Shown here in pieces: positions 1 through 64,000 of a stretch of 64,000 nt of DNA. The stretch covers positions 248,001 through 312,000 of the forward strand of contig CANNFY010000001.1 of the NCBI GenBank assembly GCA_947504045.1, read 5' to 3'. The notes under the pieces were generated by a model. It was not told the origin of the DNA. It saw only the letters and a list, made by a program, of their open reading frames with translations, and made no database searches. Positions within the stretch are counted from its first letter, which is position 1. Every line of letters begins with the position of its first letter. Position numbers and translations under genes: made by a program. The stretch is from an uncultured Maribacter sp. Lineage in GTDB: Bacteria; Bacteroidota; Bacteroidia; Flavobacteriales; Flavobacteriaceae.

Positions 1-969
1 CCAATAATAACAGGTTCCGATGCGGAAGGTGCTGGAGAAATGTTTAAAGTTACCACTTTAGACCAAAAAAACACTCCTCTAACAGAAGAAGGAGAAGTTA
101 ATTATAAAGAAGATTTTTTTGGTAAAGAAACTAACTTAACTGTATCTGGCCAATTAGAAGCAGAAACATATGCTATGGCTCTCGGAAAAGTATACACTTT
201 TGGCCCTACATTTAGAGCAGAAAACTCAAACACCTCTAGGCACTTAGCAGAATTTTGGATGGTAGAACCAGAAGTAGCGTTTAATGATTTAGACGCAAAT
301 ATGGATTTAGCTGAAGATTTTATAAAAGAAGTACTAAAATACGTTTTAGAAAACTGTTCTGAAGATTTAGCATTTTTAGAAAAAAGGTTATTAGACGAAG
401 AAAAGTCTAAACCACAAGCAGAACGTAGTGATATGCCTTTGCTTGAAAAATTAAAATTTGTAACAGAAAACAACTTTAAAAGAGTTAGTTACACAGAAGC
501 AATAGACATATTAAGAAATAGCAAACCTAACAAAAAGAAAAAATTTAAATACCCAATTGATGCTTGGGGAGCAGATTTACAAAGCGAACACGAGCGTTAT
601 TTAGTGGAAAAACACTTTAAATGTCCTGTAATATTATTTGATTACCCTGCAGATATTAAAGCATTTTATATGCGTTTAAATGAAGATGGCAAAACCGTAA
701 GAGCAATGGATATTCTTTTCCCAGGTATTGGTGAAATAGTTGGAGGATCACAAAGAGAAGAACGTTTAGATGTTCTAAAAGAAAAAATAGCCGCACTTGG
801 TATAGATGAAAAAGAACTTTGGTGGTATTTAGATTTAAGAAAATTTGGTAGTGCTGTTCATAGCGGTTTTGGACTAGGTTTTGAACGTCTTGTTCTTTTC
901 GCTACAGGAATGAGTAATATAAGAGATGTTATTCCTTTTCCAAGAACCCCTCAAAATGCTGAATTTTAA
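1..969 (+). CDS. asnS: Asparaginyl-tRNA synthetase, C-terminal part (cut by window edge)
   Basis: Class II aminoacyl-tRNA synthetase that charges tRNA-Asn. The reading frame is open from base 1 ([20 protein letters not shown]), so the true start and the N-terminal anticodon-binding domain lie outside the window. Visible are the motif 2 region ([25 protein letters not shown]) in two pieces and the C-terminal motif 3 ([15 protein letters not shown] followed by [10 protein letters not shown]), typical of bacterial AsnRS. The stop is TAA at 967-969. It lies 41 bases before rpoN on the same strand, so read-through is possible. Identity is secure from the motifs; only the C-terminal two thirds or so are seen. 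Confidence 0.96.
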
Positions 970-1010
970 TTCAATTTTACTAACTTTAGTAGGCAGTACA
1001 AGATAAATAT

Positions 1011-2465
1011 ATGCTTAAACAACATTTACAGTTTAAATTATCTCAAAAATTATCTCCACAGCAAATACAGCTGATGAAGTTAATACAACTACCTACACAA
1101 GCTTTTGAACAGAGACTTAAAAGAGAATTAGAAGAAAACCCTGCTCTAGAAAAAGGAAAAGAAGAAGCGGAAAATAGTCAAGAAGATTACGATGATATTT
1201 ATGAAGAAACAGATAGCGAAACTATAACTGCAGAAGACATAAATATTGATGATTATTTAAGTGATGATGAAACTCCTGATTATCGAACAAAAGCGAACAA
1301 TTATAGCGCAGATGAAGATGAGAAAAGTATTCCATATGCTGCAGGCACAACATTTAATCAATTTTTAATAAACCAACTAACCACGGTAAATTTAAGTGAT
1401 GAAGAATGGTCTATTGCCGAATTTTTAGTTGGTAGTGTAGATGAAAGTGGTTATATAAGAAGGCCTGTTGCCGATATTTTAGATGATTTGGCATTTACGC
1501 AGAATATTTACACCGACGAATCTAAGATTGAAGAAGTATTTAAAATAGTTCAAGAACTAGACCCTCCTGGTGTTGCCGCTAGATCTTTAGAAGAATGTTT
1601 AATATTACAATTAAAAAGAAAAGAAATTACACCAAGTATAGAACTCGCCATAACTATTCTTGAAAAATCTTTCGATCATTTTATAAAAAAACATTACAAG
1701 AAACTTACCCAAAAGCATACAATTACAGAAGAACAGTTAAAAGACGCTATTTCTGAAATAGAAAAACTAAATCCTAAACCAGGAGGTTCTTTTGCTGGCA
1801 ACAATAGACTTGTAGAACATGTAGTCCCCGATTTTTCTATTAAAATAGTAGAAGGAGAACTAGAACTAACACTTAATGGCAGAAATGCTCCAGAATTGCA
1901 TGTAAGTAGAGAGTACAACAATATGCTACAGGGCTATAAAGACTCTAAAGAAAAATCAAAGTCTCAAAAAGACACCGTACTTTTTATAAAACAAAAATTA
2001 GATGCAGCAAAGTGGTTTATTGATGCTATTAGGCAAAGACAACAAACCTTGTTTATTACCATGAATGCAATAATGCATTACCAAAAAGAATATTTTTTAT
2101 CTGGAGACGAGCGTAGTATAAGACCAATGATATTAAAAGATATTGCGGATGAAATTAATATGGATGTTTCTACGGTATCTAGAGTAGCTAATAGTAAATA
2201 TGTAGATACCCCTTACGGCACAAAACTAATAAAAGAATACTTTTCTGAGTCGATGAAAAACGAACAAGGAGAAGATGTTTCTACAAAAGAAATTAAGAAA
2301 ATATTAGAAACTGTAATTAAAGAGGAAATAAAGAAAAAACCTTTAACAGACGATAAGTTAGCTGCAATATTAAAAGAAAAAGGATATCCTATTGCTAGAA
2401 GAACAGTAGCAAAATACCGAGAACAATTAGGAATACCTGTTGCCCGATTACGTAAAAAAATTTAA
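1011..2465 (+). CDS. rpoN: RNA polymerase sigma-54 factor
   Basis: Sigma-54, the alternative sigma factor that needs an AAA+ activator to open promoters. The 484 residues show the expected order: a glutamine-rich region I (residues 1-48, QKLSPQQIQLMKLIQLP), an acidic region II (about 50-110), the core-binding and HTH regions (STVSRVANSKYV), and the RpoN box ARRTVAKYRE at 462-471. Length matches the family. The stop codon overlaps the start of the next membrane-protein gene by one base (TAATG), so the two are translationally coupled. No sigma-54 activator with an AAA+ domain is encoded in the window. Confidence 0.97.
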   Translation: MLKQHLQFKLSQKLSPQQIQLMKLIQLPTQAFEQRLKRELEENPALEKGKEEAENSQEDYDDIYEETDSETITAEDINIDDYLSDDETPDYRTKANNYSADEDEKSIPYAAGTTFNQFLINQLTTVNLSDEEWSIAEFLVGSVDESGYIRRPVADILDDLAFTQNIYTDESKIEEVFKIVQELDPPGVAARSLEECLILQLKRKEITPSIELAITILEKSFDHFIKKHYKKLTQKHTITEEQLKDAISEIEKLNPKPGGSFAGNNRLVEHVVPDFSIKIVEGELELTLNGRNAPELHVSREYNNMLQGYKDSKEKSKSQKDTVLFIKQKLDAAKWFIDAIRQRQQTLFITMNAIMHYQKEYFLSGDERSIRPMILKDIADEINMDVSTVSRVANSKYVDTPYGTKLIKEYFSESMKNEQGEDVSTKEIKKILETVIKEEIKKKPLTDDKLAAILKEKGYPIARRTVAKYREQLGIPVARLRKKI

Positions 2466-3070
2466 TGAAAAATTTTCAAGAAGCAATTTCTTATATATTT
2501 CATCCTTTATTTACTCCTATAATTGGAACGCTTACTTACTTTTTATTAACTCCAAAATATAATCCGATACAATTACAAAGTAGTAGCATACTTCCTATAT
2601 TTATTTTAACAATAGTAATACCTATTATATCCTATCTAATACTTAAAAGTATAGGAATGGTAAATAGCATATTTATGCCTTCGTTGCAAGAAAGAAAATA
2701 TCCTTTATACATAAACATTACACTACTTCTAATCATCGTTTACAAGGTTATACCATACAACTATACAAGTGAGTTATATTATTTTTTTATTGGCCTTATA
2801 ATCGCTTATTTTAGTTCTTTAATACTACTTTTATTAAAATTTAAAAGCAGTATACATTTAATTTGCATGGGAAGTTTACTTATGTATTTAATAAGTTTAA
2901 GTATACATTTTGAAATAAATATAATAATTGCTTTAAGCATATTTACTATAGCAACAGGTTTAGTTGCTTCTTCTAGATTATATTTAAAAGCACATAATAA
3001 GGTTGAAATAATAATTGGGTTATTTATTGGCATATTTTCTCAGCTTCTTACTATAAAATTCTGGTTGTAG
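2465..3070 (+). CDS. Multi-pass membrane protein, PAP2-like tail
   Basis: A 201-residue, very hydrophobic protein with about six predicted membrane segments. Its end (SSRLYLKAHNKVEIIIGLFIG) resembles the last motif of PAP2-type phosphatases, which usually read SRxxLxaH-x-xxxVxxG, but the earlier catalytic motifs of PAP2 enzymes are not evident, so enzymatic activity is doubtful. Its ATG overlaps the rpoN stop by one base, indicating co-translation with sigma-54. This rpoN-membrane protein arrangement is, to my knowledge, common in flavobacteria, but the function is unknown. No hairpin terminator is obvious after it; the next gene faces the other way. Confidence 0.7.
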   Translation: MKNFQEAISYIFHPLFTPIIGTLTYFLLTPKYNPIQLQSSSILPIFILTIVIPIISYLILKSIGMVNSIFMPSLQERKYPLYINITLLLIIVYKVIPYNYTSELYYFFIGLIIAYFSSLILLLLKFKSSIHLICMGSLLMYLISLSIHFEINIIIALSIFTIATGLVASSRLYLKAHNKVEIIIGLFIGIFSQLLTIKFWL

Positions 3071-3132
3071 TAAATTACTAAATTAAAATATACTATACAG
3101 TAATTTCGAGTTTTTATAATGGATTAAAAAAT

Positions 3133-3822
3133 TTAGAGAATGTAAAAAATAAGACCTACTCTTAAAGGTTTCATTTTTATTATATCGCCATCTATAGTAA
3201 CAGAATCATTAAACAAATTACTTAAAGAATAATGTGCGTGAAGATTAAAAGTATTGTACCCAAAACTAAATGTTAAACCATATTGAAATTTGGTAGAATC
3301 CGTATTGTAAAAAGAATCTTTAAAATCATCTTCTACATATTTAGATCTTGTACTTACTACATATCCTAATTTTAAACCTGTATAAATTCTCCAAAATCTG
3401 TAATCCGTTGCACTAGCATTTCTCCAACGAAATTCTAAAGGAACCTCAATAATATGAGATTCAATTTTATTACGCTTAAAATCGCTTGCATTAGTTAAAA
3501 CCTCATAAGATATACCTGAGCTTGTTTCAGTTGCTCTAAGGTTAGAATAATAATTATTTAAGGCATATCCTAAACCCACACCTAAAGCTAATTTTCTAGA
3601 GTTATTTAATGGAATATCTTTAATAAATCCACTTTGTAAACCATAGGATAAATTTCTTTGGTTTACATCTGTAGGCTGATTAACTAAAAAATTATACGTG
3701 ACACCAATATAAAATTGATCTTCCAAAAAAGAGTCATCAACAATAACAGAATCTATTTTCTGCTGTGCGTTAGAATACAAAAAAAATAAAGTAAAAAAAG
3801 TACAAATTATTAAACGCATCAT
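3133..3822 (-). CDS. Outer-membrane beta-barrel protein (PorT/porin-like)
   Basis: A 229-residue protein with a signal peptide (MMRLIICTFFTLFFLYSNA-QQ) and alternating amphipathic strands ending in an aromatic/hydrophobic C-terminus (LRVGLIFYIL), as expected for a small outer-membrane beta-barrel. It resembles the PorT/outer-membrane-beta-barrel family common in Bacteroidota, but nothing in the sequence ties it specifically to type IX secretion. It lies downstream of the ExbB/ExbD operon on the same strand, separated from it by a hairpin terminator at 3846-3875, so it may be its own unit. Either of two adjacent ATG codons may be the start. Confidence 0.7.
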   Translation of the reverse strand: MMRLIICTFFTLFFLYSNAQQKIDSVIVDDSFLEDQFYIGVTYNFLVNQPTDVNQRNLSYGLQSGFIKDIPLNNSRKLALGVGLGYALNNYYSNLRATETSSGISYEVLTNASDFKRNKIESHIIEVPLEFRWRNASATDYRFWRIYTGLKLGYVVSTRSKYVEDDFKDSFYNTDSTKFQYGLTFSFGYNTFNLHAHYSLSNLFNDSVTIDGDIIKMKPLRVGLIFYIL

Positions 3823-3841
3823 ACTGTAAAGTTACAGAAAT

Positions 3842-3875
3842 AAAAAAACGCTTCAAATAAAAATTTGAAGCGTTT
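3842..3875 (-). terminator. Intrinsic terminator of the ExbB/ExbD operon
   Basis: A 12-13 bp perfect stem (aaacgcttcaaat / atttgaagcgttt) with a short A/T loop; on the minus strand it is followed by a T-run. It sits 30 bases past the stop of the last exbD gene. Confidence 0.8.
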
Positions 3876-3904
3876 AAAAAGTTTGAAAAATTTTATTAAC
3901 TAAT

Positions 3905-4381
3905 CTAATTTTTAAATGCGTCTCCTTCGTAAGTTGTATAATTTACTTTAAGAGCATTTACTTTTCTTAATTCAAGTTTAATATCAGATATTAAACCCAT
4001 ATTAGCTTCTTTATCCACTTTTAAAGATGTTGTTAATACATTTTGTAGATCCTGCGATTTCTTAGCACGTTCCATTAAAATATAATCTCCAACTTCATTA
4101 GGATTAGCGAATTTATCATTCAATTGAATTTTAGGTTCTGTACCAAATGTTTTAGTATACTCCTTAGTAGGTGCACCAACATAAATAGTAATTACCCTAT
4201 CTTTTTTTTCTAATTTTTTAATCTCATTAGCTTGTGGAAGTTCATTAGCAACTTTCACAGAACTATCTTTCATAACGGTTACCGTCATAAAAAAGAACAA
4301 AAGCATAAATACAATATCTGGAAGGGATGCAGTAGATACCGCAGGCACTTCACCATCTTTCTTTTTTGCAAATTTTGACAT
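3905..4381 (-). CDS. exbD: ExbD/TolR-family biopolymer transport protein (second copy)
   Basis: A 158-residue single-pass inner-membrane protein. It has a short cytoplasmic N-terminus, one membrane helix (about 22-38) carrying the conserved proton-path aspartate (D22 in SLPDIVFMLLFFF), and a periplasmic domain. ExbD with ExbB makes the proton-driven motor that energises TonB or related envelope proteins. It follows another exbD by 20 bases and closes the operon ahead of a hairpin terminator. No TonB gene is present, so the partner must be encoded elsewhere. The pair of ExbD paralogues suggests a heteromeric ExbD stalk. Confidence 0.93.
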   Translation of the reverse strand: MSKFAKKKDGEVPAVSTASLPDIVFMLLFFFMTVTVMKDSSVKVANELPQANEIKKLEKKDRVITIYVGAPTKEYTKTFGTEPKIQLNDKFANPNEVGDYILMERAKKSQDLQNVLTTSLKVDKEANMGLISDIKLELRKVNALKVNYTTYEGDAFKN

Positions 4382-4401
4382 ACTGTTTTATTTAACTTTT
4401 A

Positions 4402-5025
4402 TTAATTAGATGAAGAAGTTTCAGCTTCTGAAAGCTTTTGAGGAAACAATTCTTGTATTCTCTTAACTCGCTTCTTTAAATCTTCTTTTATACTTGCATC
4501 CGTTTCTGGATTAAGATATTGAGCTTCCATGTCTGTAAAATCTCTTTTATACAAACGCTGTGCTTCTCTATTTCTTAAATCGTTATAAGCTCCAACCAAT
4601 TCGTTTTGTACCGTTATATAGGTACCGTACTTGGTTTCTCTATCACTTTTTACAGAGATAATTGCTTTAGCAGGACTATCTGATGAACTACCATCTCTTT
4701 TCCCTTTGCAATAGCTACAATATTCAGGCGAACCTGAAGCTGCTCCTCCGTTATCTAAAAAAGCAATTGCTTTCTCTCTTAACTGATTTAATTGTATTAG
4801 CTCTCCATCGGCTAATAACTGACCATCTTTGTTTAAATTAACCTGAAAAATATTTTTCTGTTTAATTACAACATCAGTCTCTGGCGGCTCAATTGGCGGT
4901 AACATACGATCCAAACCTGCATCTGTTTCAATAGTAGTTGTTACTAAGAAAAAGATTAACAATAAGAATGCTATGTCTGCCATAGAACCGGCGCTTACTT
5001 CTGGTGCTCCCGCTCTTCTTGCCAT
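4402..5025 (-). CDS. exbD: ExbD/TolR-family biopolymer transport protein with Cys-containing insert
   Basis: A 207-residue ExbD paralogue. The membrane helix (about 15-32) contains the conserved aspartate D17 (SMADIAFLLLIFFLVTT). The periplasmic domain is longer than usual and carries a Gly/Ser-rich insert with a CxxC pair (C103, C106 in PEYCSYCKGKRDG), not present in the neighbouring exbD. It lies between a 143-residue membrane protein and the second exbD, 20 bases apart, in one operon. The insert could form a disulfide or bind a ligand; that is inference. The family assignment is firm. Confidence 0.93.
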   Translation of the reverse strand: MARRAGAPEVSAGSMADIAFLLLIFFLVTTTIETDAGLDRMLPPIEPPETDVVIKQKNIFQVNLNKDGQLLADGELIQLNQLREKAIAFLDNGGAASGSPEYCSYCKGKRDGSSSDSPAKAIISVKSDRETKYGTYITVQNELVGAYNDLRNREAQRLYKRDFTDMEAQYLNPETDASIKEDLKKRVKRIQELFPQKLSEAETSSSN

Positions 5026-5039
5026 AGTTGTCTTTTATA

Positions 5040-5471
5040 TTATTTACTAAACATTTTTTTTACTGCTGGTACTACCAATGATCCTACTGCTATTATGGTA
5101 AGGATATAAAAAATATTTAAACCCATTCCAATTTTCTTTACAGTACTTTCATCAGTCATCGCCATAGCCTTATCATCTACATCTGTTCCACTAGATAATA
5201 CATATGACAGAACTACAACTAATAAAAACCCACCTATTACAAATAAGGTTTTCTTAATCCCTTGAGGATTTGCAAGAAGGTTCTTTATAGTAAATATTAA
5301 ACTAAATACAACTGCTGCACCTAGTAGTAAATATGTAATTAAGAACATTGCGCCCATAGCGCCATTTTCTGCAGCCTCAGCAACAGGAACGTCTTTACCC
5401 GGAAGCATAAACCATAAGGCAGCTCCGACAACACCTATTACTATTAAAACTATTTTTAATATTTTATGCAT
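5040..5471 (-). CDS. Small membrane protein of the ExbB/ExbD operon
   Basis: A 143-residue protein with a hydrophobic N-terminal segment and three further predicted membrane spans. I do not recognise a named domain. It sits between exbB (24 bases upstream) and exbD (14 bases downstream) in the same direction, so it is probably an accessory part of the ExbB/ExbD motor. Genes of this size at this place are, as far as I know, usual in flavobacterial exb operons. Confidence 0.75.
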   Translation of the reverse strand: MHKILKIVLIVIGVVGAALWFMLPGKDVPVAEAAENGAMGAMFLITYLLLGAAVVFSLIFTIKNLLANPQGIKKTLFVIGGFLLVVVLSYVLSSGTDVDDKAMAMTDESTVKKIGMGLNIFYILTIIAVGSLVVPAVKKMFSK

Positions 5472-5495
5472 GACATTATTTGAATTTAGTCCGAC

Positions 5496-6251
5496 TTATT
5501 TTTTGTGATCTACCAACATATCAATCAATGAGATTGATGAATCTTCCATATCATTTACTATGCTATCAATTTTAGCAATAATGTAGTTATAAAAGATTTG
5601 TAGGATAATAGCCGTAATAAGACCAAATACTGTTGTTAATAATGCTACTTGAATATCACCTGCAATAAGAGATGCACTTAAGTTACCTACAGCTGCAATC
5701 TTTTGGAAGGCTTGGATCATACCAATTACCGTACCCATGAAACCAAGCATTGGTGCAATTGCGATAAATAAAGATAACCAAGAAACGTTTTTCTCTAATT
5801 GTCCCATTTGTACTCCACCATAAGCAACAACCGCTTTTTCTGCAGAGTCTATACTCTCACCTGCTCTATCTAATCCTTGATAGTATATAGATGCAACAGG
5901 TCCTTTTGTATTTCTACAAACCTCTTTTGCAGCTTCTACACCTCCAGAAGCTAAAGCATCTTCAACTTGTTGCTTTAACTTAGAAGAATTTGTACTTGCT
6001 AAGTTTAAATATATAATTCTTTCAATTGCAACAGCTAATCCTAATATTAAACACAACAATACTATCCCCATGAAGCCTGCGCCCCCAGTGATAAACATTT
6101 CTTTTAATACTTGTGTAAAGCTTTTTGCCGCTTCAGCGTCTCCTTGTAATATTACAACTGCTGCTGATGATTTTGCGCTTACGATATTTGCTGTTAAAAC
6201 AAATAACCCAGTCATTGCTAGGGTAGAAGATAATCTTTTCATTTTTTTCAA
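5496..6251 (-). CDS. exbB: MotA/TolQ/ExbB-family proton channel
   Basis: A 251-residue inner-membrane proton channel subunit that pairs with ExbD. After a signal-like N-terminal hydrophobic segment there is a periplasmic stretch, a membrane helix (about 57-78), a cytoplasmic loop, and two helices with the family signature (SWLSLFIAIAPMLGFMGTVIGMI, split; then VALLTTVFGLITAIILQIFYNYI). First gene of a four-gene operon (exbB, small membrane protein, exbD, exbD). It probably energises outer-membrane transport such as the SusC-type receptor seen at 18.4 kb, which needs TonB; that link is inference. Confidence 0.95.
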   Translation of the reverse strand: MKKMKRLSSTLAMTGLFVLTANIVSAKSSAAVVILQGDAEAAKSFTQVLKEMFITGGAGFMGIVLLCLILGLAVAIERIIYLNLASTNSSKLKQQVEDALASGGVEAAKEVCRNTKGPVASIYYQGLDRAGESIDSAEKAVVAYGGVQMGQLEKNVSWLSLFIAIAPMLGFMGTVIGMIQAFQKIAAVGNLSASLIAGDIQVALLTTVFGLITAIILQIFYNYIIAKIDSIVNDMEDSSISLIDMLVDHKK

Positions 6252-6317
6252 ACTTAAATTTAGTTAGTTAATAGGGTTAAAGATAAATAAAAAATACATT
6301 ATAATTAAAATTTTCTG

Positions 6318-6405
6318 CAGAGAGGAAGGGATTCGAACCCTCGATACCCTTTTGGGGTATACACACTTTCCAGGCGTGCGCCTTCGACCACTCGGCCACC
6401 TCTCT
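6318..6405 (-). tRNA. tRNA-Ser (GGA anticodon)
   Basis: On the minus strand the sequence folds as a class II tRNA of 88 bases: 7-bp acceptor stem agagagg/cctctct, discriminator G (the serine identity base), a long variable arm (taccccaaaagggta), T-arm ggttcgaatcc, and anticodon loop CTGGAAA giving GGA. CCA is not encoded. It lies between exbB and the asparaginase gene. Confidence 0.96.
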
Positions 6406-6472
6406 AGATTAGCCTTAAAGGTGTGCCAAATAACAAAAAAAATATTAGTTAAAGAAATATTATAAGTTATTT

Positions 6473-7504
6473 TTAACGCAATTCTCCTCGCAAAGATGTT
6501 TCAAAAATAGTTTTAAAGGACTTTAAAGACACCTCACTGCCTAACATATACATTAACTTAGCCGTAGCTGCCTCTAATGTAATATCCTTACCACTAATAA
6601 CTTGCATATCCTTTAACGCCCTGCTGGTTTCATACTGCCCCATTATAACACCACCTCCAGAGCACTGTGTTATATTAATAATTAATATATTGTTTTTTTT
6701 TGCTTTTTTTAACAAATTTAGAAACCATTCCTCTGTAAAAACATTTCCTGCGCCATATGTCTCCAAAATTATTGCTCTTAAACCAGGGGTTTCTAATACA
6801 GATTTTACTATTTGAATACTTAAACCTGGAAAAAGTTTTAGTATTGCTATATTGTTATCCATTTTTTTATGCACAAAAAACTTTTTTGAGGGCTTTTGCT
6901 TTAATAAATTTTCTTTATAAACTTTTAAATGCACACCTGACTCCACTAAAGGCGGATAATTTAAAGACGCAAAAGCCTCAAAATGTTCTGCATTAATTTT
7001 TGTTGTACAATTAGCCCTATAGAGTTTGTATTCAAAATACAAACCAACTTCTTGCACTACAGGCTTTCCTTTTTCTTTTAAGGCTGCAATTTGAATAGAA
7101 GTAATTAAATTTTCTTTTGCATCTGTTCTTAAATCTCCAATTGGCAATTGCGAGCCTGTAAAAATTACTGGCTTCGCTAAATTTTCTAAAAGAAAACTAA
7201 GTGCAGAAGAAGTATAGCTCATCGTATCACTACCATGCAAAACAACAAAACCATCATTACTATCATAATTATCCTCAATTATAGATGCAATTTTTAACCA
7301 GTGCTCTATATTCATATCCGAAGAATCTATAGGAGTTTCAAAAGAAACAGTTTTAATTGTACAATCTAACTGATTAAGCTCTGGAATTTTATTTAAAAGA
7401 TCATTAAAATCAAACGCCTTTAAAGACCCAGTTTCATAATCTTTTACCATACCAATTGTTCCTCCTGTATAGATTAATAGTATGGTACTCTTTTTTTCTT
7501 TCAA
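6473..7504 (-). CDS. ansA: Type I L-asparaginase
   Basis: Hydrolyses L-asparagine to aspartate and ammonia in the cytoplasm. The 343 residues contain both catalytic threonine motifs: TGGTIG at 13-18 and HGSDTM at 90-95 with T94, plus the downstream TDAKEN motif. There is no signal peptide, so it is the cytoplasmic type. The only upstream start before a stop is TTG at 7504; the next ATG (M19) would remove the first catalytic motif, so TTG is likely the real start. TatD follows upstream by 32 bases in the same direction, so the two are probably co-transcribed. Confidence 0.94.
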   Translation of the reverse strand: MKEKKSTILLIYTGGTIGMVKDYETGSLKAFDFNDLLNKIPELNQLDCTIKTVSFETPIDSSDMNIEHWLKIASIIEDNYDSNDGFVVLHGSDTMSYTSSALSFLLENLAKPVIFTGSQLPIGDLRTDAKENLITSIQIAALKEKGKPVVQEVGLYFEYKLYRANCTTKINAEHFEAFASLNYPPLVESGVHLKVYKENLLKQKPSKKFFVHKKMDNNIAILKLFPGLSIQIVKSVLETPGLRAIILETYGAGNVFTEEWFLNLLKKAKKNNILIINITQCSGGGVIMGQYETSRALKDMQVISGKDITLEAATAKLMYMLGSEVSLKSFKTIFETSLRGELR

Positions 7505-7536
7505 AATATTCTAATTTATTAAATACAGCTATTGTT

Positions 7537-8304
7537 TTATAGACCAAAAACCTCTTTAGAGTTTAAGGTAGTTTGCAAAGCTACCTCCTCTACCGGCAAT
7601 GTATATACTTCCGCAACTTTTTCTAGTACGTTTAAAATATATAAACTTTGATTTCTTTTTCCTCTATACGGAACAGGTGCTAAATATGGAGCGTCTGTCT
7701 CCAATACTATATTTTTAATATTAATTTGATTTAAAAATGTATCTATCTTTCCATTCTTAAAGGTAACTACACCACCTATTCCTAATTTCATTTTATAGGA
7801 TATAGCTTTCTTAGCCTGCTCCAAGGTTCCAGTAAAACAATGAAATATACCAAATAAATTTTCCCCTTTTTCCGACTCCAACACCTCAAAAACCTCATCA
7901 AAAGCATCTCTGCAATGTATAATTATAGGCAATTTATATTTTTTTGCTAGTTGAATTTGCTTTTTAAAAGCCTCTTGCTGTTCTTTTAAAAAAGTTTTGT
8001 CCCAATATAAATCTATTCCGATTTCTCCAACAGCACAATATTCTCCCCTAGCCAATTCTTCTTCAACATGCCGCAATTCATCTTTATAATTTTCTTTTAC
8101 GTGCGTAGGATGTAAACCTGACATTAAAAAAACATTGTCCGGAAACATTTTTTTTAATTGCAACATAGATTTTGTATAGCTAGAGTCTATTGCTGGAATA
8201 AAAAACCTTTTCACCCCTTTATCTATTGCATTTTGAATAGTCTCATTTCTATCCTCATCAAAGGCTTCGCTATATAAATGTGTATGTGTATCTGTTATAA
8301 TCAT
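7537..8304 (-). CDS. tatD: TatD-family metal-dependent hydrolase (DNase)
   Basis: A 255-residue TIM-barrel amidohydrolase-like enzyme; TatD proteins are metal-dependent 3'-5' nucleases. Metal-binding motifs are in place: DTHTHL at the N-terminus, GEIGID, IHCRDAF, FHCFTGT and the C-terminal ETDAPYLAP. Length is normal. It starts 36 bases from the divergently read aspartyl-protease-like gene and is followed by ansA, probably in one transcript. Confidence 0.93.
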   Translation of the reverse strand: MIITDTHTHLYSEAFDEDRNETIQNAIDKGVKRFFIPAIDSSYTKSMLQLKKMFPDNVFLMSGLHPTHVKENYKDELRHVEEELARGEYCAVGEIGIDLYWDKTFLKEQQEAFKKQIQLAKKYKLPIIIHCRDAFDEVFEVLESEKGENLFGIFHCFTGTLEQAKKAISYKMKLGIGGVVTFKNGKIDTFLNQINIKNIVLETDAPYLAPVPYRGKRNQSLYILNVLEKVAEVYTLPVEEVALQTTLNSKEVFGL

Positions 8305-8340
8305 CCTGTAAAAATAGCGTTATCTTTACAAAAAGAATAC

Positions 8341-8787
8341 ATGGCATCTCTTAAAAAATTCTTAGAAAAGAAAAACTATATAAAAATTCCCTTAGCGCTT
8401 ACTGCTACTAATCATTTTGAAATAATTGCTTCTATAAACGGTATAACCGGTAGGTTTATATTAGATACTGGAGCGTCTAACACATGTGTTGCGTTAGATA
8501 AAATTAATTTTTTCAACTTAACCACTAAAGAATCTAAAATTAAAGCTGCAGGAGCAGGAGCTACCGAAATGGAAACTTTAATTTCTACTAAAAACAGCAT
8601 ATCAATTAAAAACTGGGAAACAAAAAAAATAAAAATTGTGTTGTTTAATTTACAACATGTAAACACAGCTCTTACTTCTCAAAACAGTTTACCTGTTGAT
8701 GGCATTATTGGAGCGGATGTTTTAAAAAAAGCCAAGGCTATTATAGACTATAAAAAAAAGTGTGTTTATTTAAAACAAAAAGCCTAA
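8341..8787 (+). CDS. Retropepsin-like aspartyl protease domain protein
   Basis: A 148-residue protein with the clan AA signature: catalytic FILDTGASNTCV (D42) after a beta hairpin, and a later hydrophobic-Gly motif (DGIIGADVLKKAKAIIDY). Like other bacterial single-copy retropepsin folds, it would act as a homodimer. No signal peptide or membrane segment. The frame stays open upstream to 8278, but that would overlap tatD on the other strand, so ATG 8341 is preferred. It ends in a bidirectional terminator shared with sucB. Substrate unknown. Confidence 0.8.
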   Translation: MASLKKFLEKKNYIKIPLALTATNHFEIIASINGITGRFILDTGASNTCVALDKINFFNLTTKESKIKAAGAGATEMETLISTKNSISIKNWETKKIKIVLFNLQHVNTALTSQNSLPVDGIIGADVLKKAKAIIDYKKKCVYLKQKA

Positions 8788-8813
8788 AGACGTAAAATCT
8801 TTAGGCTTTTTTA
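8777..8813 (+). terminator. Bidirectional intrinsic terminator
   Basis: A 10-bp perfect stem (agcctaaaga / tctttaggct, 8781-8790 with 8798-8807) flanked by an A-run and a T-run, placed between the converging aspartyl-protease gene (+) and sucB (-). Works in either direction. Its left arm overlaps the stop of the protease gene. Confidence 0.85.
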
Positions 8814-8832
8814 ATATTCTAAAATTTAATCC

Positions 8833-10044
8833 TTATAATTCCAGTGCTTTTTTAACATTAGAATTCATTAAAATTTCTTCAGGATTTTCTATTGCCTCTT
8901 TTATTGCTACTAAGAATCCAACAGATTCTTTACCATCAATAATTCTATGATCATAAGAAAGTGCCAAGTACATAATAGGTGCTATTACTACAGCTCCATC
9001 TTTTACAACTGGTCTTTCTACAATATTATGCATACCTAAAATTGCACTTTGCGGTGGATTAATAATTGGCGTAGATAACATAGAACCAAACACTCCACCA
9101 TTAGTAATAGTAAAGGTTCCTCCTGTCATTTCATCTACTGTAATTTCTCCTTCTCTTGCACGTATTGCCAATCTTTTAACTTCTGCCTCTACTCCTCTAA
9201 AAGTTAAGTTTTCTGCATTTCTAATTACAGGAACCATTAAACCTTTAGGTCCAGAAACTGCTATACTAATATCACAAAAATCAAAAGAAAGCATCTCCTT
9301 ACCATCTATCATAGAGTTTACAGAAGGGTACATTTCTAACGCACGAGTAACTGCTAACGTAAAGAAAGACATAAAGCCTAAACCAACACCATGCTTCTCT
9401 TTAAATTGCTCTTTATATTGCTTTCTTAAAGCAAAAATAGGTCCCATATCTACTTCATTAAAAGTAGTTAGCATTGCTGTTTCATTTTTAACTGAAACCA
9501 AACGCTCCGCTACTTTACGACGTAACATAGAAAGTTTTGAACGACTTTCTCCTCTACTTCCGCCAGATGGAGTTCCCATAGAAGGCACAGCATTAACTGC
9601 ATCTTCTTTAGTTATTCTACCATCTTTTCCTGAACCTTTTACAGAAGCTGCATCTACTCCTTTTTCATTAAGTATTTTTTTTGCTGCAGGAGATGCACTA
9701 CCTGTTGCATAACTCTCTTTTACTGGTGCTGCAACCTCCGCTTTTTTAACTTCTTTTGGCGCTTCTTCTTTTTTCTCCTCTACTGCTTGACCACCTTCTG
9801 GCTTTGCTGCACTAGTATCTATTAAACAAACTACTGCACCAACTGCAACTGCGTCTCCTTCTTCTGCCTTTAGTGTAATAATTCCACTTTGTTCTGCTGG
9901 CAATTCTAAAGTGGCTTTATCTGAATCTACCTCAGCAATGGCTTGGTCTTTTTCTACATAATCACCATCTTCTACTAACCATTCCGCTATCTCTACTTCT
10001 GTTATAGACTCCCCCGGAGAAGGAACTTTCATTTCTAGAATCAT
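8833..10044 (-). CDS. sucB: Dihydrolipoyllysine succinyltransferase, E2 of 2-oxoglutarate dehydrogenase
   Basis: E2 core of the 2-oxoglutarate dehydrogenase complex (TCA cycle), transferring the succinyl group to CoA. Domain order in 403 residues: one lipoyl domain with the modified lysine K43 in [11 protein letters not shown], an Ala/Lys-rich linker, a peripheral subunit-binding domain ([15 protein letters not shown], about 116-150), and the catalytic domain with H366 and D370 in YDHRIIDG. It follows sucA by 23 bases in the same direction, the usual operon. The E3 gene is not in the window. Confidence 0.97.
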
Positions 10045-10067
10045 TACTTATCTAATTTGATGTATTA

Positions 10068-12866
10068 TTATTTTTTTTGTCTTGTTAAATTGTCTTTTGT
10101 CTTATCAAAAACGTAGTCTATTACTTGTTGGTGTCTCATTTTAGAACGTACTGCACTACCAGCTGCTGGAGCTGCATAGAAACGTCTAGATGCAACACGT
10201 AATTTATGAGCCTCGCTAAAATGCATCATCATATGACTCCATGCCCCCATGTTTCTAGGTTCTTCTTGTGCCCAAACAAAGTCATCTGCATTTTTGTACT
10301 TACTCATAACAGCTTTCATTTGATCTTCTGGCAAAGGAAATAATTGTTCAACTCTTACCAAAGCAACATCCTCTCTATTTTCAGTCTCTTTAACTGCTAA
10401 TAAATCGTAATAAAATTTACCCGTACAGAATACTACAGATTTTACTTTTGAAATAGTTACAGATGCATCATCAATAACCTCTTGGAAAGACCCTTCTGCT
10501 AATTCTTCTACTGTAGAAACAGCCTTTGGATGTCTTAACAAGCTTTTTGGAGTAAAAATAATAAGTGGCTTTCTAAATTTTGCCTTCATTTGTCTACGCA
10601 TAATATGAAATATTTGCGCCGGCGTACTTACATCTGCTATATACATATTATCTCTTGCACATAATTGTAAGTAACGCTCCATTCTTGCTGAAGAATGTTC
10701 TGCTCCTTGACCTTCATAACCATGAGGCAACAACATAACCAATCCATTCTGAAGTTTCCACTTATCTTCTGCTGAAGATATATACTGATCCAACATTATT
10801 TGCGCTCCATTACTAAAGTCACCAAATTGTGCTTCCCAGATAGTTAACGTATTAGGGCTTGCCATGGCATACCCATAATCAAAACCAACAACTCCGTATT
10901 CTGACAACAAGGAATTGTATACTTGAAATTCTCCTTGATTACCTCCTATTGAATTTAATAGTAAAACCTCTTCTTCGCTTTCCTCTACCTTTAATACTGC
11001 ATGACGGTGAGAAAAAGTACCTCTTTCCACATCTTGCCCAGACAACCTTACTCCATAGCCTTCTTTTAATAAAGAACCATATGCCAATAGTTCTCCCATA
11101 GCCCAATCTAACTTATTAGACTCGAAGTACATTTTTTTTCGGTCTCTAATAAGCTTTTCTACTTTTCTTAGAAACTTTTTATCAGAAGGAAGCTCTGTAA
11201 TTACTTTTGCTATTTCCTCTAAAGATTTAACATCATAAGTTGTATCTATAGAGTCCATCATTTCCCATTCACGAACATTTTCAAATCCGCTCCACTCATC
11301 AGCCATAAAAGGCGTTATAACTGTCTTATCTTCTTTTCTAGAATCTACTAATTCTTCTTCTAAAGATGCTTTATACTCTTTTTCTAAACCTTTTACATAA
11401 TCGGCATCAATTACACCATCTGCTAAAAGTTTTGCAGCGTATATATCTCTTGGATTTTTATGCTTAGAAATTGCTTTGTATAGTTTAGGCTGTGTAAATC
11501 TTGGCTCATCTCCTTCATTATGCCCATATTTACGATACCCCAATAAATCTATAAAAACATCTCTTTTAAATTGCATTCTATATTCTAACGCAAATAAAAA
11601 TGCATGTACAACCGCCTCTGGATCATCTGCATTTACATGCATAACAGGGCTTAAGGTTACTTTACCAACATCTGTACAATATGTTGACGACCTTGCATCT
11701 AAATAATTGGTTGTAAATCCTATTTGGTTATTTACTACTATATGTATTGTACCTCCTGTTTTATAACCATCTAAAGTTGCCATTTGCACAACCTCATAAA
11801 CTAAACCTTGACCAGCAATTGCTGCATCACCATGAACTACAATAGGTAATACTTTAGAAAAATCATCTTTATATTGTGCGTCTTGTTTTGCTCTTGCAAT
11901 ACCTTCTACAACAGCTCCTACTGTCTCTAAATGCGATGGATTAGGAGCAATATTCATTTTTATTTTATTACCATTATCAGACATACGATCAGACGTCCAT
12001 CCTAAATGATATTTTACATCACCATCAAAAATTTCTTCTTCATAATCTTTTCCGTCAAACTCGCTAAAAATATCTTTAGCTGCTTTACCAAATATATTGG
12101 TTAAAACATTAAGCCTTCCACGGTGAGCCATTCCCATAACAAATTGCTTCACTCCTTTTTCAGCAGCTCTTTCTACAATAGCATCTAAACCAGGAATTAA
12201 AGACTCGTTTCCTTCTAAAGAAAATCTTTTTTGACCTACGTATTTGGTATGTAAAAAACTCTCAAAAGAAACTGCCTGATTAAGTTTTTTTAAGATATGC
12301 TTTTTACCATCAGCATCTAATTTTGGTCTATTGTCATTTACATTCAACCAATCTTGTATCCATTTTACACGCTCTGGGTTTCTAATATACATATATTCTA
12401 CCCCAATAGCATCGCAATAAATACTCCTTAGATTTTTAATAATTTCTTTTAAAGAACTTGGTCCAATGCCTATTATTTCCCCTGCATTAAAAACAGTATC
12501 CATATCGTTTGCAGATAGTCCAAAATTTTCAATATCTAATGTTGGGGTATATTTACGTCTTTCTCTAACTGGGTTTGTCTCGGTAAACAAGTGTCCCCTA
12601 GTTCTGTAACCATCAATTAATCCAATTACCTGAAATTCTTTACGTAAAGATTCTGGAACTTCAATTGCTTGTCCATTGGCACTAACTAGCGTACCATTTT
12701 CAGAAGAAATATCAAGTTCTTCTAAGGCACTTTCTGTACCAAAGTCAAAACCTTGAAAAAAAGCTCTCCAACTTGGCTCAATACTATCCGGATTTACTAG
12801 GTATTTATCATATAACTCTGCAAAAAAAGAGGTATGCACAGCATTTAAAAAGGAATATTTATCCAT
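10068..12866 (-). CDS. sucA: 2-oxoglutarate dehydrogenase E1 component
   Basis: Thiamine-diphosphate-dependent E1 subunit that decarboxylates 2-oxoglutarate. The 932 residues match family length. Seen: the N-terminal E2-binding segment (NAVHTSFFAELYDKYLVNP), the ThDP-binding region (HGDAAIAGQGLVYE, then NNQIGFTT), the active-site GMAHRGRLNVL, and the C-terminal transketolase-like part (LPHGYEGQGAEHSSARMERYLQL, in two pieces). First gene of the sucA-sucB operon. A divergent beta-barrel gene begins 101 bases away, so the promoters share this spacer. Confidence 0.98.
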   Translation of the reverse strand: MDKYSFLNAVHTSFFAELYDKYLVNPDSIEPSWRAFFQGFDFGTESALEELDISSENGTLVSANGQAIEVPESLRKEFQVIGLIDGYRTRGHLFTETNPVRERRKYTPTLDIENFGLSANDMDTVFNAGEIIGIGPSSLKEIIKNLRSIYCDAIGVEYMYIRNPERVKWIQDWLNVNDNRPKLDADGKKHILKKLNQAVSFESFLHTKYVGQKRFSLEGNESLIPGLDAIVERAAEKGVKQFVMGMAHRGRLNVLTNIFGKAAKDIFSEFDGKDYEEEIFDGDVKYHLGWTSDRMSDNGNKIKMNIAPNPSHLETVGAVVEGIARAKQDAQYKDDFSKVLPIVVHGDAAIAGQGLVYEVVQMATLDGYKTGGTIHIVVNNQIGFTTNYLDARSSTYCTDVGKVTLSPVMHVNADDPEAVVHAFLFALEYRMQFKRDVFIDLLGYRKYGHNEGDEPRFTQPKLYKAISKHKNPRDIYAAKLLADGVIDADYVKGLEKEYKASLEEELVDSRKEDKTVITPFMADEWSGFENVREWEMMDSIDTTYDVKSLEEIAKVITELPSDKKFLRKVEKLIRDRKKMYFESNKLDWAMGELLAYGSLLKEGYGVRLSGQDVERGTFSHRHAVLKVEESEEEVLLLNSIGGNQGEFQVYNSLLSEYGVVGFDYGYAMASPNTLTIWEAQFGDFSNGAQIMLDQYISSAEDKWKLQNGLVMLLPHGYEGQGAEHSSARMERYLQLCARDNMYIADVSTPAQIFHIMRRQMKAKFRKPLIIFTPKSLLRHPKAVSTVEELAEGSFQEVIDDASVTISKVKSVVFCTGKFYYDLLAVKETENREDVALVRVEQLFPLPEDQMKAVMSKYKNADDFVWAQEEPRNMGAWSHMMMHFSEAHKLRVASRRFYAAPAAGSAVRSKMRHQQVIDYVFDKTKDNLTRQKK

Positions 12867-12967
12867 GAATTTTTTTCTGTAACTTTAGAACAAATTTCAC
12901 CAAAAATACAACTTTTACCATTTCTAGGTGTATCTTGAGTATTATTATTAGTAATAAATAAATATTT

Positions 12968-13501
12968 ATGATTAAATCGCGTAAAACCTTATTAAAAAAT
13001 CTGTTTATCTTTATTTTTTTTGCATTAAGTAATAGTTTTTGTTTTTCACAAAATATTTCTTCCCCTAATTCCTTTTGGGAAAATGTACGATTTGGTGGTG
13101 GTATTGGACTTGGTTTTTCCAATGGCGGGTTTAATGGATCAATTGCTCCTAGTGCTATTTATGATGTAAATAATTACTTTTCTGCCGGACTTAGTTTGTC
13201 TGCAAATTATGCTAAATATGAGGATGATAAATTTTTTGCTTATGGTGGTAGCTTAGTAACTTTTTACAACCCTATACCTTTACTACAATTATCTGCAGAA
13301 TTAGAACAATTAAGGGTTAATGAAACACTTACTGCAAATAGTTCTTCTATAGATATTAATTATTGGTCTCCTGCAATGTTTTTAGGTGCGGGCTATAGAA
13401 ATAACAATATTACTTTTGGGATTAGATATAATGTTTTGCATGATAGCAATAAAAGTATTTATGCCAATGCATGGATTCCCTTTGTTAGAGTTTATTTTTA
13501 A
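12968..13501 (+). CDS. Small outer-membrane beta-barrel protein
   Basis: A 177-residue protein with a signal peptide (MIKSRKTLLKNLFIFIFFAL, cleavage near CFSQ) and a run of amphipathic beta-strands ending in VRVYF, the terminal aromatic typical of outer-membrane barrels. Homologues beside sucA are sometimes labelled alpha-ketoglutarate decarboxylase, which I think is a carry-over from the neighbour; nothing here is enzyme-like. Divergent from sucA. Function unknown. Confidence 0.7.
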   Translation: MIKSRKTLLKNLFIFIFFALSNSFCFSQNISSPNSFWENVRFGGGIGLGFSNGGFNGSIAPSAIYDVNNYFSAGLSLSANYAKYEDDKFFAYGGSLVTFYNPIPLLQLSAELEQLRVNETLTANSSSIDINYWSPAMFLGAGYRNNNITFGIRYNVLHDSNKSIYANAWIPFVRVYF

Positions 13502-13509
13502 TACGCCTG

Positions 13510-13863
13510 TTATTTATACTTAGCTTTTAGTCTAACCTTTTGAAATTCTCTTTGTATTATTAAAAAATTTACTTGGCTAGACACCTCAACTACATCTGTA
13601 ACTTTAATACCTTTAAATAGTTTTTCAGGAACATCTACTACATATAGCAAGTTTAAATATTCGTTAAACCTTTCTAGGTTTAACACATATAATTTTTCTT
13701 GAAGCAGCTTTATTAACTCATTACTTTCAACATCTTCAGGTATATTAAACGTAATATTTGCTAAAGAAAAATCTTTTTGAATTTGTGCCACTAGATTAGC
13801 ATACAAATTTTCTTTAATTGCCTGTTCTAAAACCTCTTCTATACTTTTAAATTTTTCTTTCAA
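13510..13863 (-). CDS. Conserved hypothetical protein
   Basis: A 117-residue soluble protein, mostly charged and helical, without signal peptide or recognised motif. It converges with the preceding beta-barrel gene (8 bases between stops) and lies downstream of galE, separated by a hairpin terminator, so it has its own transcript or is read by leak-through. I do not recognise a family. Confidence 0.65.
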   Translation of the reverse strand: MKEKFKSIEEVLEQAIKENLYANLVAQIQKDFSLANITFNIPEDVESNELIKLLQEKLYVLNLERFNEYLNLLYVVDVPEKLFKGIKVTDVVEVSSQVNFLIIQREFQKVRLKAKYK

Positions 13864-13883
13864 AAAATATACATAATTAAAAT

Positions 13884-13911
13884 AAAAAACAGGAGAAATC
13901 TCCTGTTTTTA
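13884..13911 (-). terminator. Intrinsic terminator of galE
   Basis: Perfect stem acaggaga/tctcctgt extended by A/T pairs, with a two-base loop, followed by a T-run on the minus strand. It lies 21 bases past the galE stop. Confidence 0.75.
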
Positions 13912-13931
13912 TTGTTGTACTATAGCTATAT

Positions 13932-14948
13932 TTAGCTTCTTATTTTTTGTTCCCAGACCCATGCAGATTTCATAGCTTCATCTAAAGTATATTGAGATTT
14001 CCAACCTAAAACTTCATTTGCCTTAGTTGTATCTGCATAAGCAGAAGTTATATCTCCTTCTCTTCTATCTACAATTTTATAATTTAGTTTTTTCTCGGAT
14101 ACTTTTTCAAAACTTTTTATTACTTCAAGAACTGTACTACCCTTACCAGTACCTACATTAAATACTTCATAATTAGCAGAATTTTTTTCTTCTAACAATC
14201 TTTTCAAAGCCAACACATGAGCTTTAGCTAAATCTACTACATAAATATAATCGCGAACACATGTACCATCTGAAGTAGGATAATCGTCTCCAAAAACAGA
14301 TAACTGTTCTCTAAGACCAACTCCCGTTTGTGTTATAAAAGGAACTAAATTTTGTGGAACACCAATTGGCAATTCTCCTATTTCAGCACTTGGGTGAGCT
14401 CCCATAGGGTTAAAATAACGTAACGCAATGGCATTTAAATTTGCATTTACTTTACATGTATCTGCAATTATCTCTTCTCCCATTTGTTTTGTATTACCAT
14501 ATGGAGATTCTGCTTGTTTTACTGGTGCGCTTTCGGTTATAGGCATTTTATCTGCTTGCCCATATACCGTACATGAAGAACTAAAAATAAAACTAGATTT
14601 ATTTTTTGCTGTTAATTCTTTTAAAAGATATACTAGTGTACCAATGTTATTTTCGTAATACAACAAAGGTTTTTCTACACTTTCTCCAACTGCTTTTGAA
14701 GCTGCAAAATGTATAACCCCTTGCACATCTGCATGACGCTTAAAAAAATCCTCTACTTTAGATTTCTCTTTTAAGTCTATTTTCTCGAACAAAGGAGTTT
14801 TTCCTGTAATAGCAGTTATTCCGTCTAATACTTTTTCAGAAGAGTTAGAACAGTCATCAATAATAACCACTTCGTACCCTTCATTTTGTAATTCTACTAC
14901 AGTATGTGACCCTATAAACCCAAGACCACCAGTAACTAGTATTTTCAT
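13932..14948 (-). CDS. galE: UDP-glucose 4-epimerase
   Basis: Extended short-chain dehydrogenase that interconverts UDP-glucose and UDP-galactose. The 338 residues show the NAD-binding GGLGFIGSH (7-15) and the catalytic S/Y/K triad with SSSC around 123-126, Y150 and K154 (SPYGNTKQ). Length is normal. It follows a DegT-type aminotransferase by 53 bases on the same strand, suggesting a nucleotide-sugar context for surface glycan. It could act on a related UDP-sugar; the substrate is not settled by sequence. Confidence 0.93.
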   Translation of the reverse strand: MKILVTGGLGFIGSHTVVELQNEGYEVVIIDDCSNSSEKVLDGITAITGKTPLFEKIDLKEKSKVEDFFKRHADVQGVIHFAASKAVGESVEKPLLYYENNIGTLVYLLKELTAKNKSSFIFSSSCTVYGQADKMPITESAPVKQAESPYGNTKQMGEEIIADTCKVNANLNAIALRYFNPMGAHPSAEIGELPIGVPQNLVPFITQTGVGLREQLSVFGDDYPTSDGTCVRDYIYVVDLAKAHVLALKRLLEEKNSANYEVFNVGTGKGSTVLEVIKSFEKVSEKKLNYKIVDRREGDITSAYADTTKANEVLGWKSQYTLDEAMKSAWVWEQKIRS

Positions 14949-15001
14949 TTTATTTGTTTTATGGTAATGTTTAGAAATTACAATAATAACACTAACTATG
15001 T

Positions 15002-16150
15002 TTAACCATTAACAAAACCGATAACCGTACTAGTAATATAGTCTATCTGTTCATTATCTAGCTCTGTATGCATTGGTAAAGAAATTACTTCTTTTACTAA
15101 TTTGTTGGTAATGGTAAAGTTTTCTTCTTTATACCTTGAATCCGCATAAGCCTTTTGCTTGTGTAGCGGAATAGGGTAATAAACACCACAAGGAATTTCT
15201 TTTTCGTTTAAATGTTTTACCAATTCATCTCGTTTTCCATTAGTTATTCTCAAAGTATATTGATGAAATACGTGATTATCGTATGAATTATTTCCTTTTG
15301 TTTTTGCCATTTCTGGAACAACAATATTTTCCTGACCTTCAAAGGCTTCTGAGTATTTTTTTGCTGCTGTTCTTCTACTTTCGCAATATGCATTTAAATT
15401 TGGCAACTTAGCACTTAACACTGCAGCTTGTATAGAATCTAATCTGGAATTTACCCCAACAACATCATGATGGTATCTTTCATACATACCATGATTAACA
15501 ATTCCTCTTAAAGTATGTGCTAAAGCATCATCATTTGTAAAAATAGCTCCACCATCACCGTAACAACCTAAGTTTTTAGAAGGAAAAAAACTGGTAGAAC
15601 CTACATGCCCTATAGTTCCTGCTTTCTTACTACTACCATCTTTAAAGTTATAATTTGCTCCTATTGCTTGTGCATTATCTTCAATAACAAAAAGGTTATG
15701 CTTTTTAGCTATATCTAATATTACATCCATATTAGCACATTGTCCAAATAAGTGCACTGGTACAATTGCTTTTGTTTTTGGTGTAATTGCTTTTTCTATT
15801 GCAATTGGATCTATATTAAAGGTATCTAACTCTACATCAACCAAAACAGGAGTTAATTGTAACAAACCAATAACTTCTACCGTTGCTGCAAAAGTAAAAT
15901 CGGCAGTTATAACCTCATCACCTGGTTTTAAACCTAGCCCCATCATTGCTATTTGTAAAGCATCGGTACCATTTGCGCACGGTATTACATGTTTTACTCC
16001 TAAATATTCTTCTAATTCTTTCTGAAAAGCATGTACATGAGGTCCATTAATATATGCCGAAGATTCTAAAATTTGTGTAATGGATGTATTTACTTGCTCC
16101 TTAAGAGATTGGTATTGCCCCTGAAGGTCTACCATCTGAATTTTTTTCAT
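15002..16150 (-). CDS. DegT/DnrJ/EryC1/StrS-family sugar aminotransferase
   Basis: A PLP-dependent enzyme of 382 residues of the type that transaminates nucleotide-bound ketosugars. The PLP Schiff-base lysine is K192 in FFPSKNLGCYGDGG, and the pyridine-contacting aspartate D158 is in IEDNAQAIGA. Such proteins make amino-sugars for O-antigen or capsule. It stands upstream of galE and back to back with waaA, a lipid A core enzyme, consistent with envelope sugar synthesis. The exact sugar substrate cannot be read from the sequence. Confidence 0.9.
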   Translation of the reverse strand: MKKIQMVDLQGQYQSLKEQVNTSITQILESSAYINGPHVHAFQKELEEYLGVKHVIPCANGTDALQIAMMGLGLKPGDEVITADFTFAATVEVIGLLQLTPVLVDVELDTFNIDPIAIEKAITPKTKAIVPVHLFGQCANMDVILDIAKKHNLFVIEDNAQAIGANYNFKDGSSKKAGTIGHVGSTSFFPSKNLGCYGDGGAIFTNDDALAHTLRGIVNHGMYERYHHDVVGVNSRLDSIQAAVLSAKLPNLNAYCESRRTAAKKYSEAFEGQENIVVPEMAKTKGNNSYDNHVFHQYTLRITNGKRDELVKHLNEKEIPCGVYYPIPLHKQKAYADSRYKEENFTITNKLVKEVISLPMHTELDNEQIDYITSTVIGFVNG

Positions 16151-16248
16151 TTGCTCTTGTTAATTGCGTATAAAATTACAAAAAATTAAGGCAGCTCTGC
16201 TAATGATTTTATCTAAAGAAACGTATTTTAGCAGCAAACCATGTTTAG

Positions 16249-17484
16249 GTGTATTTTATTTATAACATTATAGTTTTACTTGCAGGATTAGTACTTAGGG
16301 TAGTAGCGCTATTTAGTGCTAAAATTTCTCTTTTTGTTAAAGGTCGAAAAAATGTTCTCTCTAAATTAAAAAAGAATATTACACCTAAAGACGCTGTAAT
16401 ATGGGTTCATGTTGCGTCTCTTGGCGAATTTGAACAAGGCCTGCCTGTTATAGAAAAATTAAAAAAGCACTATACCAATTACAAAATAGTAGTAACCTTT
16501 TTTTCTCCTTCTGGTTATGAAGTTAAAAAAAATACCTCAGTAACTGACATTGTTACTTATTTACCTTTAGACACTATAAATAATGCCAAAAAATTTATAG
16601 ATGCTGTACACCCAAAATTAGCCATCTTTGTAAAGTATGAGGTTTGGCCTAATTATATAAACGAACTAAATAAAAGAAAAATTCCTACGCTTCTTATATC
16701 TGCTTTCTTTAAAAAAGACCAAATTTACTTTAAAAGTTATGGTAAATTTATGCGTAAGACTTTAGCTAAATTCACTCATGTTTTTGTACAAAATAAAGAT
16801 TCTGAAAGTTTATTACATTCTATAAATTACAATAGTATTACCGTTAGTGGAGATACAAGATTTGATCGGGTTTCTGAAATATTAGAAAGAAACAATACTT
16901 TAGATTTTATGACCGATTTTAAAGCAAATAACAACTGCTTTATTGCTGGGAGCACATGGCCAGAGGATGAAAAAATTCTTGTAGAGTATATAAACAATAC
17001 TTCATCAACTTTAAAATATGTAATAGCTCCTCATAATAATAAAGAAGAGCATATTAATAATCTTATAAAAGCTATTACAAAAGAAGTAATTTGCTATTCT
17101 GAAATAGAAAACAAAGCGCTTAATTCTTATGACGTTTTAATTATAGATACTATTGGATTATTAACAAAAATATATAGCTATGCCAACATTACATATGTTG
17201 GTGGTGGTTTTGCTACTGGTTTACATAATACCCTAGAACCTGCTGTTTTTGGAGTTCCGGTTATTATTGGCCCAAACTACTCTGGTTTTAAAGAAGCTGA
17301 AGAGCTAGTTAAATTAAAAGGAATACTGCCTATTACAAATACTACAAAATTTGAAATACTACTTAATAAACTTCTAGAAGACAAAGAATTTTACAAAAAA
17401 ACGTGTAGTATAAATAAAACCTATGTTACTAATAACACCGGAGCAAGCATCCAAATACTAGATTACATTCGTAAATTATTGTAA
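16249..17484 (+). CDS. waaA: 3-deoxy-D-manno-octulosonic acid (Kdo) transferase
   Basis: Adds Kdo to lipid A precursor at the inner membrane (GT30). The 411 residues contain an N-terminal membrane anchor, WVHVASLGEFEQGLPVIE (the GT30 N-terminal motif), FVKYEVWPNYI, GSTWPEDE and the donor-site GGGFATGLHNTLEPAVFGVP. The start is GTG at 16249, directly after an in-frame TAG; no ATG in frame precedes the family's N-terminus, so GTG is well supported. A short hairpin (TTGTAAC/GTTACAA, 17479-17497) overlaps the stop codon but has no T-run. Confidence 0.94.
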   Translation: MYFIYNIIVLLAGLVLRVVALFSAKISLFVKGRKNVLSKLKKNITPKDAVIWVHVASLGEFEQGLPVIEKLKKHYTNYKIVVTFFSPSGYEVKKNTSVTDIVTYLPLDTINNAKKFIDAVHPKLAIFVKYEVWPNYINELNKRKIPTLLISAFFKKDQIYFKSYGKFMRKTLAKFTHVFVQNKDSESLLHSINYNSITVSGDTRFDRVSEILERNNTLDFMTDFKANNNCFIAGSTWPEDEKILVEYINNTSSTLKYVIAPHNNKEEHINNLIKAITKEVICYSEIENKALNSYDVLIIDTIGLLTKIYSYANITYVGGGFATGLHNTLEPAVFGVPVIIGPNYSGFKEAEELVKLKGILPITNTTKFEILLNKLLEDKEFYKKTCSINKTYVTNNTGASIQILDYIRKLL

Positions 17485-17502
17485 CCCATTGTTACAATTG
17501 TT

Positions 17503-17658
17503 ATGAAATTTTTCCGGATTTTAAAACTATTTACACTACTAACTCTTTGTTTTTCATGTAAAAACAAAGGGTCTAACACCAAAGAAAATCCAAAACCAAA
17601 ACAAGAGCAGAAAAACACTATTCCTCCAATAAAAAAACGGAAAGAAAAGATACATTAA
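17503..17658 (+). CDS. Very small putative lipoprotein (51 residues)
   Basis: ATG at 17503 opens a 51-codon frame 18 bases after waaA. It encodes a positive, hydrophobic N-terminus ending in a cysteine (MKFFRILKLFTLLTLCFSC), then a Lys/Pro/Gln-rich tail (ending KKRKEKIH). That is the shape of a Bacteroidota SPII lipoprotein precursor with a short charged mature part. The lipobox is not canonical (Cys at -3), and coding status rests only on this pattern and on its place after waaA. No function can be assigned. Confidence 0.5.
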   Translation: MKFFRILKLFTLLTLCFSCKNKGSNTKENPKPKQEQKNTIPPIKKRKEKIH

Positions 17659-17740
17659 AACCTTTAATTGTTCTTAACTAATCTTTTTTACACCTCCGAA
17701 ACACATTTATTTTCTAAATATTTATTTTACAAAAGTGTTG

Positions 17741-17769
17741 TTTTAACGAAAAAATACGCATTTTAACGA
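17741..17769 (+). promoter_or_regulatory. Direct repeat TTTTAACGA x2, possible LytTR-type site
   Basis: TTTTAACGA occurs at 17741-17749 and again at 17761-17769, a 20-base period (about two helix turns), roughly 100 bases before the 42-codon membrane gene. LytTR-type regulators bind pairs of 9-base direct repeats about two turns apart; the complement TCGTTAAAA only partly fits the known GTT-centred consensus. A related TTTTGACGA is at 18046-18054. Confidence 0.35.
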
Positions 17770-17866
17770 GTCAACATACTAAAAACTAAGCATTTAGTCG
17801 AAATAACCCTTGAAAAATATTCTTTTTCATTCGTAAAACATTACATTGTAGTAAATAATAAAAATT

Positions 17867-17995
17867 ATGGAACAGGAAATTACTTTTGGTACTAAGTTAC
17901 TGAACGGGTTCCTTAGTTTAACCGTAATTGTTTTAGCAGGTATTTTACTTACTGTAGCATTATGTCTTATTCTTTGGGCCGCAGGTGTTTTTTAG
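17867..17995 (+). CDS. Very small membrane protein (42 residues)
   Basis: ATG at 17867 opens a 42-codon frame: a short polar start (MEQEITFGTKLLNG) followed by one long hydrophobic helix (residues about 15-40) ending WAAGVF. It stands alone with its own upstream spacer carrying a direct repeat and with a strong hairpin terminator 60 bases downstream, which supports a real short transcript. Possible roles are a small accessory membrane peptide or a type I toxin-like peptide; neither is shown. No antisense partner was recognised. Confidence 0.5.
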   Translation: MEQEITFGTKLLNGFLSLTVIVLAGILLTVALCLILWAAGVF

Positions 17996-18054
17996 AAGAC
18001 ACAGATTTCCCCAAATTTACATCCTATTTATTGTTTAAAATTTGATTTTGACGA

Positions 18055-18089
18055 GTTAAAAAAGCCTCATTTAAAAATGGGGCTTTTTG
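18055..18089 (+). terminator. Intrinsic terminator after the 42-codon gene
   Basis: Stem aagcctcat/atggggctt (one G-T pair) with an A/T loop and a following T-run (18062-18087). It closes the small transcript and isolates the susC promoter region. Confidence 0.8.
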
Positions 18090-18261
18090 CTTTTTAAAAA
18101 ATAAAACAAACATTAAATTTCTAAAAATCAATAATTTACTTACCGCAAAAAAATATTTTTTTAAAGCTATTTTCTTTACTCAATTAAGCATTCTTACAGA
18201 AATTACAACTATAGTTTTCAAAAAATACCACCCTAAAAAAGTTGACGGCAAAAATAAAAAG

Positions 18262-18281
18262 AACAGCATAGTACAGGATGC
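18262..18281 (+). promoter_or_regulatory. Putative rhamnose operator 1 (upstream of susC)
   Basis: The 20 bases AACAGCATAGTACAGGATGC are identical to those at 27013-27032, upstream of the rhamnose catabolic operon. The inner 16 bases (18266-18281) form an imperfect dyad, GCAT-N8-ATGC. It ends 90 bases before the susC start. The likely ligand is the GntR-family regulator encoded at 25857-26903. Confidence 0.75.
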
Positions 18282-18370
18282 AAAAGTTTTTACATACTGT
18301 TAATATTGTTAACTCTAAGTTAATTTTTTAATGAATTTATTTTTTCCAAACGAAACAAAATAGAATAATT

Positions 18371-21300
18371 ATGAAAAAAAACCAATTAAGAAAATTTAGC
18401 ATTAGGGTGTTATTTTTTCTTATTACAATAACGTTTTCTGGTATGTATGCCCAGGACGTTACAGTAACAGGAAACATCCAAGATGCAAGTGGTATTCCTT
18501 TAGCAGGAGCCAATGTTATTGAAACAGGTACCACAAACGGTACCCAAACCGATTTTGATGGTAACTACTCCATTAAAGTATCCGATTCTAACTCACAATT
18601 AACAATATCCTACATAGGATATTCCTCAAAAACTATTGCTGTAAATGGGCAACAAAATATTCAAATACAATTAGAAGAGGATGCGCAAGGTTTAGACGAA
18701 GTAATTGTTGTTGGTTATGGTACTGCCAAACGTAAAAATATTACTGGAGCAGTAGAACGTGTAAATCTTGAAGATTCTCCTGTTGCCCTTTCTTCTAACA
18801 CAAGTGTTTTACAATCTATTAGAGGTGCTACACCAGGTATAAATATTGGAACACAAAACCAAGCAGGACAAACACCTAGCATTTTGGTTAGAGGTCAAAA
18901 TTCGATAAGCGGAAGTAATGACCCTCTTATTGTATTAGACGGAATTATTTTTCTAGGAAGTGTAAGTGACATTAATCCTAATGACATTGCTTCCATTGAC
19001 ATTTTAAAAGATGCATCTAGCGCAGTTGTATATGGTTCTAGAGCTGCAAATGGTGTAATTTTAATTAATACTAAAAAAGGAAAGTCAGATAAACCTATAA
19101 TTAAATTTTCTACCGCTACAGGTATTAATCGTTGGCAAAACCAACCAGACCTTTTAGAAAGAAATGATTATTTAGAAAAATACGCTGTACAGGTTGGTGC
19201 GCCTACTGTAGATGATATAGTTTGGGAAGAAATATACAGAGATGTTTTACAAGATGAGGGAGTAAATACAGATTGGATAGATTTAATATCTAGATCAGGA
19301 CAAATACAAAAACATAATGTTTCTGTTTCTGGCAATTCTGATAAAATTAATTATTTCTTTTCAGGTGCATACGAAGATCAAGAAGGTGTTGTAATAGGTG
19401 ATCAGTTTAACAGAATATCTTTACGTTCTAGACTACAAGCAAATATTACAGACTGGTTAGAAGTAGGTATTGATGGATCTTACACAAACAGCGATTTTTC
19501 TGGACAAGTAGCAAGTGTTAGTCAAGCAGTTATACTAGCGCCTATAGGCTATCCTTACCGTTATGAAGGCCAACCTTTTAATATAGCTACAAACAACTCT
19601 ACAGATTTAGAAAGGTACCCAACTGCCAATAATGTTCAAAATCCTTTATGGGGAACAGACGGAACTAGAGATAATTTTGACAAACGAAATTATTTTAGAC
19701 TTGCAGCAAATGCTAAAGTTAAAGTGCCGTGGATTAAAGGGTTAAGCTATTCTTTTAATTATACATTAAGTGCACAATACAGAAATGTAGACACTTTTGA
19801 ATATGAGGGTTATCATATTCAATTACCAGGAACAGATAACTTTTTTGATCGTTATTCAGAAGCATCTTTACAACAAAACCTATCTCAAGCAAATGGTTCT
19901 AATTTAAGATACAAAACATCTAACTACGTTATTAACAACATCTTAAATTACACTAATGATTTTGGAAAAAATAATATTAACGCCACTTTAGTTGCAACAA
20001 GAGATTATTCTTTTAGCGATTTATCTTCTTTAACTGGTAGAGATTTTGCTTCTCTCGGAAATACAACTTTAGGTGCAGATGGTTTATCTTTTGCAAGTAT
20101 TATAGAAACAGATTATGATGTAGTAGAAAGACAAAATATTGGTTACTTAGGTAGTTTACTATATGCCTATGACGATAAGTACCATTTAAACGCAGCTATA
20201 AGAAGAGACGGTGCTTCTGTATTTGGTGTAGACAGAAAGTTTGGTACATTCTGGTCTGTTGGTGGAGCGTGGACTTTAACAGAGGAAAGTTTTATTCCTA
20301 AAACAGATTTCTTAAACTATTTAAAATTAAATGTTTCTTATGGTGTTAATGGTAACCAAGGTGTAAGCCCATACCAAACTTTATCCGGAGTTAGTAACGG
20401 ACAACCAGGAAACATAAGATACGCCTTTGGAGATAACCCGTCTAATAGCGAGTTTGGTATAGCACAAACTAGTTTAGGAAATTCTGAACTAGGTTGGGAG
20501 TCTACCACTTCTTTAAATTTTGGTATACACTCTTCTTTATTAAAAAACAGAATTGCATTAGATGTAGATGTTTATTTCTCACAGACGGAAGATCAAATTT
20601 TCAACAGACAAATACCAACAACATCAGGGTTCAACAGCATTTTAGCAAGTTTAGGTCAAGTAGACAATAGCGGTGTAGAAATATCTTTAAACACTAAAAA
20701 TATTGTAACAGAAAATTTCAATTGGAATTCTAGTGTAACGTTTTGGAGAAACAGAAATAAAGTTGTTTCGTTATTTGGCGATGATAATGATAATGATGGT
20801 ATTGAAGATGACGATATAGGTAATGGCTTATTTATTGGCGAGTCTTTAGGAACTATTTATGGCTTTGAATATATAGGTGTTGTACAAGAAGAAGACACCC
20901 AATACATTGCAGACACAGGAGCCGTTCCTGGAGACCCAATGTTTAGAGATTTAGATGGCGAACCTGGTATTACCGCAGAAGGGGATAGAAAAATTTTAGG
21001 AACCTCTGACCCTAATTTTACTATGGGTTTTGCCAATACTATAACGTATAAAGACTTTACTTTATATACATTGTTTACAGGTATGTTTGGAGGTAACGAT
21101 TATTTTTTAGGATCAAACCCAAGAAGTAACTCTTTTCAAAATAGATTCGATTTTAACGAGGTAAACAATGGTGCTTTTTGGACTGCAGAAAACCAAAGTA
21201 CAACTAATTTAAGACCAGATTTTAATGATAGTCGTTATATAGGTCTTCAATCTCGCGGATTCATACGTCTACAAAATGTAAACCTTTCCTATAAATTTAA

Positions 21301-21484
21301 TCCAGACTTCCTAAAACGAATAAACTTTGGAGTTTCTTCATTAGAGCTATACACTAGTGCAGACAACCCTTTAATTTTTACTAATTGGTTTGGAGGTGGA
21401 GACCCTGAAAGAGGTATAGCTGCCCAAAGTGGCACCTTACCCGTAATGAGTTCTTATTTAATTGGATTAAATGTTAGTTTCTAA
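18371..21484 (+). CDS. susC: SusC/RagA-family TonB-dependent outer-membrane receptor
   Basis: A 1037-residue TonB-linked receptor that imports oligosaccharides. Order: signal peptide (to about residue 27), carboxypeptidase-regulatory-like domain (VTVTGNIQDASGIPLAGANV, split by residues 30-110), the SusC box GLDEVIVVGYGTAKRKNITG, plug, and a large beta-barrel ending in GLNVSF. It pairs with the SusD gene just downstream. The upstream operator is shared with the rhamnose operon, so the substrate is probably a rhamnose-containing glycan or glycoside. A start at 18371 is supported by the signal peptide. Confidence 0.96.
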   Translation: MKKNQLRKFSIRVLFFLITITFSGMYAQDVTVTGNIQDASGIPLAGANVIETGTTNGTQTDFDGNYSIKVSDSNSQLTISYIGYSSKTIAVNGQQNIQIQLEEDAQGLDEVIVVGYGTAKRKNITGAVERVNLEDSPVALSSNTSVLQSIRGATPGINIGTQNQAGQTPSILVRGQNSISGSNDPLIVLDGIIFLGSVSDINPNDIASIDILKDASSAVVYGSRAANGVILINTKKGKSDKPIIKFSTATGINRWQNQPDLLERNDYLEKYAVQVGAPTVDDIVWEEIYRDVLQDEGVNTDWIDLISRSGQIQKHNVSVSGNSDKINYFFSGAYEDQEGVVIGDQFNRISLRSRLQANITDWLEVGIDGSYTNSDFSGQVASVSQAVILAPIGYPYRYEGQPFNIATNNSTDLERYPTANNVQNPLWGTDGTRDNFDKRNYFRLAANAKVKVPWIKGLSYSFNYTLSAQYRNVDTFEYEGYHIQLPGTDNFFDRYSEASLQQNLSQANGSNLRYKTSNYVINNILNYTNDFGKNNINATLVATRDYSFSDLSSLTGRDFASLGNTTLGADGLSFASIIETDYDVVERQNIGYLGSLLYAYDDKYHLNAAIRRDGASVFGVDRKFGTFWSVGGAWTLTEESFIPKTDFLNYLKLNVSYGVNGNQGVSPYQTLSGVSNGQPGNIRYAFGDNPSNSEFGIAQTSLGNSELGWESTTSLNFGIHSSLLKNRIALDVDVYFSQTEDQIFNRQIPTTSGFNSILASLGQVDNSGVEISLNTKNIVTENFNWNSSVTFWRNRNKVVSLFGDDNDNDGIEDDDIGNGLFIGESLGTIYGFEYIGVVQEEDTQYIADTGAVPGDPMFRDLDGEPGITAEGDRKILGTSDPNFTMGFANTITYKDFTLYTLFTGMFGGNDYFLGSNPRSNSFQNRFDFNEVNNGAFWTAENQSTTNLRPDFNDSRYIGLQSRGFIRLQNVNLSYKFNPDFLKRINFGVSSLELYTSADNPLIFTNWFGGGDPERGIAAQSGTLPVMSSYLIGLNVSF

Positions 21485-21494
21485 AAAAAAGATT

Positions 21495-23195
21495 ATGAAA
21501 AAAAATATTTTTAAAACAATAATGTTTCTTTTCCTTATTATAACTTTTAGTTGTGATGATGAGGAATTTGTAACAGAAAACCCAGAAACGTTCCTTACGG
21601 TAGACAATATTTTTACCTCTGGCACGCAGGTAGAACAATTAATTTTAACACTGTACCAACAAGATCGTAATTTATTTTCAAACATTAATTCAGATTCTGG
21701 TAGAGTAATGTACGGCCAAGGTACCGATGTTTTAACAGTACCTACTTTTAGAGAAAACACAAATTTTAGTGATTATAACACTCAGGTTACGCCATTAGCA
21801 GGTAGGCTATCTACTATTTATGCGGAACTATACCAACAAATATCTAGAGCCAATTTGGCCATTTCTTTAGCTGAAGGAGGCGAAATTCCTTTTGAAACAG
21901 AAGCCTCTAGACTATCTATTATTGCGCAAGCTAAATTTTTTAGAGCAAAAGCACACGGGCAAGCAGCTGAGTTTTTTGGTAAAGTTGCTATAGTAGATGA
22001 ACCTACAGAAACTGCTCGTTTTGATTTTGAACAATCTGAACGTTCCGAAATTTATCAATTTGCTATTAATGATTTAGAAGCTGCCCTTCCAGACCTTCCT
22101 GTAACTACAGCAGAAGCTGGCAGAGTAGTTCGTGGAGCCGCACAACATTATTTAAGTGAATTTTATTTAGGACTGGGAATAGAAACAGGAGACAACGCCG
22201 CTTTTACACAAGCAATATTCTACGCATCGGAAGTTATAGATGGTGGTATATACGCTCTAATGCAAAATAGGTTTGGCTCAAGAGCTGATGAAACTGGCAA
22301 AAATGTATACTGGGACTTATTTAGACTAAACAATCAAAACTACACAGATGGAAACACAGAAAGTATTTGGACACACCAAATAGATTTTGATGCATATATA
22401 GCTGGAGATGACGGTAGCAATAATGCAGGAAGAAGCTTTTTACCTTATCCAAGATTTTTTATGCCTGTATGGCGTGCTATTCCTGGAGTTATTGGAGAAG
22501 ATGAATATGTTGGAGGTAGAGGTGTAGCCTTTGTTAGACCAACCGAATTAACAGAAAATATTTTATGGGACCCAAATATTTCTGATGGCGATATTAGAGC
22601 TGATGAAAGCAATATAAGAAGAACTGTTCTATATAATGACCCTGATTATGAAGGAGGCTCTTTAGTTGGAACAGAAGTTTCTGATGAAGATTTAGAAGCA
22701 GCAAATATTGGCCTAGCCGATGGAGCGTATTATCCAATATTTGAAAAATTTACTACAGATCAATTTCAAGGTTTAGATCAAGGAGAAGACCGTAGTAATT
22801 TATTTAGAGATCGCTATATTATTCGTTTACCAGAAACCATTTTACTCCGTGCAGAAGCCTACCTAAGAAGTGGTAATAGCCAAGCAGCAGCAGACGACAT
22901 TAATTTAATAAGAGACCGAGCTCAATGCACCGTAAGAGCAACGGCTGCAATGGTAGACATAGATTTTATTTTAGATGAAAGAGCAAGAGAATTGTTTGGC
23001 GAAGAAAATAGATGGGGTACCTTATTACGTATGGGAGGCACAGTTGCTTCTGATAGGTTAAGAGCTAATTTTAGATACGATTACCAACGTGCTAGTTTAA
23101 CTTTTGACTTTAATACTTTTCCAATTCCACAAAGTGTTATTGACCGTAATAGCGCTGTTTTATGGGAACAAAACCCAGGATGGCAAGGCAGATAA
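21495..23195 (+). CDS. susD: SusD/RagB-family surface glycan-binding lipoprotein
   Basis: A 566-residue lipoprotein that caps the SusC barrel and binds glycan at the cell surface. It has an SPII signal (MKKNIFKTIMFLFLIITFSC, Cys20) followed by acidic DDEE, a typical surface-export tag, then a TPR-rich SusD fold, with the C-terminal motif ending LWEQNPGW. The frame is open from 21471, inside susC, but ATG 21495 gives the proper signal peptide. It begins 10 bases after the susC stop and ends before a strong terminator, so susC-susD is a two-gene transcript. Confidence 0.95.
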   Translation: MKKNIFKTIMFLFLIITFSCDDEEFVTENPETFLTVDNIFTSGTQVEQLILTLYQQDRNLFSNINSDSGRVMYGQGTDVLTVPTFRENTNFSDYNTQVTPLAGRLSTIYAELYQQISRANLAISLAEGGEIPFETEASRLSIIAQAKFFRAKAHGQAAEFFGKVAIVDEPTETARFDFEQSERSEIYQFAINDLEAALPDLPVTTAEAGRVVRGAAQHYLSEFYLGLGIETGDNAAFTQAIFYASEVIDGGIYALMQNRFGSRADETGKNVYWDLFRLNNQNYTDGNTESIWTHQIDFDAYIAGDDGSNNAGRSFLPYPRFFMPVWRAIPGVIGEDEYVGGRGVAFVRPTELTENILWDPNISDGDIRADESNIRRTVLYNDPDYEGGSLVGTEVSDEDLEAANIGLADGAYYPIFEKFTTDQFQGLDQGEDRSNLFRDRYIIRLPETILLRAEAYLRSGNSQAAADDINLIRDRAQCTVRATAAMVDIDFILDERARELFGEENRWGTLLRMGGTVASDRLRANFRYDYQRASLTFDFNTFPIPQSVIDRNSAVLWEQNPGWQGR

Positions 23196-23230
23196 ATTTT
23201 ATTTGTGTTTTTTAATTAGTTAGTTTTAAA

Positions 23231-23270
23231 ATAAGCCAGAGAAAAAAAATCTCTGGCTTATTCTTTTTTT
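23231..23270 (+). terminator. Intrinsic terminator of susC-susD
   Basis: An 11-bp perfect stem ataagccagag/ctctggcttat (23231-23241 with 23251-23261), A-rich loop, followed by a T-run to 23270. Confidence 0.88.
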
Positions 23271-23388
23271 AATCATATATAACCTTTAAAAAAAGTAATG
23301 TTAAAAACAAACACCCTAGTAATATGTTTATTTATCTAATAGTTATAAACCCCACATATTATAGCACCATATAATTTAAAGTAAATTC

Positions 23389-23425
23389 AAAAAAAAAATC
23401 TATGTAAAATGCTACATAGATTTTT
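23389..23425 (-). terminator. Intrinsic terminator of the rhamnosidase gene
   Basis: A 13-bp perfect stem aaaaatctatgta/tacatagattttt (23394-23406 with 23413-23425), six-base loop, with a T-run on the minus strand; 33 bases past the stop of the rhamnosidase gene. Confidence 0.85.
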
Positions 23426-23457
23426 CTTATATCCACAATAAAAGTTTTATAGAAAAA

Positions 23458-25689
23458 CTACTTTGATATTTCTATTTCATGTGTTCCAGAAAAAAGTAGT
23501 ATTGGCTTCGAATTTGCTTTTATTTTCTTTCCGTTATGTCTCCATTTTTCCGAAGAAAGGTTTTTTAAATTAAATTCTGCAACCATATTCCCCGGAATAT
23601 CTATACGATACTTTTTAGTCCCTTTAGCATCTTTAAAATACGTTGCCTTAATTTTTCCTTTTAAAGTAGGTACCTCTATTTTACTATTTTCTAAACCTCC
23701 TAATTGAGGATTAATAGTTGCTATACCATAACCAGGTGTTTTAGGCATAATACCCCATAAACCCCTTGGTATTGCATTAGCTGGCACCGCTCCCCACGCA
23801 TGGTTCCAGTCTGCGTTAGGTTTATATTGCATATCCCAAGCTTCTAGAGTAATGGTAGAACCAATACGAATCATATTATACCAACTTCTTTTACTCGTGC
23901 TTGTTAAAAGTTGAAGAGCATAATCTTCTTCATTTGCATTATAAAGAGCCTCCATTAAATATTGCGCACCATAAACACTACAGGCCATACCTCTAGATTT
24001 TACAAATTTAACTACAGAAGATTTATATTCCTCAGGAACTAACCCAAAAGCAAGAGGCATCATGTTTGCATGTATTGATGCGTGTTCTGTACCTTCTCCA
24101 TCTATATAATATCCTTTTTCCGCATCAAACAATTTGCTGTTAATTGTCTTTTTTACTTTCTCTGCCTTAGTAGTAAACGCTATAGCTTCAGACTTTTTCC
24201 CTAAAATATTAGCAAATTCTGCCATTATTAGCATGTTTTTATAATAAAAGGCATTAACAACCGTATTGTAAGGCATAAAAACAAACCCGTCTCTTTCTCC
24301 TGTAACTTTTGGGTCTCCTCCCCAATTTGCTGGAGGCCAATCAGTAATATCTTTTAATTTATCTTTTTTATTTTTAAATCCAAGTTTTTTCATAAACTCT
24401 GGAGTAGCCTTAGTTGAGCTTATTAATCCATCTTCTCGAGACAACTCCATTAAAGTTTTATGCTTAAGTTGTTGGTAATATTTTTTTATAAGTTCTGTGT
24501 TTCCAGTATACATATAATCAGCATAAAACATTAAAGCCATATGCTGTTGCCATTCTGTTGGCCATGTAGGGTTACTCATAAAATACTCTATAGTTTGTCT
24601 TGCCATAGCATATTCTTGATCTACAGAGTAGTGGCTTAATTGGTTAAGGTAAGCATCTGCTTCATAAGGTATTCTTTCTCTATCTCCATCTACATACAAC
24701 CCATTAAAAGTAGTAGCTTTAATAGAATATTTACACAGGTCCCATACTTGGTTAAGTATCGTATCTGAACTTATAAAATTACTTGCAGTATCTTCCCAAT
24801 AACTATGGTAGGCCAACTGAATAAAATCGTTTGCTTTTATTACACCTTGTACTCCTTCTACTTCTGCATACCTAAAGGGCATTAAAACTGGAAAACCACT
24901 TGGCAAGGGTAAAGCTTTTCCTTTTAGCGTATTTCTTTTATCTGGTGTAATTGGCAATAAATACGTTTTTTTTCCTGCAATTACTGGCACTTTTATTTCT
25001 TGATAACGAATATTACTTTTTTTAGATGGCGCCCTGTTTATAGAAGCATTCTCTAATTGTTCTCCTATTCTAAAAGTTAATGTATCATTAGTTTTGGCTT
25101 CATAAGTAAAACAAAGGTTTGCAAAAGCAGCTTTTCCAAAATCTAAAAAATAGTCTTGTTCTCTTTGTAAAAACACCTTAGGCATTATACTATCAATTTT
25201 AAAACTATTTCTAGTACTTATGTAGGTGTTAGCCTTACCTATTATAAAGGATTGATCTATAGCATAAGTAGAAGAAATATTTTTACCATTCCAAATACGA
25301 ACAGTCCAATAATAAGTTTTACCTTCTTCAAGTGTATCACCTTGATAGGAAATATTTGTTGAAGAATTGTTTGTAACCTTACCACTATTCCAAACATCGC
25401 CAATATTACTTTTTATAGCCTTTTTAGAAGATGCAACTAATATTTGATAAGCCGATTGTTCTGTAACTTCTTTTGGCACTTCCCAGCTGTATTCTGGAGT
25501 TGGATCTATAATTTTTACCCCCTTTGTGTCTCTTATAAACTCTATGGTTAAATTTCTAGGTGCACTAATTAATGTAGAGGCATTGCTCTTAGTGGCATCA
25601 ACTAATTTAAAATTGGTTTGTATTAAAGTGAAGCTTAAGGAAATACATCCAAAAAATACAATTAGAAAAAACTTATTTTTTTTTGACAT
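23458..25689 (-). CDS. GH78-type alpha-L-rhamnosidase
   Basis: A 743-residue exported glycoside hydrolase predicted to release terminal L-rhamnose. It has an N-terminal signal or anchor ([18 protein letters not shown]), an Ig-like/FnIII-type domain (about 45-150, TPEYSWEV ... [11 protein letters not shown]), a jelly-roll region, then an (alpha/alpha)6 barrel with the GH78-like [18 protein letters not shown] and the later TITLEAWDM and [10 protein letters not shown], and a C-terminal beta domain. It is read opposite to susCD but has a copy of the shared operator 96 bases upstream, and lies beside the GntR regulator. Somewhat shorter than many GH78 enzymes. Confidence 0.85.
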
Positions 25690-25784
25690 GAAGAATTACT
25701 TTTTAAAATTAGATGTTCTTAAAAAAAGAACTGTTTTCTGTAAAAGTTGTAATAAATCAAATCTAATATTTATACCTAAAAGTT

Positions 25785-25800
25785 GCATCCTGTTGTATCC
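25785..25800 (-). promoter_or_regulatory. Putative rhamnose operator 3 (upstream of rhamnosidase)
   Basis: On the minus strand the 16 bases GGATACAACAGGATGC match the core of the other two operators (GCATAGTACAGGATGC) at 13 of 16 positions, including the block ACAGGATGC. It is 96 bases before the rhamnosidase start, close to the 90-base distance seen at susC. Confidence 0.65.
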
Positions 25801-25856
25801 TGAAAATTAGATTTTCTACTACAAGAACAACTACAAAAAAAGTATTTTAATAATGA

Positions 25857-26903
25857 TTAAACAGAAAAACGATCAATAAAGTTAAACTCGTTTTTAATAT
25901 TTATTCTTTTATTGTCCAGAATCATATTTGCGGCTTCTTTCCCCATTTTTATAAAGTTGGTGCTAACTACAGTAATACCTAATAGCTCTTTTAAAGGAGT
26001 GTCATTATAAGAAATAATACCCAAATCTTCACCTAATTTATAACCACAATCTCTACTCTGTTTTACTAAACTAACTAAATCATTTTCTTCAATAATAATA
26101 TAAAGGTCTTTTGGTTGTAGATCCATACTATCATAAATTTTATCTAAAACTTCATAATCCATATCGTGTTGTACACAAAATTTTTTAAAGCCAGTAACAA
26201 TACCTTTAGGATAAGGGTAAACTGCTTTATTAGGGTAAACAAGAACAATTTTTTTATACTTTTTTAATTTTTCAAAACCAGAAGTTAACGCATTATAAAT
26301 ATCATTTGTAAAATCCTGATATATTCTTCCAGATTTTTTAGATAAAGTTCTTACATTTCTATCTATTAGTATAAGTTTTTCATCTGGTATTTCTTGTATT
26401 GCTTTTAAAATATCATCTGTACACACCATATGCTGTAAATCATCATTTTTAAAATGAGGCATTATTGCATAATAATCGTATTGGCTCTTTTTTTTACTTA
26501 ATATAGATTTAAATACAGAAGGCTCGCAATGGTAAATAACCAAATCTACATTAGCATAAGACCCTATTGTTTTAACAAAAGAGTTAAAGATGCGCATTTT
26601 ATAAGTACTTAACTTATTAATTAAAAAAAGTATGTTAACCTTTATTGATAAATCGGTCTTAGATATATAAAACCCTTTACCTTTTACAGAAACAATAATG
26701 TTTTGTTCCTTAAGCATTCCGTAGGCTTTTTCAACAGTATCTCTAGATAAAAGATACTCCTCACTAACTTCATTAATAGAAGGCAACTTTTCTCCAATTT
26801 CTAAATTACCCTTAGTTATATTACCTAATATAGAGTCTATTACTTGTTTATATTTTGGTACTCTTGAGTTAGCATCAATATAGATGTAGTTGTTTTTTTC
26901 CAA
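25857..26903 (-). CDS. GntR-family transcriptional regulator with sugar-binding-like C-terminus
   Basis: A 348-residue DNA-binding regulator. Residues about 10-85 are a GntR winged helix (VPKYKQVIDSILGNITKG, then EKLPSINEVSEEYLLSRDTV). The rest resembles a periplasmic-binding/LacI-type effector domain (LGIISYNDTPLKELLGITVVS, in parts). Its place between the rhamnosidase and the divergent rhamnose operon, and the repeated operator sequences, make it the likely rhamnose-responsive regulator of all three units and perhaps of itself. It begins 185 bases from the catabolic operon. Confidence 0.88.
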   Translation of the reverse strand: MEKNNYIYIDANSRVPKYKQVIDSILGNITKGNLEIGEKLPSINEVSEEYLLSRDTVEKAYGMLKEQNIIVSVKGKGFYISKTDLSIKVNILFLINKLSTYKMRIFNSFVKTIGSYANVDLVIYHCEPSVFKSILSKKKSQYDYYAIMPHFKNDDLQHMVCTDDILKAIQEIPDEKLILIDRNVRTLSKKSGRIYQDFTNDIYNALTSGFEKLKKYKKIVLVYPNKAVYPYPKGIVTGFKKFCVQHDMDYEVLDKIYDSMDLQPKDLYIIIEENDLVSLVKQSRDCGYKLGEDLGIISYNDTPLKELLGITVVSTNFIKMGKEAANMILDNKRINIKNEFNFIDRFSV

Positions 26904-27012
26904 AATTATTCGTGGTCTATGGCAGAATCCTTATCTTAAGGAGTCCTATTTATTTAAGAACTTAAAGTTATTAATTTCTAAATTAATAACTATTCTTTTT
27001 TTTCTTATCTAA

Positions 27013-27032
27013 AACAGCATAGTACAGGATGC
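27013..27032 (+). promoter_or_regulatory. Putative rhamnose operator 2 (upstream of catabolic operon)
   Basis: Identical over 20 bases to the copy upstream of susC. It ends 56 bases before the ATG of the aldolase gene, in the divergent spacer shared with the GntR regulator, so it can serve both directions. Confidence 0.75.
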
Positions 27033-27042
27033 TTTGTTTTAC

Positions 27043-27062
27043 ATGCTAATATATATTAGCAT
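27043..27062. promoter_or_regulatory. Perfect 20-base palindrome before the rhamnose operon
   Basis: ATGCTAATATATATTAGCAT reads the same on both strands. It begins 10 bases after operator 2 and ends 26 bases before the aldolase start. It is not found at susC or the rhamnosidase, so it may be a second operator or a promoter-proximal structure specific to the catabolic operon. Confidence 0.55.
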
Positions 27063-27088
27063 ACTAATCGTTAACAAAATAACTCTCA

Positions 27089-29188
27089 ATGCAAGTAAAA
27101 ACATTTAAACACGTAAACTATTTGTGGGATAATTTAGAGGCCTCTAAAATGGGCGATGATCAAGTTGCACTTTTTCTTTATCGGTCAAATATTCTTGGAG
27201 CAGATTTAAGAATTACTAATTATGGAGGAGGTAATACTAGTTGTAAAACCATTGAAAAAGACCCTTTAACTAATGAGGATGTAGAAGTAATGTGGATTAA
27301 AGGTTCAGGAGGAGATATTGGAACTTTAACAAAAGCCGGAATTGCCGGTCTATATACTGGAAGATTACGGAATTTAAAAAATGTTTATGGCGGTCTAAAA
27401 GATGAAGACCGTATGGTAGAACTTTTCAACCACTGTATTTACGACCTAGATAGCAAAGCGCCTTCTATAGATACGCCTTTGCATGGTTTACTTCCTTTTA
27501 AACATATTGATCATTTACATCCTGATGCTTTAATAGCCGTTGCTGCGGCAAAAGATAGTGCAAAAGTGACCAAAGAAATTTGGGGAGACACTATGGGATG
27601 GGTGCCATGGCAAAGGCCAGGTTTTGATTTAGGCCTTCAATTAGAAAAATGTTTGAATGATAATCCTGGCATAAGAGGTATTGTTTTAGGTAGCCACGGT
27701 CTTTTTACTTGGGGAGACACTTCTTATGAATGTTATATGAATAGCCTTGAAGTAATTGAAACAGCTTCGGAATATATAAATAAAAAAATTACTGCTAACG
27801 GAAGTGTTTTTGGAGGTCAGAAAATTAAAAGTCTTACCAAAAAAGAACGTAAAGAAAAAGCCGCTCAGATAATGCCTATGTTAAGAGGGTTGTGTTCTTC
27901 CGAAAATAGAATGATCGGCCATTTTAATGACAGTGATGTTGTACTGGAATACATAAATAGTAACGACCTAGAAAGGTTAGCTCCTATGGGAACCTCATGC
28001 CCTGATCATTTTTTAAGGACTAAAATACAGCCATTAGTTTTACAACTAGATCCAAAAGAAGATCTTTCAGATTCTGAGAAGGTACTTTCAAAATTACGCC
28101 CTGCCTTTGAAGAGTATAAAAAAGAATATCAATCCTATTATGATTCCCATAAACGTGCCAACAGTCCAGCTGTTAGAGATGCTAGCCCAGTAATAATAAT
28201 CTATCCTGGAATAGGCATGTTTAGCTTTGCAAAAAACAAGCAAACTAGCCGTGTTGCAAACGAATTTTATATTAATGCAATTAATGTTATGCGGGGTGCA
28301 GAAGCCATTACCAAGTATACTTCTTTACCAAGGCAAGAAGCTTTTGATATTGAATATTGGTTACTAGAAGAAGCTAAATTGCAACGCATGCCTAAAGAAA
28401 AACCATTGTCTCGTAAGGTAGCTTTGGTAACTGGAGCAGGCGGTGGCATAGGCAAAGCCATTGCAGATAAATTGGCACAAGAAGGTGCCAATGTTGTGTT
28501 AACAGATATTGCTGAAGATAGGTTAAAAGAAGGGGTAGCCAGCTATGCAAGAGACGTTGCTAGCTATGCTGTTTGCGATGTAACCAATAGTAAATCTATT
28601 GCCGATGCGTATAAAAAAGCATGCCTAGAATTTGGAGGGGTTGATATTGTAGTACATAGTGCTGGTCTTGCTATTTCAAAACCAATAAACCAAACAACAG
28701 AAAAAGATTGGGATATACTACAAAATGTATTAGTTAAAGGTCAATTCGAACTTGCCAAACAAGCTGTAGCCATTATGCGTATGCAAAATTTAGGAGGAGA
28801 TTTTATTAGTATTGCTAGTAAAAACGGTTTGGTTTCTGGGCCTAACAACGTTGGCTACGGAACTTCAAAAGCAGCGCAACAACATATGGCTCGTTTATTA
28901 GCTGCAGAATTAGGAACCGATAAAATTAGAGTAAACACTGTAAATCCTGATGGAGTTATTGTAGGCTCTAAAATTTGGGAAGGTGCATGGGCACAAGGTA
29001 GAGCAAAAGCTTATGGTATTGCCGTAGAAGAATTACCTGCACACTATGCAAAAAGAAATCTACTTCAAGAAATTATATACCCCGAAGATATTGCCAATGG
29101 TGTTTTCTCTTTAGTAGGAATTTTAACTAAAACTACTGGTAACATAATAAATGTTGATGGCGGAATGCCAAATGCATTTGTTAGATAA
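27089..29188 (+). CDS. rhaEW: Bifunctional L-rhamnulose-1-phosphate aldolase / lactaldehyde dehydrogenase
   Basis: A 699-residue fusion. The N-terminal class II aldolase part (about 1-400) splits rhamnulose-1-phosphate to DHAP and L-lactaldehyde; its zinc-ligand region is FKHIDHLHPDAL (about 137-148). The C-terminal short-chain dehydrogenase (about 440-699) has NAD-binding TGAGGGIGKA and the catalytic YGTSKAA, and would oxidise lactaldehyde. The fusion is an established form of the phosphorylated rhamnose pathway. It is the first gene of a four-gene operon with isomerase, kinase and permease, so the order of genes is not the order of reactions. Confidence 0.93.
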   Translation: MQVKTFKHVNYLWDNLEASKMGDDQVALFLYRSNILGADLRITNYGGGNTSCKTIEKDPLTNEDVEVMWIKGSGGDIGTLTKAGIAGLYTGRLRNLKNVYGGLKDEDRMVELFNHCIYDLDSKAPSIDTPLHGLLPFKHIDHLHPDALIAVAAAKDSAKVTKEIWGDTMGWVPWQRPGFDLGLQLEKCLNDNPGIRGIVLGSHGLFTWGDTSYECYMNSLEVIETASEYINKKITANGSVFGGQKIKSLTKKERKEKAAQIMPMLRGLCSSENRMIGHFNDSDVVLEYINSNDLERLAPMGTSCPDHFLRTKIQPLVLQLDPKEDLSDSEKVLSKLRPAFEEYKKEYQSYYDSHKRANSPAVRDASPVIIIYPGIGMFSFAKNKQTSRVANEFYINAINVMRGAEAITKYTSLPRQEAFDIEYWLLEEAKLQRMPKEKPLSRKVALVTGAGGGIGKAIADKLAQEGANVVLTDIAEDRLKEGVASYARDVASYAVCDVTNSKSIADAYKKACLEFGGVDIVVHSAGLAISKPINQTTEKDWDILQNVLVKGQFELAKQAVAIMRMQNLGGDFISIASKNGLVSGPNNVGYGTSKAAQQHMARLLAAELGTDKIRVNTVNPDGVIVGSKIWEGAWAQGRAKAYGIAVEELPAHYAKRNLLQEIIYPEDIANGVFSLVGILTKTTGNIINVDGGMPNAFVR

Positions 29189-29257
29189 CTATTTTAAGTA
29201 CCCCCAGAAATTCCTTTGCTTTCTAAAGGTTTTTCTATAAAATAATAACATTATAAC

Positions 29258-30538
29258 ATGAGATTAAACGAGGAACAAGTTTTTAATGCAAATACTTCGC
29301 ATGTAGAAAATCACAATAAGGCTTTTAATTACCTTTCAGAAAAGCTAATAGCAAAGGGGCTGAATGTTGATTTAATTTTACAAAAGCTTACTACTTTTCA
29401 AGTAGCTATACCCAGTTGGGCATTAGGTGCCGGTGGTACAAGATTTGGAAGATTTAGCTTTAAAGGAGAACCCTCTGCTCTTGAACAAAAAATAGATGAT
29501 GTAGGCCTTATTCATAAACTAACAAAAACGGCAGGAGCCATCTCATTACACATTCCGTGGGATATACCACAAAACTATAATACGGTTAAAGAGTTAGCAA
29601 AATCTCATGATCTTATTTTTGATGCAGTAAACTCTAATACTTTCCAAGATCAAAAAGTCTCAAAAGAAAGTTATAAATACGGTTCTTTATCTAATTACAA
29701 TAAAGCTGTACGTGAGCAGGCTATTGCCCACAACAAAGAAGTTATAGATATAGGGAATAAATTAGGTTCTAAAAGCATTACTGTTTGGCTAGCTGATGGC
29801 GCAAATTTTCCTGGCCAGAATAATTTTCAAACTGCATTAGAGCATACGCAAAATAGCTTAAAAGAAATATATGCACATTTACCAGAAGATTGGAAAATGT
29901 TTATTGAATACAAACCCTATGAACCTAATTTTTATAGTACCGTTATACAAGATTGGGGAACCTCTTTCTTATTAGCCAATGCGTGTGGCGAAAAAGCATA
30001 TACACTAGTTGATTTAGGGCATCATTTACCCAATACTAACATAGAACAAATTGTAGCCACCCTAATGTCTAAAGGTAAATTAGGTGGTTTTCATTTTAAC
30101 GATAGTAAATATGGCGATGATGATTTAACTGTAGGTAGTATTAAACCTTATGCGCTTTTTTTAATTTTTAACGCATTAGTTTATGGTATGGAACATAATA
30201 CTCACAACCCATACCCATCATGGATGATAGATGCTAGTCATAATCTAAAGGACCCATTAGAAGATTTAATTCAATCCTTAGAAGCAATACAAGAAGCTTA
30301 CGCAAAAGCTCTTTTGCTAGACCAAAAAGCATTAAAAATTGCACAAAAAGAGAATGATGTAGTAGGCTGCCAAGAAATAATCCAAGATGCGTATAGAACA
30401 GATGTTAGACCTCTTTTAGCACAAATGAGATATAAATCTGGTGGAGCCATAAAACCAATAGATGCGTATAGAACTTTACAAGTTAGAAATAAGTTAATAA
30501 AAGAAAGAGGTAGTAACTCTATAGCTTCAGGACTGTAA
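29258..30538 (+). CDS. rhaI: L-rhamnose isomerase
   Basis: A 426-residue TIM-barrel sugar isomerase that converts L-rhamnose to L-rhamnulose. Metal and substrate residues lie in the usual pattern: TVWLADGANFPGQ, EYKPYEPNFYST, VDLGHHLPNTNIEQ and GGFHFNDSKYGDDDL. It is of the RhaI type rather than the enterobacterial RhaA type. It follows the aldolase by 69 bases and precedes the kinase by 9. Well supported by its neighbours. Confidence 0.93.
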   Translation: MRLNEEQVFNANTSHVENHNKAFNYLSEKLIAKGLNVDLILQKLTTFQVAIPSWALGAGGTRFGRFSFKGEPSALEQKIDDVGLIHKLTKTAGAISLHIPWDIPQNYNTVKELAKSHDLIFDAVNSNTFQDQKVSKESYKYGSLSNYNKAVREQAIAHNKEVIDIGNKLGSKSITVWLADGANFPGQNNFQTALEHTQNSLKEIYAHLPEDWKMFIEYKPYEPNFYSTVIQDWGTSFLLANACGEKAYTLVDLGHHLPNTNIEQIVATLMSKGKLGGFHFNDSKYGDDDLTVGSIKPYALFLIFNALVYGMEHNTHNPYPSWMIDASHNLKDPLEDLIQSLEAIQEAYAKALLLDQKALKIAQKENDVVGCQEIIQDAYRTDVRPLLAQMRYKSGGAIKPIDAYRTLQVRNKLIKERGSNSIASGL

Positions 30539-30547
30539 ATATTTAGG

Positions 30548-31918
30548 ATGGAAAAAGTTACCGCAATATTTGATATTGGAAAAACCAATAAAAAGTTTTT
30601 CCTTTTTGACCGCAACCTTAACGAGGTATATAGAGAGTATATACAATTTAATATGATTAAGGATGAAGATGGGCACCCAACTGAAGATATTGAGGCACTA
30701 CAAAAATGGCTAAAAGAAGTATTTAATAGAATTTTAGAAACTAAAAAATATGATATAAAAGCTATAAATTTTTCATCTTATGGTGCTAGCCTAGTACATA
30801 TAGACTATAATGGTGATATAGTATGCCCATTATATAATTACACAAAAAAAATTGAAGACGAAGTTTTAAGTTCTTTTACTAAAAAATATGGCCCAATAGA
30901 ATGTATTTCTAACAAAATAGGTTCCTCTATAGATGGCATGATGAATGCTGGTATACAGCTATACTGGTTAAAATATAAAAAACCCGAAATCTATAACAAC
31001 ATTGCATATTCTTTACACTTACCACAATTTATCAGTTACATTTTTACAGGTATACCCATAAGTGAACATACAAGTATTGGCTGCCATACCGCTTTATGGG
31101 ATTATGAAAAAAAAGATTACCACAGTTGGGTGTATAAAGAAAAAATAAATGCAAAACTGCCACCAATTGTTTCTACAGAAACAAGTATAAATATGAACTA
31201 TAATGGAAAGCGCATAAAAATTGGGGTTGGTATACATGATAGCTCCTCTGCCCTATTACCATATGTAAGAAGTTTAAAGAAAAAATTTTTATTAATATCT
31301 ACTGGCACATGGAGTATAGTTTTAAATCCATTTACCAATAGTCCGTTATCTAATAAAGACATTGAAAACAAATGCATTTATTACATGCGTATTAATGGAA
31401 AACCTGTAAAAGCTACTAGACTTTTTCTTGGTAAAGAGTACAAAACACAACTTGCCAAACTTATTAGCTTTTATAAGGTTACAGACAATTACCATAAGCA
31501 GGTAACTTTTAATTACAACAAGTATATAGCTATTATAAATAATTACAAGCCTATGTTTTGTTGGGAACATTTTTCTACCAATAAAATGCCTAATAAAACA
31601 GAAATAAATTATCCAGATTTTGAAGATGCCTACCATCAATTAATGATAGAGTTAGTTTTATTAGAAGTTGAAAATGTAAAACTAGCACAAGGAAACGATT
31701 TAATAGATAGAATATATATAGATGGTGGTTTTAGTGACAATGATGTTTATTTAAAACTAATGTCTCATTATCTACGAGATAAAAAAATAAGAACAACAGA
31801 TTCTTCGCTTGGCTCAGCATTAGGTGCTGCAATGGCTATTTCCGATGTAAAACTAAATTCTAAGTTTTTAAAGAAAAATTATGCGCTTAAAAAACACGTT
31901 CCTTTTATAATGAAATAG
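30548..31918 (+). CDS. rhaB: Rhamnulokinase (FGGY family)
   Basis: A 456-residue ASKHA-fold kinase that phosphorylates L-rhamnulose. N-terminal phosphate-binding motif TAIFDIGKTNKKFFLFD, catalytic-region HDSSSALLPY, LLISTGTWSIVLNPF, and the C-terminal adenosine motif IYIDGGFSDNDVYLKLM are all visible. It begins 9 bases after rhaI, with the permease 30 bases downstream. Family members phosphorylate several sugars; rhamnulose is assigned from the operon. Confidence 0.9.
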   Translation: MEKVTAIFDIGKTNKKFFLFDRNLNEVYREYIQFNMIKDEDGHPTEDIEALQKWLKEVFNRILETKKYDIKAINFSSYGASLVHIDYNGDIVCPLYNYTKKIEDEVLSSFTKKYGPIECISNKIGSSIDGMMNAGIQLYWLKYKKPEIYNNIAYSLHLPQFISYIFTGIPISEHTSIGCHTALWDYEKKDYHSWVYKEKINAKLPPIVSTETSINMNYNGKRIKIGVGIHDSSSALLPYVRSLKKKFLLISTGTWSIVLNPFTNSPLSNKDIENKCIYYMRINGKPVKATRLFLGKEYKTQLAKLISFYKVTDNYHKQVTFNYNKYIAIINNYKPMFCWEHFSTNKMPNKTEINYPDFEDAYHQLMIELVLLEVENVKLAQGNDLIDRIYIDGGFSDNDVYLKLMSHYLRDKKIRTTDSSLGSALGAAMAISDVKLNSKFLKKNYALKKHVPFIMK

Positions 31919-31948
31919 CATTATAACTTTTTCTAAAAAGTAGTAAAA

Positions 31949-33352
31949 ATGACCAATTCTAAAATACAAAAAAGTACTAATAACAATGAGTTTGAGCAAA
32001 CCCCTGTGCCCAAAACCAAATTAAAAAGCTGGAAAAGTTTTTTAGGAATGTATGCCGGAGAACATGCTGCTGGCACAGAATTTACAATTGGACCATTATT
32101 TTTAACTGCTGGTGTAAGTGCCTTTGATCTTATAATTGGTCTTCTTATAGGTAATTTACTTGCCGTATTAAGCTGGCGATTTTTAACTGCTGAAATAGCT
32201 GTAAAACATAGATTAACCTTATACTACCAATTAGAAAAAATATGCGGAAAAAAACTAGTTATTGGATATAACTTAGCTAACGGTGTTCTTTTTTGCTTTT
32301 TAGCAGGAGCCATGATAACTGTTTCTGCCACTGCTGTTGGTATTCCTTTTAATATGGAAATGCCTAAATTAACAGATACAACCCCAAATGGAATAACCTT
32401 TATTATTATTGTACTAATTGTAGGTGCTGTAATTTCTTTAATAGCATCTAAAGGGTATAATATGGTTTCTAAAGCGGCAAACTGGATGTCTCCATTAATT
32501 CTATTAGCCTTTTTTGCTTGTGGTATTGTAGCATTAAACCAACTAGAAGTAAAAAGTTTTACTGATTTTTGGAATATTTGGGGCGAAGGTTCAAAGCCTT
32601 TTCCTGGTCAAATAAAATTTACATTTTGGCATGTGGTTATTTGGTCATGGTTTGCCAATGCCGCAATGCATATAGGCATGTCCGATTTATCTGTATTTAG
32701 GTTTGCAAAAAAAGCAAGTACCGGATGGACTACAGCTGCAGGAATGTATTTAGGGCATTATATAGCTTGGATTGCTGCTGCACTTTTATATGCGGTATAT
32801 TTAAGATCGCCTGAAGCTCAAATTATGCTTTTAAATGGGGATGCTCCTAGTGTAGCTCCGGGTCCATTAGCTAATAATGCTATTGGAATATTTGGTATTA
32901 TAGCAGTAGTACTTGCTGGTTGGACAACAGCAAACCCAACAATATATAGAGCTGGTCTTGCGTTCCAAGCAATTTTACCTAAAACCTCTACTTTTTGGGT
33001 AACTATACTTGCTGGTTTTATTGCTACCATTGCTGGGCTTTTTCCTGCTTTTGCCATGAAATTATTAGACTTTGTAGCACTTTATGGGTTTATTCTTGCT
33101 CCCTTTGGTGCCATAATTGTATTTGAACATTTTTTCCATAAAAGAGCTGGTATAATCCAAAATTATGCAGAAGTAGCTAATATAAAATTTAATAAGGCCG
33201 TCTTTTGGGCATGGGCAATAAGTTTTGGTGTATTTTATGGAATTTCAATACAATTCAATATTTTTTTATCCTTTGTAACTTTACCTGCGTGGCTTTTATG
33301 TGGTATACTTTTCCTTTTGTTTGCTAAAAAAAAGGAGAAGAATTTATCGTAA
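31949..33352 (+). CDS. NCS1-family permease, candidate L-rhamnose importer
   Basis: A 467-residue inner-membrane transporter with about 12 membrane helices after a 30-residue polar N-terminus. The pattern (GMYAGEHAAGTEFTIGPLFL, then SWRFLTAEIAVKHRLTLYYQ) fits the nucleobase:cation-symporter-1 group, which normally carry purines, pyrimidines or vitamins. Here it is the last gene of the rhamnose operon, where a RhaT- or MFS-type sugar importer would be expected and none is found, so it probably brings rhamnose across the inner membrane. Family call fairly firm; substrate inferred. Confidence 0.82.
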   Translation: MTNSKIQKSTNNNEFEQTPVPKTKLKSWKSFLGMYAGEHAAGTEFTIGPLFLTAGVSAFDLIIGLLIGNLLAVLSWRFLTAEIAVKHRLTLYYQLEKICGKKLVIGYNLANGVLFCFLAGAMITVSATAVGIPFNMEMPKLTDTTPNGITFIIIVLIVGAVISLIASKGYNMVSKAANWMSPLILLAFFACGIVALNQLEVKSFTDFWNIWGEGSKPFPGQIKFTFWHVVIWSWFANAAMHIGMSDLSVFRFAKKASTGWTTAAGMYLGHYIAWIAAALLYAVYLRSPEAQIMLLNGDAPSVAPGPLANNAIGIFGIIAVVLAGWTTANPTIYRAGLAFQAILPKTSTFWVTILAGFIATIAGLFPAFAMKLLDFVALYGFILAPFGAIIVFEHFFHKRAGIIQNYAEVANIKFNKAVFWAWAISFGVFYGISIQFNIFLSFVTLPAWLLCGILFLLFAKKKEKNLS

Positions 33353-33380
33353 AAAATTAATTGCTTGTTTGTGTTTAATA

Positions 33381-34373
33381 CTACAACATAAAATTTACGT
33401 AAAAAGACAATTTCTCGTTGGCATGCACATTTCCTCCAAACAAATCTTGCGACACTGGTATTGCTGCATTGGCTCCAATTATAAATTTTCCAGTAGCATA
33501 TTCTGCACCAAATGTTCCATTTAATATATTGCCATTGGTATCTGCTTGCTGTTCACCATACTGTTCTATTTCTTTATAGGAATCTCCAGATAGTCCTAAA
33601 AAAGGGGTTAATGCAGAACGGTTAAAAGGTATTCTATAAAACGCAGTTCCTGTATAATTAAACTGATTACCATACCTATAATCATTCTTATTTTCTCCTT
33701 TTAAATAATACGTAAATATGGAACTAAACCCTACTCTATCACCACTAAAGTTATAGCCCAAAGAAAGTATAGCATCTAAACTACCAGTACCTACCTGAAA
33801 ACCCGGATTAACACGATCTGTTAATTGTTCTTCAAATTCACCTGTTGGCAATTTTGCACCAACTCCTATTTGTAGTGCATGCTTAGATAAAGGTCTTGTA
33901 ACTGGGTATGGAATAGAATCGTTAGTGTTCTTTTTATAAAATTGCCATTTAAACCACCCCATAACACTAGCGTCTCCAAAACCATCTAGTTCTTCATTAA
34001 CTGCACCGCTATCAAAAGTTCTTTTTAAATCTTGATACGGTAAACTTGCACTAATATAAATTTTTTGAGAAATAGGAATTTGTGTCCAAAGTTGATATGT
34101 ATTTACATATTCGTAACTACTTGGCGAATTTGTAAAAATACCATCTCTAGATTTAAAACTTTGACTTATGTAACGTAAGCCTATAAAATTGGCATTAGAA
34201 AGGGTTCCAAAACCAGAACTTCCACTACTAGTAGCACAACCACATAAATCGCAAAAAGGTTTCCAAAATTCTATATCTTTAGAATGCTTACATGGATCTA
34301 TATCTAGCGCATAGTTGCTGCTAGATATTAAAAACAATAAAATTAAAAGTAAATAAGTTTTAAAATTCTGCAA
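33381..34373 (-). CDS. Cys-rich outer-membrane beta-barrel protein of the copper locus
   Basis: A 330-residue exported protein: signal peptide to about residue 22, then a short Cys cluster (C28, and C41/C44/C46 in CDLCGCATSS), then a long series of beta-strands ending SFYVNFML, as in outer-membrane barrels. It overlaps the upstream MbnH-like gene by up to 14 bases and is the last gene of that operon, so it is probably an outer-membrane partner in metal handling. A Cys cluster at the mature N-terminus is consistent with copper binding; that is inference. It converges with the permease gene, 28 bases apart. Confidence 0.75.
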   Translation of the reverse strand: MQNFKTYLLLILLFLISSSNYALDIDPCKHSKDIEFWKPFCDLCGCATSSGSSGFGTLSNANFIGLRYISQSFKSRDGIFTNSPSSYEYVNTYQLWTQIPISQKIYISASLPYQDLKRTFDSGAVNEELDGFGDASVMGWFKWQFYKKNTNDSIPYPVTRPLSKHALQIGVGAKLPTGEFEEQLTDRVNPGFQVGTGSLDAILSLGYNFSGDRVGFSSIFTYYLKGENKNDYRYGNQFNYTGTAFYRIPFNRSALTPFLGLSGDSYKEIEQYGEQQADTNGNILNGTFGAEYATGKFIIGANAAIPVSQDLFGGNVHANEKLSFYVNFML

Positions 34374-35421
34374 AACGTGTATCGTTTAAAAATTCGTCAT
34401 CAGTTAATGTTAATAAAAAAGCTATAAGCTCTGTTTTTTCCACCTCGGTAAGGGGTATACCAAAACTTCCATCTTCTCTTAATAGACTTTCATCTACTAC
34501 ACCTCCATTTTCTACCATACCTTCATCATAAAAATTTAAAACAGCTGCCAAAGTAGAAAAACGACCATCATGCATATAAGGGAAAGTTTTTTCAATATTT
34601 CGCAAACTTGGCACTTTAAATTTATACAAATCGGCTTCATTCTCTAATACATTATATCTTCCTTTATCATTTAACACAGGATTTACTGGTAAGCCAGTAT
34701 TACGGTAGCTTTGGTCTGTAAACAAATCGGTAGCATGGCAAGAGGTACATTTATTTTGAAAAATAGTTTGCCCACGCAACTCAATATCAGTTAATGTAAC
34801 ACCATCTTCATTTCGTATATATTTATCATACTTTGAGTTTGAAGAAACCATCATTAACATAAATTGCGAAAGTGCTTTTAAAATATTTTCGCTACTAATA
34901 GCGCCATCTTCAAATGCTAACTGAAATTGTTTTTGATAATATGCATCCTCTTTCAATTTTAGTTCTATGTTAGATAGGGTTTCATCCATTTCCAATTCGC
35001 TAGTTATTGGAATAATTGGCTGCAAATCTAAATGTGATGCTGCTCCATCCCACATAAAATCTGAAAAATAACCTAAGTTCTGAATAGGTGGTGAATTACG
35101 AAAACCTATTCCTCCATTTACACCATGACTTAAGGTGTGCCCATGATGTGTAAATGCAAATGCTTGCTCATGACAAAAAGCACATGGTATAGCATTGTTA
35201 GAAGACAATCTTCCTTCATAAAACAAAGCTTTTCCTAAATCAAAACCTTCTTGAGTAATTGGATTATTACTAAGTTCATATTTTAATTCTGGAAAATTTG
35301 ATGGGGCCTCTAAACTTATACTTGTTGGCGCATAGCTTATTTCTGGAGTATCTGATTTACAACCATATATAAATACTATACATGCTAAAAGTATATAGAA
35401 TATGTTTTTCATAGAATACAT
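34360..35421 (-). CDS. MbnH-like dihaem cytochrome c peroxidase-family lipoprotein
   Basis: A 353-residue exported dihaem protein of the CcpA/MauG superfamily. It has a lipoprotein signal (IFYILLACIVFIYGC, Cys21) and two c-type haem motifs, CAFCH (80-84) and CTSCH (225-229). In methanotrophs MbnH uses such haems to oxidise a tryptophan of its partner MbnP to kynurenine, forming a copper site. The gene follows an MbnP-like gene by 47 bases, which favours that role over peroxide removal. Start may be ATG 35421 or 35412; the latter gives a tidier signal peptide. Confidence 0.88.
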   Translation of the reverse strand: MYSMKNIFYILLACIVFIYGCKSDTPEISYAPTSISLEAPSNFPELKYELSNNPITQEGFDLGKALFYEGRLSSNNAIPCAFCHEQAFAFTHHGHTLSHGVNGGIGFRNSPPIQNLGYFSDFMWDGAASHLDLQPIIPITSELEMDETLSNIELKLKEDAYYQKQFQLAFEDGAISSENILKALSQFMLMMVSSNSKYDKYIRNEDGVTLTDIELRGQTIFQNKCTSCHATDLFTDQSYRNTGLPVNPVLNDKGRYNVLENEADLYKFKVPSLRNIEKTFPYMHDGRFSTLAAVLNFYDEGMVENGGVVDESLLREDGSFGIPLTEVEKTELIAFLLTLTDDEFLNDTRFAEF

Positions 35422-35468
35422 TTTTATTAGCCGCAGGAAATTTATCCTGCGGCATAAAATTTTACACT

Positions 35469-36266
35469 CTATTCATTATGTACATGGTGTACAGAAAACA
35501 TTCCCATTATATTATTTGCAATAATAGGTGTTGTAACCTCATCGGTATGTACTTGGTTATAACCATCTGCTAAAACTACAGATGTTTCTCCATCAAATAC
35601 TACAGATATATCTGCTTTTACATGTAATTCTGGTGTAGCATCTTCTCTTACCAATACCGTATTTGGTAATTCTAAACTTACCTCTCTATAATTATCTAAA
35701 CTTGTTCCTACACTTCCCATATGTATGTTTAGTGCTTCATCTGTTATAGTACTGTTAGAAAAAGAACCATCTAAGCGAATAAAACGAAAACCAGTTGCCC
35801 AAGACCATAACATACCTTTTTCTTGTGCAATTTCTAGTAAGTCTCCTTGCCCATCTGCTCCTTTTAAAAAACGTTCTTGATCTATACCAACCCCAAAAGA
35901 AATATCTGTATAATCGGCAGCTGGTACATTTTCTAATGTTATCCATATTTCACCTGCTGCATTTGCATCAGCTTCATCAACTATAAAGGCATTATCATCA
36001 ACTGGGTATAAAAAAGTAGTGCCATCAGAATTTGTTAATTCTATATTACTAACAAGGTATTTTACGGAAGAAAGCTTGTAAGATTCCTCAGAAGATTTAT
36101 TATAAGAAACATCAAAAATAAAGTCTTGATCTCCTACGCCGTTATCAAATTTAATAACAAGGTTACCAGATTGACCGTCTAAGGATTCCGTTCCCTCATC
36201 ATCGCTTGAGCATGATAAAATAGTAACAGAAAGTAATAGTATTGTAAAAAAGTTTGTAATTTTCAT
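35469..36266 (-). CDS. MbnP-like copper-binding lipoprotein
   Basis: A 265-residue SPII lipoprotein (MKITNFFTILLLSVTILSC, Cys19, then SSDDE). It has the family pattern: YNKSSEESYKLSSVKYLVSN, FGVGIDQERF, the Trp-containing GMLWSWATGFRFIRLDG (W154, W156) and a His-rich end HHVHNE. MbnP proteins bind copper after a partner MbnH converts a conserved Trp to kynurenine. The frame is open to a GTG at 36284, but ATG 36266 places the signal peptide correctly. It lies between a small CNGKC protein and the MbnH-like gene. Confidence 0.88.
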   Translation of the reverse strand: MKITNFFTILLLSVTILSCSSDDEGTESLDGQSGNLVIKFDNGVGDQDFIFDVSYNKSSEESYKLSSVKYLVSNIELTNSDGTTFLYPVDDNAFIVDEADANAAGEIWITLENVPAADYTDISFGVGIDQERFLKGADGQGDLLEIAQEKGMLWSWATGFRFIRLDGSFSNSTITDEALNIHMGSVGTSLDNYREVSLELPNTVLVREDATPELHVKADISVVFDGETSVVLADGYNQVHTDEVTTPIIANNIMGMFSVHHVHNE

Positions 36267-36387
36267 TATATGATTATTTTGCACATAATAGAGCGGAAGT
36301 TATATTAAAGTCCCATTCTTTATAGCTTATTAATTGTAAATTAAAATAGTGTATATATCGGCAGAACGCCGAAATTTGAAATGAAAA

Positions 36388-36765
36388 CTACGCGTAAATT
36401 GGTGGTCTATCTTTTTTGTTATGTAATAACAAATTGTAATGGTTAGTATAGTAAGAGCCTATACGCTTTATAGGATTTTTTATTCTATTAAATTTAATTT
36501 CTTGAAAGGATACAAAAAATACTGGCATAACATTTACCTTACTAAGTAATGCTTGTTTTTCTGTTTTATTCTGCTGAGATTCCTTCTTAAGTTTTGTTGC
36601 TAAGTAGCATTTACCATTACAATTTAAAGCAGGCTTGGCTTTATTAATACAAAGTACTTCTTTAATATAACTATTGTTTACACAAAAATCTACCCATACA
36701 GATACAACCATTGCAGGTTGGCAGTGTATTATTACTAATAGAAAAATGGCTGTAAACTTTCTCAA
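36388..36765 (-). CDS. Small Cys-motif exported protein of the copper locus
   Basis: A 125-residue protein with a hydrophobic N-terminus and four ordered cysteines, C28, C39, C49 and C53, in FCVNNSYIKEVLCINK and NCNGKCYLATKL. Small proteins with this CNGKCYL motif recur in Bacteroidota next to copper and metal-uptake genes, to my knowledge, but have no proven role. It is the first gene of the MbnP-MbnH operon, 121 bases upstream. The start appears to be TTG at 36765; no in-frame ATG precedes the hydrophobic segment. A short dyad GCTTT-TGC-AAAGC lies 14 bases upstream (36779-36791). Confidence 0.75.
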   Translation of the reverse strand: MRKFTAIFLLVIIHCQPAMVVSVWVDFCVNNSYIKEVLCINKAKPALNCNGKCYLATKLKKESQQNKTEKQALLSKVNVMPVFFVSFQEIKFNRIKNPIKRIGSYYTNHYNLLLHNKKDRPPIYA

Positions 36766-36872
36766 AAAAATGCGTTTTGCTTTTGCAAAGCTAAGTTTTT
36801 TTTAAAAGTAAATTCTATTTTTTTTCTGAATAAATAATAGGTGATTTTAGTAAACTATTAAATATAATTACT

Positions 36873-36905
36873 AAAAAAGCCTTTCAAGAAATTGAAAGGC
36901 TTTTT
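36873..36905 (-). terminator. Intrinsic terminator after tRNA-Leu
   Basis: Stem aaaaagcctttcaa/ttgaaaggctttttt with a GAAA-type four-base loop, T-run on both sides. On the minus strand it lies a few bases past the tRNA-Leu 3' end. Confidence 0.85.
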
Positions 36906-36910
36906 ATTTG

Positions 36911-36992
36911 TACAGGCGGAGAGACTCGAACTCTCACACCTCGCGGCACTAGATCCTAAGTCTAGCGTGTCTACCAATTCCACCACGCCTGC
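36911..36992 (-). tRNA. tRNA-Leu (TAG anticodon)
   Basis: On the minus strand, an 82-base class II tRNA: acceptor stem gcaggcg/cgcctgt (first pair G-U), discriminator A, D-arm tggtggaattggtagacacg, anticodon loop CTTAGGA giving TAG, variable arm tgccgcgaggtg, T-arm gagttcgagtctc. CCA is not encoded. Confidence 0.96.
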
Positions 36993-37088
36993 AAAAGGAG
37001 TGCAAATATAAAGTAAAAAATCAATTTTAAAATAAACTATCTTAAAAAAGTTCTTTTGTATTTTTAACAAGTTTAATTAAAACCTATA

Positions 37089-38492
37089 ATGAAAGACATA
37101 AAAACCTATATATCAAACCATAAAGAACGATTTATATCGGAACTTTTTGACTTATTAAAATTACCATCTGTAAGTGCAGACCCTGCTTTTTCTAAAGATG
37201 TAATACACACCGCCAAAAAAATTAAAGAAACCTTACAAGATGCGGGGTGTAATTTTGTAGAAATTTGTGAAACTAAAGGGTTTCCTATTGTATATGGCGA
37301 AAAAATAATTGATGAAAAATTACCTACAGTTTTAGTATATGGGCATTATGATGTTCAACCTGCTGATCCAATAGAGTTATGGGATTCTCCACCATATGAG
37401 CCTGTTATAAAAAAAACAGACAAACACCCTGAAGGTGCCATTTTTGCTCGAGGAGCGTGTGACGATAAAGGACAAATGTATATGCACGTAAAGGCTTTAG
37501 AGTTTATGGTTGCTACCAACCAATTACCATGCAATGTTAAATTTATGATAGAGGGTGAAGAAGAAGTGGGTAGTAATAACTTAAGCACATTTGTTGCTAA
37601 TAATAAAGAAAAACTACAAAATGACATTATATTAATTTCTGACACTGGTATGATTGCCAATACTGTACCCTCTATTACTACTGGCTTACGTGGCCTTAGT
37701 TATGTAGAAGTAGAAGTTACTGGACCAAACAGAGATTTACATTCTGGTTTATATGGTGGTGCTGTTGCTAACCCTATTAACATATTAACTAAAATGATTG
37801 CGTCTTTACATGATGAAAATAACCGTATTACCATTCCTGGTTTTTATGACAAAGTAGAAGAGCTATCTACCGAAGAGCGCGCGCAAATGGCAAAAGCTCC
37901 TTTTAGTTTAGAAAACTACCAAAAAGCCTTAGATATTAATAGTGTATATGGAGAAAAAGGATACACTACAAATGAAAGAAACTCTATTAGGCCAACCTTA
38001 GATGTTAATGGAATTTGGGGTGGGTATACTGGTGAAGGAGCAAAGACCGTAATTGCTAGTAAGGCTTACGCTAAAATTTCTATGCGGTTAGTGCCTAACC
38101 AAGATTGGGAAGAAATTACACAATTATTTAAAAAGCATTTTGAAAGTATTGCACCAAAAGCTGTTACTGTAAAAGTAACACCGCATCATGGTGGTCAAGG
38201 GTACGTTACCCCTATTAACACTATAGGTTATAGTGCTGCGGCTAAAGCTTATGAAACCACTTTTGGAAAAAGTCCTATTCCACAACGTAGTGGTGGTAGT
38301 ATTCCTATTGTATCGCTTTTTGAAAAAGAATTAGAAAGTAAAACCATATTAATGGGCTTTGGATTAGATAGTGATGCTATACACTCCCCTAATGAACATT
38401 TTGGTTTATGGAACTACTTAAAAGGAATAGAAACAATTCCATACTTTTATAAATACTTTACAGAACTATCTAAATCTAACACCAAGTTATAA
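37089..38492 (+). CDS. M20-family dipeptidase
   Basis: A 467-residue zinc peptidase of the M20/M25/M40 family, closest in layout to the carnosinase-like dipeptidases. Metal ligands are visible: YGHYDVQPAD (first His-Asp), GACDDKGQM (bridging Asp), GEEEVGS (catalytic and metal Glu) and the late HSPNEHFG (His). A dimerisation domain lies in the middle (about 205-340, DLHSGLYGGAVANP). No signal peptide, so cytoplasmic. It stands alone, with a terminator just after the stop. Confidence 0.93.
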   Translation: MKDIKTYISNHKERFISELFDLLKLPSVSADPAFSKDVIHTAKKIKETLQDAGCNFVEICETKGFPIVYGEKIIDEKLPTVLVYGHYDVQPADPIELWDSPPYEPVIKKTDKHPEGAIFARGACDDKGQMYMHVKALEFMVATNQLPCNVKFMIEGEEEVGSNNLSTFVANNKEKLQNDIILISDTGMIANTVPSITTGLRGLSYVEVEVTGPNRDLHSGLYGGAVANPINILTKMIASLHDENNRITIPGFYDKVEELSTEERAQMAKAPFSLENYQKALDINSVYGEKGYTTNERNSIRPTLDVNGIWGGYTGEGAKTVIASKAYAKISMRLVPNQDWEEITQLFKKHFESIAPKAVTVKVTPHHGGQGYVTPINTIGYSAAAKAYETTFGKSPIPQRSGGSIPIVSLFEKELESKTILMGFGLDSDAIHSPNEHFGLWNYLKGIETIPYFYKYFTELSKSNTKL

Positions 38493-38497
38493 AAAAT

Positions 38498-38526
38498 AAA
38501 AAGACCAGTTTTTAACTGGTCTTTTT
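38498..38526 (+). terminator. Intrinsic terminator of the dipeptidase gene
   Basis: Stem aaagaccagtt/aactggtcttt with a short loop and trailing T-run, immediately after the stop codon. Confidence 0.85.
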
Positions 38527-38853
38527 AGTATAAACTCGGGGAAACTACCATACGTTTTTTTGTATTATAGTGTACTTAATATTATAAATTTACTGGTAAA
38601 CTTTACTTCTTGAATTTGGTATATTTTTTTTAATTCATCATTTAAAATAAAGCCTGCATATTTCTTTTCTTTTTTTGAGTGCATAATTATTTAGATTTGG
38701 TTACACCTCAAAATTAAATTAATTTAAAACTCTAAAATACTTTTTAAGCTTAATAACAATTTACTGTAGGCAAACAACCTATTAATAACGTTTAAATAAA
38801 AGTGCACTAATAAATTATAGTGCACTTTTCAAAACCAACTAATTACCTCGCTA
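38527..38853. other. Intergenic region before the REC-GT2 gene
   Basis: About 330 AT-rich bases between two converging genes. The only candidate gene is a 39-codon frame on the minus strand (38565-38684, MHSKKEKKYAGFILNDELKK...), lysine-rich, without signal peptide or clear ribosome site; I would not call it. A possible weak hairpin (agtgcac...gtgcact, about 38802-38827) lies just past the REC-GT2 stop and may end that transcript. Confidence 0.5.
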
Positions 38854-39996
38854 TCAGGTATTGTAGTGAAAAGCAATTTTTGCTAATTGCCCCACAATTT
38901 TTACAGAGTCTTTCATAGAAAGCTTAGAGCCATCTGCATGCACCCATCTTTTTAATGGTTGCTCACATATAAGGCTTTGTACTTGTTTTTTGCCATAATA
39001 CTTACGCATACGCATAAATATTTCTACATCAAAAAGCCATCTTGTAATAAACTTTTTGGTAAACATATTTTCAACAATATCTTTATCCATTATTTTGGCA
39101 CCGCATTGGGTATCATTAAATGGCATTCCTAGTATGGTTCTTATAATTAGATTTATAGTCATACTTATTATTTTTCTTGCAGACTCTTTTGTAATATTTG
39201 CCCCCATTCTACTCATTCTAGAGCCACTCACAATCTTAAAGTCTGAGTTTTGAAGTGTTTTTACCAAATCATCAAAATCTCTAAAATCTGTAGATAAATC
39301 TGCATCTAAATATCCTATATAATCTAATTGTTCGTCTTTTGCTAAATGTAAAACACCTTGCCTTACAGCTTCTGCTTTACCTCCATTTTTTTCGCAATCA
39401 TAAATACTAATAGTATCTTCATTACCTTTTCTAAGTTCTTGTAAAACTTCTAACGTTTTATCTGTACTACCATCATTTACAAAACATAAATGGTATCCTA
39501 AATTACGGTGTGCAAAATCTTTAAACTCTACACCTGATAATCGTTCTTCCTCGTTATAACACGGAATAACTACACCAACGCAATATTCTTGTAACATTCT
39601 AGAAGAAGTTTCTTTTGTATTTTTTACAGAAGTTTTATTATCTCCTAAAATACGCTTAACTCTAGCTGCAACTTCATTTAAACTTACTGGTTTTTTCATA
39701 TAATCATCTATTCCTAGATCAAAACCATCCATTATTACATTTTCATCTGTATTACCAGACATAACCATAATTGGTGTTTTAGAGTTATTAGTAACTCTAA
39801 TATGTTTTACTACTTCTAATCCAGACATATCTGGCATGTTAATATCTACAATAACTAAGTCTGGGTTAAAAGTTTCGAACAAAGCTTTACCATCATTACC
39901 ACAATCCGCAGTTTTAACAGTGTACCCCAACTCTACTAATCTCTTTTCTAGAGATAATAATATTAATTGTTGGTCATCAATAGCGAGTATTTTCAT
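38854..39996 (-). CDS. Response-regulator / GT2 glycosyltransferase fusion
   Basis: A 380-residue fusion. Residues 1-120 are a complete receiver domain: acidic pocket D7/D8, phospho-acceptor D51 (VIVDINMPDMSG), conserved K102. After a short linker, residues 138-370 are a family 2 glycosyltransferase resembling dolichyl-phosphate-sugar synthases: VVIPCYNEEERL, NDGSTDK (174-180), GYLDADLST with DxD at 231-233. No membrane segments, so it would work at the inner face of the membrane on a lipid-phosphate acceptor. Phosphorylation could switch the enzyme directly. It is divergent from the GT-C operon (252 bases between). Confidence 0.92.
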   Translation of the reverse strand: MKILAIDDQQLILLSLEKRLVELGYTVKTADCGNDGKALFETFNPDLVIVDINMPDMSGLEVVKHIRVTNNSKTPIMVMSGNTDENVIMDGFDLGIDDYMKKPVSLNEVAARVKRILGDNKTSVKNTKETSSRMLQEYCVGVVIPCYNEEERLSGVEFKDFAHRNLGYHLCFVNDGSTDKTLEVLQELRKGNEDTISIYDCEKNGGKAEAVRQGVLHLAKDEQLDYIGYLDADLSTDFRDFDDLVKTLQNSDFKIVSGSRMSRMGANITKESARKIISMTINLIIRTILGMPFNDTQCGAKIMDKDIVENMFTKKFITRWLFDVEIFMRMRKYYGKKQVQSLICEQPLKRWVHADGSKLSMKDSVKIVGQLAKIAFHYNT

Positions 39997-40248
39997 ACAT
40001 ACATTTTTAAGTTTAAAACGAAAACCATTTTGATTTTTGCTCTTATATAAAATTTGGGTTTATAAAAACGTACATTACAAAAAGAGATTATCTTTAAAAA
40101 ATAATATCTAAGCTGCTCTAAAATAGAACAATAAAATCAATTTGTAAGTAAATTCTTTCATAAAACGTCAATTAATCTTCTTTTATTGTAATGTACATCT
40201 CATATATTTATTTATATCTTTATACAGAATTGCATTTTTAAATAACTT
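39997..40248. promoter_or_regulatory. Divergent control region with an 11-base inverted repeat
   Basis: The spacer between the REC-GT2 gene and the GT-C gene carries GTACATTACAA at 40070-40080 and its exact complement TTGTAATGTAC at 40186-40196, 105 bases apart. Such a pair could hold a looping regulator that serves both promoters. No regulator can be named from sequence. Confidence 0.45.
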
Positions 40249-43200
40249 TTGAAGAAAAAAACAAATACTCTTTTAATTTTAGCCCTTATAGTTGGCCTTG
40301 CCTTTCATGGCTCTGCAATTTTCTTCACTTTAGAATACACCTATGATGCGCTTATACATTTATTTTTTGCGGATCATTATGCAGATAGTTGGTTTGACCC
40401 ATGGGAATATAGGTGGTACACAGGGTTTACAGTACAATCTTACCCACCTTTAGTACACCAAGTAATTGGTATTCTATCGTACATAGGCGGCTTAAAATTT
40501 GGAATGTATACTGTTGCTTTAATAGCTATTGTATTATTTATAACTGGAGCATACCGGTATACTCTTTTAATGACTGGTAGTAGGCGTATTGCTGGTTATG
40601 GTGCTGTATTAGCGGTATTTTCTTCCACTTTTGTAGAAACCTTACATATTTTTGGTCAATTACCTAGTGTTTCTGCATTATCCATATTGTTACATTCTAT
40701 GACAGAAATATACTTATGGATCAAAACTGGTAAAACTAGATATTTTATTACATCCGTATCTATGCTTGCAGTTACAGTTACATCGCACCATGTAACACCT
40801 CTTTTTGGAATGGTATTCTTTATTGCACCATTAATAGGTATGGCAGTAATGGATGCCGCTAGAGAAAAGGTTAACTCTTACAAAGAACTTTCTTTTAAAA
40901 TATTCTGGAGTACAACTTTACAACATTTCTGGCGAATTGCTAAGTTTGGTAGTACTGCTATATTCTTATTGGTATTCTGTATTTTTCCATATTGGTATAA
41001 TTCTAAAAGAAACCCAATTACACAGGTTGCTATTCCGCATGGATCAAGAGATAACTTTTTAGAAATAACCTCTTCTGGATTGGTGTTTTTTGTAATTCCA
41101 TGGGGTATTTTCCTATTTGTTTTACCATATTTCTTTTATCGTTATTTTAGTAAAAGGTATGTTTTTTTCGGATTATCTTTTACTTTATTAACCATTTTAG
41201 GAACTGGCGGCACCACTCCTGTTCCTTTATTAATGTTAGGAGAAACAGCTTTTAATATCCTAACACTAGACAGGTTTACATTATGGGCAACTATAATGGC
41301 ACTCCCCATTTTTGCAGAATTTGCTTTTAGAATGGTAGAAGGAGACTTAAAAACTTTAGTGCAAGAAAAATTTGGTGGTGTTTACCACAGAGTTCTTGGT
41401 GGATTAATAGCCGGTGGCATGTTATTTATGGTTCTTTTTACCATGACTTTAGGGTATTTTAGACCCTCGCAACCTGCAAAAATTAAAATGCTCCCAATTG
41501 TTAATTTTTTAGGAGCAGATTCTCATGACTCTTGGCGGTATTTACCTTTAGGGTTTGGGGACCAAATGGCCTGGTTATCTGCGCAAACCAACGCAATGAC
41601 CGTAGATGGCAACTACCATTCTGCCAGAAGGTTACCCGAGCTTACAACAAGAGCAATTGAACGTATAGAAAATTCTAAATTTAGAGGTGTAGAGGGTATT
41701 GGATCGCTACAACAATTTTTAACGGTTCCAGAAAAATATAATTTAAAATATATATTTTCTAATGATAAATTTTACGACCCAATCTTATATTATTGTGGTT
41801 GGCAGCGCTTACAACAATTAGAAAACGGCATAATGGTTTGGGAAAAATTAAATGTTGCTCCAATACCGCAAATTATGCCTAAACAAGATGTGCCAACCAT
41901 ACTAAAAATTATGTGGGGTATTATTCCATTATCTACAGTACTAATAGCCTTTTTTATAAATATTCAAATGATATGGGTTCGACTATTAAAATCTAGAAAA
42001 ATAGAAGAACATTCTTTTATGAAACTAGAATTACCGTACAATAAGTTTCCTTCTAAACTTTTAATGTTTTCGCATTGGTGGGCATTATTAGTTCTTATTT
42101 GTTTGGGCTATGGTATTTATTTGTTTTACGTAAAAAATGTAGCCCAACTATCTCCAAACAATGTAGTAGAGTCTTATTATGATGCTCTAGATTTTAAAGA
42201 ATTTTCAAGAGCACACTCGTATATAGATCCAGAAGATAATATAGATATTGCGCAGTATATGCTAGAAGTATCTGTAACCGATGGTATTTTAAGTTCGTAT
42301 GCTAAATTAGATTCTTTAGGTATTGAAATTTATGATGAAACTAAAAATAGCGCAAAAGCAAAAGTTGCTACTAGGTGGATCACACCTTTAGAGAACGTTT
42401 TTAATAACGAATACCACGAGTTAATAAAAAGGAAAAATAAATGGTATGTAAAATCTTCTAAAGTAGATAACGATATTCCCCCAGATCAACTTTTTACAGC
42501 CAATGGAACAACCTTTTATAATCATGGACGAAGAAAAATTACAACACAAGAAACATATCATGAAGATGTTTTAAAACAACCTGTATTAGAAATATTATCT
42601 GCAAAACTTGTACAATACAAAGGGCAATATAGTATTATAGGAGAACTTCAAAATGTTGATAACACACCTGCAGATATTGTACTTAAAGCCACTCTTTATA
42701 ACGATAATAATAAAGAGCTTGCTAACTATAATGCAAAACATCAAATTAAACATAAGTTAATGCCTAAAGAAACAACTACGTTTAAAATTAACTTTGAAGG
42801 TATTGCTTGGTCTTCTACAAAAGACACTTTACCCCCTACATTTGACCCCGACCAATTTACGCCAATAAGTTTTGAAGAACAACCCACAAAATTTAACTTA
42901 CAATCTGCCGGAAATACTGCAAATACAGATTTATACAAACATGTAGCCCTACAAGACCTAAAATATACAGAACAAGGTTTTAATGGGGTACTTTTTAATT
43001 CTGGAGTGCAAGAGGTAACTATACCACAACTAATAATTTCTTATTATGATGAGAATGAAGAGTTACTATGGGTGGATCATAAATTTATAAAGGAAGGTGT
43101 TCGTATTCAAAGAAAACAGTTTTTTAATTATAAGCCTTTAGATCTAGATAGTTTAGTAGTAATAAATAGTAGCTTAAAAAATTGTTTTGTAAACGGTTTA

Positions 43201-43338
43201 CCCAATGAAGCTATTTCTGAAAAAATATTTCCAAATAGAAAAAAAGATCACGGTGTTAAACAAACGCAACCTTTTAAAGGAAAAGGCTACGAGTATTTAA
43301 AATTTGAAATAAACAGTTATATAGGCAATCCCAAATAG
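40249..43338 (+). CDS. Large GT-C-like membrane protein with NTF2-like domain
   Basis: A 1029-residue protein. The first 450 or so residues hold about ten membrane helices with an early acidic/His motif, EYTYDALIHLFFADHY (D33, H37, D42), typical of GT-C-fold transferases that use lipid-linked sugars. Then a soluble region, two more helices (about 545 and 605), and an external C-terminal part containing an NTF2-like domain (about 640-745, NVVESYYDALDFKEFSRAHSYI, split) and beta-rich modules. Start is TTG at 40249, just after an in-frame TAA. It heads an operon with a lipoprotein and a GH5-like protein. Probably a glycosyl- or oligosaccharyl-transferase or polymerase; not proven. Confidence 0.75.
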   Translation: MKKKTNTLLILALIVGLAFHGSAIFFTLEYTYDALIHLFFADHYADSWFDPWEYRWYTGFTVQSYPPLVHQVIGILSYIGGLKFGMYTVALIAIVLFITGAYRYTLLMTGSRRIAGYGAVLAVFSSTFVETLHIFGQLPSVSALSILLHSMTEIYLWIKTGKTRYFITSVSMLAVTVTSHHVTPLFGMVFFIAPLIGMAVMDAAREKVNSYKELSFKIFWSTTLQHFWRIAKFGSTAIFLLVFCIFPYWYNSKRNPITQVAIPHGSRDNFLEITSSGLVFFVIPWGIFLFVLPYFFYRYFSKRYVFFGLSFTLLTILGTGGTTPVPLLMLGETAFNILTLDRFTLWATIMALPIFAEFAFRMVEGDLKTLVQEKFGGVYHRVLGGLIAGGMLFMVLFTMTLGYFRPSQPAKIKMLPIVNFLGADSHDSWRYLPLGFGDQMAWLSAQTNAMTVDGNYHSARRLPELTTRAIERIENSKFRGVEGIGSLQQFLTVPEKYNLKYIFSNDKFYDPILYYCGWQRLQQLENGIMVWEKLNVAPIPQIMPKQDVPTILKIMWGIIPLSTVLIAFFINIQMIWVRLLKSRKIEEHSFMKLELPYNKFPSKLLMFSHWWALLVLICLGYGIYLFYVKNVAQLSPNNVVESYYDALDFKEFSRAHSYIDPEDNIDIAQYMLEVSVTDGILSSYAKLDSLGIEIYDETKNSAKAKVATRWITPLENVFNNEYHELIKRKNKWYVKSSKVDNDIPPDQLFTANGTTFYNHGRRKITTQETYHEDVLKQPVLEILSAKLVQYKGQYSIIGELQNVDNTPADIVLKATLYNDNNKELANYNAKHQIKHKLMPKETTTFKINFEGIAWSSTKDTLPPTFDPDQFTPISFEEQPTKFNLQSAGNTANTDLYKHVALQDLKYTEQGFNGVLFNSGVQEVTIPQLIISYYDENEELLWVDHKFIKEGVRIQRKQFFNYKPLDLDSLVVINSSLKNCFVNGLPNEAISEKIFPNRKKDHGVKQTQPFKGKGYEYLKFEINSYIGNPK

Positions 43339-43339
43339 T

Positions 43340-44578
43340 ATGTATTTTAGGTTAAGTATCGTTTTTTATATAATAATACTGGGGTGCTCTTCAAAAAAAG
43401 AACAGCAACCTACACAAAAAAATGCCCCTAAAATTGAGTTGTTATCTAAAAAAAATAATTTTGTTGCTGGAGATTCTATTACTCTACTTTTTAAAACAGA
43501 AGCTAGTAACTATAACATAAAACTACAGGTTAAAAACGCTTATGGTAACACTCTTTTAAGTCCATCAAAAAAAGAAAACAATCAAATTTTATTTTCGCTA
43601 CCGAAAAACTATACAAGATTAGCTGGTCCATGCAGATGGAAAGTATTATATAATAAAGAAATTCTTTTACATGGGAAATTAGATATTAAAACCAATACCT
43701 CTAAAGCCACTTATATAGAATCTTATTTTGGCCCACGTAGTGTTACAGCAGGTTATAATGATTATTCTATGCTAACTATTTCGCCAACTGATTTTTATGA
43801 CAACCCTTTAGATGATGGTACAGAAGTTACCGTAAAATATCAATTTTTAGAAAATATAACAGAATTAAAAATTACAACTCAGAACTTTTTTTCTTTTTAT
43901 AATGTACGGTCTACTCTAAAATCTGGAAGAATTCTTGTAACATCAGAATGTAATGGTACAACCTCTAAAGAACTTACTACTATAGTGTACCCTTCTAATG
44001 CTACTAACTTTTCTATACAAGCTTCTAGTGCACACAATTACGCAGATGGCAACCAAATACTAACTTTTACATCTGATGTTATTAAAGATGAATTTGGAAA
44101 TACGGTTAGCAATGGAACCTTAGTTACTTTTATAATTAAAAATGAGAACAATGCCCATTTATATACCATAGGAACAACTCTTAATGGTATTGTAGAAGCA
44201 AAAACCCTTCATCCAGATAAAGCATCTAATTGGGAAGTACAAGCCTTTGTAACTGGAGCAGCAGAAAGTAACACCATTGAATATACTTTTAAATCTGCTA
44301 TAAAAGACTACCCTGTAACGTTTTCTAAAGGAAATAGAAATATAGATATTGGTCCGTTTGAAAGTTTTATGAAACAACTAGTACCTGATGGAATACTTTT
44401 AAAATTAGATATTTACGACAAAGACGGAAAATTTATAGAAACTAAAAAAACCACTACAAAAAATGGCGTTTGTACAATTTTTTTAGGAGAACATTTTTTG
44501 CCTCAAGGAGACTATATATTAAAACTAGAAGCTGCAGGAATATCTAAAGAATTTAAAAAAAATATCCATGGCAATTAA
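43340..44578 (+). CDS. Lipoprotein with bacterial Ig-like domains
   Basis: A 412-residue exported lipoprotein (MYFRLSIVFYIIILGCSS, Cys16). The mature part is beta-rich with at least one invasin/Big1-type Ig-like repeat (DVIKDEFGNTVSNGTLVTF, about 255-275), and perhaps two others. It starts one base after the GT-C stop and overlaps the GH5-like gene by 11 bases, so the three are translated together. It likely acts as a periplasmic or outer-membrane scaffold in glycan handling. No catalytic motif is seen. Confidence 0.75.
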   Translation: MYFRLSIVFYIIILGCSSKKEQQPTQKNAPKIELLSKKNNFVAGDSITLLFKTEASNYNIKLQVKNAYGNTLLSPSKKENNQILFSLPKNYTRLAGPCRWKVLYNKEILLHGKLDIKTNTSKATYIESYFGPRSVTAGYNDYSMLTISPTDFYDNPLDDGTEVTVKYQFLENITELKITTQNFFSFYNVRSTLKSGRILVTSECNGTTSKELTTIVYPSNATNFSIQASSAHNYADGNQILTFTSDVIKDEFGNTVSNGTLVTFIIKNENNAHLYTIGTTLNGIVEAKTLHPDKASNWEVQAFVTGAAESNTIEYTFKSAIKDYPVTFSKGNRNIDIGPFESFMKQLVPDGILLKLDIYDKDGKFIETKKTTTKNGVCTIFLGEHFLPQGDYILKLEAAGISKEFKKNIHGN

Positions 44579-46106
44579 ATTAAATAAAGCCTTATACAGA
44601 ACCATACTTATAGCCACATTTATTGCTATAAATGCACTTATAATATTTGGAATAGGTTCTGCTTGGGCGTTTATGAATACAGGTGCAGATAAAACCTCTA
44701 TGCTACATTTAGAAGTTCCTATGGAGGATGTATATAAACCGAACATGAAATGGGTTAATTTAGAAAACCCAGGAAGACCAATGGAAAAACAAGCATTAGG
44801 CGAAATAACTAATGATTATATGAATGCTTGGCATGTACGTAATATTGCCTACAAAAAAAATGACCGTTATGGCATTGAAGACTTTTATACCGATAGTGCT
44901 AGAGTTCGTTTATATGACCATATAGATCTAAACCTTAAAAACAATAACTGGTATAAAAGAACAACTTTAAACCATACTGCCTCTTTAGATTTTTATACTG
45001 CTGATGGTACCATGGTTGTTTTTAAAGATTGTAACGTAGAAGAATACCAGGAAACTTATGAAGGAAAAAAACTTTTATTTAAAGAAAAAGATACTACTAG
45101 TTACCAAGTAATGATGCTTTTAGAAGATGGCTTTTGGCGAATAAGACACTTAAAAGAAATACCAGCCCCTATAGACACTACCAAAATAGAAAAACGAAAT
45201 ATTAAAGACAAAATAAAAAAAATTGAAACTATAAAAGGAATAAATTACTACCCTAAAGACTCTTCTTGGGACACGTTTGGTAAAAAATTTAACGACACTA
45301 TAATAAAACAAGATTTTAAAATTATAAATAATATGGGTTTAAATACAATCCGAATTTTTATACAATACGAAGATTTTGGAAAAAATAATGTAAACCCAAA
45401 AAAATTAGCCTTATTAAAAAAAGTCTTAGACATAGCGCAAGAAACTAACTTAGATGTATTAATAACCCTTTTTGATTTTTATGGAGATTATGATGTTTCT
45501 AACTGGACTTTAACCCATAGGCATGCAGAAACAATAGTTAATGCTGTAAAACACCATCCGGCTTTACTTGCTTGGGATATAAAAAATGAGCCCGATTTAG
45601 ATTTTGAATCTAGAGAAAAACAACGCGTTATAGGCTGGTTAGAACAAATGATTGAGAATATAAAAGCTTGGGATAAACACCACCCTGTAACTATAGGATG
45701 GTCCTCTCCTGAAGCCAGTGTAGAATTAGCCAATAATGTAGATTTTATTTCTTTTCATTATTACAGAGAACCAAGTAAATTTATTGATGCATACAGTACA
45801 TTAAGGGCTACTATACCAACAAAACCAAAAGTACTACAAGAGTATGGCATGTCATCATACAAAGGTTTATGGAACTTTTATAGAGGAGCAGATGAGCAAG
45901 AACAGTTAGAGTATTATACAGAAATGCAAAGCATTCTTAAACAAGAAAAAATACCCTATATGTTTTGGACACTTTATGATTTTAAAAATGTGCCAAGTTC
46001 TGTTGCTGGTAGTTTACCATGGAAATCTAAAAAACAACACTTTTTTGGATGTTTAGATACTATTGGGAATAAAAAACCGGCTTTTAAAGTCTTGTCCGTA
46101 AACTAA
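44568..46106 (+). CDS. Membrane-anchored GH5-like glycoside hydrolase with NTF2-like domain
   Basis: A 512-residue protein. Order: one N-terminal membrane helix (about 11-36), an NTF2-like domain (about 78-197), then a TIM-barrel glycoside hydrolase (about 220-500). The acid/base glutamate is E341 in WDIKNEPDLDF and the nucleophile is E425 in KVLQEYGMSS, as in clan GH-A enzymes such as GH5. It is the last gene of the GT-C operon and would face the periplasm. Hydrolases in polysaccharide synthesis operons commonly trim or edit the nascent chain. The exact family needs a search. Confidence 0.82.
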   Translation: MAIKLNKALYRTILIATFIAINALIIFGIGSAWAFMNTGADKTSMLHLEVPMEDVYKPNMKWVNLENPGRPMEKQALGEITNDYMNAWHVRNIAYKKNDRYGIEDFYTDSARVRLYDHIDLNLKNNNWYKRTTLNHTASLDFYTADGTMVVFKDCNVEEYQETYEGKKLLFKEKDTTSYQVMMLLEDGFWRIRHLKEIPAPIDTTKIEKRNIKDKIKKIETIKGINYYPKDSSWDTFGKKFNDTIIKQDFKIINNMGLNTIRIFIQYEDFGKNNVNPKKLALLKKVLDIAQETNLDVLITLFDFYGDYDVSNWTLTHRHAETIVNAVKHHPALLAWDIKNEPDLDFESREKQRVIGWLEQMIENIKAWDKHHPVTIGWSSPEASVELANNVDFISFHYYREPSKFIDAYSTLRATIPTKPKVLQEYGMSSYKGLWNFYRGADEQEQLEYYTEMQSILKQEKIPYMFWTLYDFKNVPSSVAGSLPWKSKKQHFFGCLDTIGNKKPAFKVLSVN

Positions 46107-46125
46107 AATATAAATTTATAGTAGT

Positions 46126-46159
46126 AAAAAAGAGGATAATATATAATTACCCTCTTTTT
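46126..46159. terminator. Bidirectional terminator between converging glycan operons
   Basis: Stem aaaaagagg/cctcttttt (46127-46135 with 46151-46159) with an A/T loop; A-run and T-run on opposite sides let it end both the GH5-like operon (+) and the GT4 operon (-). Confidence 0.7.
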
Positions 46160-46185
46160 AAAATTAAACCTAAACAAACGCTATT

Positions 46186-47391
46186 TTATTTACTTTCTAA
46201 AATGGGAGACCCCGTTTTTTTTGCTATTATAGTGTTAAAATGACTAATATACATTTCAGCAATTGCAGACATTGGTAAAGAACAAGCTGCTTGGTAATTT
46301 GCTTTTCCTAAACTTCTCCTATAAGCATCATTAGTTAAAATACTTTCCACTGCATTTGCCAAAGAGTTTACACTATCTGGATCAAAAAACTCTCCTCTAT
46401 AGCCCTCTTCTTTTACTAAAATGCTTAAATCTCCTAAATCTGGTAAAGAAACTGCTTTTCCGTAACTACCAGCTTGGTGTAAAACCCCTGAGCTACCTGT
46501 AGTAGAAGTATATGGGAATACCACCACAGCACTCTCATTAAAAATCTTAGGAACATCTTCCTCTGCCACGTAACCCGTAAACCTTAATTGCGAAACATGC
46601 TTATATTTATTTGCCATTTCATCTAAATAACCAGGTGTATTAGGGCTATCTGTACCTGCAATAACTATTTCTATATCTAAATCTGCTCTTCTTCTTATTT
46701 CTTCTACAGCTTCAATTAAAATTTCTACTTTTTTATAGGTGCCAAATTTTCCAAAAGCCATAACTTGTTTTGGGCCACTTGGTAAATTATAGTCTGGCTC
46801 AGGAGGCGTTTCAAAAGCACCATGAGGTATTAAAGCTATATTAGTTGCATTATATTTATGCTTTAATGTTGTTACATATTTACTTATAGTTACTGCAACA
46901 ATATCGGATGCTAAAACAAAACGCGTTAACGTAGTACCTATAAAATTGTATATTTTCTGCAACATTTTATTTTTTGTAAAGCCAGCGCTAGCCAAATCTA
47001 CTTTTTCTAAAATATTATGTAATAAAGATATTGTTGGTATACCTCGCATTTTGCATATAAATGGTAATAATAAACCTAAAGCTGCTGGTACTTTTTTGTC
47101 TCCAAACTTTAAAAACTGTAGGTTAAATAATATAGCGTCTGGCTTTGTCTTAGAAATAGCTTTATTAATTTTAAATAAGTTAGAATAACTATTAAATTCC
47201 CAAGCTTCCTTTACTGTTATTTTACACCCTTGTTCTTCAAAAGCTAAATCTTTTTCTTCTTTTGTTTTATCTGTAATTAATATAATTTCTGATACTTGGT
47301 CCTGCAGTCTAAAGTGCTTTACTAAATGATAGCCGTACTCTGTTAAAGTAACCTTACTAGGTGGATAGGCTGTAACTATTGCTAATTTCAT
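46186..47391 (-). CDS. GT4-family glycosyltransferase
   Basis: A 401-residue GT-B-fold transferase. N-terminal sugar-acceptor side starts MKLAIVTAYPPSKVTLTEYG; the C-terminal half has the donor-site features of GT4: VMAFGKFGTYKKVEILIEAV, FTGYVAEEDVPKIFNESAVVVFPY (in parts) and SSGVLHQAGSYGKAV. It lies 10 bases after the flippase gene in the same operon, so it probably builds the same glycan. Donor and acceptor cannot be told. Confidence 0.9.
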   Translation of the reverse strand: MKLAIVTAYPPSKVTLTEYGYHLVKHFRLQDQVSEIILITDKTKEEKDLAFEEQGCKITVKEAWEFNSYSNLFKINKAISKTKPDAILFNLQFLKFGDKKVPAALGLLLPFICKMRGIPTISLLHNILEKVDLASAGFTKNKMLQKIYNFIGTTLTRFVLASDIVAVTISKYVTTLKHKYNATNIALIPHGAFETPPEPDYNLPSGPKQVMAFGKFGTYKKVEILIEAVEEIRRRADLDIEIVIAGTDSPNTPGYLDEMANKYKHVSQLRFTGYVAEEDVPKIFNESAVVVFPYTSTTGSSGVLHQAGSYGKAVSLPDLGDLSILVKEEGYRGEFFDPDSVNSLANAVESILTNDAYRRSLGKANYQAACSLPMSAIAEMYISHFNTIIAKKTGSPILESK

Positions 47392-47401
47392 ATTATTAGA
47401 T

Positions 47402-48673
47402 TTAGGTATTATTGAGGTTTATTTTTTTGTTTTTTTTGGTAATTTCTTTTTTTATAAAAAAGTATATTAATTGCACAACTAGTAATATAGCCATAGCTAT
47501 TATTTGCATATGTACTACCATTTCTAAGTTTTTATGAAAAAAGGCTACAAGAAGTACTTGAGACATTCCTAATAAACCAGAAAGTATTACTGGCACATAA
47601 TGGTCTAAAGACAAAAAATAGTACGCAAAAATATTAGAGATTGCAAAGAGTGATGTAGCCAATGCGTATTGCCATAATAAACCAGCTACAGATATATATG
47701 CGTCTCCAAACATAAGGGTAATTATTAGGTCTGGAAAAAAGTAACAAAAACCAACTATAAAGGCAGATAATAAACCTATATAAGAAATGTATTTAAATAA
47801 AATAGGCGCTGTTGGTTCTCCATCTTTATGCTTTTGTACTACTGTTGGCAATAATAACATAACAAACATCCAAGCAACAAAATAGACTACTCTACCTATT
47901 AATGCTAAAGAAGCATAAAGGCCTGCATCTAATGCATTAAAATAATGTTTTACCAATAATACATCGCTATTATTAATAATTATTTGAGTAAGCTCATAAC
48001 AAGCAGTTAACCATATAAATTGAGAAACTCGTTTAGAATTTTCGGGCAACATTTCGCCTGCTTTTCTAAAAGACAATCCTTTAACATCAGACGGAAATAG
48101 CCCAAATAAAAATGATATTAAAATTCCTAATGCAACTAAAATACCTGGTTGCCAAGGCACTAAATATACTAGTGCAATTGTTATTACTAACCTACTCCAC
48201 ATTTCTGTTTGATAGGTAATAGATAGTTTGTTAAATTTTAATTGTCCCTGAAAAGTTCCTCTGTTAACACTCATAAAAAAATAACAAGGAACACCTATTG
48301 CAAAAACAATAAACATCCAATGACTTTCTGTGTTAAAAAGAAGCTGCAATTTTTTTGCAAAAATTAAAATAAGAACTCCTATAGCAAGACCTACATAACA
48401 AGACTGTTTGTATATTTTATCTCTAAATTTTTGCCACTCCTCATCCGCAAATATAACAGCAAATTTTGCTGTTGCTAACTGAAAAGTCATACCCATAAAA
48501 GATAACACCAATAATAAGGTTACTAAAAGAGCTGCTTCTGCAAAAGCTGCAGGCCCTAATATTCTTCCTAAAAAAAGATTATATAGGTAGTTTCCTCCAT
48601 TAACTAGAAGAACACTACCCATAAACCATTGTTCTGGGGAAACTTTTTTTAATACTAATTTAAACGCGGTCAT
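47402..48673 (-). CDS. Polysaccharide flippase-like membrane protein
   Basis: A 423-residue inner-membrane protein with about 12 predicted helices, of the MOP superfamily (Wzx/MATE-type lipid-linked oligosaccharide flippases). N-terminal NGGNYLYNLFLGRILGPAAFAEAALLVT is typical. Its ATG lies inside the preceding STAS gene (14-base overlap), so the two are translationally coupled, and a GT4 gene follows 10 bases downstream. It would move a lipid-linked sugar chain across the membrane. Confidence 0.87.
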   Translation of the reverse strand: MTAFKLVLKKVSPEQWFMGSVLLVNGGNYLYNLFLGRILGPAAFAEAALLVTLLLVLSFMGMTFQLATAKFAVIFADEEWQKFRDKIYKQSCYVGLAIGVLILIFAKKLQLLFNTESHWMFIVFAIGVPCYFFMSVNRGTFQGQLKFNKLSITYQTEMWSRLVITIALVYLVPWQPGILVALGILISFLFGLFPSDVKGLSFRKAGEMLPENSKRVSQFIWLTACYELTQIIINNSDVLLVKHYFNALDAGLYASLALIGRVVYFVAWMFVMLLLPTVVQKHKDGEPTAPILFKYISYIGLLSAFIVGFCYFFPDLIITLMFGDAYISVAGLLWQYALATSLFAISNIFAYYFLSLDHYVPVILSGLLGMSQVLLVAFFHKNLEMVVHMQIIAMAILLVVQLIYFFIKKEITKKNKKINLNNT

Positions 48674-48962
48674 TACTTAAAATATAATGTGTCTTTGTAT
48701 TCTTCATGGTATTCATAATTTTTTTATTTTGCCTACCAATTATAGATATTATCTTATTTTCTCCTACGGCAGTTTTATATAGTTTCTCTAACATAAAAGC
48801 ACCGCTTTTATCTATAGAACTAACTTTTTCTATATTTAGAATAATACTTTCGGTAGTTGGAATAATAGATTCAAAATAATTTTTTAATGAAGTCATATTT
48901 TGAGATGATATACTTCCTAAAACTTCAAACATTCCGCTGTTCTCTTTAATTTCAAATGCCAT
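48660..48962 (-). CDS. STAS-domain protein (anti-sigma-factor-antagonist type)
   Basis: A 100-residue single STAS domain. The site of reversible phosphorylation in SpoIIAA-like proteins is present as S53 in IEKVSSIDKSGAFML. It is the first gene of the flippase-GT4 operon and overlaps the flippase by 14 bases. No cognate anti-sigma kinase (HATPase of the SpoIIAB type) or PP2C phosphatase is in the window. Coupling with the flippase suggests it may regulate transport or biosynthesis rather than a sigma factor; that is inference. Confidence 0.82.
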   Translation of the reverse strand: MAFEIKENSGMFEVLGSISSQNMTSLKNYFESIIPTTESIILNIEKVSSIDKSGAFMLEKLYKTAVGENKIISIIGRQNKKIMNTMKNTKTHYILSNDRV

Positions 48963-49330
48963 ATTTATTTATAATTTTTAAGTTATTTTACTGCTATAAA
49001 ACTTGGGACAGTTTATACATAACGTTATTTCTTTATAAAATTGTAGGAAATTTCTTGTTTTTTATCGAAAATATTATATCTACCTAATATTTAACCTATT
49101 AGAATACCTAATTAGCAAACACAAGTAATTTATAGCTTATAAGCTATATTGTATACTATAAACCTTCCACAAAATCAAAACAACAATCTAATTATCAGAT
49201 AATTAAATGTATTAAATTCTACTATTTACATTATTTAAAACCTATACATTAAAAACTTTATTTAATTTAAAGCGCATATTTTAAAAAAAGGTTCGTTATT
49301 AACTTGTAATAATTTACTTACATATTAAAA
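48963..49330. promoter_or_regulatory. Divergent control region with three dyads
   Basis: This 368-base gap separates the STAS operon from the beta-barrel gene and has no gene. It holds three symmetric elements: ATAACGTTAT (49019-49028), TATAGCTTATAAGCTATA (49131-49148, perfect 18-base palindrome) and TAATTATC-A-GATAATTA (49189-49205). Any could be an operator. The first has an AACGTT core resembling LytTR half-sites. Confidence 0.45.
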
Positions 49331-51403
49331 ATGCAAAAATATAGTGTACTCTTTTTTATATTCTTTTCTATAATTACAGTAGCTCAAGAAGACATGAGTA
49401 AAGGTTTTAAACTACTTGAAAATGGTAATTTTGAAAATGCAGAATCTTTTTTTAAAGGTATTCTAGAAAATAATCCAAAAAACAAAACAGCAAGGCTTTG
49501 CTATGGTAGAGCAGTTGGTCTAAGCGGCGAGCCTAAAAAAGCCAATACTTTATTTTCAGAATTACTTAAAGAATATCCAGGAGATTTTGAAGTAGAAATA
49601 AATTACAACGAATCTTATTTATGGTCTAAAGATTACGAATCTGCTAAACCTTTGTATAAAAAATTAGTTGCTGATTATCCAGATAAGTTTGGCGCAGTTT
49701 TAGGGTATGCAAATACTTTAAGTAACCTTAAAGAGTATAAACTTGCTTTAGAGTGGGTAGATAAAGCAATTGCGTTAGACCCAGAAAACCCAAGTGCTCT
49801 TGTTTCTAAAAAATATATGCGCCTGGGCTATGCAAATGCATTTGTAAACAAACAACAATATGCTAAAGGAGAAGAATTATTAAAAAGCATATTTAAAGAT
49901 TTTCCTGAAGATAAGGATGCTTTAAAAAATTTGGCAAACCTATATTTAATTACAAAAAGTGTAGACAAAGCTAAAAACACCTATAAAAGATATGCTACAA
50001 ATGCAAAAGACTCTATAATTGCATTAAATGGTATAGCCTTAGCCGAACATATAGGAGAACAAGATAAAGAAGCGCTAAAAGTTGCTACAATAGCAAAAAA
50101 AGAAGTACTCTCAATAAACGATACAGAAATAACCGAACAAACTTATAATAGATATATACAGGCTTTAATCTGGAATCAGAAATACAAGAAAGCTAAAATA
50201 CAAATAGATAGTCTTAATACTGCTGCTCCAAATAGAAATTGGGTTATGGCACTTGATGCTACTTTAGGAATGTATACTGCCAACTTTAAAAAAAGTTTAA
50301 AAAATTATGATTCTATTTTAAAGAATGATAGTGCTTCTTTTGACGGAAATTTAGGAAAAGCCAATGCCTTATTTGCTTCTGATAAAATTATACCTGCCTA
50401 TAGAGCTGCAAAGCAAACATTGGTATACTATAAAAAACAGAAAGATGCATCTAACTTTATTGAAAAACTAGATTTAAAATACACCCCTACTGTAGAAGAG
50501 CATGCCAGTTATACTTTTGATAATGGTAATAATACTGCTTTTTCAAGTACTACAAGTGCCAATATAGCTTTGTCTACAAAATTTATTACTAGTTTTTCTT
50601 ATCAATTTAGAACTACCGAAAACACTGTTAATTTAAATAAAGCTACCTCTCATGTATTAAATGCTGGTATATCTTATAAACTTATACCTAAAACAAATTT
50701 AAAAGCAACAATAGGTATAAATAAATCTATTTCAACTGCTACAGAATTTTCTCAACCTGTAGTAGATATACGGTTGCAAACACAACCATTTAGACTACAA
50801 AATTTAGATTTAATATACACTAGAGAAGTTCAAAGTTTTAATGCAGACCTAATAGAAAGAGAAATTGTAATGAACCATTACGGCTTAACATACAATTTAG
50901 GAACTACCTTTAATTTAGGTTGGTATACCCAACTTATGTATACCGAACAGACGGATAGTAACACCCGAAATTTATTATTTAGCTCTTTATATTATAATTT
51001 ATTTAAAAAGCCCGCAGTTAAAGTTGGCGTAAACTACCAATATTTAAGTTTTGCTAATCAGGTACCAACTATATATTTTAGTCCGTCTATTTACCAAGCG
51101 GTAGAATTATTTGCAGATGTAAGAGGTAATTTTACTGAAAAAACCTCCGCTATGATAAGTGCTGCATCTGGCTATCAAAAAGTAGAAGAAGACCCAATGA
51201 CGGTTATTTTTAGAGCAGAAACTGCTTTACAACATAAATTTTCTAAAAGACTTAACGGTTCTGTATATGGTAAGTATAGTAATATAGCTTCTGCTACCGC
51301 TGCTGGGTTTCAGTTTACAGAAATAGGAATAAAAATAAAGTGGTTATTTACAAAAAAGCCTCTGTTTTATAACAAGCTACAGAAACAAATTGCTTTAAAG
51401 TAA
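49331..51403 (+). CDS. TPR-containing outer-membrane beta-barrel protein (YaiO-like)
   Basis: A 690-residue exported protein. Signal peptide to about residue 19 (FFSIITVAQED), then a run of TPR repeats (about 20-385, for example FENAESFFKGILENNPKNK), then a beta-barrel of about 300 residues ending near IGIKIKWLF. The layout TPR plus barrel is that of YaiO and of BcsC/PgaA/AlgK-E type exopolysaccharide exporters. It stands alone between the flippase operon and the signalling operon, so it is the likely outer-membrane exit for the glycan made here. The mapped role is inference. Confidence 0.83.
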   Translation: MQKYSVLFFIFFSIITVAQEDMSKGFKLLENGNFENAESFFKGILENNPKNKTARLCYGRAVGLSGEPKKANTLFSELLKEYPGDFEVEINYNESYLWSKDYESAKPLYKKLVADYPDKFGAVLGYANTLSNLKEYKLALEWVDKAIALDPENPSALVSKKYMRLGYANAFVNKQQYAKGEELLKSIFKDFPEDKDALKNLANLYLITKSVDKAKNTYKRYATNAKDSIIALNGIALAEHIGEQDKEALKVATIAKKEVLSINDTEITEQTYNRYIQALIWNQKYKKAKIQIDSLNTAAPNRNWVMALDATLGMYTANFKKSLKNYDSILKNDSASFDGNLGKANALFASDKIIPAYRAAKQTLVYYKKQKDASNFIEKLDLKYTPTVEEHASYTFDNGNNTAFSSTTSANIALSTKFITSFSYQFRTTENTVNLNKATSHVLNAGISYKLIPKTNLKATIGINKSISTATEFSQPVVDIRLQTQPFRLQNLDLIYTREVQSFNADLIEREIVMNHYGLTYNLGTTFNLGWYTQLMYTEQTDSNTRNLLFSSLYYNLFKKPAVKVGVNYQYLSFANQVPTIYFSPSIYQAVELFADVRGNFTEKTSAMISAASGYQKVEEDPMTVIFRAETALQHKFSKRLNGSVYGKYSNIASATAAGFQFTEIGIKIKWLFTKKPLFYNKLQKQIALK

Positions 51404-51440
51404 TTTTTGGGGGAAGTAAATAAAACAACAAAGGTATTTG

Positions 51441-52157
51441 TTATTTTAAAAGGTTTAAATGCTGCATAAGTTTAGGTTTCTGAGACCTGCTTATTGGAAT
51501 TACATTTTTGTCTATTAACACACTATTATCTTCTATATCTATAATTTTTGTAAAATTAATTATATAAGAACGGTGTATTTGTAAGAAAATATCTTCTGGT
51601 AATTTTTCTTTTATTTTCTTTAAGGTGTTATGCACTTTATATTCTGCATCTTCTGTTTTTATATTAATATAATCACCTAATGCTTTAATTATAAGTATTT
51701 CGTTAAATTTTAGTTTAATTAAACGGTGATCTATATTAATAAATAATTCTCCTAGGTTTACGGTATTACGAGCTTGCGTTGCGTTGTCTACAATACTTTG
51801 TGTATGAATGGCCGTTTTAACCTTTTTAATGCATTTATTAAAACGCTCTTGTGTTAGAGGTTTTATTAAATAATCTACAATAGTATCATACTCATAAGCC
51901 TGTAATGCAAGGTCTTTATCTGAAGTTATTAAAACTATTTTAGGAGGTGTTTTTAAAGTTTCTACAAAATCAAACCCTGTAAACCCTGGCATATGTATAT
52001 CTAAAAAAACAACATCTACGGTATGTTTATTTAAATATTTTATAGCTTCTATTGCACTTGAAAATTCTTCTTCTACCGTAATTTCAGAGGTATTTTCACA
52101 AAATTTAGCAACTACTGCTCTTGCTGTTGCTTCATCATCTACAATAATACAGTTCAT
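51441..52157 (-). CDS. LytTR-family response regulator
   Basis: A 238-residue two-domain regulator: receiver (1-115) with D7/D8 and phospho-acceptor D53 (VVFLDIHMPGFTG), and a C-terminal LytTR DNA-binding domain (about 140-238, with YINIKTEDAEYKVHNTLKKI and LQIHRSYIINFTKI). It is the last gene of the H-NOX/FIST signalling operon, 1 base after the Hpt gene. It would be the transcriptional output of the relay. Targets are not known; candidate direct repeats are noted elsewhere in the window. Confidence 0.93.
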   Translation of the reverse strand: MNCIIVDDEATARAVVAKFCENTSEITVEEEFSSAIEAIKYLNKHTVDVVFLDIHMPGFTGFDFVETLKTPPKIVLITSDKDLALQAYEYDTIVDYLIKPLTQERFNKCIKKVKTAIHTQSIVDNATQARNTVNLGELFINIDHRLIKLKFNEILIIKALGDYINIKTEDAEYKVHNTLKKIKEKLPEDIFLQIHRSYIINFTKIIDIEDNSVLIDKNVIPISRSQKPKLMQHLNLLK

Positions 52158-52158
52158 A

Positions 52159-52482
52159 TTAAATATTTAAAATATAATTTTCTATGGTATCTAAAATTTT
52201 CATAAAATCATCTTTCTGATTTGGGTTCCCAAATTTTAATTCTTCTTCAAAACGTACTGCTAATCTATATCCATTATGTAAGCCTAGTATATTAAACTTA
52301 TGTTTTAATTTATGTACTATTTCTGCAGTAGCATTATAATCTTTTTTTTTTATAGAATCTATATAAGTCTGTTTTTCTACAGGAAATTCGCTTTTTACAA
52401 TTCCTAAAAATTTTTGTTCAAAAGAATAATCGCCTCCTGCAAGTTCTTTTATGTAATCTAAATTTGGCTGTTCTACAATCAT
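52159..52482 (-). CDS. Histidine phosphotransfer (Hpt) protein
   Basis: A 107-residue four-helix Hpt domain. The phospho-accepting histidine is H57 in AEIVHKLKHKFNILG. It is 4 bases after a histidine kinase gene and 1 base before the LytTR regulator gene, so it should pass phosphate between kinase-linked receivers and that regulator or to receivers elsewhere, such as the REC-GT2 fusion (inference). Confidence 0.88.
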   Translation of the reverse strand: MIVEQPNLDYIKELAGGDYSFEQKFLGIVKSEFPVEKQTYIDSIKKKDYNATAEIVHKLKHKFNILGLHNGYRLAVRFEEELKFGNPNQKDDFMKILDTIENYILNI

Positions 52483-52486
52483 AATT

Positions 52487-53527
52487 TTATTTTTTAATTG
52501 TAAAATAAATAGTGGTTCCTTTTTCTAAACGAGATTCCAACCATACTTCTCCTTCATAAATATTCACTATTTTTTTTACTAACGCTAAACCTATACCGGT
52601 TGCATTTGCATTATTTTCTAATTTTTTAAACATATTAAATATACTTTCTTGGTACTTATCTGGTATACCTTTTCCGTTGTCTTTAATACTAAATTTCCAA
52701 TAATCTTTTTTATCTATAGCTTCTATACTAATTTTACCTTCCTTTTTTTCTTCGGTTGCTGTAACTGCATTGGTAATTAGGTTTTTAAATAATTGTTCTA
52801 ATTTGTATTTATCTTTATACAAAACAGGTAATTCTCCTGTTGTAATAAGTTCTATATTTTGCGGTATATAAATAGTATTTTTTATTTCTTCTATTAATTT
52901 TGCAATAGATATATTTGTTTTTTCCTCTTCGTGAGCTTCTAGGGTTGCATGCCTAAGTATACCGTCTATTAAATTATCTACTTTTGCTAAATTTTGGGTT
53001 ACTAAAGAACAATTAAATTTACTTTCTTCTGAAAACTTGTCTTTTTCTTCTTCAGATATCCAGCTCATTAAAGTATGCATATTACGTATTGGCGACTTTA
53101 AATCGTGAGAAACCATATGTGCATAATTATTTAAAGACTCATTTTGTTCTTCTAAATCTTTTAATAACTCTTTTCTTTCTGCTGTTAGTTCTATAATTTT
53201 TTCTGCTTGCTCTTCTATACTAGCAGCAATTTTTAATGGATTAATAGCGTGGTTACTATCATCTATTGCATCTTCATCCATTATTTTTAACACTTTACTA
53301 AGTGATGCAAAAACTTTTTTTTGTGCTTCTACTTTATCTCTTAAATCTGCATTTACTACCGTAAGTTCTTTAGAGCTAATAGTAGTAGATCGCTGGATCA
53401 TTTCTAACTTTTCATCGTTATTATAATACGATTTACTTATAGCCAACAGAAATTCTTCCATTTCTGGTGTACCTACTAAGTTTTCGGGTAAAAATTTTCT
53501 TATTTGTCTTTTTAATAAAGAATGCAT
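52487..53527 (-). CDS. Histidine kinase (soluble)
   Basis: A 346-residue cytoplasmic kinase: N-terminal coiled coil (about 45-135), HisKA with phospho-accepting H141 (YAHMVSHDLKSPIRNM), and HATPase (about 225-346) with FKNLITNAV, DNGKGIP and GIGLALVKKI. No membrane segment or PAS domain, so input must come from a partner. Its ATG overlaps the stop of the FIST gene by one base, the arrangement expected for a kinase read by a NosP-like sensor. It resembles the longer kinase two genes upstream, suggesting duplication. Confidence 0.92.
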   Translation of the reverse strand: MHSLLKRQIRKFLPENLVGTPEMEEFLLAISKSYYNNDEKLEMIQRSTTISSKELTVVNADLRDKVEAQKKVFASLSKVLKIMDEDAIDDSNHAINPLKIAASIEEQAEKIIELTAERKELLKDLEEQNESLNNYAHMVSHDLKSPIRNMHTLMSWISEEEKDKFSEESKFNCSLVTQNLAKVDNLIDGILRHATLEAHEEEKTNISIAKLIEEIKNTIYIPQNIELITTGELPVLYKDKYKLEQLFKNLITNAVTATEEKKEGKISIEAIDKKDYWKFSIKDNGKGIPDKYQESIFNMFKKLENNANATGIGLALVKKIVNIYEGEVWLESRLEKGTTIYFTIKK

Positions 53528-54660
53528 TATTCGCTTATCAAAGTTAATGTCATGGTTTGGTTATGTAATTTACACTTTTCTTGCCCTGCAAAAGGCGCCA
53601 TTTCTCCGTAGGAATAAAAGCCTGCTATTTTTGCTTGTTCTCCTACTACATCTATTACTTCTTCTACTTCTTCTTCTGTTCTTTGATCCATTACTAATTT
53701 TCTTCCTACACAACTAACTAACAATCCTAATTCTGGTTTTGTTTTTCTACCTCTCATTGCAAAATTTGCTGCTGTAAAAGCACCTTCGGCAATATCATCT
53801 ACTGTTGCCATCATAAGTTGTACTGTAGAACCTAAAGGTACATCACCTGCTAGTATCATACTATTATCTTTTTCATTAATATTTAAAATAGTACGTACAA
53901 TAGTTTCTTTTTCGCCAACAGCTTTTACACTTAACGGATATAATAAGGCAGATTCTGGCAATTCTTTTACTTTATCTCCTAAATACTTTTTATACAAATC
54001 TAGTGCAGGTTGCCCGTCTAGCTCGTATAGTGTATTATCTATAGATTTTGTTATTATTCTTTCTGGTCCAAAACTTGTCCACCCTCCGTAATTTGCACAA
54101 CTAACCTCTAAAGTGTCTCCATACAAACCAATAATTATAACCTCTCCTTCTTCTGGGTTTTTATTGTATGCAGCTAATGTTTTTTCGAACCTAGAATCGT
54201 CGCCACACAGTCCGCCAGAAATATTTATTTTTTCGCCTATATATTTTTCTAGTCCTGAAATTAAAGTACTCCCATTTATAGAACTACCCTCAGACACAAC
54301 AAAAACATGCTTGAGGCCTTCTTTTGGTATTTTTTTTAGGAGTTCTATTCCTAATTTTTCTGTATTGCCTTCGTAATTTTTACTATTAGCACTTGTTACT
54401 ACAAAGCTACTTTTTTCAAATTCTATTGCAGTTATACAAATAGAATCGTCTATAACTTTATCTTCTAAAATTTCGCCAGAAGTAGAGCCAAATACAATTT
54501 CGCCATCTGGAAAAAGTGATTTAATTTCCTCATAAATTTTCTTATTTTCTAATAAAAATCTATTGCCAAAAACTAATACTAAGGGTTTTAATAAGGTTTG
54601 TTTATTACTTAAGAATTTCCATTCTTTATTTCCTTCTTTAATTGCTTGTTGTATTTTCAT
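53527..54660 (-). CDS. FIST-domain sensor protein (NosP-like)
   Basis: A 377-residue cytoplasmic protein with FIST-N (about 25-220, VFGSTSGEILEDKVID, NISGGLCGDDSRF) and FIST-C (about 225-365, ending GFYSYGEMAPFAG and LHNQTMTLTL). Some FIST proteins, now named NosP, bind haem and sense nitric oxide, and are paired with kinases and Hpt proteins, as here. It overlaps the PAS kinase by 23 bases and the next kinase by one, so the genes are coupled. Haem binding cannot be read from sequence; FIST proteins may also sense amino acids. Confidence 0.87.
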   Translation of the reverse strand: MKIQQAIKEGNKEWKFLSNKQTLLKPLVLVFGNRFLLENKKIYEEIKSLFPDGEIVFGSTSGEILEDKVIDDSICITAIEFEKSSFVVTSANSKNYEGNTEKLGIELLKKIPKEGLKHVFVVSEGSSINGSTLISGLEKYIGEKINISGGLCGDDSRFEKTLAAYNKNPEEGEVIIIGLYGDTLEVSCANYGGWTSFGPERIITKSIDNTLYELDGQPALDLYKKYLGDKVKELPESALLYPLSVKAVGEKETIVRTILNINEKDNSMILAGDVPLGSTVQLMMATVDDIAEGAFTAANFAMRGRKTKPELGLLVSCVGRKLVMDQRTEEEVEEVIDVVGEQAKIAGFYSYGEMAPFAGQEKCKLHNQTMTLTLISE

Positions 54661-56251
54661 TTTGTTTTTTTAAGGTAAAGAAAAAGGTTGTTCCTACTCC
54701 AATTTCACTTTCTAACCACACTTTTCCTTCGTATAAATCTATTATCTTTTTTACAATAGAAAGCCCTATTCCGGTAGACCTTTCTTTATTTCCAATAGAT
54801 TGAAATATTTTAAATATTTTTTCATGATATTCTTTTGGAATACCAACACCATTATCTTTTATGCTAAACTCCCAATGCGTATCTCTATCTACACAACCAA
54901 CTTCTACTAAGCCCTTTTCTCTTTCTATATGCACTACGGCATTACTTAAAAAATTCTGAATAAGTTGATGTATTTTAGTACGATCTGCATAAATTGTTGG
55001 TAGCGTATTTGCTGTTTTAACGGTTACATGATCTGGAATAAATATTATGTCTTTTATTTCTTGCACTACCTCGTTAACATCTACAATAGAGTTGTCTAAA
55101 TTATCGCTCTTTATGGTAGAATATTTTAAAATACCGTCTATAAGTTTATCCATAGACTCTACTTTATCTTGCATCATTTTAAGGTTATAAACCCCGTTAT
55201 CATCTAACTTGTCTTTATAGTCCTCGTACATCCAAGTGGTAAGCGCGCTAATACTTCTTAAAGGCGATTTTAAATCATGAGAAACTATATGTGCATATTC
55301 TTGTAGACCTTTATTACTAGATTCTAGGTCTTTTACTAGTTGTTCTTTTTCTTCTTCCAGCTCAATTTCATGCGTTATATCTTCTATTAAAGCTACTTCA
55401 TATTTTAATTCTCCTTTAACATTTCTAACTGCATTTACTGTAGTTTTTGCAGAAAAATGAGTACCATCTTTTCTTAAATATTTTTTTACTAGCGAAAAGT
55501 CATTAATTTCTCCATTAAATAGTTTTTTTCTGTACTCTTTAGATTCTTGTAGGCTTTCTAAAGAAGTAATATCCATAGGATTTATACTTTTCAACTCCTC
55601 TTCTGTATAACCCAACATTTTTTGCATGGTTATATTAGCTTTTATTAATTTATCACTAGAGCTTAACCAAATACCTAATGGGGAATGTTCTACAATAATG
55701 TCTAACCTTTGCCTTTGCGAGTCTAAAAGATTTTTCATTTCTTGTTCCGAAGTAATATCTCTAAAAACCCCTTGTGCTCCAATTATTTTTCCACTAGTAT
55801 CGTTAATTAAACTACCGTTTACCTCTATAAATTTTAGTTCGTTATTTTTTAAAACTATACCTGGTCTAAATTTTTTAATTAAACCTGTTGCATATAACGA
55901 TTTAAAGCAGGATTTGGAATATTCTTTATAATCTGGATGTATTAAGCTTGTAAGTTTTATATTTTCTTCTTTTGTAAAGCCTAAAAACTCTTCTGCAGCA
56001 GAATTCATTTTTATAATTTTACCCTTTAAATCCATTATTAAATATGGATCTACAATATTTACAAATGCATTATCTATTTGTTTTGATTTTTGATTTAAAA
56101 GATTTTCTAAAATTCTATTTGTTTCTTTTAAATGCAATGTAGCATCATACAATTCTTTAGACTTTTCTTCTAGTATTCTTTCGGCTTGTTGTCTTGCTTT
56201 TTTTTGGCGATCTAAAGCCTTTTTAAGTAAAGTTATTTCTTTATTCTCCAT
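54638..56251 (-). CDS. PAS-domain histidine kinase
   Basis: A 537-residue cytoplasmic kinase: coiled coil (about 10-60), PAS 1 (about 62-175, MNSAAEEFLGFTKEE), PAS 2 (about 183-300, MQKMLGYTEEELKSI), HisKA with H325 (YAHIVSHDLKSPLRSI) and HATPase with QNFLSNAV, DNGVGIP and GIGLSIVKKI. The frame opens at a TTG (56266), but ATG 56251 is preferred. It overlaps the H-NOX gene by 11 bases, which marks it as the likely H-NOX-controlled kinase; it also overlaps the FIST gene. Confidence 0.9.
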   Translation of the reverse strand: MENKEITLLKKALDRQKKARQQAERILEEKSKELYDATLHLKETNRILENLLNQKSKQIDNAFVNIVDPYLIMDLKGKIIKMNSAAEEFLGFTKEENIKLTSLIHPDYKEYSKSCFKSLYATGLIKKFRPGIVLKNNELKFIEVNGSLINDTSGKIIGAQGVFRDITSEQEMKNLLDSQRQRLDIIVEHSPLGIWLSSSDKLIKANITMQKMLGYTEEELKSINPMDITSLESLQESKEYRKKLFNGEINDFSLVKKYLRKDGTHFSAKTTVNAVRNVKGELKYEVALIEDITHEIELEEEKEQLVKDLESSNKGLQEYAHIVSHDLKSPLRSISALTTWMYEDYKDKLDDNGVYNLKMMQDKVESMDKLIDGILKYSTIKSDNLDNSIVDVNEVVQEIKDIIFIPDHVTVKTANTLPTIYADRTKIHQLIQNFLSNAVVHIEREKGLVEVGCVDRDTHWEFSIKDNGVGIPKEYHEKIFKIFQSIGNKERSTGIGLSIVKKIIDLYEGKVWLESEIGVGTTFFFTLKKQNENTTSN

Positions 56252-56786
56252 TTTGCACAATATCAAATTTAACCTGTGTTCCGTCTTCTTTTAAAAGGCT
56301 GTACTTTACTGTTGCTGTAGTATTAAAATGTGCAAAGGTTTTTTCTAATAGACCTTGGGCCAACCTATATAGCCCTCTAGAGGAACTATATATTAAAGAT
56401 ATAGAGTTTTCCGTTTTCTCTACTATTCTAAATGTTGGTAATTCTGCTTCAGGGTATAGTTTTTTTACATGCACATGAATGTGATCTTCAATAGAATATA
56501 TTAAAGGCAAAGGGGATTTGTAATTTTCTATTACCTCTGGATGCGCTTTTGCTAAGCTATTAAATAAGAAATGCCCAAATGTATAAATTAAGTCACCTAC
56601 AGGTATTTTTACCGTAGTACTAAGGTTAGTAATTAAACTAAGCATTTCATTAAAATCGTAAGTGCCAATTGAGGTATAAATACCTTCTGAGGGTAAGTTT
56701 GAACTTTCTATGATAGAGTCGACTACTTCTAAGCCAAAATCTAACTCTACCATTTCTAAAAATTCGGTAAAAACAATTCCTTTCAT
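56241..56786 (-). CDS. H-NOX haem nitric-oxide sensor
   Basis: A 181-residue H-NOX (HNOB) domain protein that binds haem and senses NO. The likely haem ligand is H104 in DHIHVHVKKLYPEA, and the haem-propionate YxSxR motif is Y133-S135-R137 (IYSSSRGL). Stand-alone H-NOX proteins control a co-encoded kinase; here the gene overlaps a PAS kinase by 11 bases. It is first in the order H-NOX, kinase, FIST, kinase, Hpt, LytTR regulator. Whether it also binds oxygen is not clear; a distal Tyr was not confirmed. Confidence 0.93.
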   Translation of the reverse strand: MKGIVFTEFLEMVELDFGLEVVDSIIESSNLPSEGIYTSIGTYDFNEMLSLITNLSTTVKIPVGDLIYTFGHFLFNSLAKAHPEVIENYKSPLPLIYSIEDHIHVHVKKLYPEAELPTFRIVEKTENSISLIYSSSRGLYRLAQGLLEKTFAHFNTTATVKYSLLKEDGTQVKFDIVQNGE

Positions 56787-56869
56787 TTAAAAAAATATAA
56801 AATTTCTTAAATAAATGTAGGAATTTTACTTCTTTTAAGTAAAAAATTGTTGTGAAATTACGTATTTTG

Positions 56870-57274
56870 TTAGGCTTTAACTAGCTCATTATTTTCCCAA
56901 TAAGAAAAAACACTTGCTAATTTTTTCTCGTAATCCTCATATTTTAAAGGCTTTATAACGTATCCTGCAATACCAATACGGTAACATTCTAACAAATCTG
57001 CTCTATTTTCAGATGTTGTAAGAACAATTGTAGGAAGATACTTTAAAACAGGGTCTGCTTTTAAAATTTCTAAAAATTCTATACCACTCATTTTAGGCAT
57101 ATTAAGATCTAAAAGAATAATATCTGGTAAAATAGCATCAGATTTTAAATACTCTAACCCTTCTTCTCCGTTTTTAGCTTCAGTAATTTTGTGTTTTATG
57201 CTTAACTTAGAAACTGTTCTATTTAGCTTCATAGTTTCAATAGCATCATCTTCAATAAAAAGTACGTTTAACAT
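56870..57274 (-). CDS. Single-domain response regulator
   Basis: A 134-residue stand-alone receiver with acidic pocket (IEDD, 8-10), phospho-acceptor D56 (DIILLDLNMPKMSG) and the K of YVIKPL. Of the CheY/Rcp1 type. It lies upstream of the H-NOX gene, 83 bases away in the same direction, so it may be a phosphate sink or a shuttle to Hpt for the same relay. It has no output domain. Confidence 0.92.
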   Translation of the reverse strand: MLNVLFIEDDAIETMKLNRTVSKLSIKHKITEAKNGEEGLEYLKSDAILPDIILLDLNMPKMSGIEFLEILKADPVLKYLPTIVLTTSENRADLLECYRIGIAGYVIKPLKYEDYEKKLASVFSYWENNELVKA

Positions 57275-57455
57275 ATTATAAAATTTTAGATTACAAATCT
57301 CTTTTTATTGTTTTTAAATATATATGAGCTGTCGGTGAAATGCAATTTACTGTAGATGAACGAAAAAATGCTATAGTTTAAGAAAATTTAAAATCATGCA
57401 TTTTAACGATGAGATAGTAATAAATAAACCCTTTTAAGACTATACATATTTTTTA

Positions 57456-59231
57456 TTAATCTACAATCTGCATCTTTTTTAATAAGAACGATGCGTTCAT
57501 ATTTTTACATATACCGTTCTTAAAAATATAGTCAAAATGCAATTCATTATCTATTATTTCGGCATCAAAATAATAATTTTTTACTTGTTTAAGTTCTTCT
57601 GAAACTTCACATAAACTTAGATCATGTGTTGCAATAATACCTGTAGATTTAGAGCGTACTAGTTTTTCAATAAATTTTCTGGAACCTATAGCCTTATCTG
57701 TACTATTAGTTCCTTTTAAAATTTCATCTAAAACTATAAAATAACGATCCAATTGTATTTCATCTACAATATACTTAAGCCTCTTTAATTCTGAAAAGAA
57801 ATACGATTCGTCATCTGTAAGAGAATCTGTGGTTCGCATACTTGTTATTAACTTTATAGGAGAATATATAACCTCTTCAGCACAAACTGGCAAACCTAAA
57901 TTTGCCATTACTATTTGTAAAGACACTGTTCTTAAAAAAGTACTTTTACCTGCCATATTAGCTCCAGTAATTATAAAAAACTGTTCTTTTTGTATACCAA
58001 TAGTATTTAAAATAGTGTTTTTAGGGTTTAATAATGGATGCCCTGCGTTTTTAGCATTTAATACGGTGTTACTATTTTCCTCTATAATTGGGTAGGTATA
58101 TTTTGGATGATTAAATGCATAATTTCCTAAACTATTATACGCATCAAAAAAGGCAATTACATTAAACCATTTTTCTACAGATTTTCCGTGCATAGCAATC
58201 CATTTTTCAATTTTAAAACAACTTGCCAGACCTCTAAGAAAAAGGCCATTTCCAAATATTAAATGCACTACATTATTATTTTGATCTAGCGCACTTAAAT
58301 GACGAGAAAACTCATGAATAACGGTCGATGTTTTTTTACTATCAGAAAGTATTTCTTTCTTTTTTTCTTGTAATAAAGAAGATTCAAAATCTGTATTTTC
58401 TATAATTGTAAGTAGTTGGTTGTATTGTGCAAAAGTATTCTGAACTTTAGAGGCATTTGTTCCTAACTGGGTAATTTTTCTGGTAAAAAAAGCAGTTATA
58501 GCTAAGCCTACAAACAACCATATAATTAAAGCCGTTTCTGGTAAAATATCTAAAAAATACATACCCAAAACGCCAATAGATAACATTGAAAATACTAACG
58601 GAATATACTGCATTATTTTGGGCACAAATGGTATGTAGGTAGAAAGCCATTTTTGAATAACATCTGTAGAAGTCTCTGTTTTTGTTAGTGTTGCTATTGC
58701 GGAATACTCTTGACGCCATTTTGCCATTCTACTAAGCTCCTCAATGGCATCTTGTTTTTCTTTTATATTCTGTATGTTATTTTCATTAAACAAAGCCGCT
58801 AAAGCTTTGCTGCCATGTTTTAGAGCCGTTCTATTAGCGTACTGATAAAAAGAACCACGACCAAATAAATCTATATCTTGACTATAGGCGTGCAATGGAT
58901 TTTTAAACTCTTTACCTTCTGGTAGATGATGAAAGTTTCTGTTTAATACTTCAATTTCTATTTCGTTAATTGTAATTAGTGCTTTTATCTTATCTCTTCT
59001 TTTTTGCAGAGTAGTATGCCTTGTAACTAAATAAAGAAAAACAATAACCGTAACTATAATAACCGCTAATACTACCTTAGTGTTACCGTATAAAAAATAA
59101 ACAGCCACAGCTGCAACGCAAAAAATAAGTAACCGTAACATACTAGATACAAATAATTGCTTTTTAATTATTGCTAATTTATTTTGGTATTTAGCTATTT
59201 CTTTTTTGTAAAAGGATTTTAACTCCTGCAT
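57456..59231 (-). CDS. MutS-family ATPase (MutS-related)
   Basis: A 591-residue protein with two N-terminal membrane helices (about 27-67), two more helices (about 208-250), and a C-terminal MutS ATPase domain (about 390-591): Walker A ITGANMAGKST, Walker B-like RYFIVLDEILKGTNSTDKA (in parts) and ATHDLSLCEV. It lacks the mismatch-recognition domain, so it is not MutS itself; this Bacteroidota-specific membrane variant has no proven role. Gene neighbours give no further clue. Confidence 0.85.
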   Translation of the reverse strand: MQELKSFYKKEIAKYQNKLAIIKKQLFVSSMLRLLIFCVAAVAVYFLYGNTKVVLAVIIVTVIVFLYLVTRHTTLQKRRDKIKALITINEIEIEVLNRNFHHLPEGKEFKNPLHAYSQDIDLFGRGSFYQYANRTALKHGSKALAALFNENNIQNIKEKQDAIEELSRMAKWRQEYSAIATLTKTETSTDVIQKWLSTYIPFVPKIMQYIPLVFSMLSIGVLGMYFLDILPETALIIWLFVGLAITAFFTRKITQLGTNASKVQNTFAQYNQLLTIIENTDFESSLLQEKKKEILSDSKKTSTVIHEFSRHLSALDQNNNVVHLIFGNGLFLRGLASCFKIEKWIAMHGKSVEKWFNVIAFFDAYNSLGNYAFNHPKYTYPIIEENSNTVLNAKNAGHPLLNPKNTILNTIGIQKEQFFIITGANMAGKSTFLRTVSLQIVMANLGLPVCAEEVIYSPIKLITSMRTTDSLTDDESYFFSELKRLKYIVDEIQLDRYFIVLDEILKGTNSTDKAIGSRKFIEKLVRSKSTGIIATHDLSLCEVSEELKQVKNYYFDAEIIDNELHFDYIFKNGICKNMNASFLLKKMQIVD

Positions 59232-59262
59232 AAAAATGTATAATTATCTGAAAAATAAGAGA

Positions 59263-59625
59263 TTATTCTGAAAGAGAATCTAATTGGGCTTTAAGTTTTT
59301 TTGTAAGTTTTGACACTACCAAATTATAGGAGTGATCTATAAGTTCTTTTGTTAAAGTAGGACTTATTTCTTTTATTAAAACGGTATTCCAATGAACTTT
59401 ACTCATATGGTAGCCTGGAATAATTTTACCATCGTATTCTTCGCGTAAAATTATAGCTTTTTCTGGGTCGCATTTAAGGTTAACCTGAGTAGGTTGCCTT
59501 TCTAAAGAACAAAGAGCAAACATTTTCCCCATTACTTTAAAAACAAGTGTATGCTTATCAAAAGGAAATTCTTCTGTAATTCCCTTTTTTGCAATACAGT
59601 AATCTCTAAACGCTTCTATATTCAT
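59263..59625 (-). CDS. MmcQ/YjbR-family DNA-binding-like protein
   Basis: A 120-residue cytoplasmic protein of the MmcQ/YjbR fold (MNIEAFRDYCIAKKGITEEF, then KMFALCSLERQPTQVNLKCDP, split). The frame is open further up to 59664, but ATG 59625 gives the family N-terminus and avoids overlap with the preceding gene. Role uncertain. Confidence 0.85.
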   Translation of the reverse strand: MNIEAFRDYCIAKKGITEEFPFDKHTLVFKVMGKMFALCSLERQPTQVNLKCDPEKAIILREEYDGKIIPGYHMSKVHWNTVLIKEISPTLTKELIDHSYNLVVSKLTKKLKAQLDSLSE

Positions 59626-59635
59626 AAGTTTATAT

Positions 59636-60034
59636 TTACTCTGCTTGAATAGAATCGTACACAATAACTTTAGACCATAATTTACTTGATTCTTTTATAA
59701 AAATTAAATGCGCTTCTTCGTCTTGGTATTTTTGTTGCGCCTCTGCAGAAGCAAAAGAAACAATTAAAGAAAAAGTAAACGAGCCATCTACAACCTCTCT
59801 ACTTGCCTTTGGAGGAACTCCTATAAAATTAGTTTTAGCATATTTAGAGGTATTTAAAAACTTTTTTAAAGAGGTTATAAAAGCCTTGCGATCTTCTTTA
59901 CTATCCGGGTTTTCTAACCAAAAATATACGGTATGTGCATAATTAGGATTAAATTCTTTCATAGTTTCTTTTTTTTGTCCGTAACTATTTACAGTGTAAA
60001 ACACTAAAGTTACAAGTATAAGTAACTGTTTCAT
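59636..60034 (-). CDS. Exported Dabb-family protein
   Basis: A 132-residue protein with a signal peptide (MKQLLILVTLVFYTVNSYG) followed by a stress-responsive A/B-barrel (Dabb) domain: HTVYFWLENPDSKEDRKAFI and FTFSLIVSFASAEAQQKYQD (in parts). Dabb proteins dimerise through this barrel; the exported form suggests a periplasmic role. It starts one base after the upstream DUF4230 gene. Confidence 0.8.
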   Translation of the reverse strand: MKQLLILVTLVFYTVNSYGQKKETMKEFNPNYAHTVYFWLENPDSKEDRKAFITSLKKFLNTSKYAKTNFIGVPPKASREVVDGSFTFSLIVSFASAEAQQKYQDEEAHLIFIKESSKLWSKVIVYDSIQAE

Positions 60035-60035
60035 T

Positions 60036-60653
60036 TTATTTTTTTTCTAATAGTTTTTTCTGACTCTCCGACAATTCTAGTGCAGAATAATCTAATTTCC
60101 AACCAATAGTTTGCACAATACTTTCTATTACTAAAACTGCTTCAAGAGCTTCTCGTCTGGCTGTATCCATTAATCCACTTTCCGGAATTTTTTCTTCTAT
60201 ATGCTTTCTTGCCTCTTTATTTAATGAAGTTAAATCGTCTGGGGTAAAACCATTAAAAAGTCCGTTTTTAATATCGTAAAACTCTAATTCTGGTACTATA
60301 GACAAAATTTCGGGTTCAGGAAATTGTTCTAAAATAATTTTCTTATTCTCTGTGTCTGCATGCATAAATATTTTTTTAAGGTCGTACCCTATTTGCGCTT
60401 TTGCATTAATTACTATTAATGCTTTCTTTTTACTACTAACTAAACTTAAAAAGCGCTCTTTTGTATTTTCATACCTATATATTTCGGCAAAATCGCCTTC
60501 TACAGAAATTAATTTACACACACTTTTTATCTTTTCTAGTAATACGGTAGATTGGTGTGTTGTTAGTTCTTTATTTTCTTTCTTTTTAAATAAAGAATAT
60601 CCCCAAAATGTACCAACAACACCTAGAAGTAACCCTAAAAAACTTTCTAACAT
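60036..60653 (-). CDS. DUF4230-family membrane-anchored protein
   Basis: A 205-residue protein with one N-terminal membrane segment (about 4-20) and a soluble domain matching DUF4230 as I know it (KSVCKLISVEGDFAEIYRYE, KKALIVINAKAQIGYDLKKI, in parts). Function unknown. It lies in a same-strand run with the Dabb and DUF4260 genes. Confidence 0.8.
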   Translation of the reverse strand: MLESFLGLLLGVVGTFWGYSLFKKKENKELTTHQSTVLLEKIKSVCKLISVEGDFAEIYRYENTKERFLSLVSSKKKALIVINAKAQIGYDLKKIFMHADTENKKIILEQFPEPEILSIVPELEFYDIKNGLFNGFTPDDLTSLNKEARKHIEEKIPESGLMDTARREALEAVLVIESIVQTIGWKLDYSALELSESQKKLLEKK

Positions 60654-60660
60654 AGTATTC

Positions 60661-61014
60661 TTATTTTTTTCCTATTTCGCCTAGGTGTGTAAATTTAAAC
60701 CCTTTTTTATACTTTAAACCATAGCCAAAAATTCTATCTAAACAAGAGTGTGAAAATAAAATAGTTCCTGCTAACTGCAAAAGAGGATATTCAAAATATA
60801 TTCCTATAAAATACAATAGAATAGCTATTGCTTTATGATGAAATACATTATAGACAAAAGCTCCTACTTTAGAATTTATTACATACCCCAATGCGCCAAT
60901 ATCTGGTGTTAAAAGTAAGACAAAAAAAAGCCACCATGAATAACCTAAAATACTAAACATAAAAATGCCAATAGTAAACATTGCAAATTCTTCTAATTTT
61001 AAGCTGTTTTTCAT
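60661..61014 (-). CDS. DUF4260-family membrane protein
   Basis: A 117-residue protein with about four membrane segments, matching DUF4260 (LTPDIGALGYVINSKVGAF, FSHSCLDRIFGYGLKY). Function unknown. Twelve bases separate it from the GNAT gene upstream. Confidence 0.82.
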   Translation of the reverse strand: MKNSLKLEEFAMFTIGIFMFSILGYSWWLFFVLLLTPDIGALGYVINSKVGAFVYNVFHHKAIAILLYFIGIYFEYPLLQLAGTILFSHSCLDRIFGYGLKYKKGFKFTHLGEIGKK

Positions 61015-61026
61015 TGCTTTTAATTT

Positions 61027-61464
61027 TTATAGTTGCAAACTCATATTCTTATGGAGAACTCCTGTTTTTTTTGATGCATAAAAATCTTTTTCTGGTATAA
61101 AACCTACATTTTCATAAAATGCTATTGCTGTTTTTCTTGCACTTAAAACTACTTTCTTAAGTTTTAACTCTTTACAGGTATGAACAAAAACGGTACTAAT
61201 TTCTTTTCCTATACCTTTACCTTGTTCTTTTGGTTCTACGGCCATTTGCGAAATAACACCTATTTCCCCATCAATAGTAAGCCTACCTACACCTACCAAA
61301 CTATCGTTTTTTAATGCTACTAAAAATATACTCTTTTCTTCTTCACTATCATTTATAAGCGATAAAGCATTGGGCATATTATTAAAAAACAATGCTATTC
61401 TTAAGGCTACAGCCTCTTTATAGTGTGTATTACCATAGGCTATAAACTTATACTCTATTTTCAT
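61027..61464 (-). CDS. GNAT-family N-acetyltransferase
   Basis: A 145-residue acetyl-CoA-dependent acetyltransferase. The pyrophosphate-binding motif is visible as AVEPKEQGKGIGKEI, followed by FYENVGFIPEKDFY. Substrate not predicted. Part of a same-strand run of small genes. Confidence 0.88.
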   Translation of the reverse strand: MKIEYKFIAYGNTHYKEAVALRIALFFNNMPNALSLINDSEEEKSIFLVALKNDSLVGVGRLTIDGEIGVISQMAVEPKEQGKGIGKEISTVFVHTCKELKLKKVVLSARKTAIAFYENVGFIPEKDFYASKKTGVLHKNMSLQL

Positions 61465-61474
61465 ACCAAAAAAA

Positions 61475-62230
61475 TCACTCTTTTTGTTTTACTTTATAAA
61501 GTATTGGTTTACTTGGTGATGCATCGTTATGAAAAGGTGCTATTTGTAAATTTAGCATATACGTTCCATCTTTAATATCATTATTAACATAAATAAATTC
61601 TGTAATTGTGGCTTGCGTTCTTGGTGTTCCTTGCATATTCCAAAATGCTTTATGTGCTAAAAGAGCTCCATCATCTTTTTCTTTATCTACAGATGGTAAA
61701 TCTATTAATAAATGTTCTATGCCTTTTTCTACTAAAAACAACGCTGCATCTTCTGTTAGGTACGGTGGATTAGTATTAGAATACTGTTTGTTTATTTTAT
61801 CTTTTATGTTGGGTAAAGTACGTATTACAATTGCCTCTCTTTTTTTATTTCCTAAAGCATATTGTAATTGCTTTTTAGAAATAATAAAATCTTTATTTTT
61901 TGCTTCTGGAGCTACAGTTACTACTTCGGCAAGAAAGAAAAATTGTTTTAATTGTTCATTTATAGCATAAAACTCTTTTGTAATATGCCCTAAGCACTCT
62001 GTATGTGTACCATGTGCATGTGGATTAAAACTAATTGTATTAAAATTAGTAGAACTGCCCTCGCTAACTTTACCAATAAATGCACCATCGGTATGCGGTT
62101 CTATTGTTGGGTGTTCTACATACCAAGCGTTTACATTAGATGCCTCACCTTTTAGTGGCATAGAAATGTCTAAAGGCTGCAATAAATTAATCTTTATTGT
62201 TTTGGTTTTATGTTGTATAGTTGCTAACAA
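61475..62230 (-). CDS. Cyclase/kynurenine-formamidase-family metal hydrolase
   Basis: A 251-residue enzyme with the family metal motif HAHGTHTECLGH (family HxGTHxDxP, here with E and without the proline) and a C-terminal LLIDLPSVD. Family members hydrolyse N-formylkynurenine or cyclic amides. No ATG precedes the conserved N-terminus; TTG at 62230, just after an in-frame stop, is the probable start. Substrate uncertain. Confidence 0.82.
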   Translation of the reverse strand: MLATIQHKTKTIKINLLQPLDISMPLKGEASNVNAWYVEHPTIEPHTDGAFIGKVSEGSSTNFNTISFNPHAHGTHTECLGHITKEFYAINEQLKQFFFLAEVVTVAPEAKNKDFIISKKQLQYALGNKKREAIVIRTLPNIKDKINKQYSNTNPPYLTEDAALFLVEKGIEHLLIDLPSVDKEKDDGALLAHKAFWNMQGTPRTQATITEFIYVNNDIKDGTYMLNLQIAPFHNDASPSKPILYKVKQKE

Positions 62231-62271
62231 TGTATCTTATTTTAATTACTAGTTAAAGATAAATTGTAATC

Positions 62272-63399
62272 TTATGTAATCCTAAATAAATCAGAAGCAA
62301 TTCCGTCTGTTAAAAAGTTACCTTTAGTTGTTACTACCAAAACATTTTCTTTAACAATTAGCAGTCCTTCGTCTATATATTTTTTAGATTGCTTTTGAAT
62401 ATATTTATAATAGTCTTCGCCAAATTCCGATTTTATTCTATTTAAAGATACTCCCCAAATAGTTCGTAACCCTGTCATTACATACTCATTATACCTATCT
62501 AGAACACTTAGTTCCTCTACCTCAGCAGCAAGCTCTCCTTTTTCTAATAACTTAATATATTTAGGATTGCTAGCTATGTTCCAACTTCTGTTTTTTCCGT
62601 TATAAGAATGCGCAGATGGCCCAATACCAATATATTTTTTGCCTAACCAATATGCTGTATTATTCTTAGAAAAGTAGTTAGGTTTACCAAAGTTAGAAAC
62701 TTCATAGCCAATAAAACCTTCTTTTTCTAAACGCTCTTTTAATATAAAAAAATGTTCTTGAGCCAACGCTTCATCTAAAGGTTTTAACTTCCCTTTTTTT
62801 ATAAAGTTTGCTAAAGCGGTTTTGGGTTCTACAGTTAATGCGTAGCTAGATATATGTGGTACTCCAAAAGATAAAGCTGTTTCTATGTTTTGCAACCAAC
62901 GTTCCTTTGTCATATTAGGCATGCCATAAATTAAATCGATAGAAATATTATCAAATAAAGCTGTTGCCTCTTTTATAGATTGATGCGCTTGTGTGCTAGA
63001 GTGTGCCCTGTTCATTAGCTTTAAATCCTCTTCAAAAAAAGATTGTACTCCTATACTTAGCCTATTAATACCGGATGCTTTAAGTTGTTGTAGTTTTTCT
63101 GAGGTTAAATCATCGGGGTTTGCCTCTAAAGTAATTTCTGGCTTTTCTGCCACTTTATAATTTATATAAACCGTTTTTAAGAGCGCTGTAATTTCTGTAG
63201 TATCTAATACAGATGGTGTTCCTCCGCCAAAATATATGGTTTCTACTACTTGATTATTAAATTCTACTTTTCTAATTTCTAATTCTTGCTCTAAAGCAGC
63301 TAACATAGCTTCTTTTTTTCCCAGACTTGTAGAAAAGTGAAAATCGCAATAGTGGCAAGCTTGCTTGCAAAAAGGGATATGAATGTAGATTCCGCTCAT
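62272..63399 (-). CDS. hemW: HemW-like radical SAM haem chaperone
   Basis: A 375-residue radical SAM protein with the CxxxCxxC cluster (C11, C15, C18 in FCKQACHYCDFH), GGGTPS, and the HemW-type C-terminus. HemW proteins were long labelled oxygen-independent coproporphyrinogen oxidase but act as haem chaperones. A four-unit heptamer repeat ends 7 bases before the ATG. It lies downstream of ruvC. Confidence 0.93.
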   Translation of the reverse strand: MSGIYIHIPFCKQACHYCDFHFSTSLGKKEAMLAALEQELEIRKVEFNNQVVETIYFGGGTPSVLDTTEITALLKTVYINYKVAEKPEITLEANPDDLTSEKLQQLKASGINRLSIGVQSFFEEDLKLMNRAHSSTQAHQSIKEATALFDNISIDLIYGMPNMTKERWLQNIETALSFGVPHISSYALTVEPKTALANFIKKGKLKPLDEALAQEHFFILKERLEKEGFIGYEVSNFGKPNYFSKNNTAYWLGKKYIGIGPSAHSYNGKNRSWNIASNPKYIKLLEKGELAAEVEELSVLDRYNEYVMTGLRTIWGVSLNRIKSEFGEDYYKYIQKQSKKYIDEGLLIVKENVLVVTTKGNFLTDGIASDLFRIT

Positions 63400-63406
63400 T
63401 TCTTTA

Positions 63407-63434
63407 CTGTTGGCTGTTGGCTGTTGGCTGTTGG
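63407..63434. repeat. Four tandem copies of CTGTTGG
   Basis: The 7-base unit CTGTTGG is repeated four times exactly (GCCAACA-type on the coding strand of hemW). It lies in the leader between ruvC and hemW, ending 7 bases before the hemW start, so copy number would change the ribosome-binding region and its spacing. Confidence 0.9.
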
Positions 63435-63490
63435 CAAATATTAATTATTTACTGAAAACTTTCCTATTGTAAATGGCCATTTGCAATGAA

Positions 63491-64000
63491 TTACTTTTTA
63501 CTTTTTACTTTCGCAACACGGGACTCATTCTGCTTTACAAAAGCGTCCCAACCAGTATAACTTTTACCAACCTCAACTCTACCCGAATTATAAAAATGGC
63601 ATACCGCAGCAGCTAAACCATCTGTACTATCTAGGTTTTTAGGTAGCGTTTTTAAACCTAGCATACTCTGTAGCATTTTTGCTACTTGTTCTTTACTAGC
63701 ATTACCATTACCTGTAACAGCCATTTTTATTTTTTTTGGTAAATATTCTGTAATTGGTATTTGCCTAGATAAACCCGCAGCCATTGCTACACCTTGTGCT
63801 CTACCAAGTTTTAGCATAGATTGTACGTTTTTACCAAAAAAAGGAGCTTCAATAGCAATTTCATCTGGGTGATAGGTATCTATAAGCTCAATAGTACGTT
63901 CAAAAATAAGTTTTAGCTTGGTATAAGGGTCTTTATATTTTTGAAGAAGCAACTCATTCATCTGCACAAACTCCATCTTCTTATTTACCACCTTAATAAC
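63491..64000 (-). CDS. ruvC: Crossover-junction endodeoxyribonuclease RuvC (N-terminus cut by window edge)
   Basis: Holliday junction resolvase. The frame runs to the window end ([19 protein letters not shown]), which matches the second strand of RuvC, so about 20 N-terminal residues with the first catalytic Asp lie outside. Seen are [21 protein letters not shown] (in two parts, catalytic Glu), [23 protein letters not shown] and the late [15 protein letters not shown] carrying the catalytic Asp pair. Followed by hemW. Confidence 0.95.

Follow-up and report, generated by a model that had tools for sequence, protein, structure and literature searches.

Among the described systems closest to this locus, several pair a gas sensor with a kinase. 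In Shewanella and Vibrio (HnoX-HnoK), the kinase that works with H-NOX has a response regulator as its substrate (PMC8846402). In V. harveyi and V. parahaemolyticus, H-NOX acts on LuxU together with HqsK, for which a hybrid kinase/phosphatase nature is described, and V. cholerae NosP acts through VpsS; the same source already has FIST near hnox in a genome-neighbourhood figure, without a relay (PMC8738867). FIST proteins of the NosP type are haem binders that regulate an adjacent kinase in an NO-dependent manner (PMC12570481), and in Legionella a stand-alone CheY-like regulator lies beside Hnox2 and its kinase (PMC11237717). The H-NOX work considered here centres on c-di-GMP in Proteobacteria, whereas the conserved relay treated below, also with H-NOX, belongs to a different phylum.

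The operon lies in a stretch of 64,000 nucleotides from an uncultured Maribacter sp. (hereafter the window). A sequence-only reading had seen in it an unusual coupling of H-NOX and a FIST/NosP-like sensor with two kinases, an Hpt and a LytTR output. In our literature search, no source described these seven genes as a dual NO relay. We read it, with a probability of about two in three, as an autoregulated, two-input, unfused four-step phosphorelay controlling matrix or surface genes; with its two sensor–kinase pairs, the gene set probably senses NO and one further signal.

Gene content and conserved residues of the operon

The seven frames are open and all on the minus strand of the window (Table 1). 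Open frames, Pfam domains and conserved residues together bear out the gene order of the sequence-only reading, and the gene set is not a product of chance, since both order and residues come back in other members of the family. Between REC and H-NOX lie 83 bp. From H-NOX to LytTR the genes overlap or lie within 4 bases of each other, as had been noticed: H-NOX and kinase 1 overlap by 14 bp when counted from 56254 (11 bp from the kinase 1 ATG at 56251), kinase 1 and FIST by 23 bp and FIST and kinase 2 by 1 bp, with gaps of 4 bp between kinase 2 and Hpt and 1 bp between Hpt and LytTR. Domain content and gene order agree with the view of one coupled unit in which H-NOX and FIST each adjoin a kinase and Hpt is shared. 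The output gene is the LytTR regulator, and no GGDEF, EAL or HD-GYP domain was found by Pfam among the seven genes, again as read before.

Table 1. Features of the relay operon, its predicted upstream site and the neighbouring polysaccharide locus (positions in the window).
Feature	Position	Strand	Evidence
REC-only response regulator (REC)	56870..57274	-	PF00072 73.7 bits; D56 in 138/138 aligned
H-NOX haem gas sensor	56241..56786	-	PF07700 131 bits; H104, Y133/S135/R137, no Cys
Histidine kinase 1, PAS-PAS-HisKA-HATPase, 537 aa from ATG at 56251	54638..56251	-	Pfam
FIST N + FIST C protein, second sensor	53527..54660	-	Pfam
Histidine kinase 2, 346 aa	52487..53527	-	Pfam
Hpt phosphotransfer protein, H57	52159..52482	-	Pfam 20.1 bits (below cut-off 24.6); predicted fold
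LytTR response regulator, D53, output	51441..52157	-	PF04397 71 bits; PF00072 67.6 bits
Predicted LytTR-type site, direct repeat	57327..57363	-	29.5 bits; 52 bp before REC start codon
TPR/beta-barrel outer-membrane protein, remotely PgaA-like	49331..51403	+	TIGR03939 59 bits, cut-off 366.65
STAS-domain protein, polysaccharide locus	48660..48962	-	PF01740 30 bits
Polysaccharide flippase	47402..48673	-	PF13440 45 bits
Group 1 glycosyltransferase	46186..47391	-	PF13692 67 bits
GH5-like glycoside hydrolase, polysaccharide locus	44568..46106	+	PF00150 42 bits
Receiver domain fused to family-2 glycosyltransferase	38854..39996	-	PF00072 90 bits, PF00535 75.5 bits

The HNOB domain of H-NOX scored 131.1 bits against a cut-off of 25.5, and both the haem His and the YxSxR motif ascribed to the protein are present. 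H104, which we take to be the axial haem His by sGC numbering, is kept in 143 of 144 aligned members, and the ligand is likely NO. The best PDB matches were 6bde and 6bdd (E 9e-60 and 6e-59). The H-NOX of Kordia algicida OT-1 has the same sequence as 6bdd over residues 1-179, with 6bde differing at one residue, and its gene belongs to the same seven-gene operon; a crystal structure thus already exists for an H-NOX of this operon. A term search found kinase, operon and FIST absent from the text of one paper that names this protein. A link between H-NOX and denitrification through Cu-nitrite reductase (NirK) was also considered and rejected: the enzyme is not enriched (20/146 H-NOX genomes vs 51/251 others, p 0.10), and no protein of the window genome reaches the cut-off for it.

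Both kinases carry the phospho-His and the ATPase domain claimed for them (HATPase_c 85 and 89 bits). The phospho-His of kinase 1, residue 325 counted from the ATG (one higher in alignment numbering), is present in 135/135 aligned sequences, and that of kinase 2, H141, in 74/74. Neither kinase has a receiver domain. Kinase 1 is proposed to be the partner of H-NOX. The N-terminal 122 aa of kinase 2 form a FIST-partner segment, and all 16 matches to it in 40 whole genomes lie directly after a FIST gene.

Receiver domains were recognized in the LytTR regulator and in REC (Response_reg, 68 and 74 bits), and the D53 assigned to the former is found in 129/129 aligned sequences. The Hpt gene falls below the Pfam gathering score, but its product is predicted to fold as a helical bundle (pLDDT 90.4; helices 19-45, 49-65, 69-83 and 90-106), with H57 (135/135 aligned) within the second helix. 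The top Foldseek matches of this model are Hpt domains (best 3myf, E 4e-3, TM 0.78). Judged by the predicted fold, the product is an Hpt bundle, and the earlier assignment stands.

Distribution in the family and predicted LytTR-type sites

Of 397 Flavobacteriaceae genomes, 146 have an H-NOX gene. The survey covered 149 of 150 places, the one left out (G076:C2) scoring 21.4 bits, below the cut-off, and containing stops. A FIST gene lies near H-NOX, in the same orientation, at no fewer than 79 of these 149 places, a lower bound in that FIST_C places of 95 bits or more were all used and lower ones in part. The co-occurrence that the sequence-only reading took to be unusual, and for which it proposed such a survey, is therefore common in this one family. 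The exact seven-gene order occurs at 63 of the 149 loci (the gene walk stopped early in one seven-gene locus, L099, which was seen whole separately), and the exact five-gene core, REC–H-NOX–kinase–Hpt–LytTR, at 53. FIST and kinase 2 are a removable accessory module on a conserved H-NOX core, often lost or swapped. FIST evolves along with the core, with a distance correlation of r 0.82 that none of 500 permutations reaches, and FIST presence requires 23 changes on the core tree, compared with a mean of 42.7 and a lowest value of 34 after shuffling (132 of the 149 loci entered one computation, and 61 loci the distances). The gene set is a common relay in the family.

LytTR regulators bind direct repeats with a spacing of about 21 bp. 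The repeat predicted ahead of the operon consists of two 16-bp units (57363-57348 and 57342-57327) 21 bp apart, with a weaker overlapping pair at 57348-57384 (13.9 bits), and is the only mismatch-free match to the pattern in the whole window genome. A site lies within 1.3 kb upstream of H-NOX at 117 of the 140 loci that were long enough and had an H-NOX at 90 bits, a count that is not independent of the motif, which was trained on operon promoters. The site was found at 114 of 128 loci with LytTR and 3 of 12 without it; the Fisher p of 3e-6 overstates independence, because the relays without LytTR may all belong to a single clade.

Sites outside the operon are independent of motif training, except in regions shared by divergent genes. 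Of the 149 loci, 84 have a polysaccharide gene in view, and at 42 of them a predicted site stands ahead of such genes, whereas the reversed motif used as a control gave none. A predicted site also stands ahead of a secreted-protein gene at 35 of 52. Over all places the reversed motif gave 1 match and four column shuffles 0, and 315 of 319 sites are intergenic, with a spacing of 21 dominating. Under looser gene labels (REC and STAS at E 1e-3), sites precede REC/H-NOX at 120 loci and polysaccharide genes at 49. This predicted repeat before the operon, exopolysaccharide genes and a secreted-protein gene is what is new here.

Within the window, the operon promoter alone has a site, and the polysaccharide genes have none. 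A regulon in the window genome by pattern was rejected, as 35 matches with up to three mismatches show no excess over the 37 of the control. Among 30 scored places of that genome, two besides the operon promoter exceed 18 bits, L334 (19.7 bits), after a second Hpt–LytTR pair, and L337 (18.5 bits), where no gene is evident.

The PgaA-like gene is the first of the neighbouring polysaccharide locus, and its relatives occupy the same side at 42 of the 87 long loci. A LytTR-type site on that gene's own strand was rejected (0/57 loci); in relatives, the first gene after a LytTR-type site is often a small one that precedes the flippase gene. Of the 73 relay loci for which more than 12 kb could be viewed, 51 have a polysaccharide locus downstream and 22 have none in view; in 23 of 51 long loci with such a locus, no strict site precedes its genes. 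The linkage between relay and polysaccharide genes may reflect shared descent. The receiver–glycosyltransferase is a possible further relay target.

The second sensor and the probable direction of phosphate flow

The part of the earlier assignment that called the second sensor a FIST protein holds (FIST 139.3 bits, FIST_C 122.1 bits). C317, C363 and H366 are invariant and C152 nearly so in the family alignment. Its AlphaFold model (mean pLDDT 94.4) has FBXO22 as best fold match (E 3e-10, TM 0.54), and a profile search of the PDB by sequence gave no match up to E 10. The NosP part was rejected. The protein scored 67.8 bits on the NCBIfam NosP equivalog model, with a cut-off of 450 and an annotated NosP reaching 487.7 as a control. 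It has Gly 193, in a GGW shared with five other FISTs, at the position of a His that stands in a [QD]H[FL] motif in 6/6 NosP-type sequences (three of the six were scored on the NosP model, where one exceeds the cut-off and L228 and L146 reach 349 and 355 bits; the other three are L317, L318 and L319). Kinase 2 likewise fell short on the model of kinases that partner NosP (80.4 vs 400). The second sensor is, by these sequence criteria, a FIST protein other than NosP. All three observations weigh against a dual NO relay in which FIST would be a haem sensor of the NosP kind and both inputs would report NO, perhaps over different ranges. That relay would accord with the haem binding and kinase control described for NosP-type FIST proteins, with the likeness of kinase 2 to NosK (346 aa, no recognised sensor domain before phospho-His 141; PMC12570481) and with the C-terminal H366, which aligns with a His present in all 12 compared sequences, NosP included; we consider it unlikely.

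Non-hybrid kinases, a stand-alone REC, an Hpt and a receiver-bearing output regulator fit an unfused four-step phosphorelay. The receiver-only gene, which the sequence-only reading had correctly listed without giving it a role, is probably the missing phospho-Asp station (D56), because neither kinase has a receiver, and phosphate would pass from the kinases through REC and Hpt to LytTR. Hpt proteins need a receiver as donor, and the operon has no receiver other than REC and LytTR's own; moreover, REC lies directly before H-NOX in nearly all walked loci with Hpt. Both points count against parallel pathways, in which the kinases phosphorylate LytTR directly, with REC as an output of its own or a sink for phosphate and Hpt as a drain for it. 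Such an arrangement, which we find improbable, could account for the spacing between REC and H-NOX, for the Legionella regulator mentioned above, and for locus L197, where the kinases and LytTR remain with REC and Hpt both undetected, so that the kinases may work without them there. That the repeat belongs to another regulator, with LytTR acting elsewhere, is very doubtful: operon promoters, from which the motif was learned, could hold sites of any conserved regulator, but a direct repeat of this spacing is of the LytTR-bound type, and the site is missing in all five relays that lost LytTR and end in Hpt (0/5).

Proposed circuit and comparison with known systems

In the four-step relay that we favour, H-NOX, through haem and most likely NO, would control kinase 1, and FIST would control kinase 2 via the FIST-partner segment. 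Both kinases, having no receiver of their own, would pass phosphate to D56 of REC, from where it would move to H57 of Hpt and D53 of the LytTR regulator. LytTR would bind the repeat before the operon (autoregulation) and, in many relatives, also repeats before exopolysaccharide and secreted-protein genes beside it. Because the predicted DNA site is defined and candidate targets lie beside the operon, the targets of H-NOX control in these bacteria and the signal of a FIST protein outside NosP become testable. A more speculative extension, to which we give less than an even chance, is a coincidence circuit: NO from H-NOX and a non-NO signal from FIST (redox, electrophile or haem state, via the invariant cysteines and His) would join at a Spo0F-like receiver, and LytTR, by controlling exopolysaccharide and surface proteins that are secreted, would take Flavobacteriaceae from a matrix-forming to a free state and back. 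FIST would then be a plug-in that has been lost or replaced time and again.

As in HnoX-HnoK of Shewanella and Vibrio, H-NOX is paired with a kinase and a response regulator (PMC8846402); unlike that system, the Maribacter operon has no c-di-GMP enzyme and adds a stand-alone REC and Hpt, a LytTR output and an optional FIST module. As in NosP-NahK/NosK, the FIST gene adjoins a kinase that FIST presumably controls, and kinase 2, like NosK, is short and has no recognised sensor domain (PMC12570481), whereas the Maribacter FIST falls outside the NosP family by model and NosP-type His, and the output is not a c-di-GMP enzyme. The convergence of gas and other sensors on one transcription-controlling phosphorelay resembles the Vibrio quorum-sensing inputs (PMC8738867). 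The Vibrio relay also serves quorum sensing, whereas here all parts lie in one operon and REC stands alone. The Kordia algicida H-NOX (6bdd/6bde), previously seen as an isolated protein, is now placed in a seven-gene operon.

In Bacillus Spo0, phosphate from several kinases reaches a DNA-binding regulator by way of a stand-alone receiver and then a phosphotransferase, a plan that the proposed Maribacter relay shares, although its output and sensors are unrelated to those of Spo0 and Spo0B, unlike the Maribacter phosphotransferase, is not an Hpt-family protein.

The operon and its gene order

The seven-gene set proposed by the sequence-only reading was found as stated on the minus strand, in the order stand-alone receiver (REC), H-NOX, kinase 1, FIST, kinase 2, Hpt and LytTR regulator, and the claimed tight packing holds, with overlaps or spacing of at most 4 bp from H-NOX through LytTR and REC set 83 bp ahead. 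Kinase 1 has two PAS domains; its start was taken as the ATG at 56251 in preference to the longer ORF's TTG. The window FIST is 87% identical to that of an uncultured Maribacter, the closest match among named relatives, which makes Maribacter (family Flavobacteriaceae) the probable source of the window. Having H-NOX and FIST in one coupled unit with an Hpt and a LytTR output had been thought unusual, which is not the case in Flavobacteriaceae: among 397 genomes surveyed for co-occurrence, H-NOX was found in 146 and FIST_C in 114, and at least 79 of the 149 H-NOX places compared have a same-strand FIST_C no more than 10 kb away (2.4–3.8 kb downstream in all of these but one). H-NOX is nearby for 75 of 96 FIST_C places scoring at least 110 bits. 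One published study (PMC8738867) places FIST in the neighborhood of hnox for one H-NOX group, and a literature search of limited scope found no description of this operon as a relay. In a phylum-wide draw of 296 genomes, H-NOX occurred in 22, of which 11 were Flavobacteriaceae; no close REC relative was seen in most of the H-NOX loci from outside the family, which are short.

Gene order was followed by an automatic walk in 149 loci, i.e., the window and loci fetched around 148 other H-NOX places. The exact seven-gene order was found in 63 loci, the core REC–H-NOX–kinase 1–Hpt–LytTR in 53, and the seven-gene form minus LytTR in five. FIST and kinase 2 thus form a module located between kinase 1 and Hpt. 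In four loci (L074, L088, L100, L246), the same slot is held by a remote, different FIST and a different kinase of 382–383 aa. Named relatives agree: among 80 loci kept from a collection scan, most Flavobacteriaceae loci have the full operon, including that of Kordia algicida OT-1 (L193), whose H-NOX matches PDB 6bdd at every residue from 1 to 179. Five Flavobacterium loci (L159, L163, L168, L170, L177) carry a remote H-NOX in the H-NOX slot (30–44 bits against the window H-NOX by phmmer; 157 bits on HNOB for L159), and the kinase that follows in L159 starts with an HNOBA domain. The slot is empty in F. hydatis (L194) and Flavobacterium sp. (L188), where FIST, kinase 2 and Hpt are kept and LytTR was not found in the locus; the next gene in L188, on the opposite strand, starts with a receiver and by eye resembles the receiver–glycosyltransferase.

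The sensors and the FIST–kinase 2 module

The window H-NOX carries both the axial His and the YxSxR motif, and contains no cysteine; H104 is present in 143 of 144 aligned members. In L121, Tyr replaces the axial His of H-NOX and Asp replaces the Arg of YxSxR; this operon contains a kinase 2-like gene but lacks FIST (genome listed with 8% contamination). The FIST had been described as NosP-like. A NosP identity is rejected on a score of 67.8 bits against a NosP cut-off of 450 (487.7 for an annotated NosP) and on Gly 193 at the place of a His common to all six NosP-type sequences, of which one exceeds the cut-off, two score 349 and 355 and three are unscored. FIST C317, C363 and H366 are invariant in 75 aligned members (C152, 73 of 75), and the predicted model (pLDDT 94.4) is closest in fold to human FBXO22. 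NosP-type genes on alphaproteobacterial plasmids (L146, L228, L317) lie near genes for PQQ-dependent alcohol dehydrogenase and a response regulator. Cu-nitrite reductase is not associated with H-NOX: it is present in 20 of the 146 genomes that have H-NOX and in 51 of the 251 that lack it (P = 0.10). If the signal is NO, it thus does not have to be produced by the cell itself.

Residues 1–122 of kinase 2 have a match in 16 of 40 whole genomes (FIST_C in 18), each directly behind a FIST gene and lying 66–92 bp past the FIST_C match. FIST is thus tied to kinase 2 in a search whose sampling did not presuppose adjacency. A second flavobacterial FIST class (L122–L136, L139, L141) lies away from H-NOX, each member beside a 574–616-aa kinase, most of which weakly share this N-terminal segment. 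On the core-protein tree of 132 loci, module presence requires at least 23 changes (shuffled mean 42.7, lowest 34), a count that by itself does not separate gain from loss. FIST distances track core distances (r = 0.82, 61 loci; 0 of 500 permutations). The module history is consistent with inheritance, repeated loss and a few replacements.

A predicted LytTR-type repeat and the neighboring genes

Direct repeats about 21 bp apart, with a unit of approximately CCATTC(G/A)TC(G/T)ACACTT, lie upstream of REC. Sites were called at >18 bits, and those within 1.3 kb upstream of H-NOX were counted for the operon. Of 140 loci, 117 have such a predicted site (114 of the 128 that carry LytTR; three of the 12 that do not, all three of which look incomplete), and none of the five relays ending in Hpt has one. 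Because the loci are related by descent, the site counts do not represent independent events. As controls across all places, the reversed motif gave one match and four column-shuffled motifs none; 315 of 319 predicted sites are intergenic, and the units are spaced by 21 bp in 319 matches, 22 in 28 and 20 in two. In the window's genome, the operon site is the sole zero-mismatch match, and at three or fewer mismatches pattern matches are no commoner than the control. In Tenacibaculum skagerrakense (L201), FIST–kinase 2 is separate from the core, and a predicted site of 17.3 bits lies at both. The window's genome also holds a second Hpt–LytTR pair (L334, C2 near 22,662), whose receiver by eye has Asn in place of the phospho-Asp of the operon regulator; it is followed by a predicted site (19.7 bits) and two 56–57-aa ORFs, alike by eye.

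Features located in the window
Feature	Coordinates	Strand	Score	Location
Predicted LytTR-type site	57327–57363		29.5 bits	
Receiver–family-2 glycosyltransferase fusion	38854-39996	-		Farther along the polysaccharide locus

A polysaccharide locus (TPR/beta-barrel protein, STAS, flippase, glycosyltransferase, GH5) adjoins the window operon. Among 73 relay loci with >12 kb in view, this type was found in 42, a second polysaccharide locus (UDP-sugar dehydrogenase, sugar transferase with receiver-like part) in six, a third gene set in three and none of these in 22, with gene families identified in two examples. The beta-barrel gene is the commonest non-operon neighbor (42 of 87 loci), followed by other genes of its locus and then by the secreted-protein gene (24 of 87). 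With strict gene labels, 42 of the 149 loci have a predicted site ahead of polysaccharide genes (42 of the 84 loci where the stretch covered includes such a gene; reversed motif, 0; looser labels, 49 loci), as do 28 of 51 long loci having a polysaccharide locus; no predicted site precedes the genes of the window's own polysaccharide locus. A predicted site also precedes a gene of about 860 aa in 35 of the 52 loci having it; a scan of one member revealed DUF6923 together with a Por_Secre_tail domain, which is a signal for type IX secretion. A bacterial sugar transferase in L229 is preceded by a receiver-like part; this and the window fusion could possibly place polysaccharide enzymes under direct phospho-control.

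The proposed phosphate route

The phosphorylation sites are invariant among aligned members, both in the kinases (kinase 1 His, 135/135; kinase 2 His, 74/74) and in the other components (REC D56, 138/138; Hpt H57, 135/135; LytTR D53, 129/129). Hpt receives phosphate from a receiver. Neither kinase has a receiver domain by Pfam, and the operon holds no receivers other than REC and LytTR's own. From these observations, we infer that phosphate would pass from the kinases to REC, Hpt and then LytTR. In L197, where REC and Hpt are both undetected and the kinases and LytTR remain, the joint absence agrees with REC and Hpt being a coupled pair, and suggests that the kinases can operate without them. 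The REC-to-Hpt steps proposed here would be alike to those of the Spo0F–Spo0B relay.
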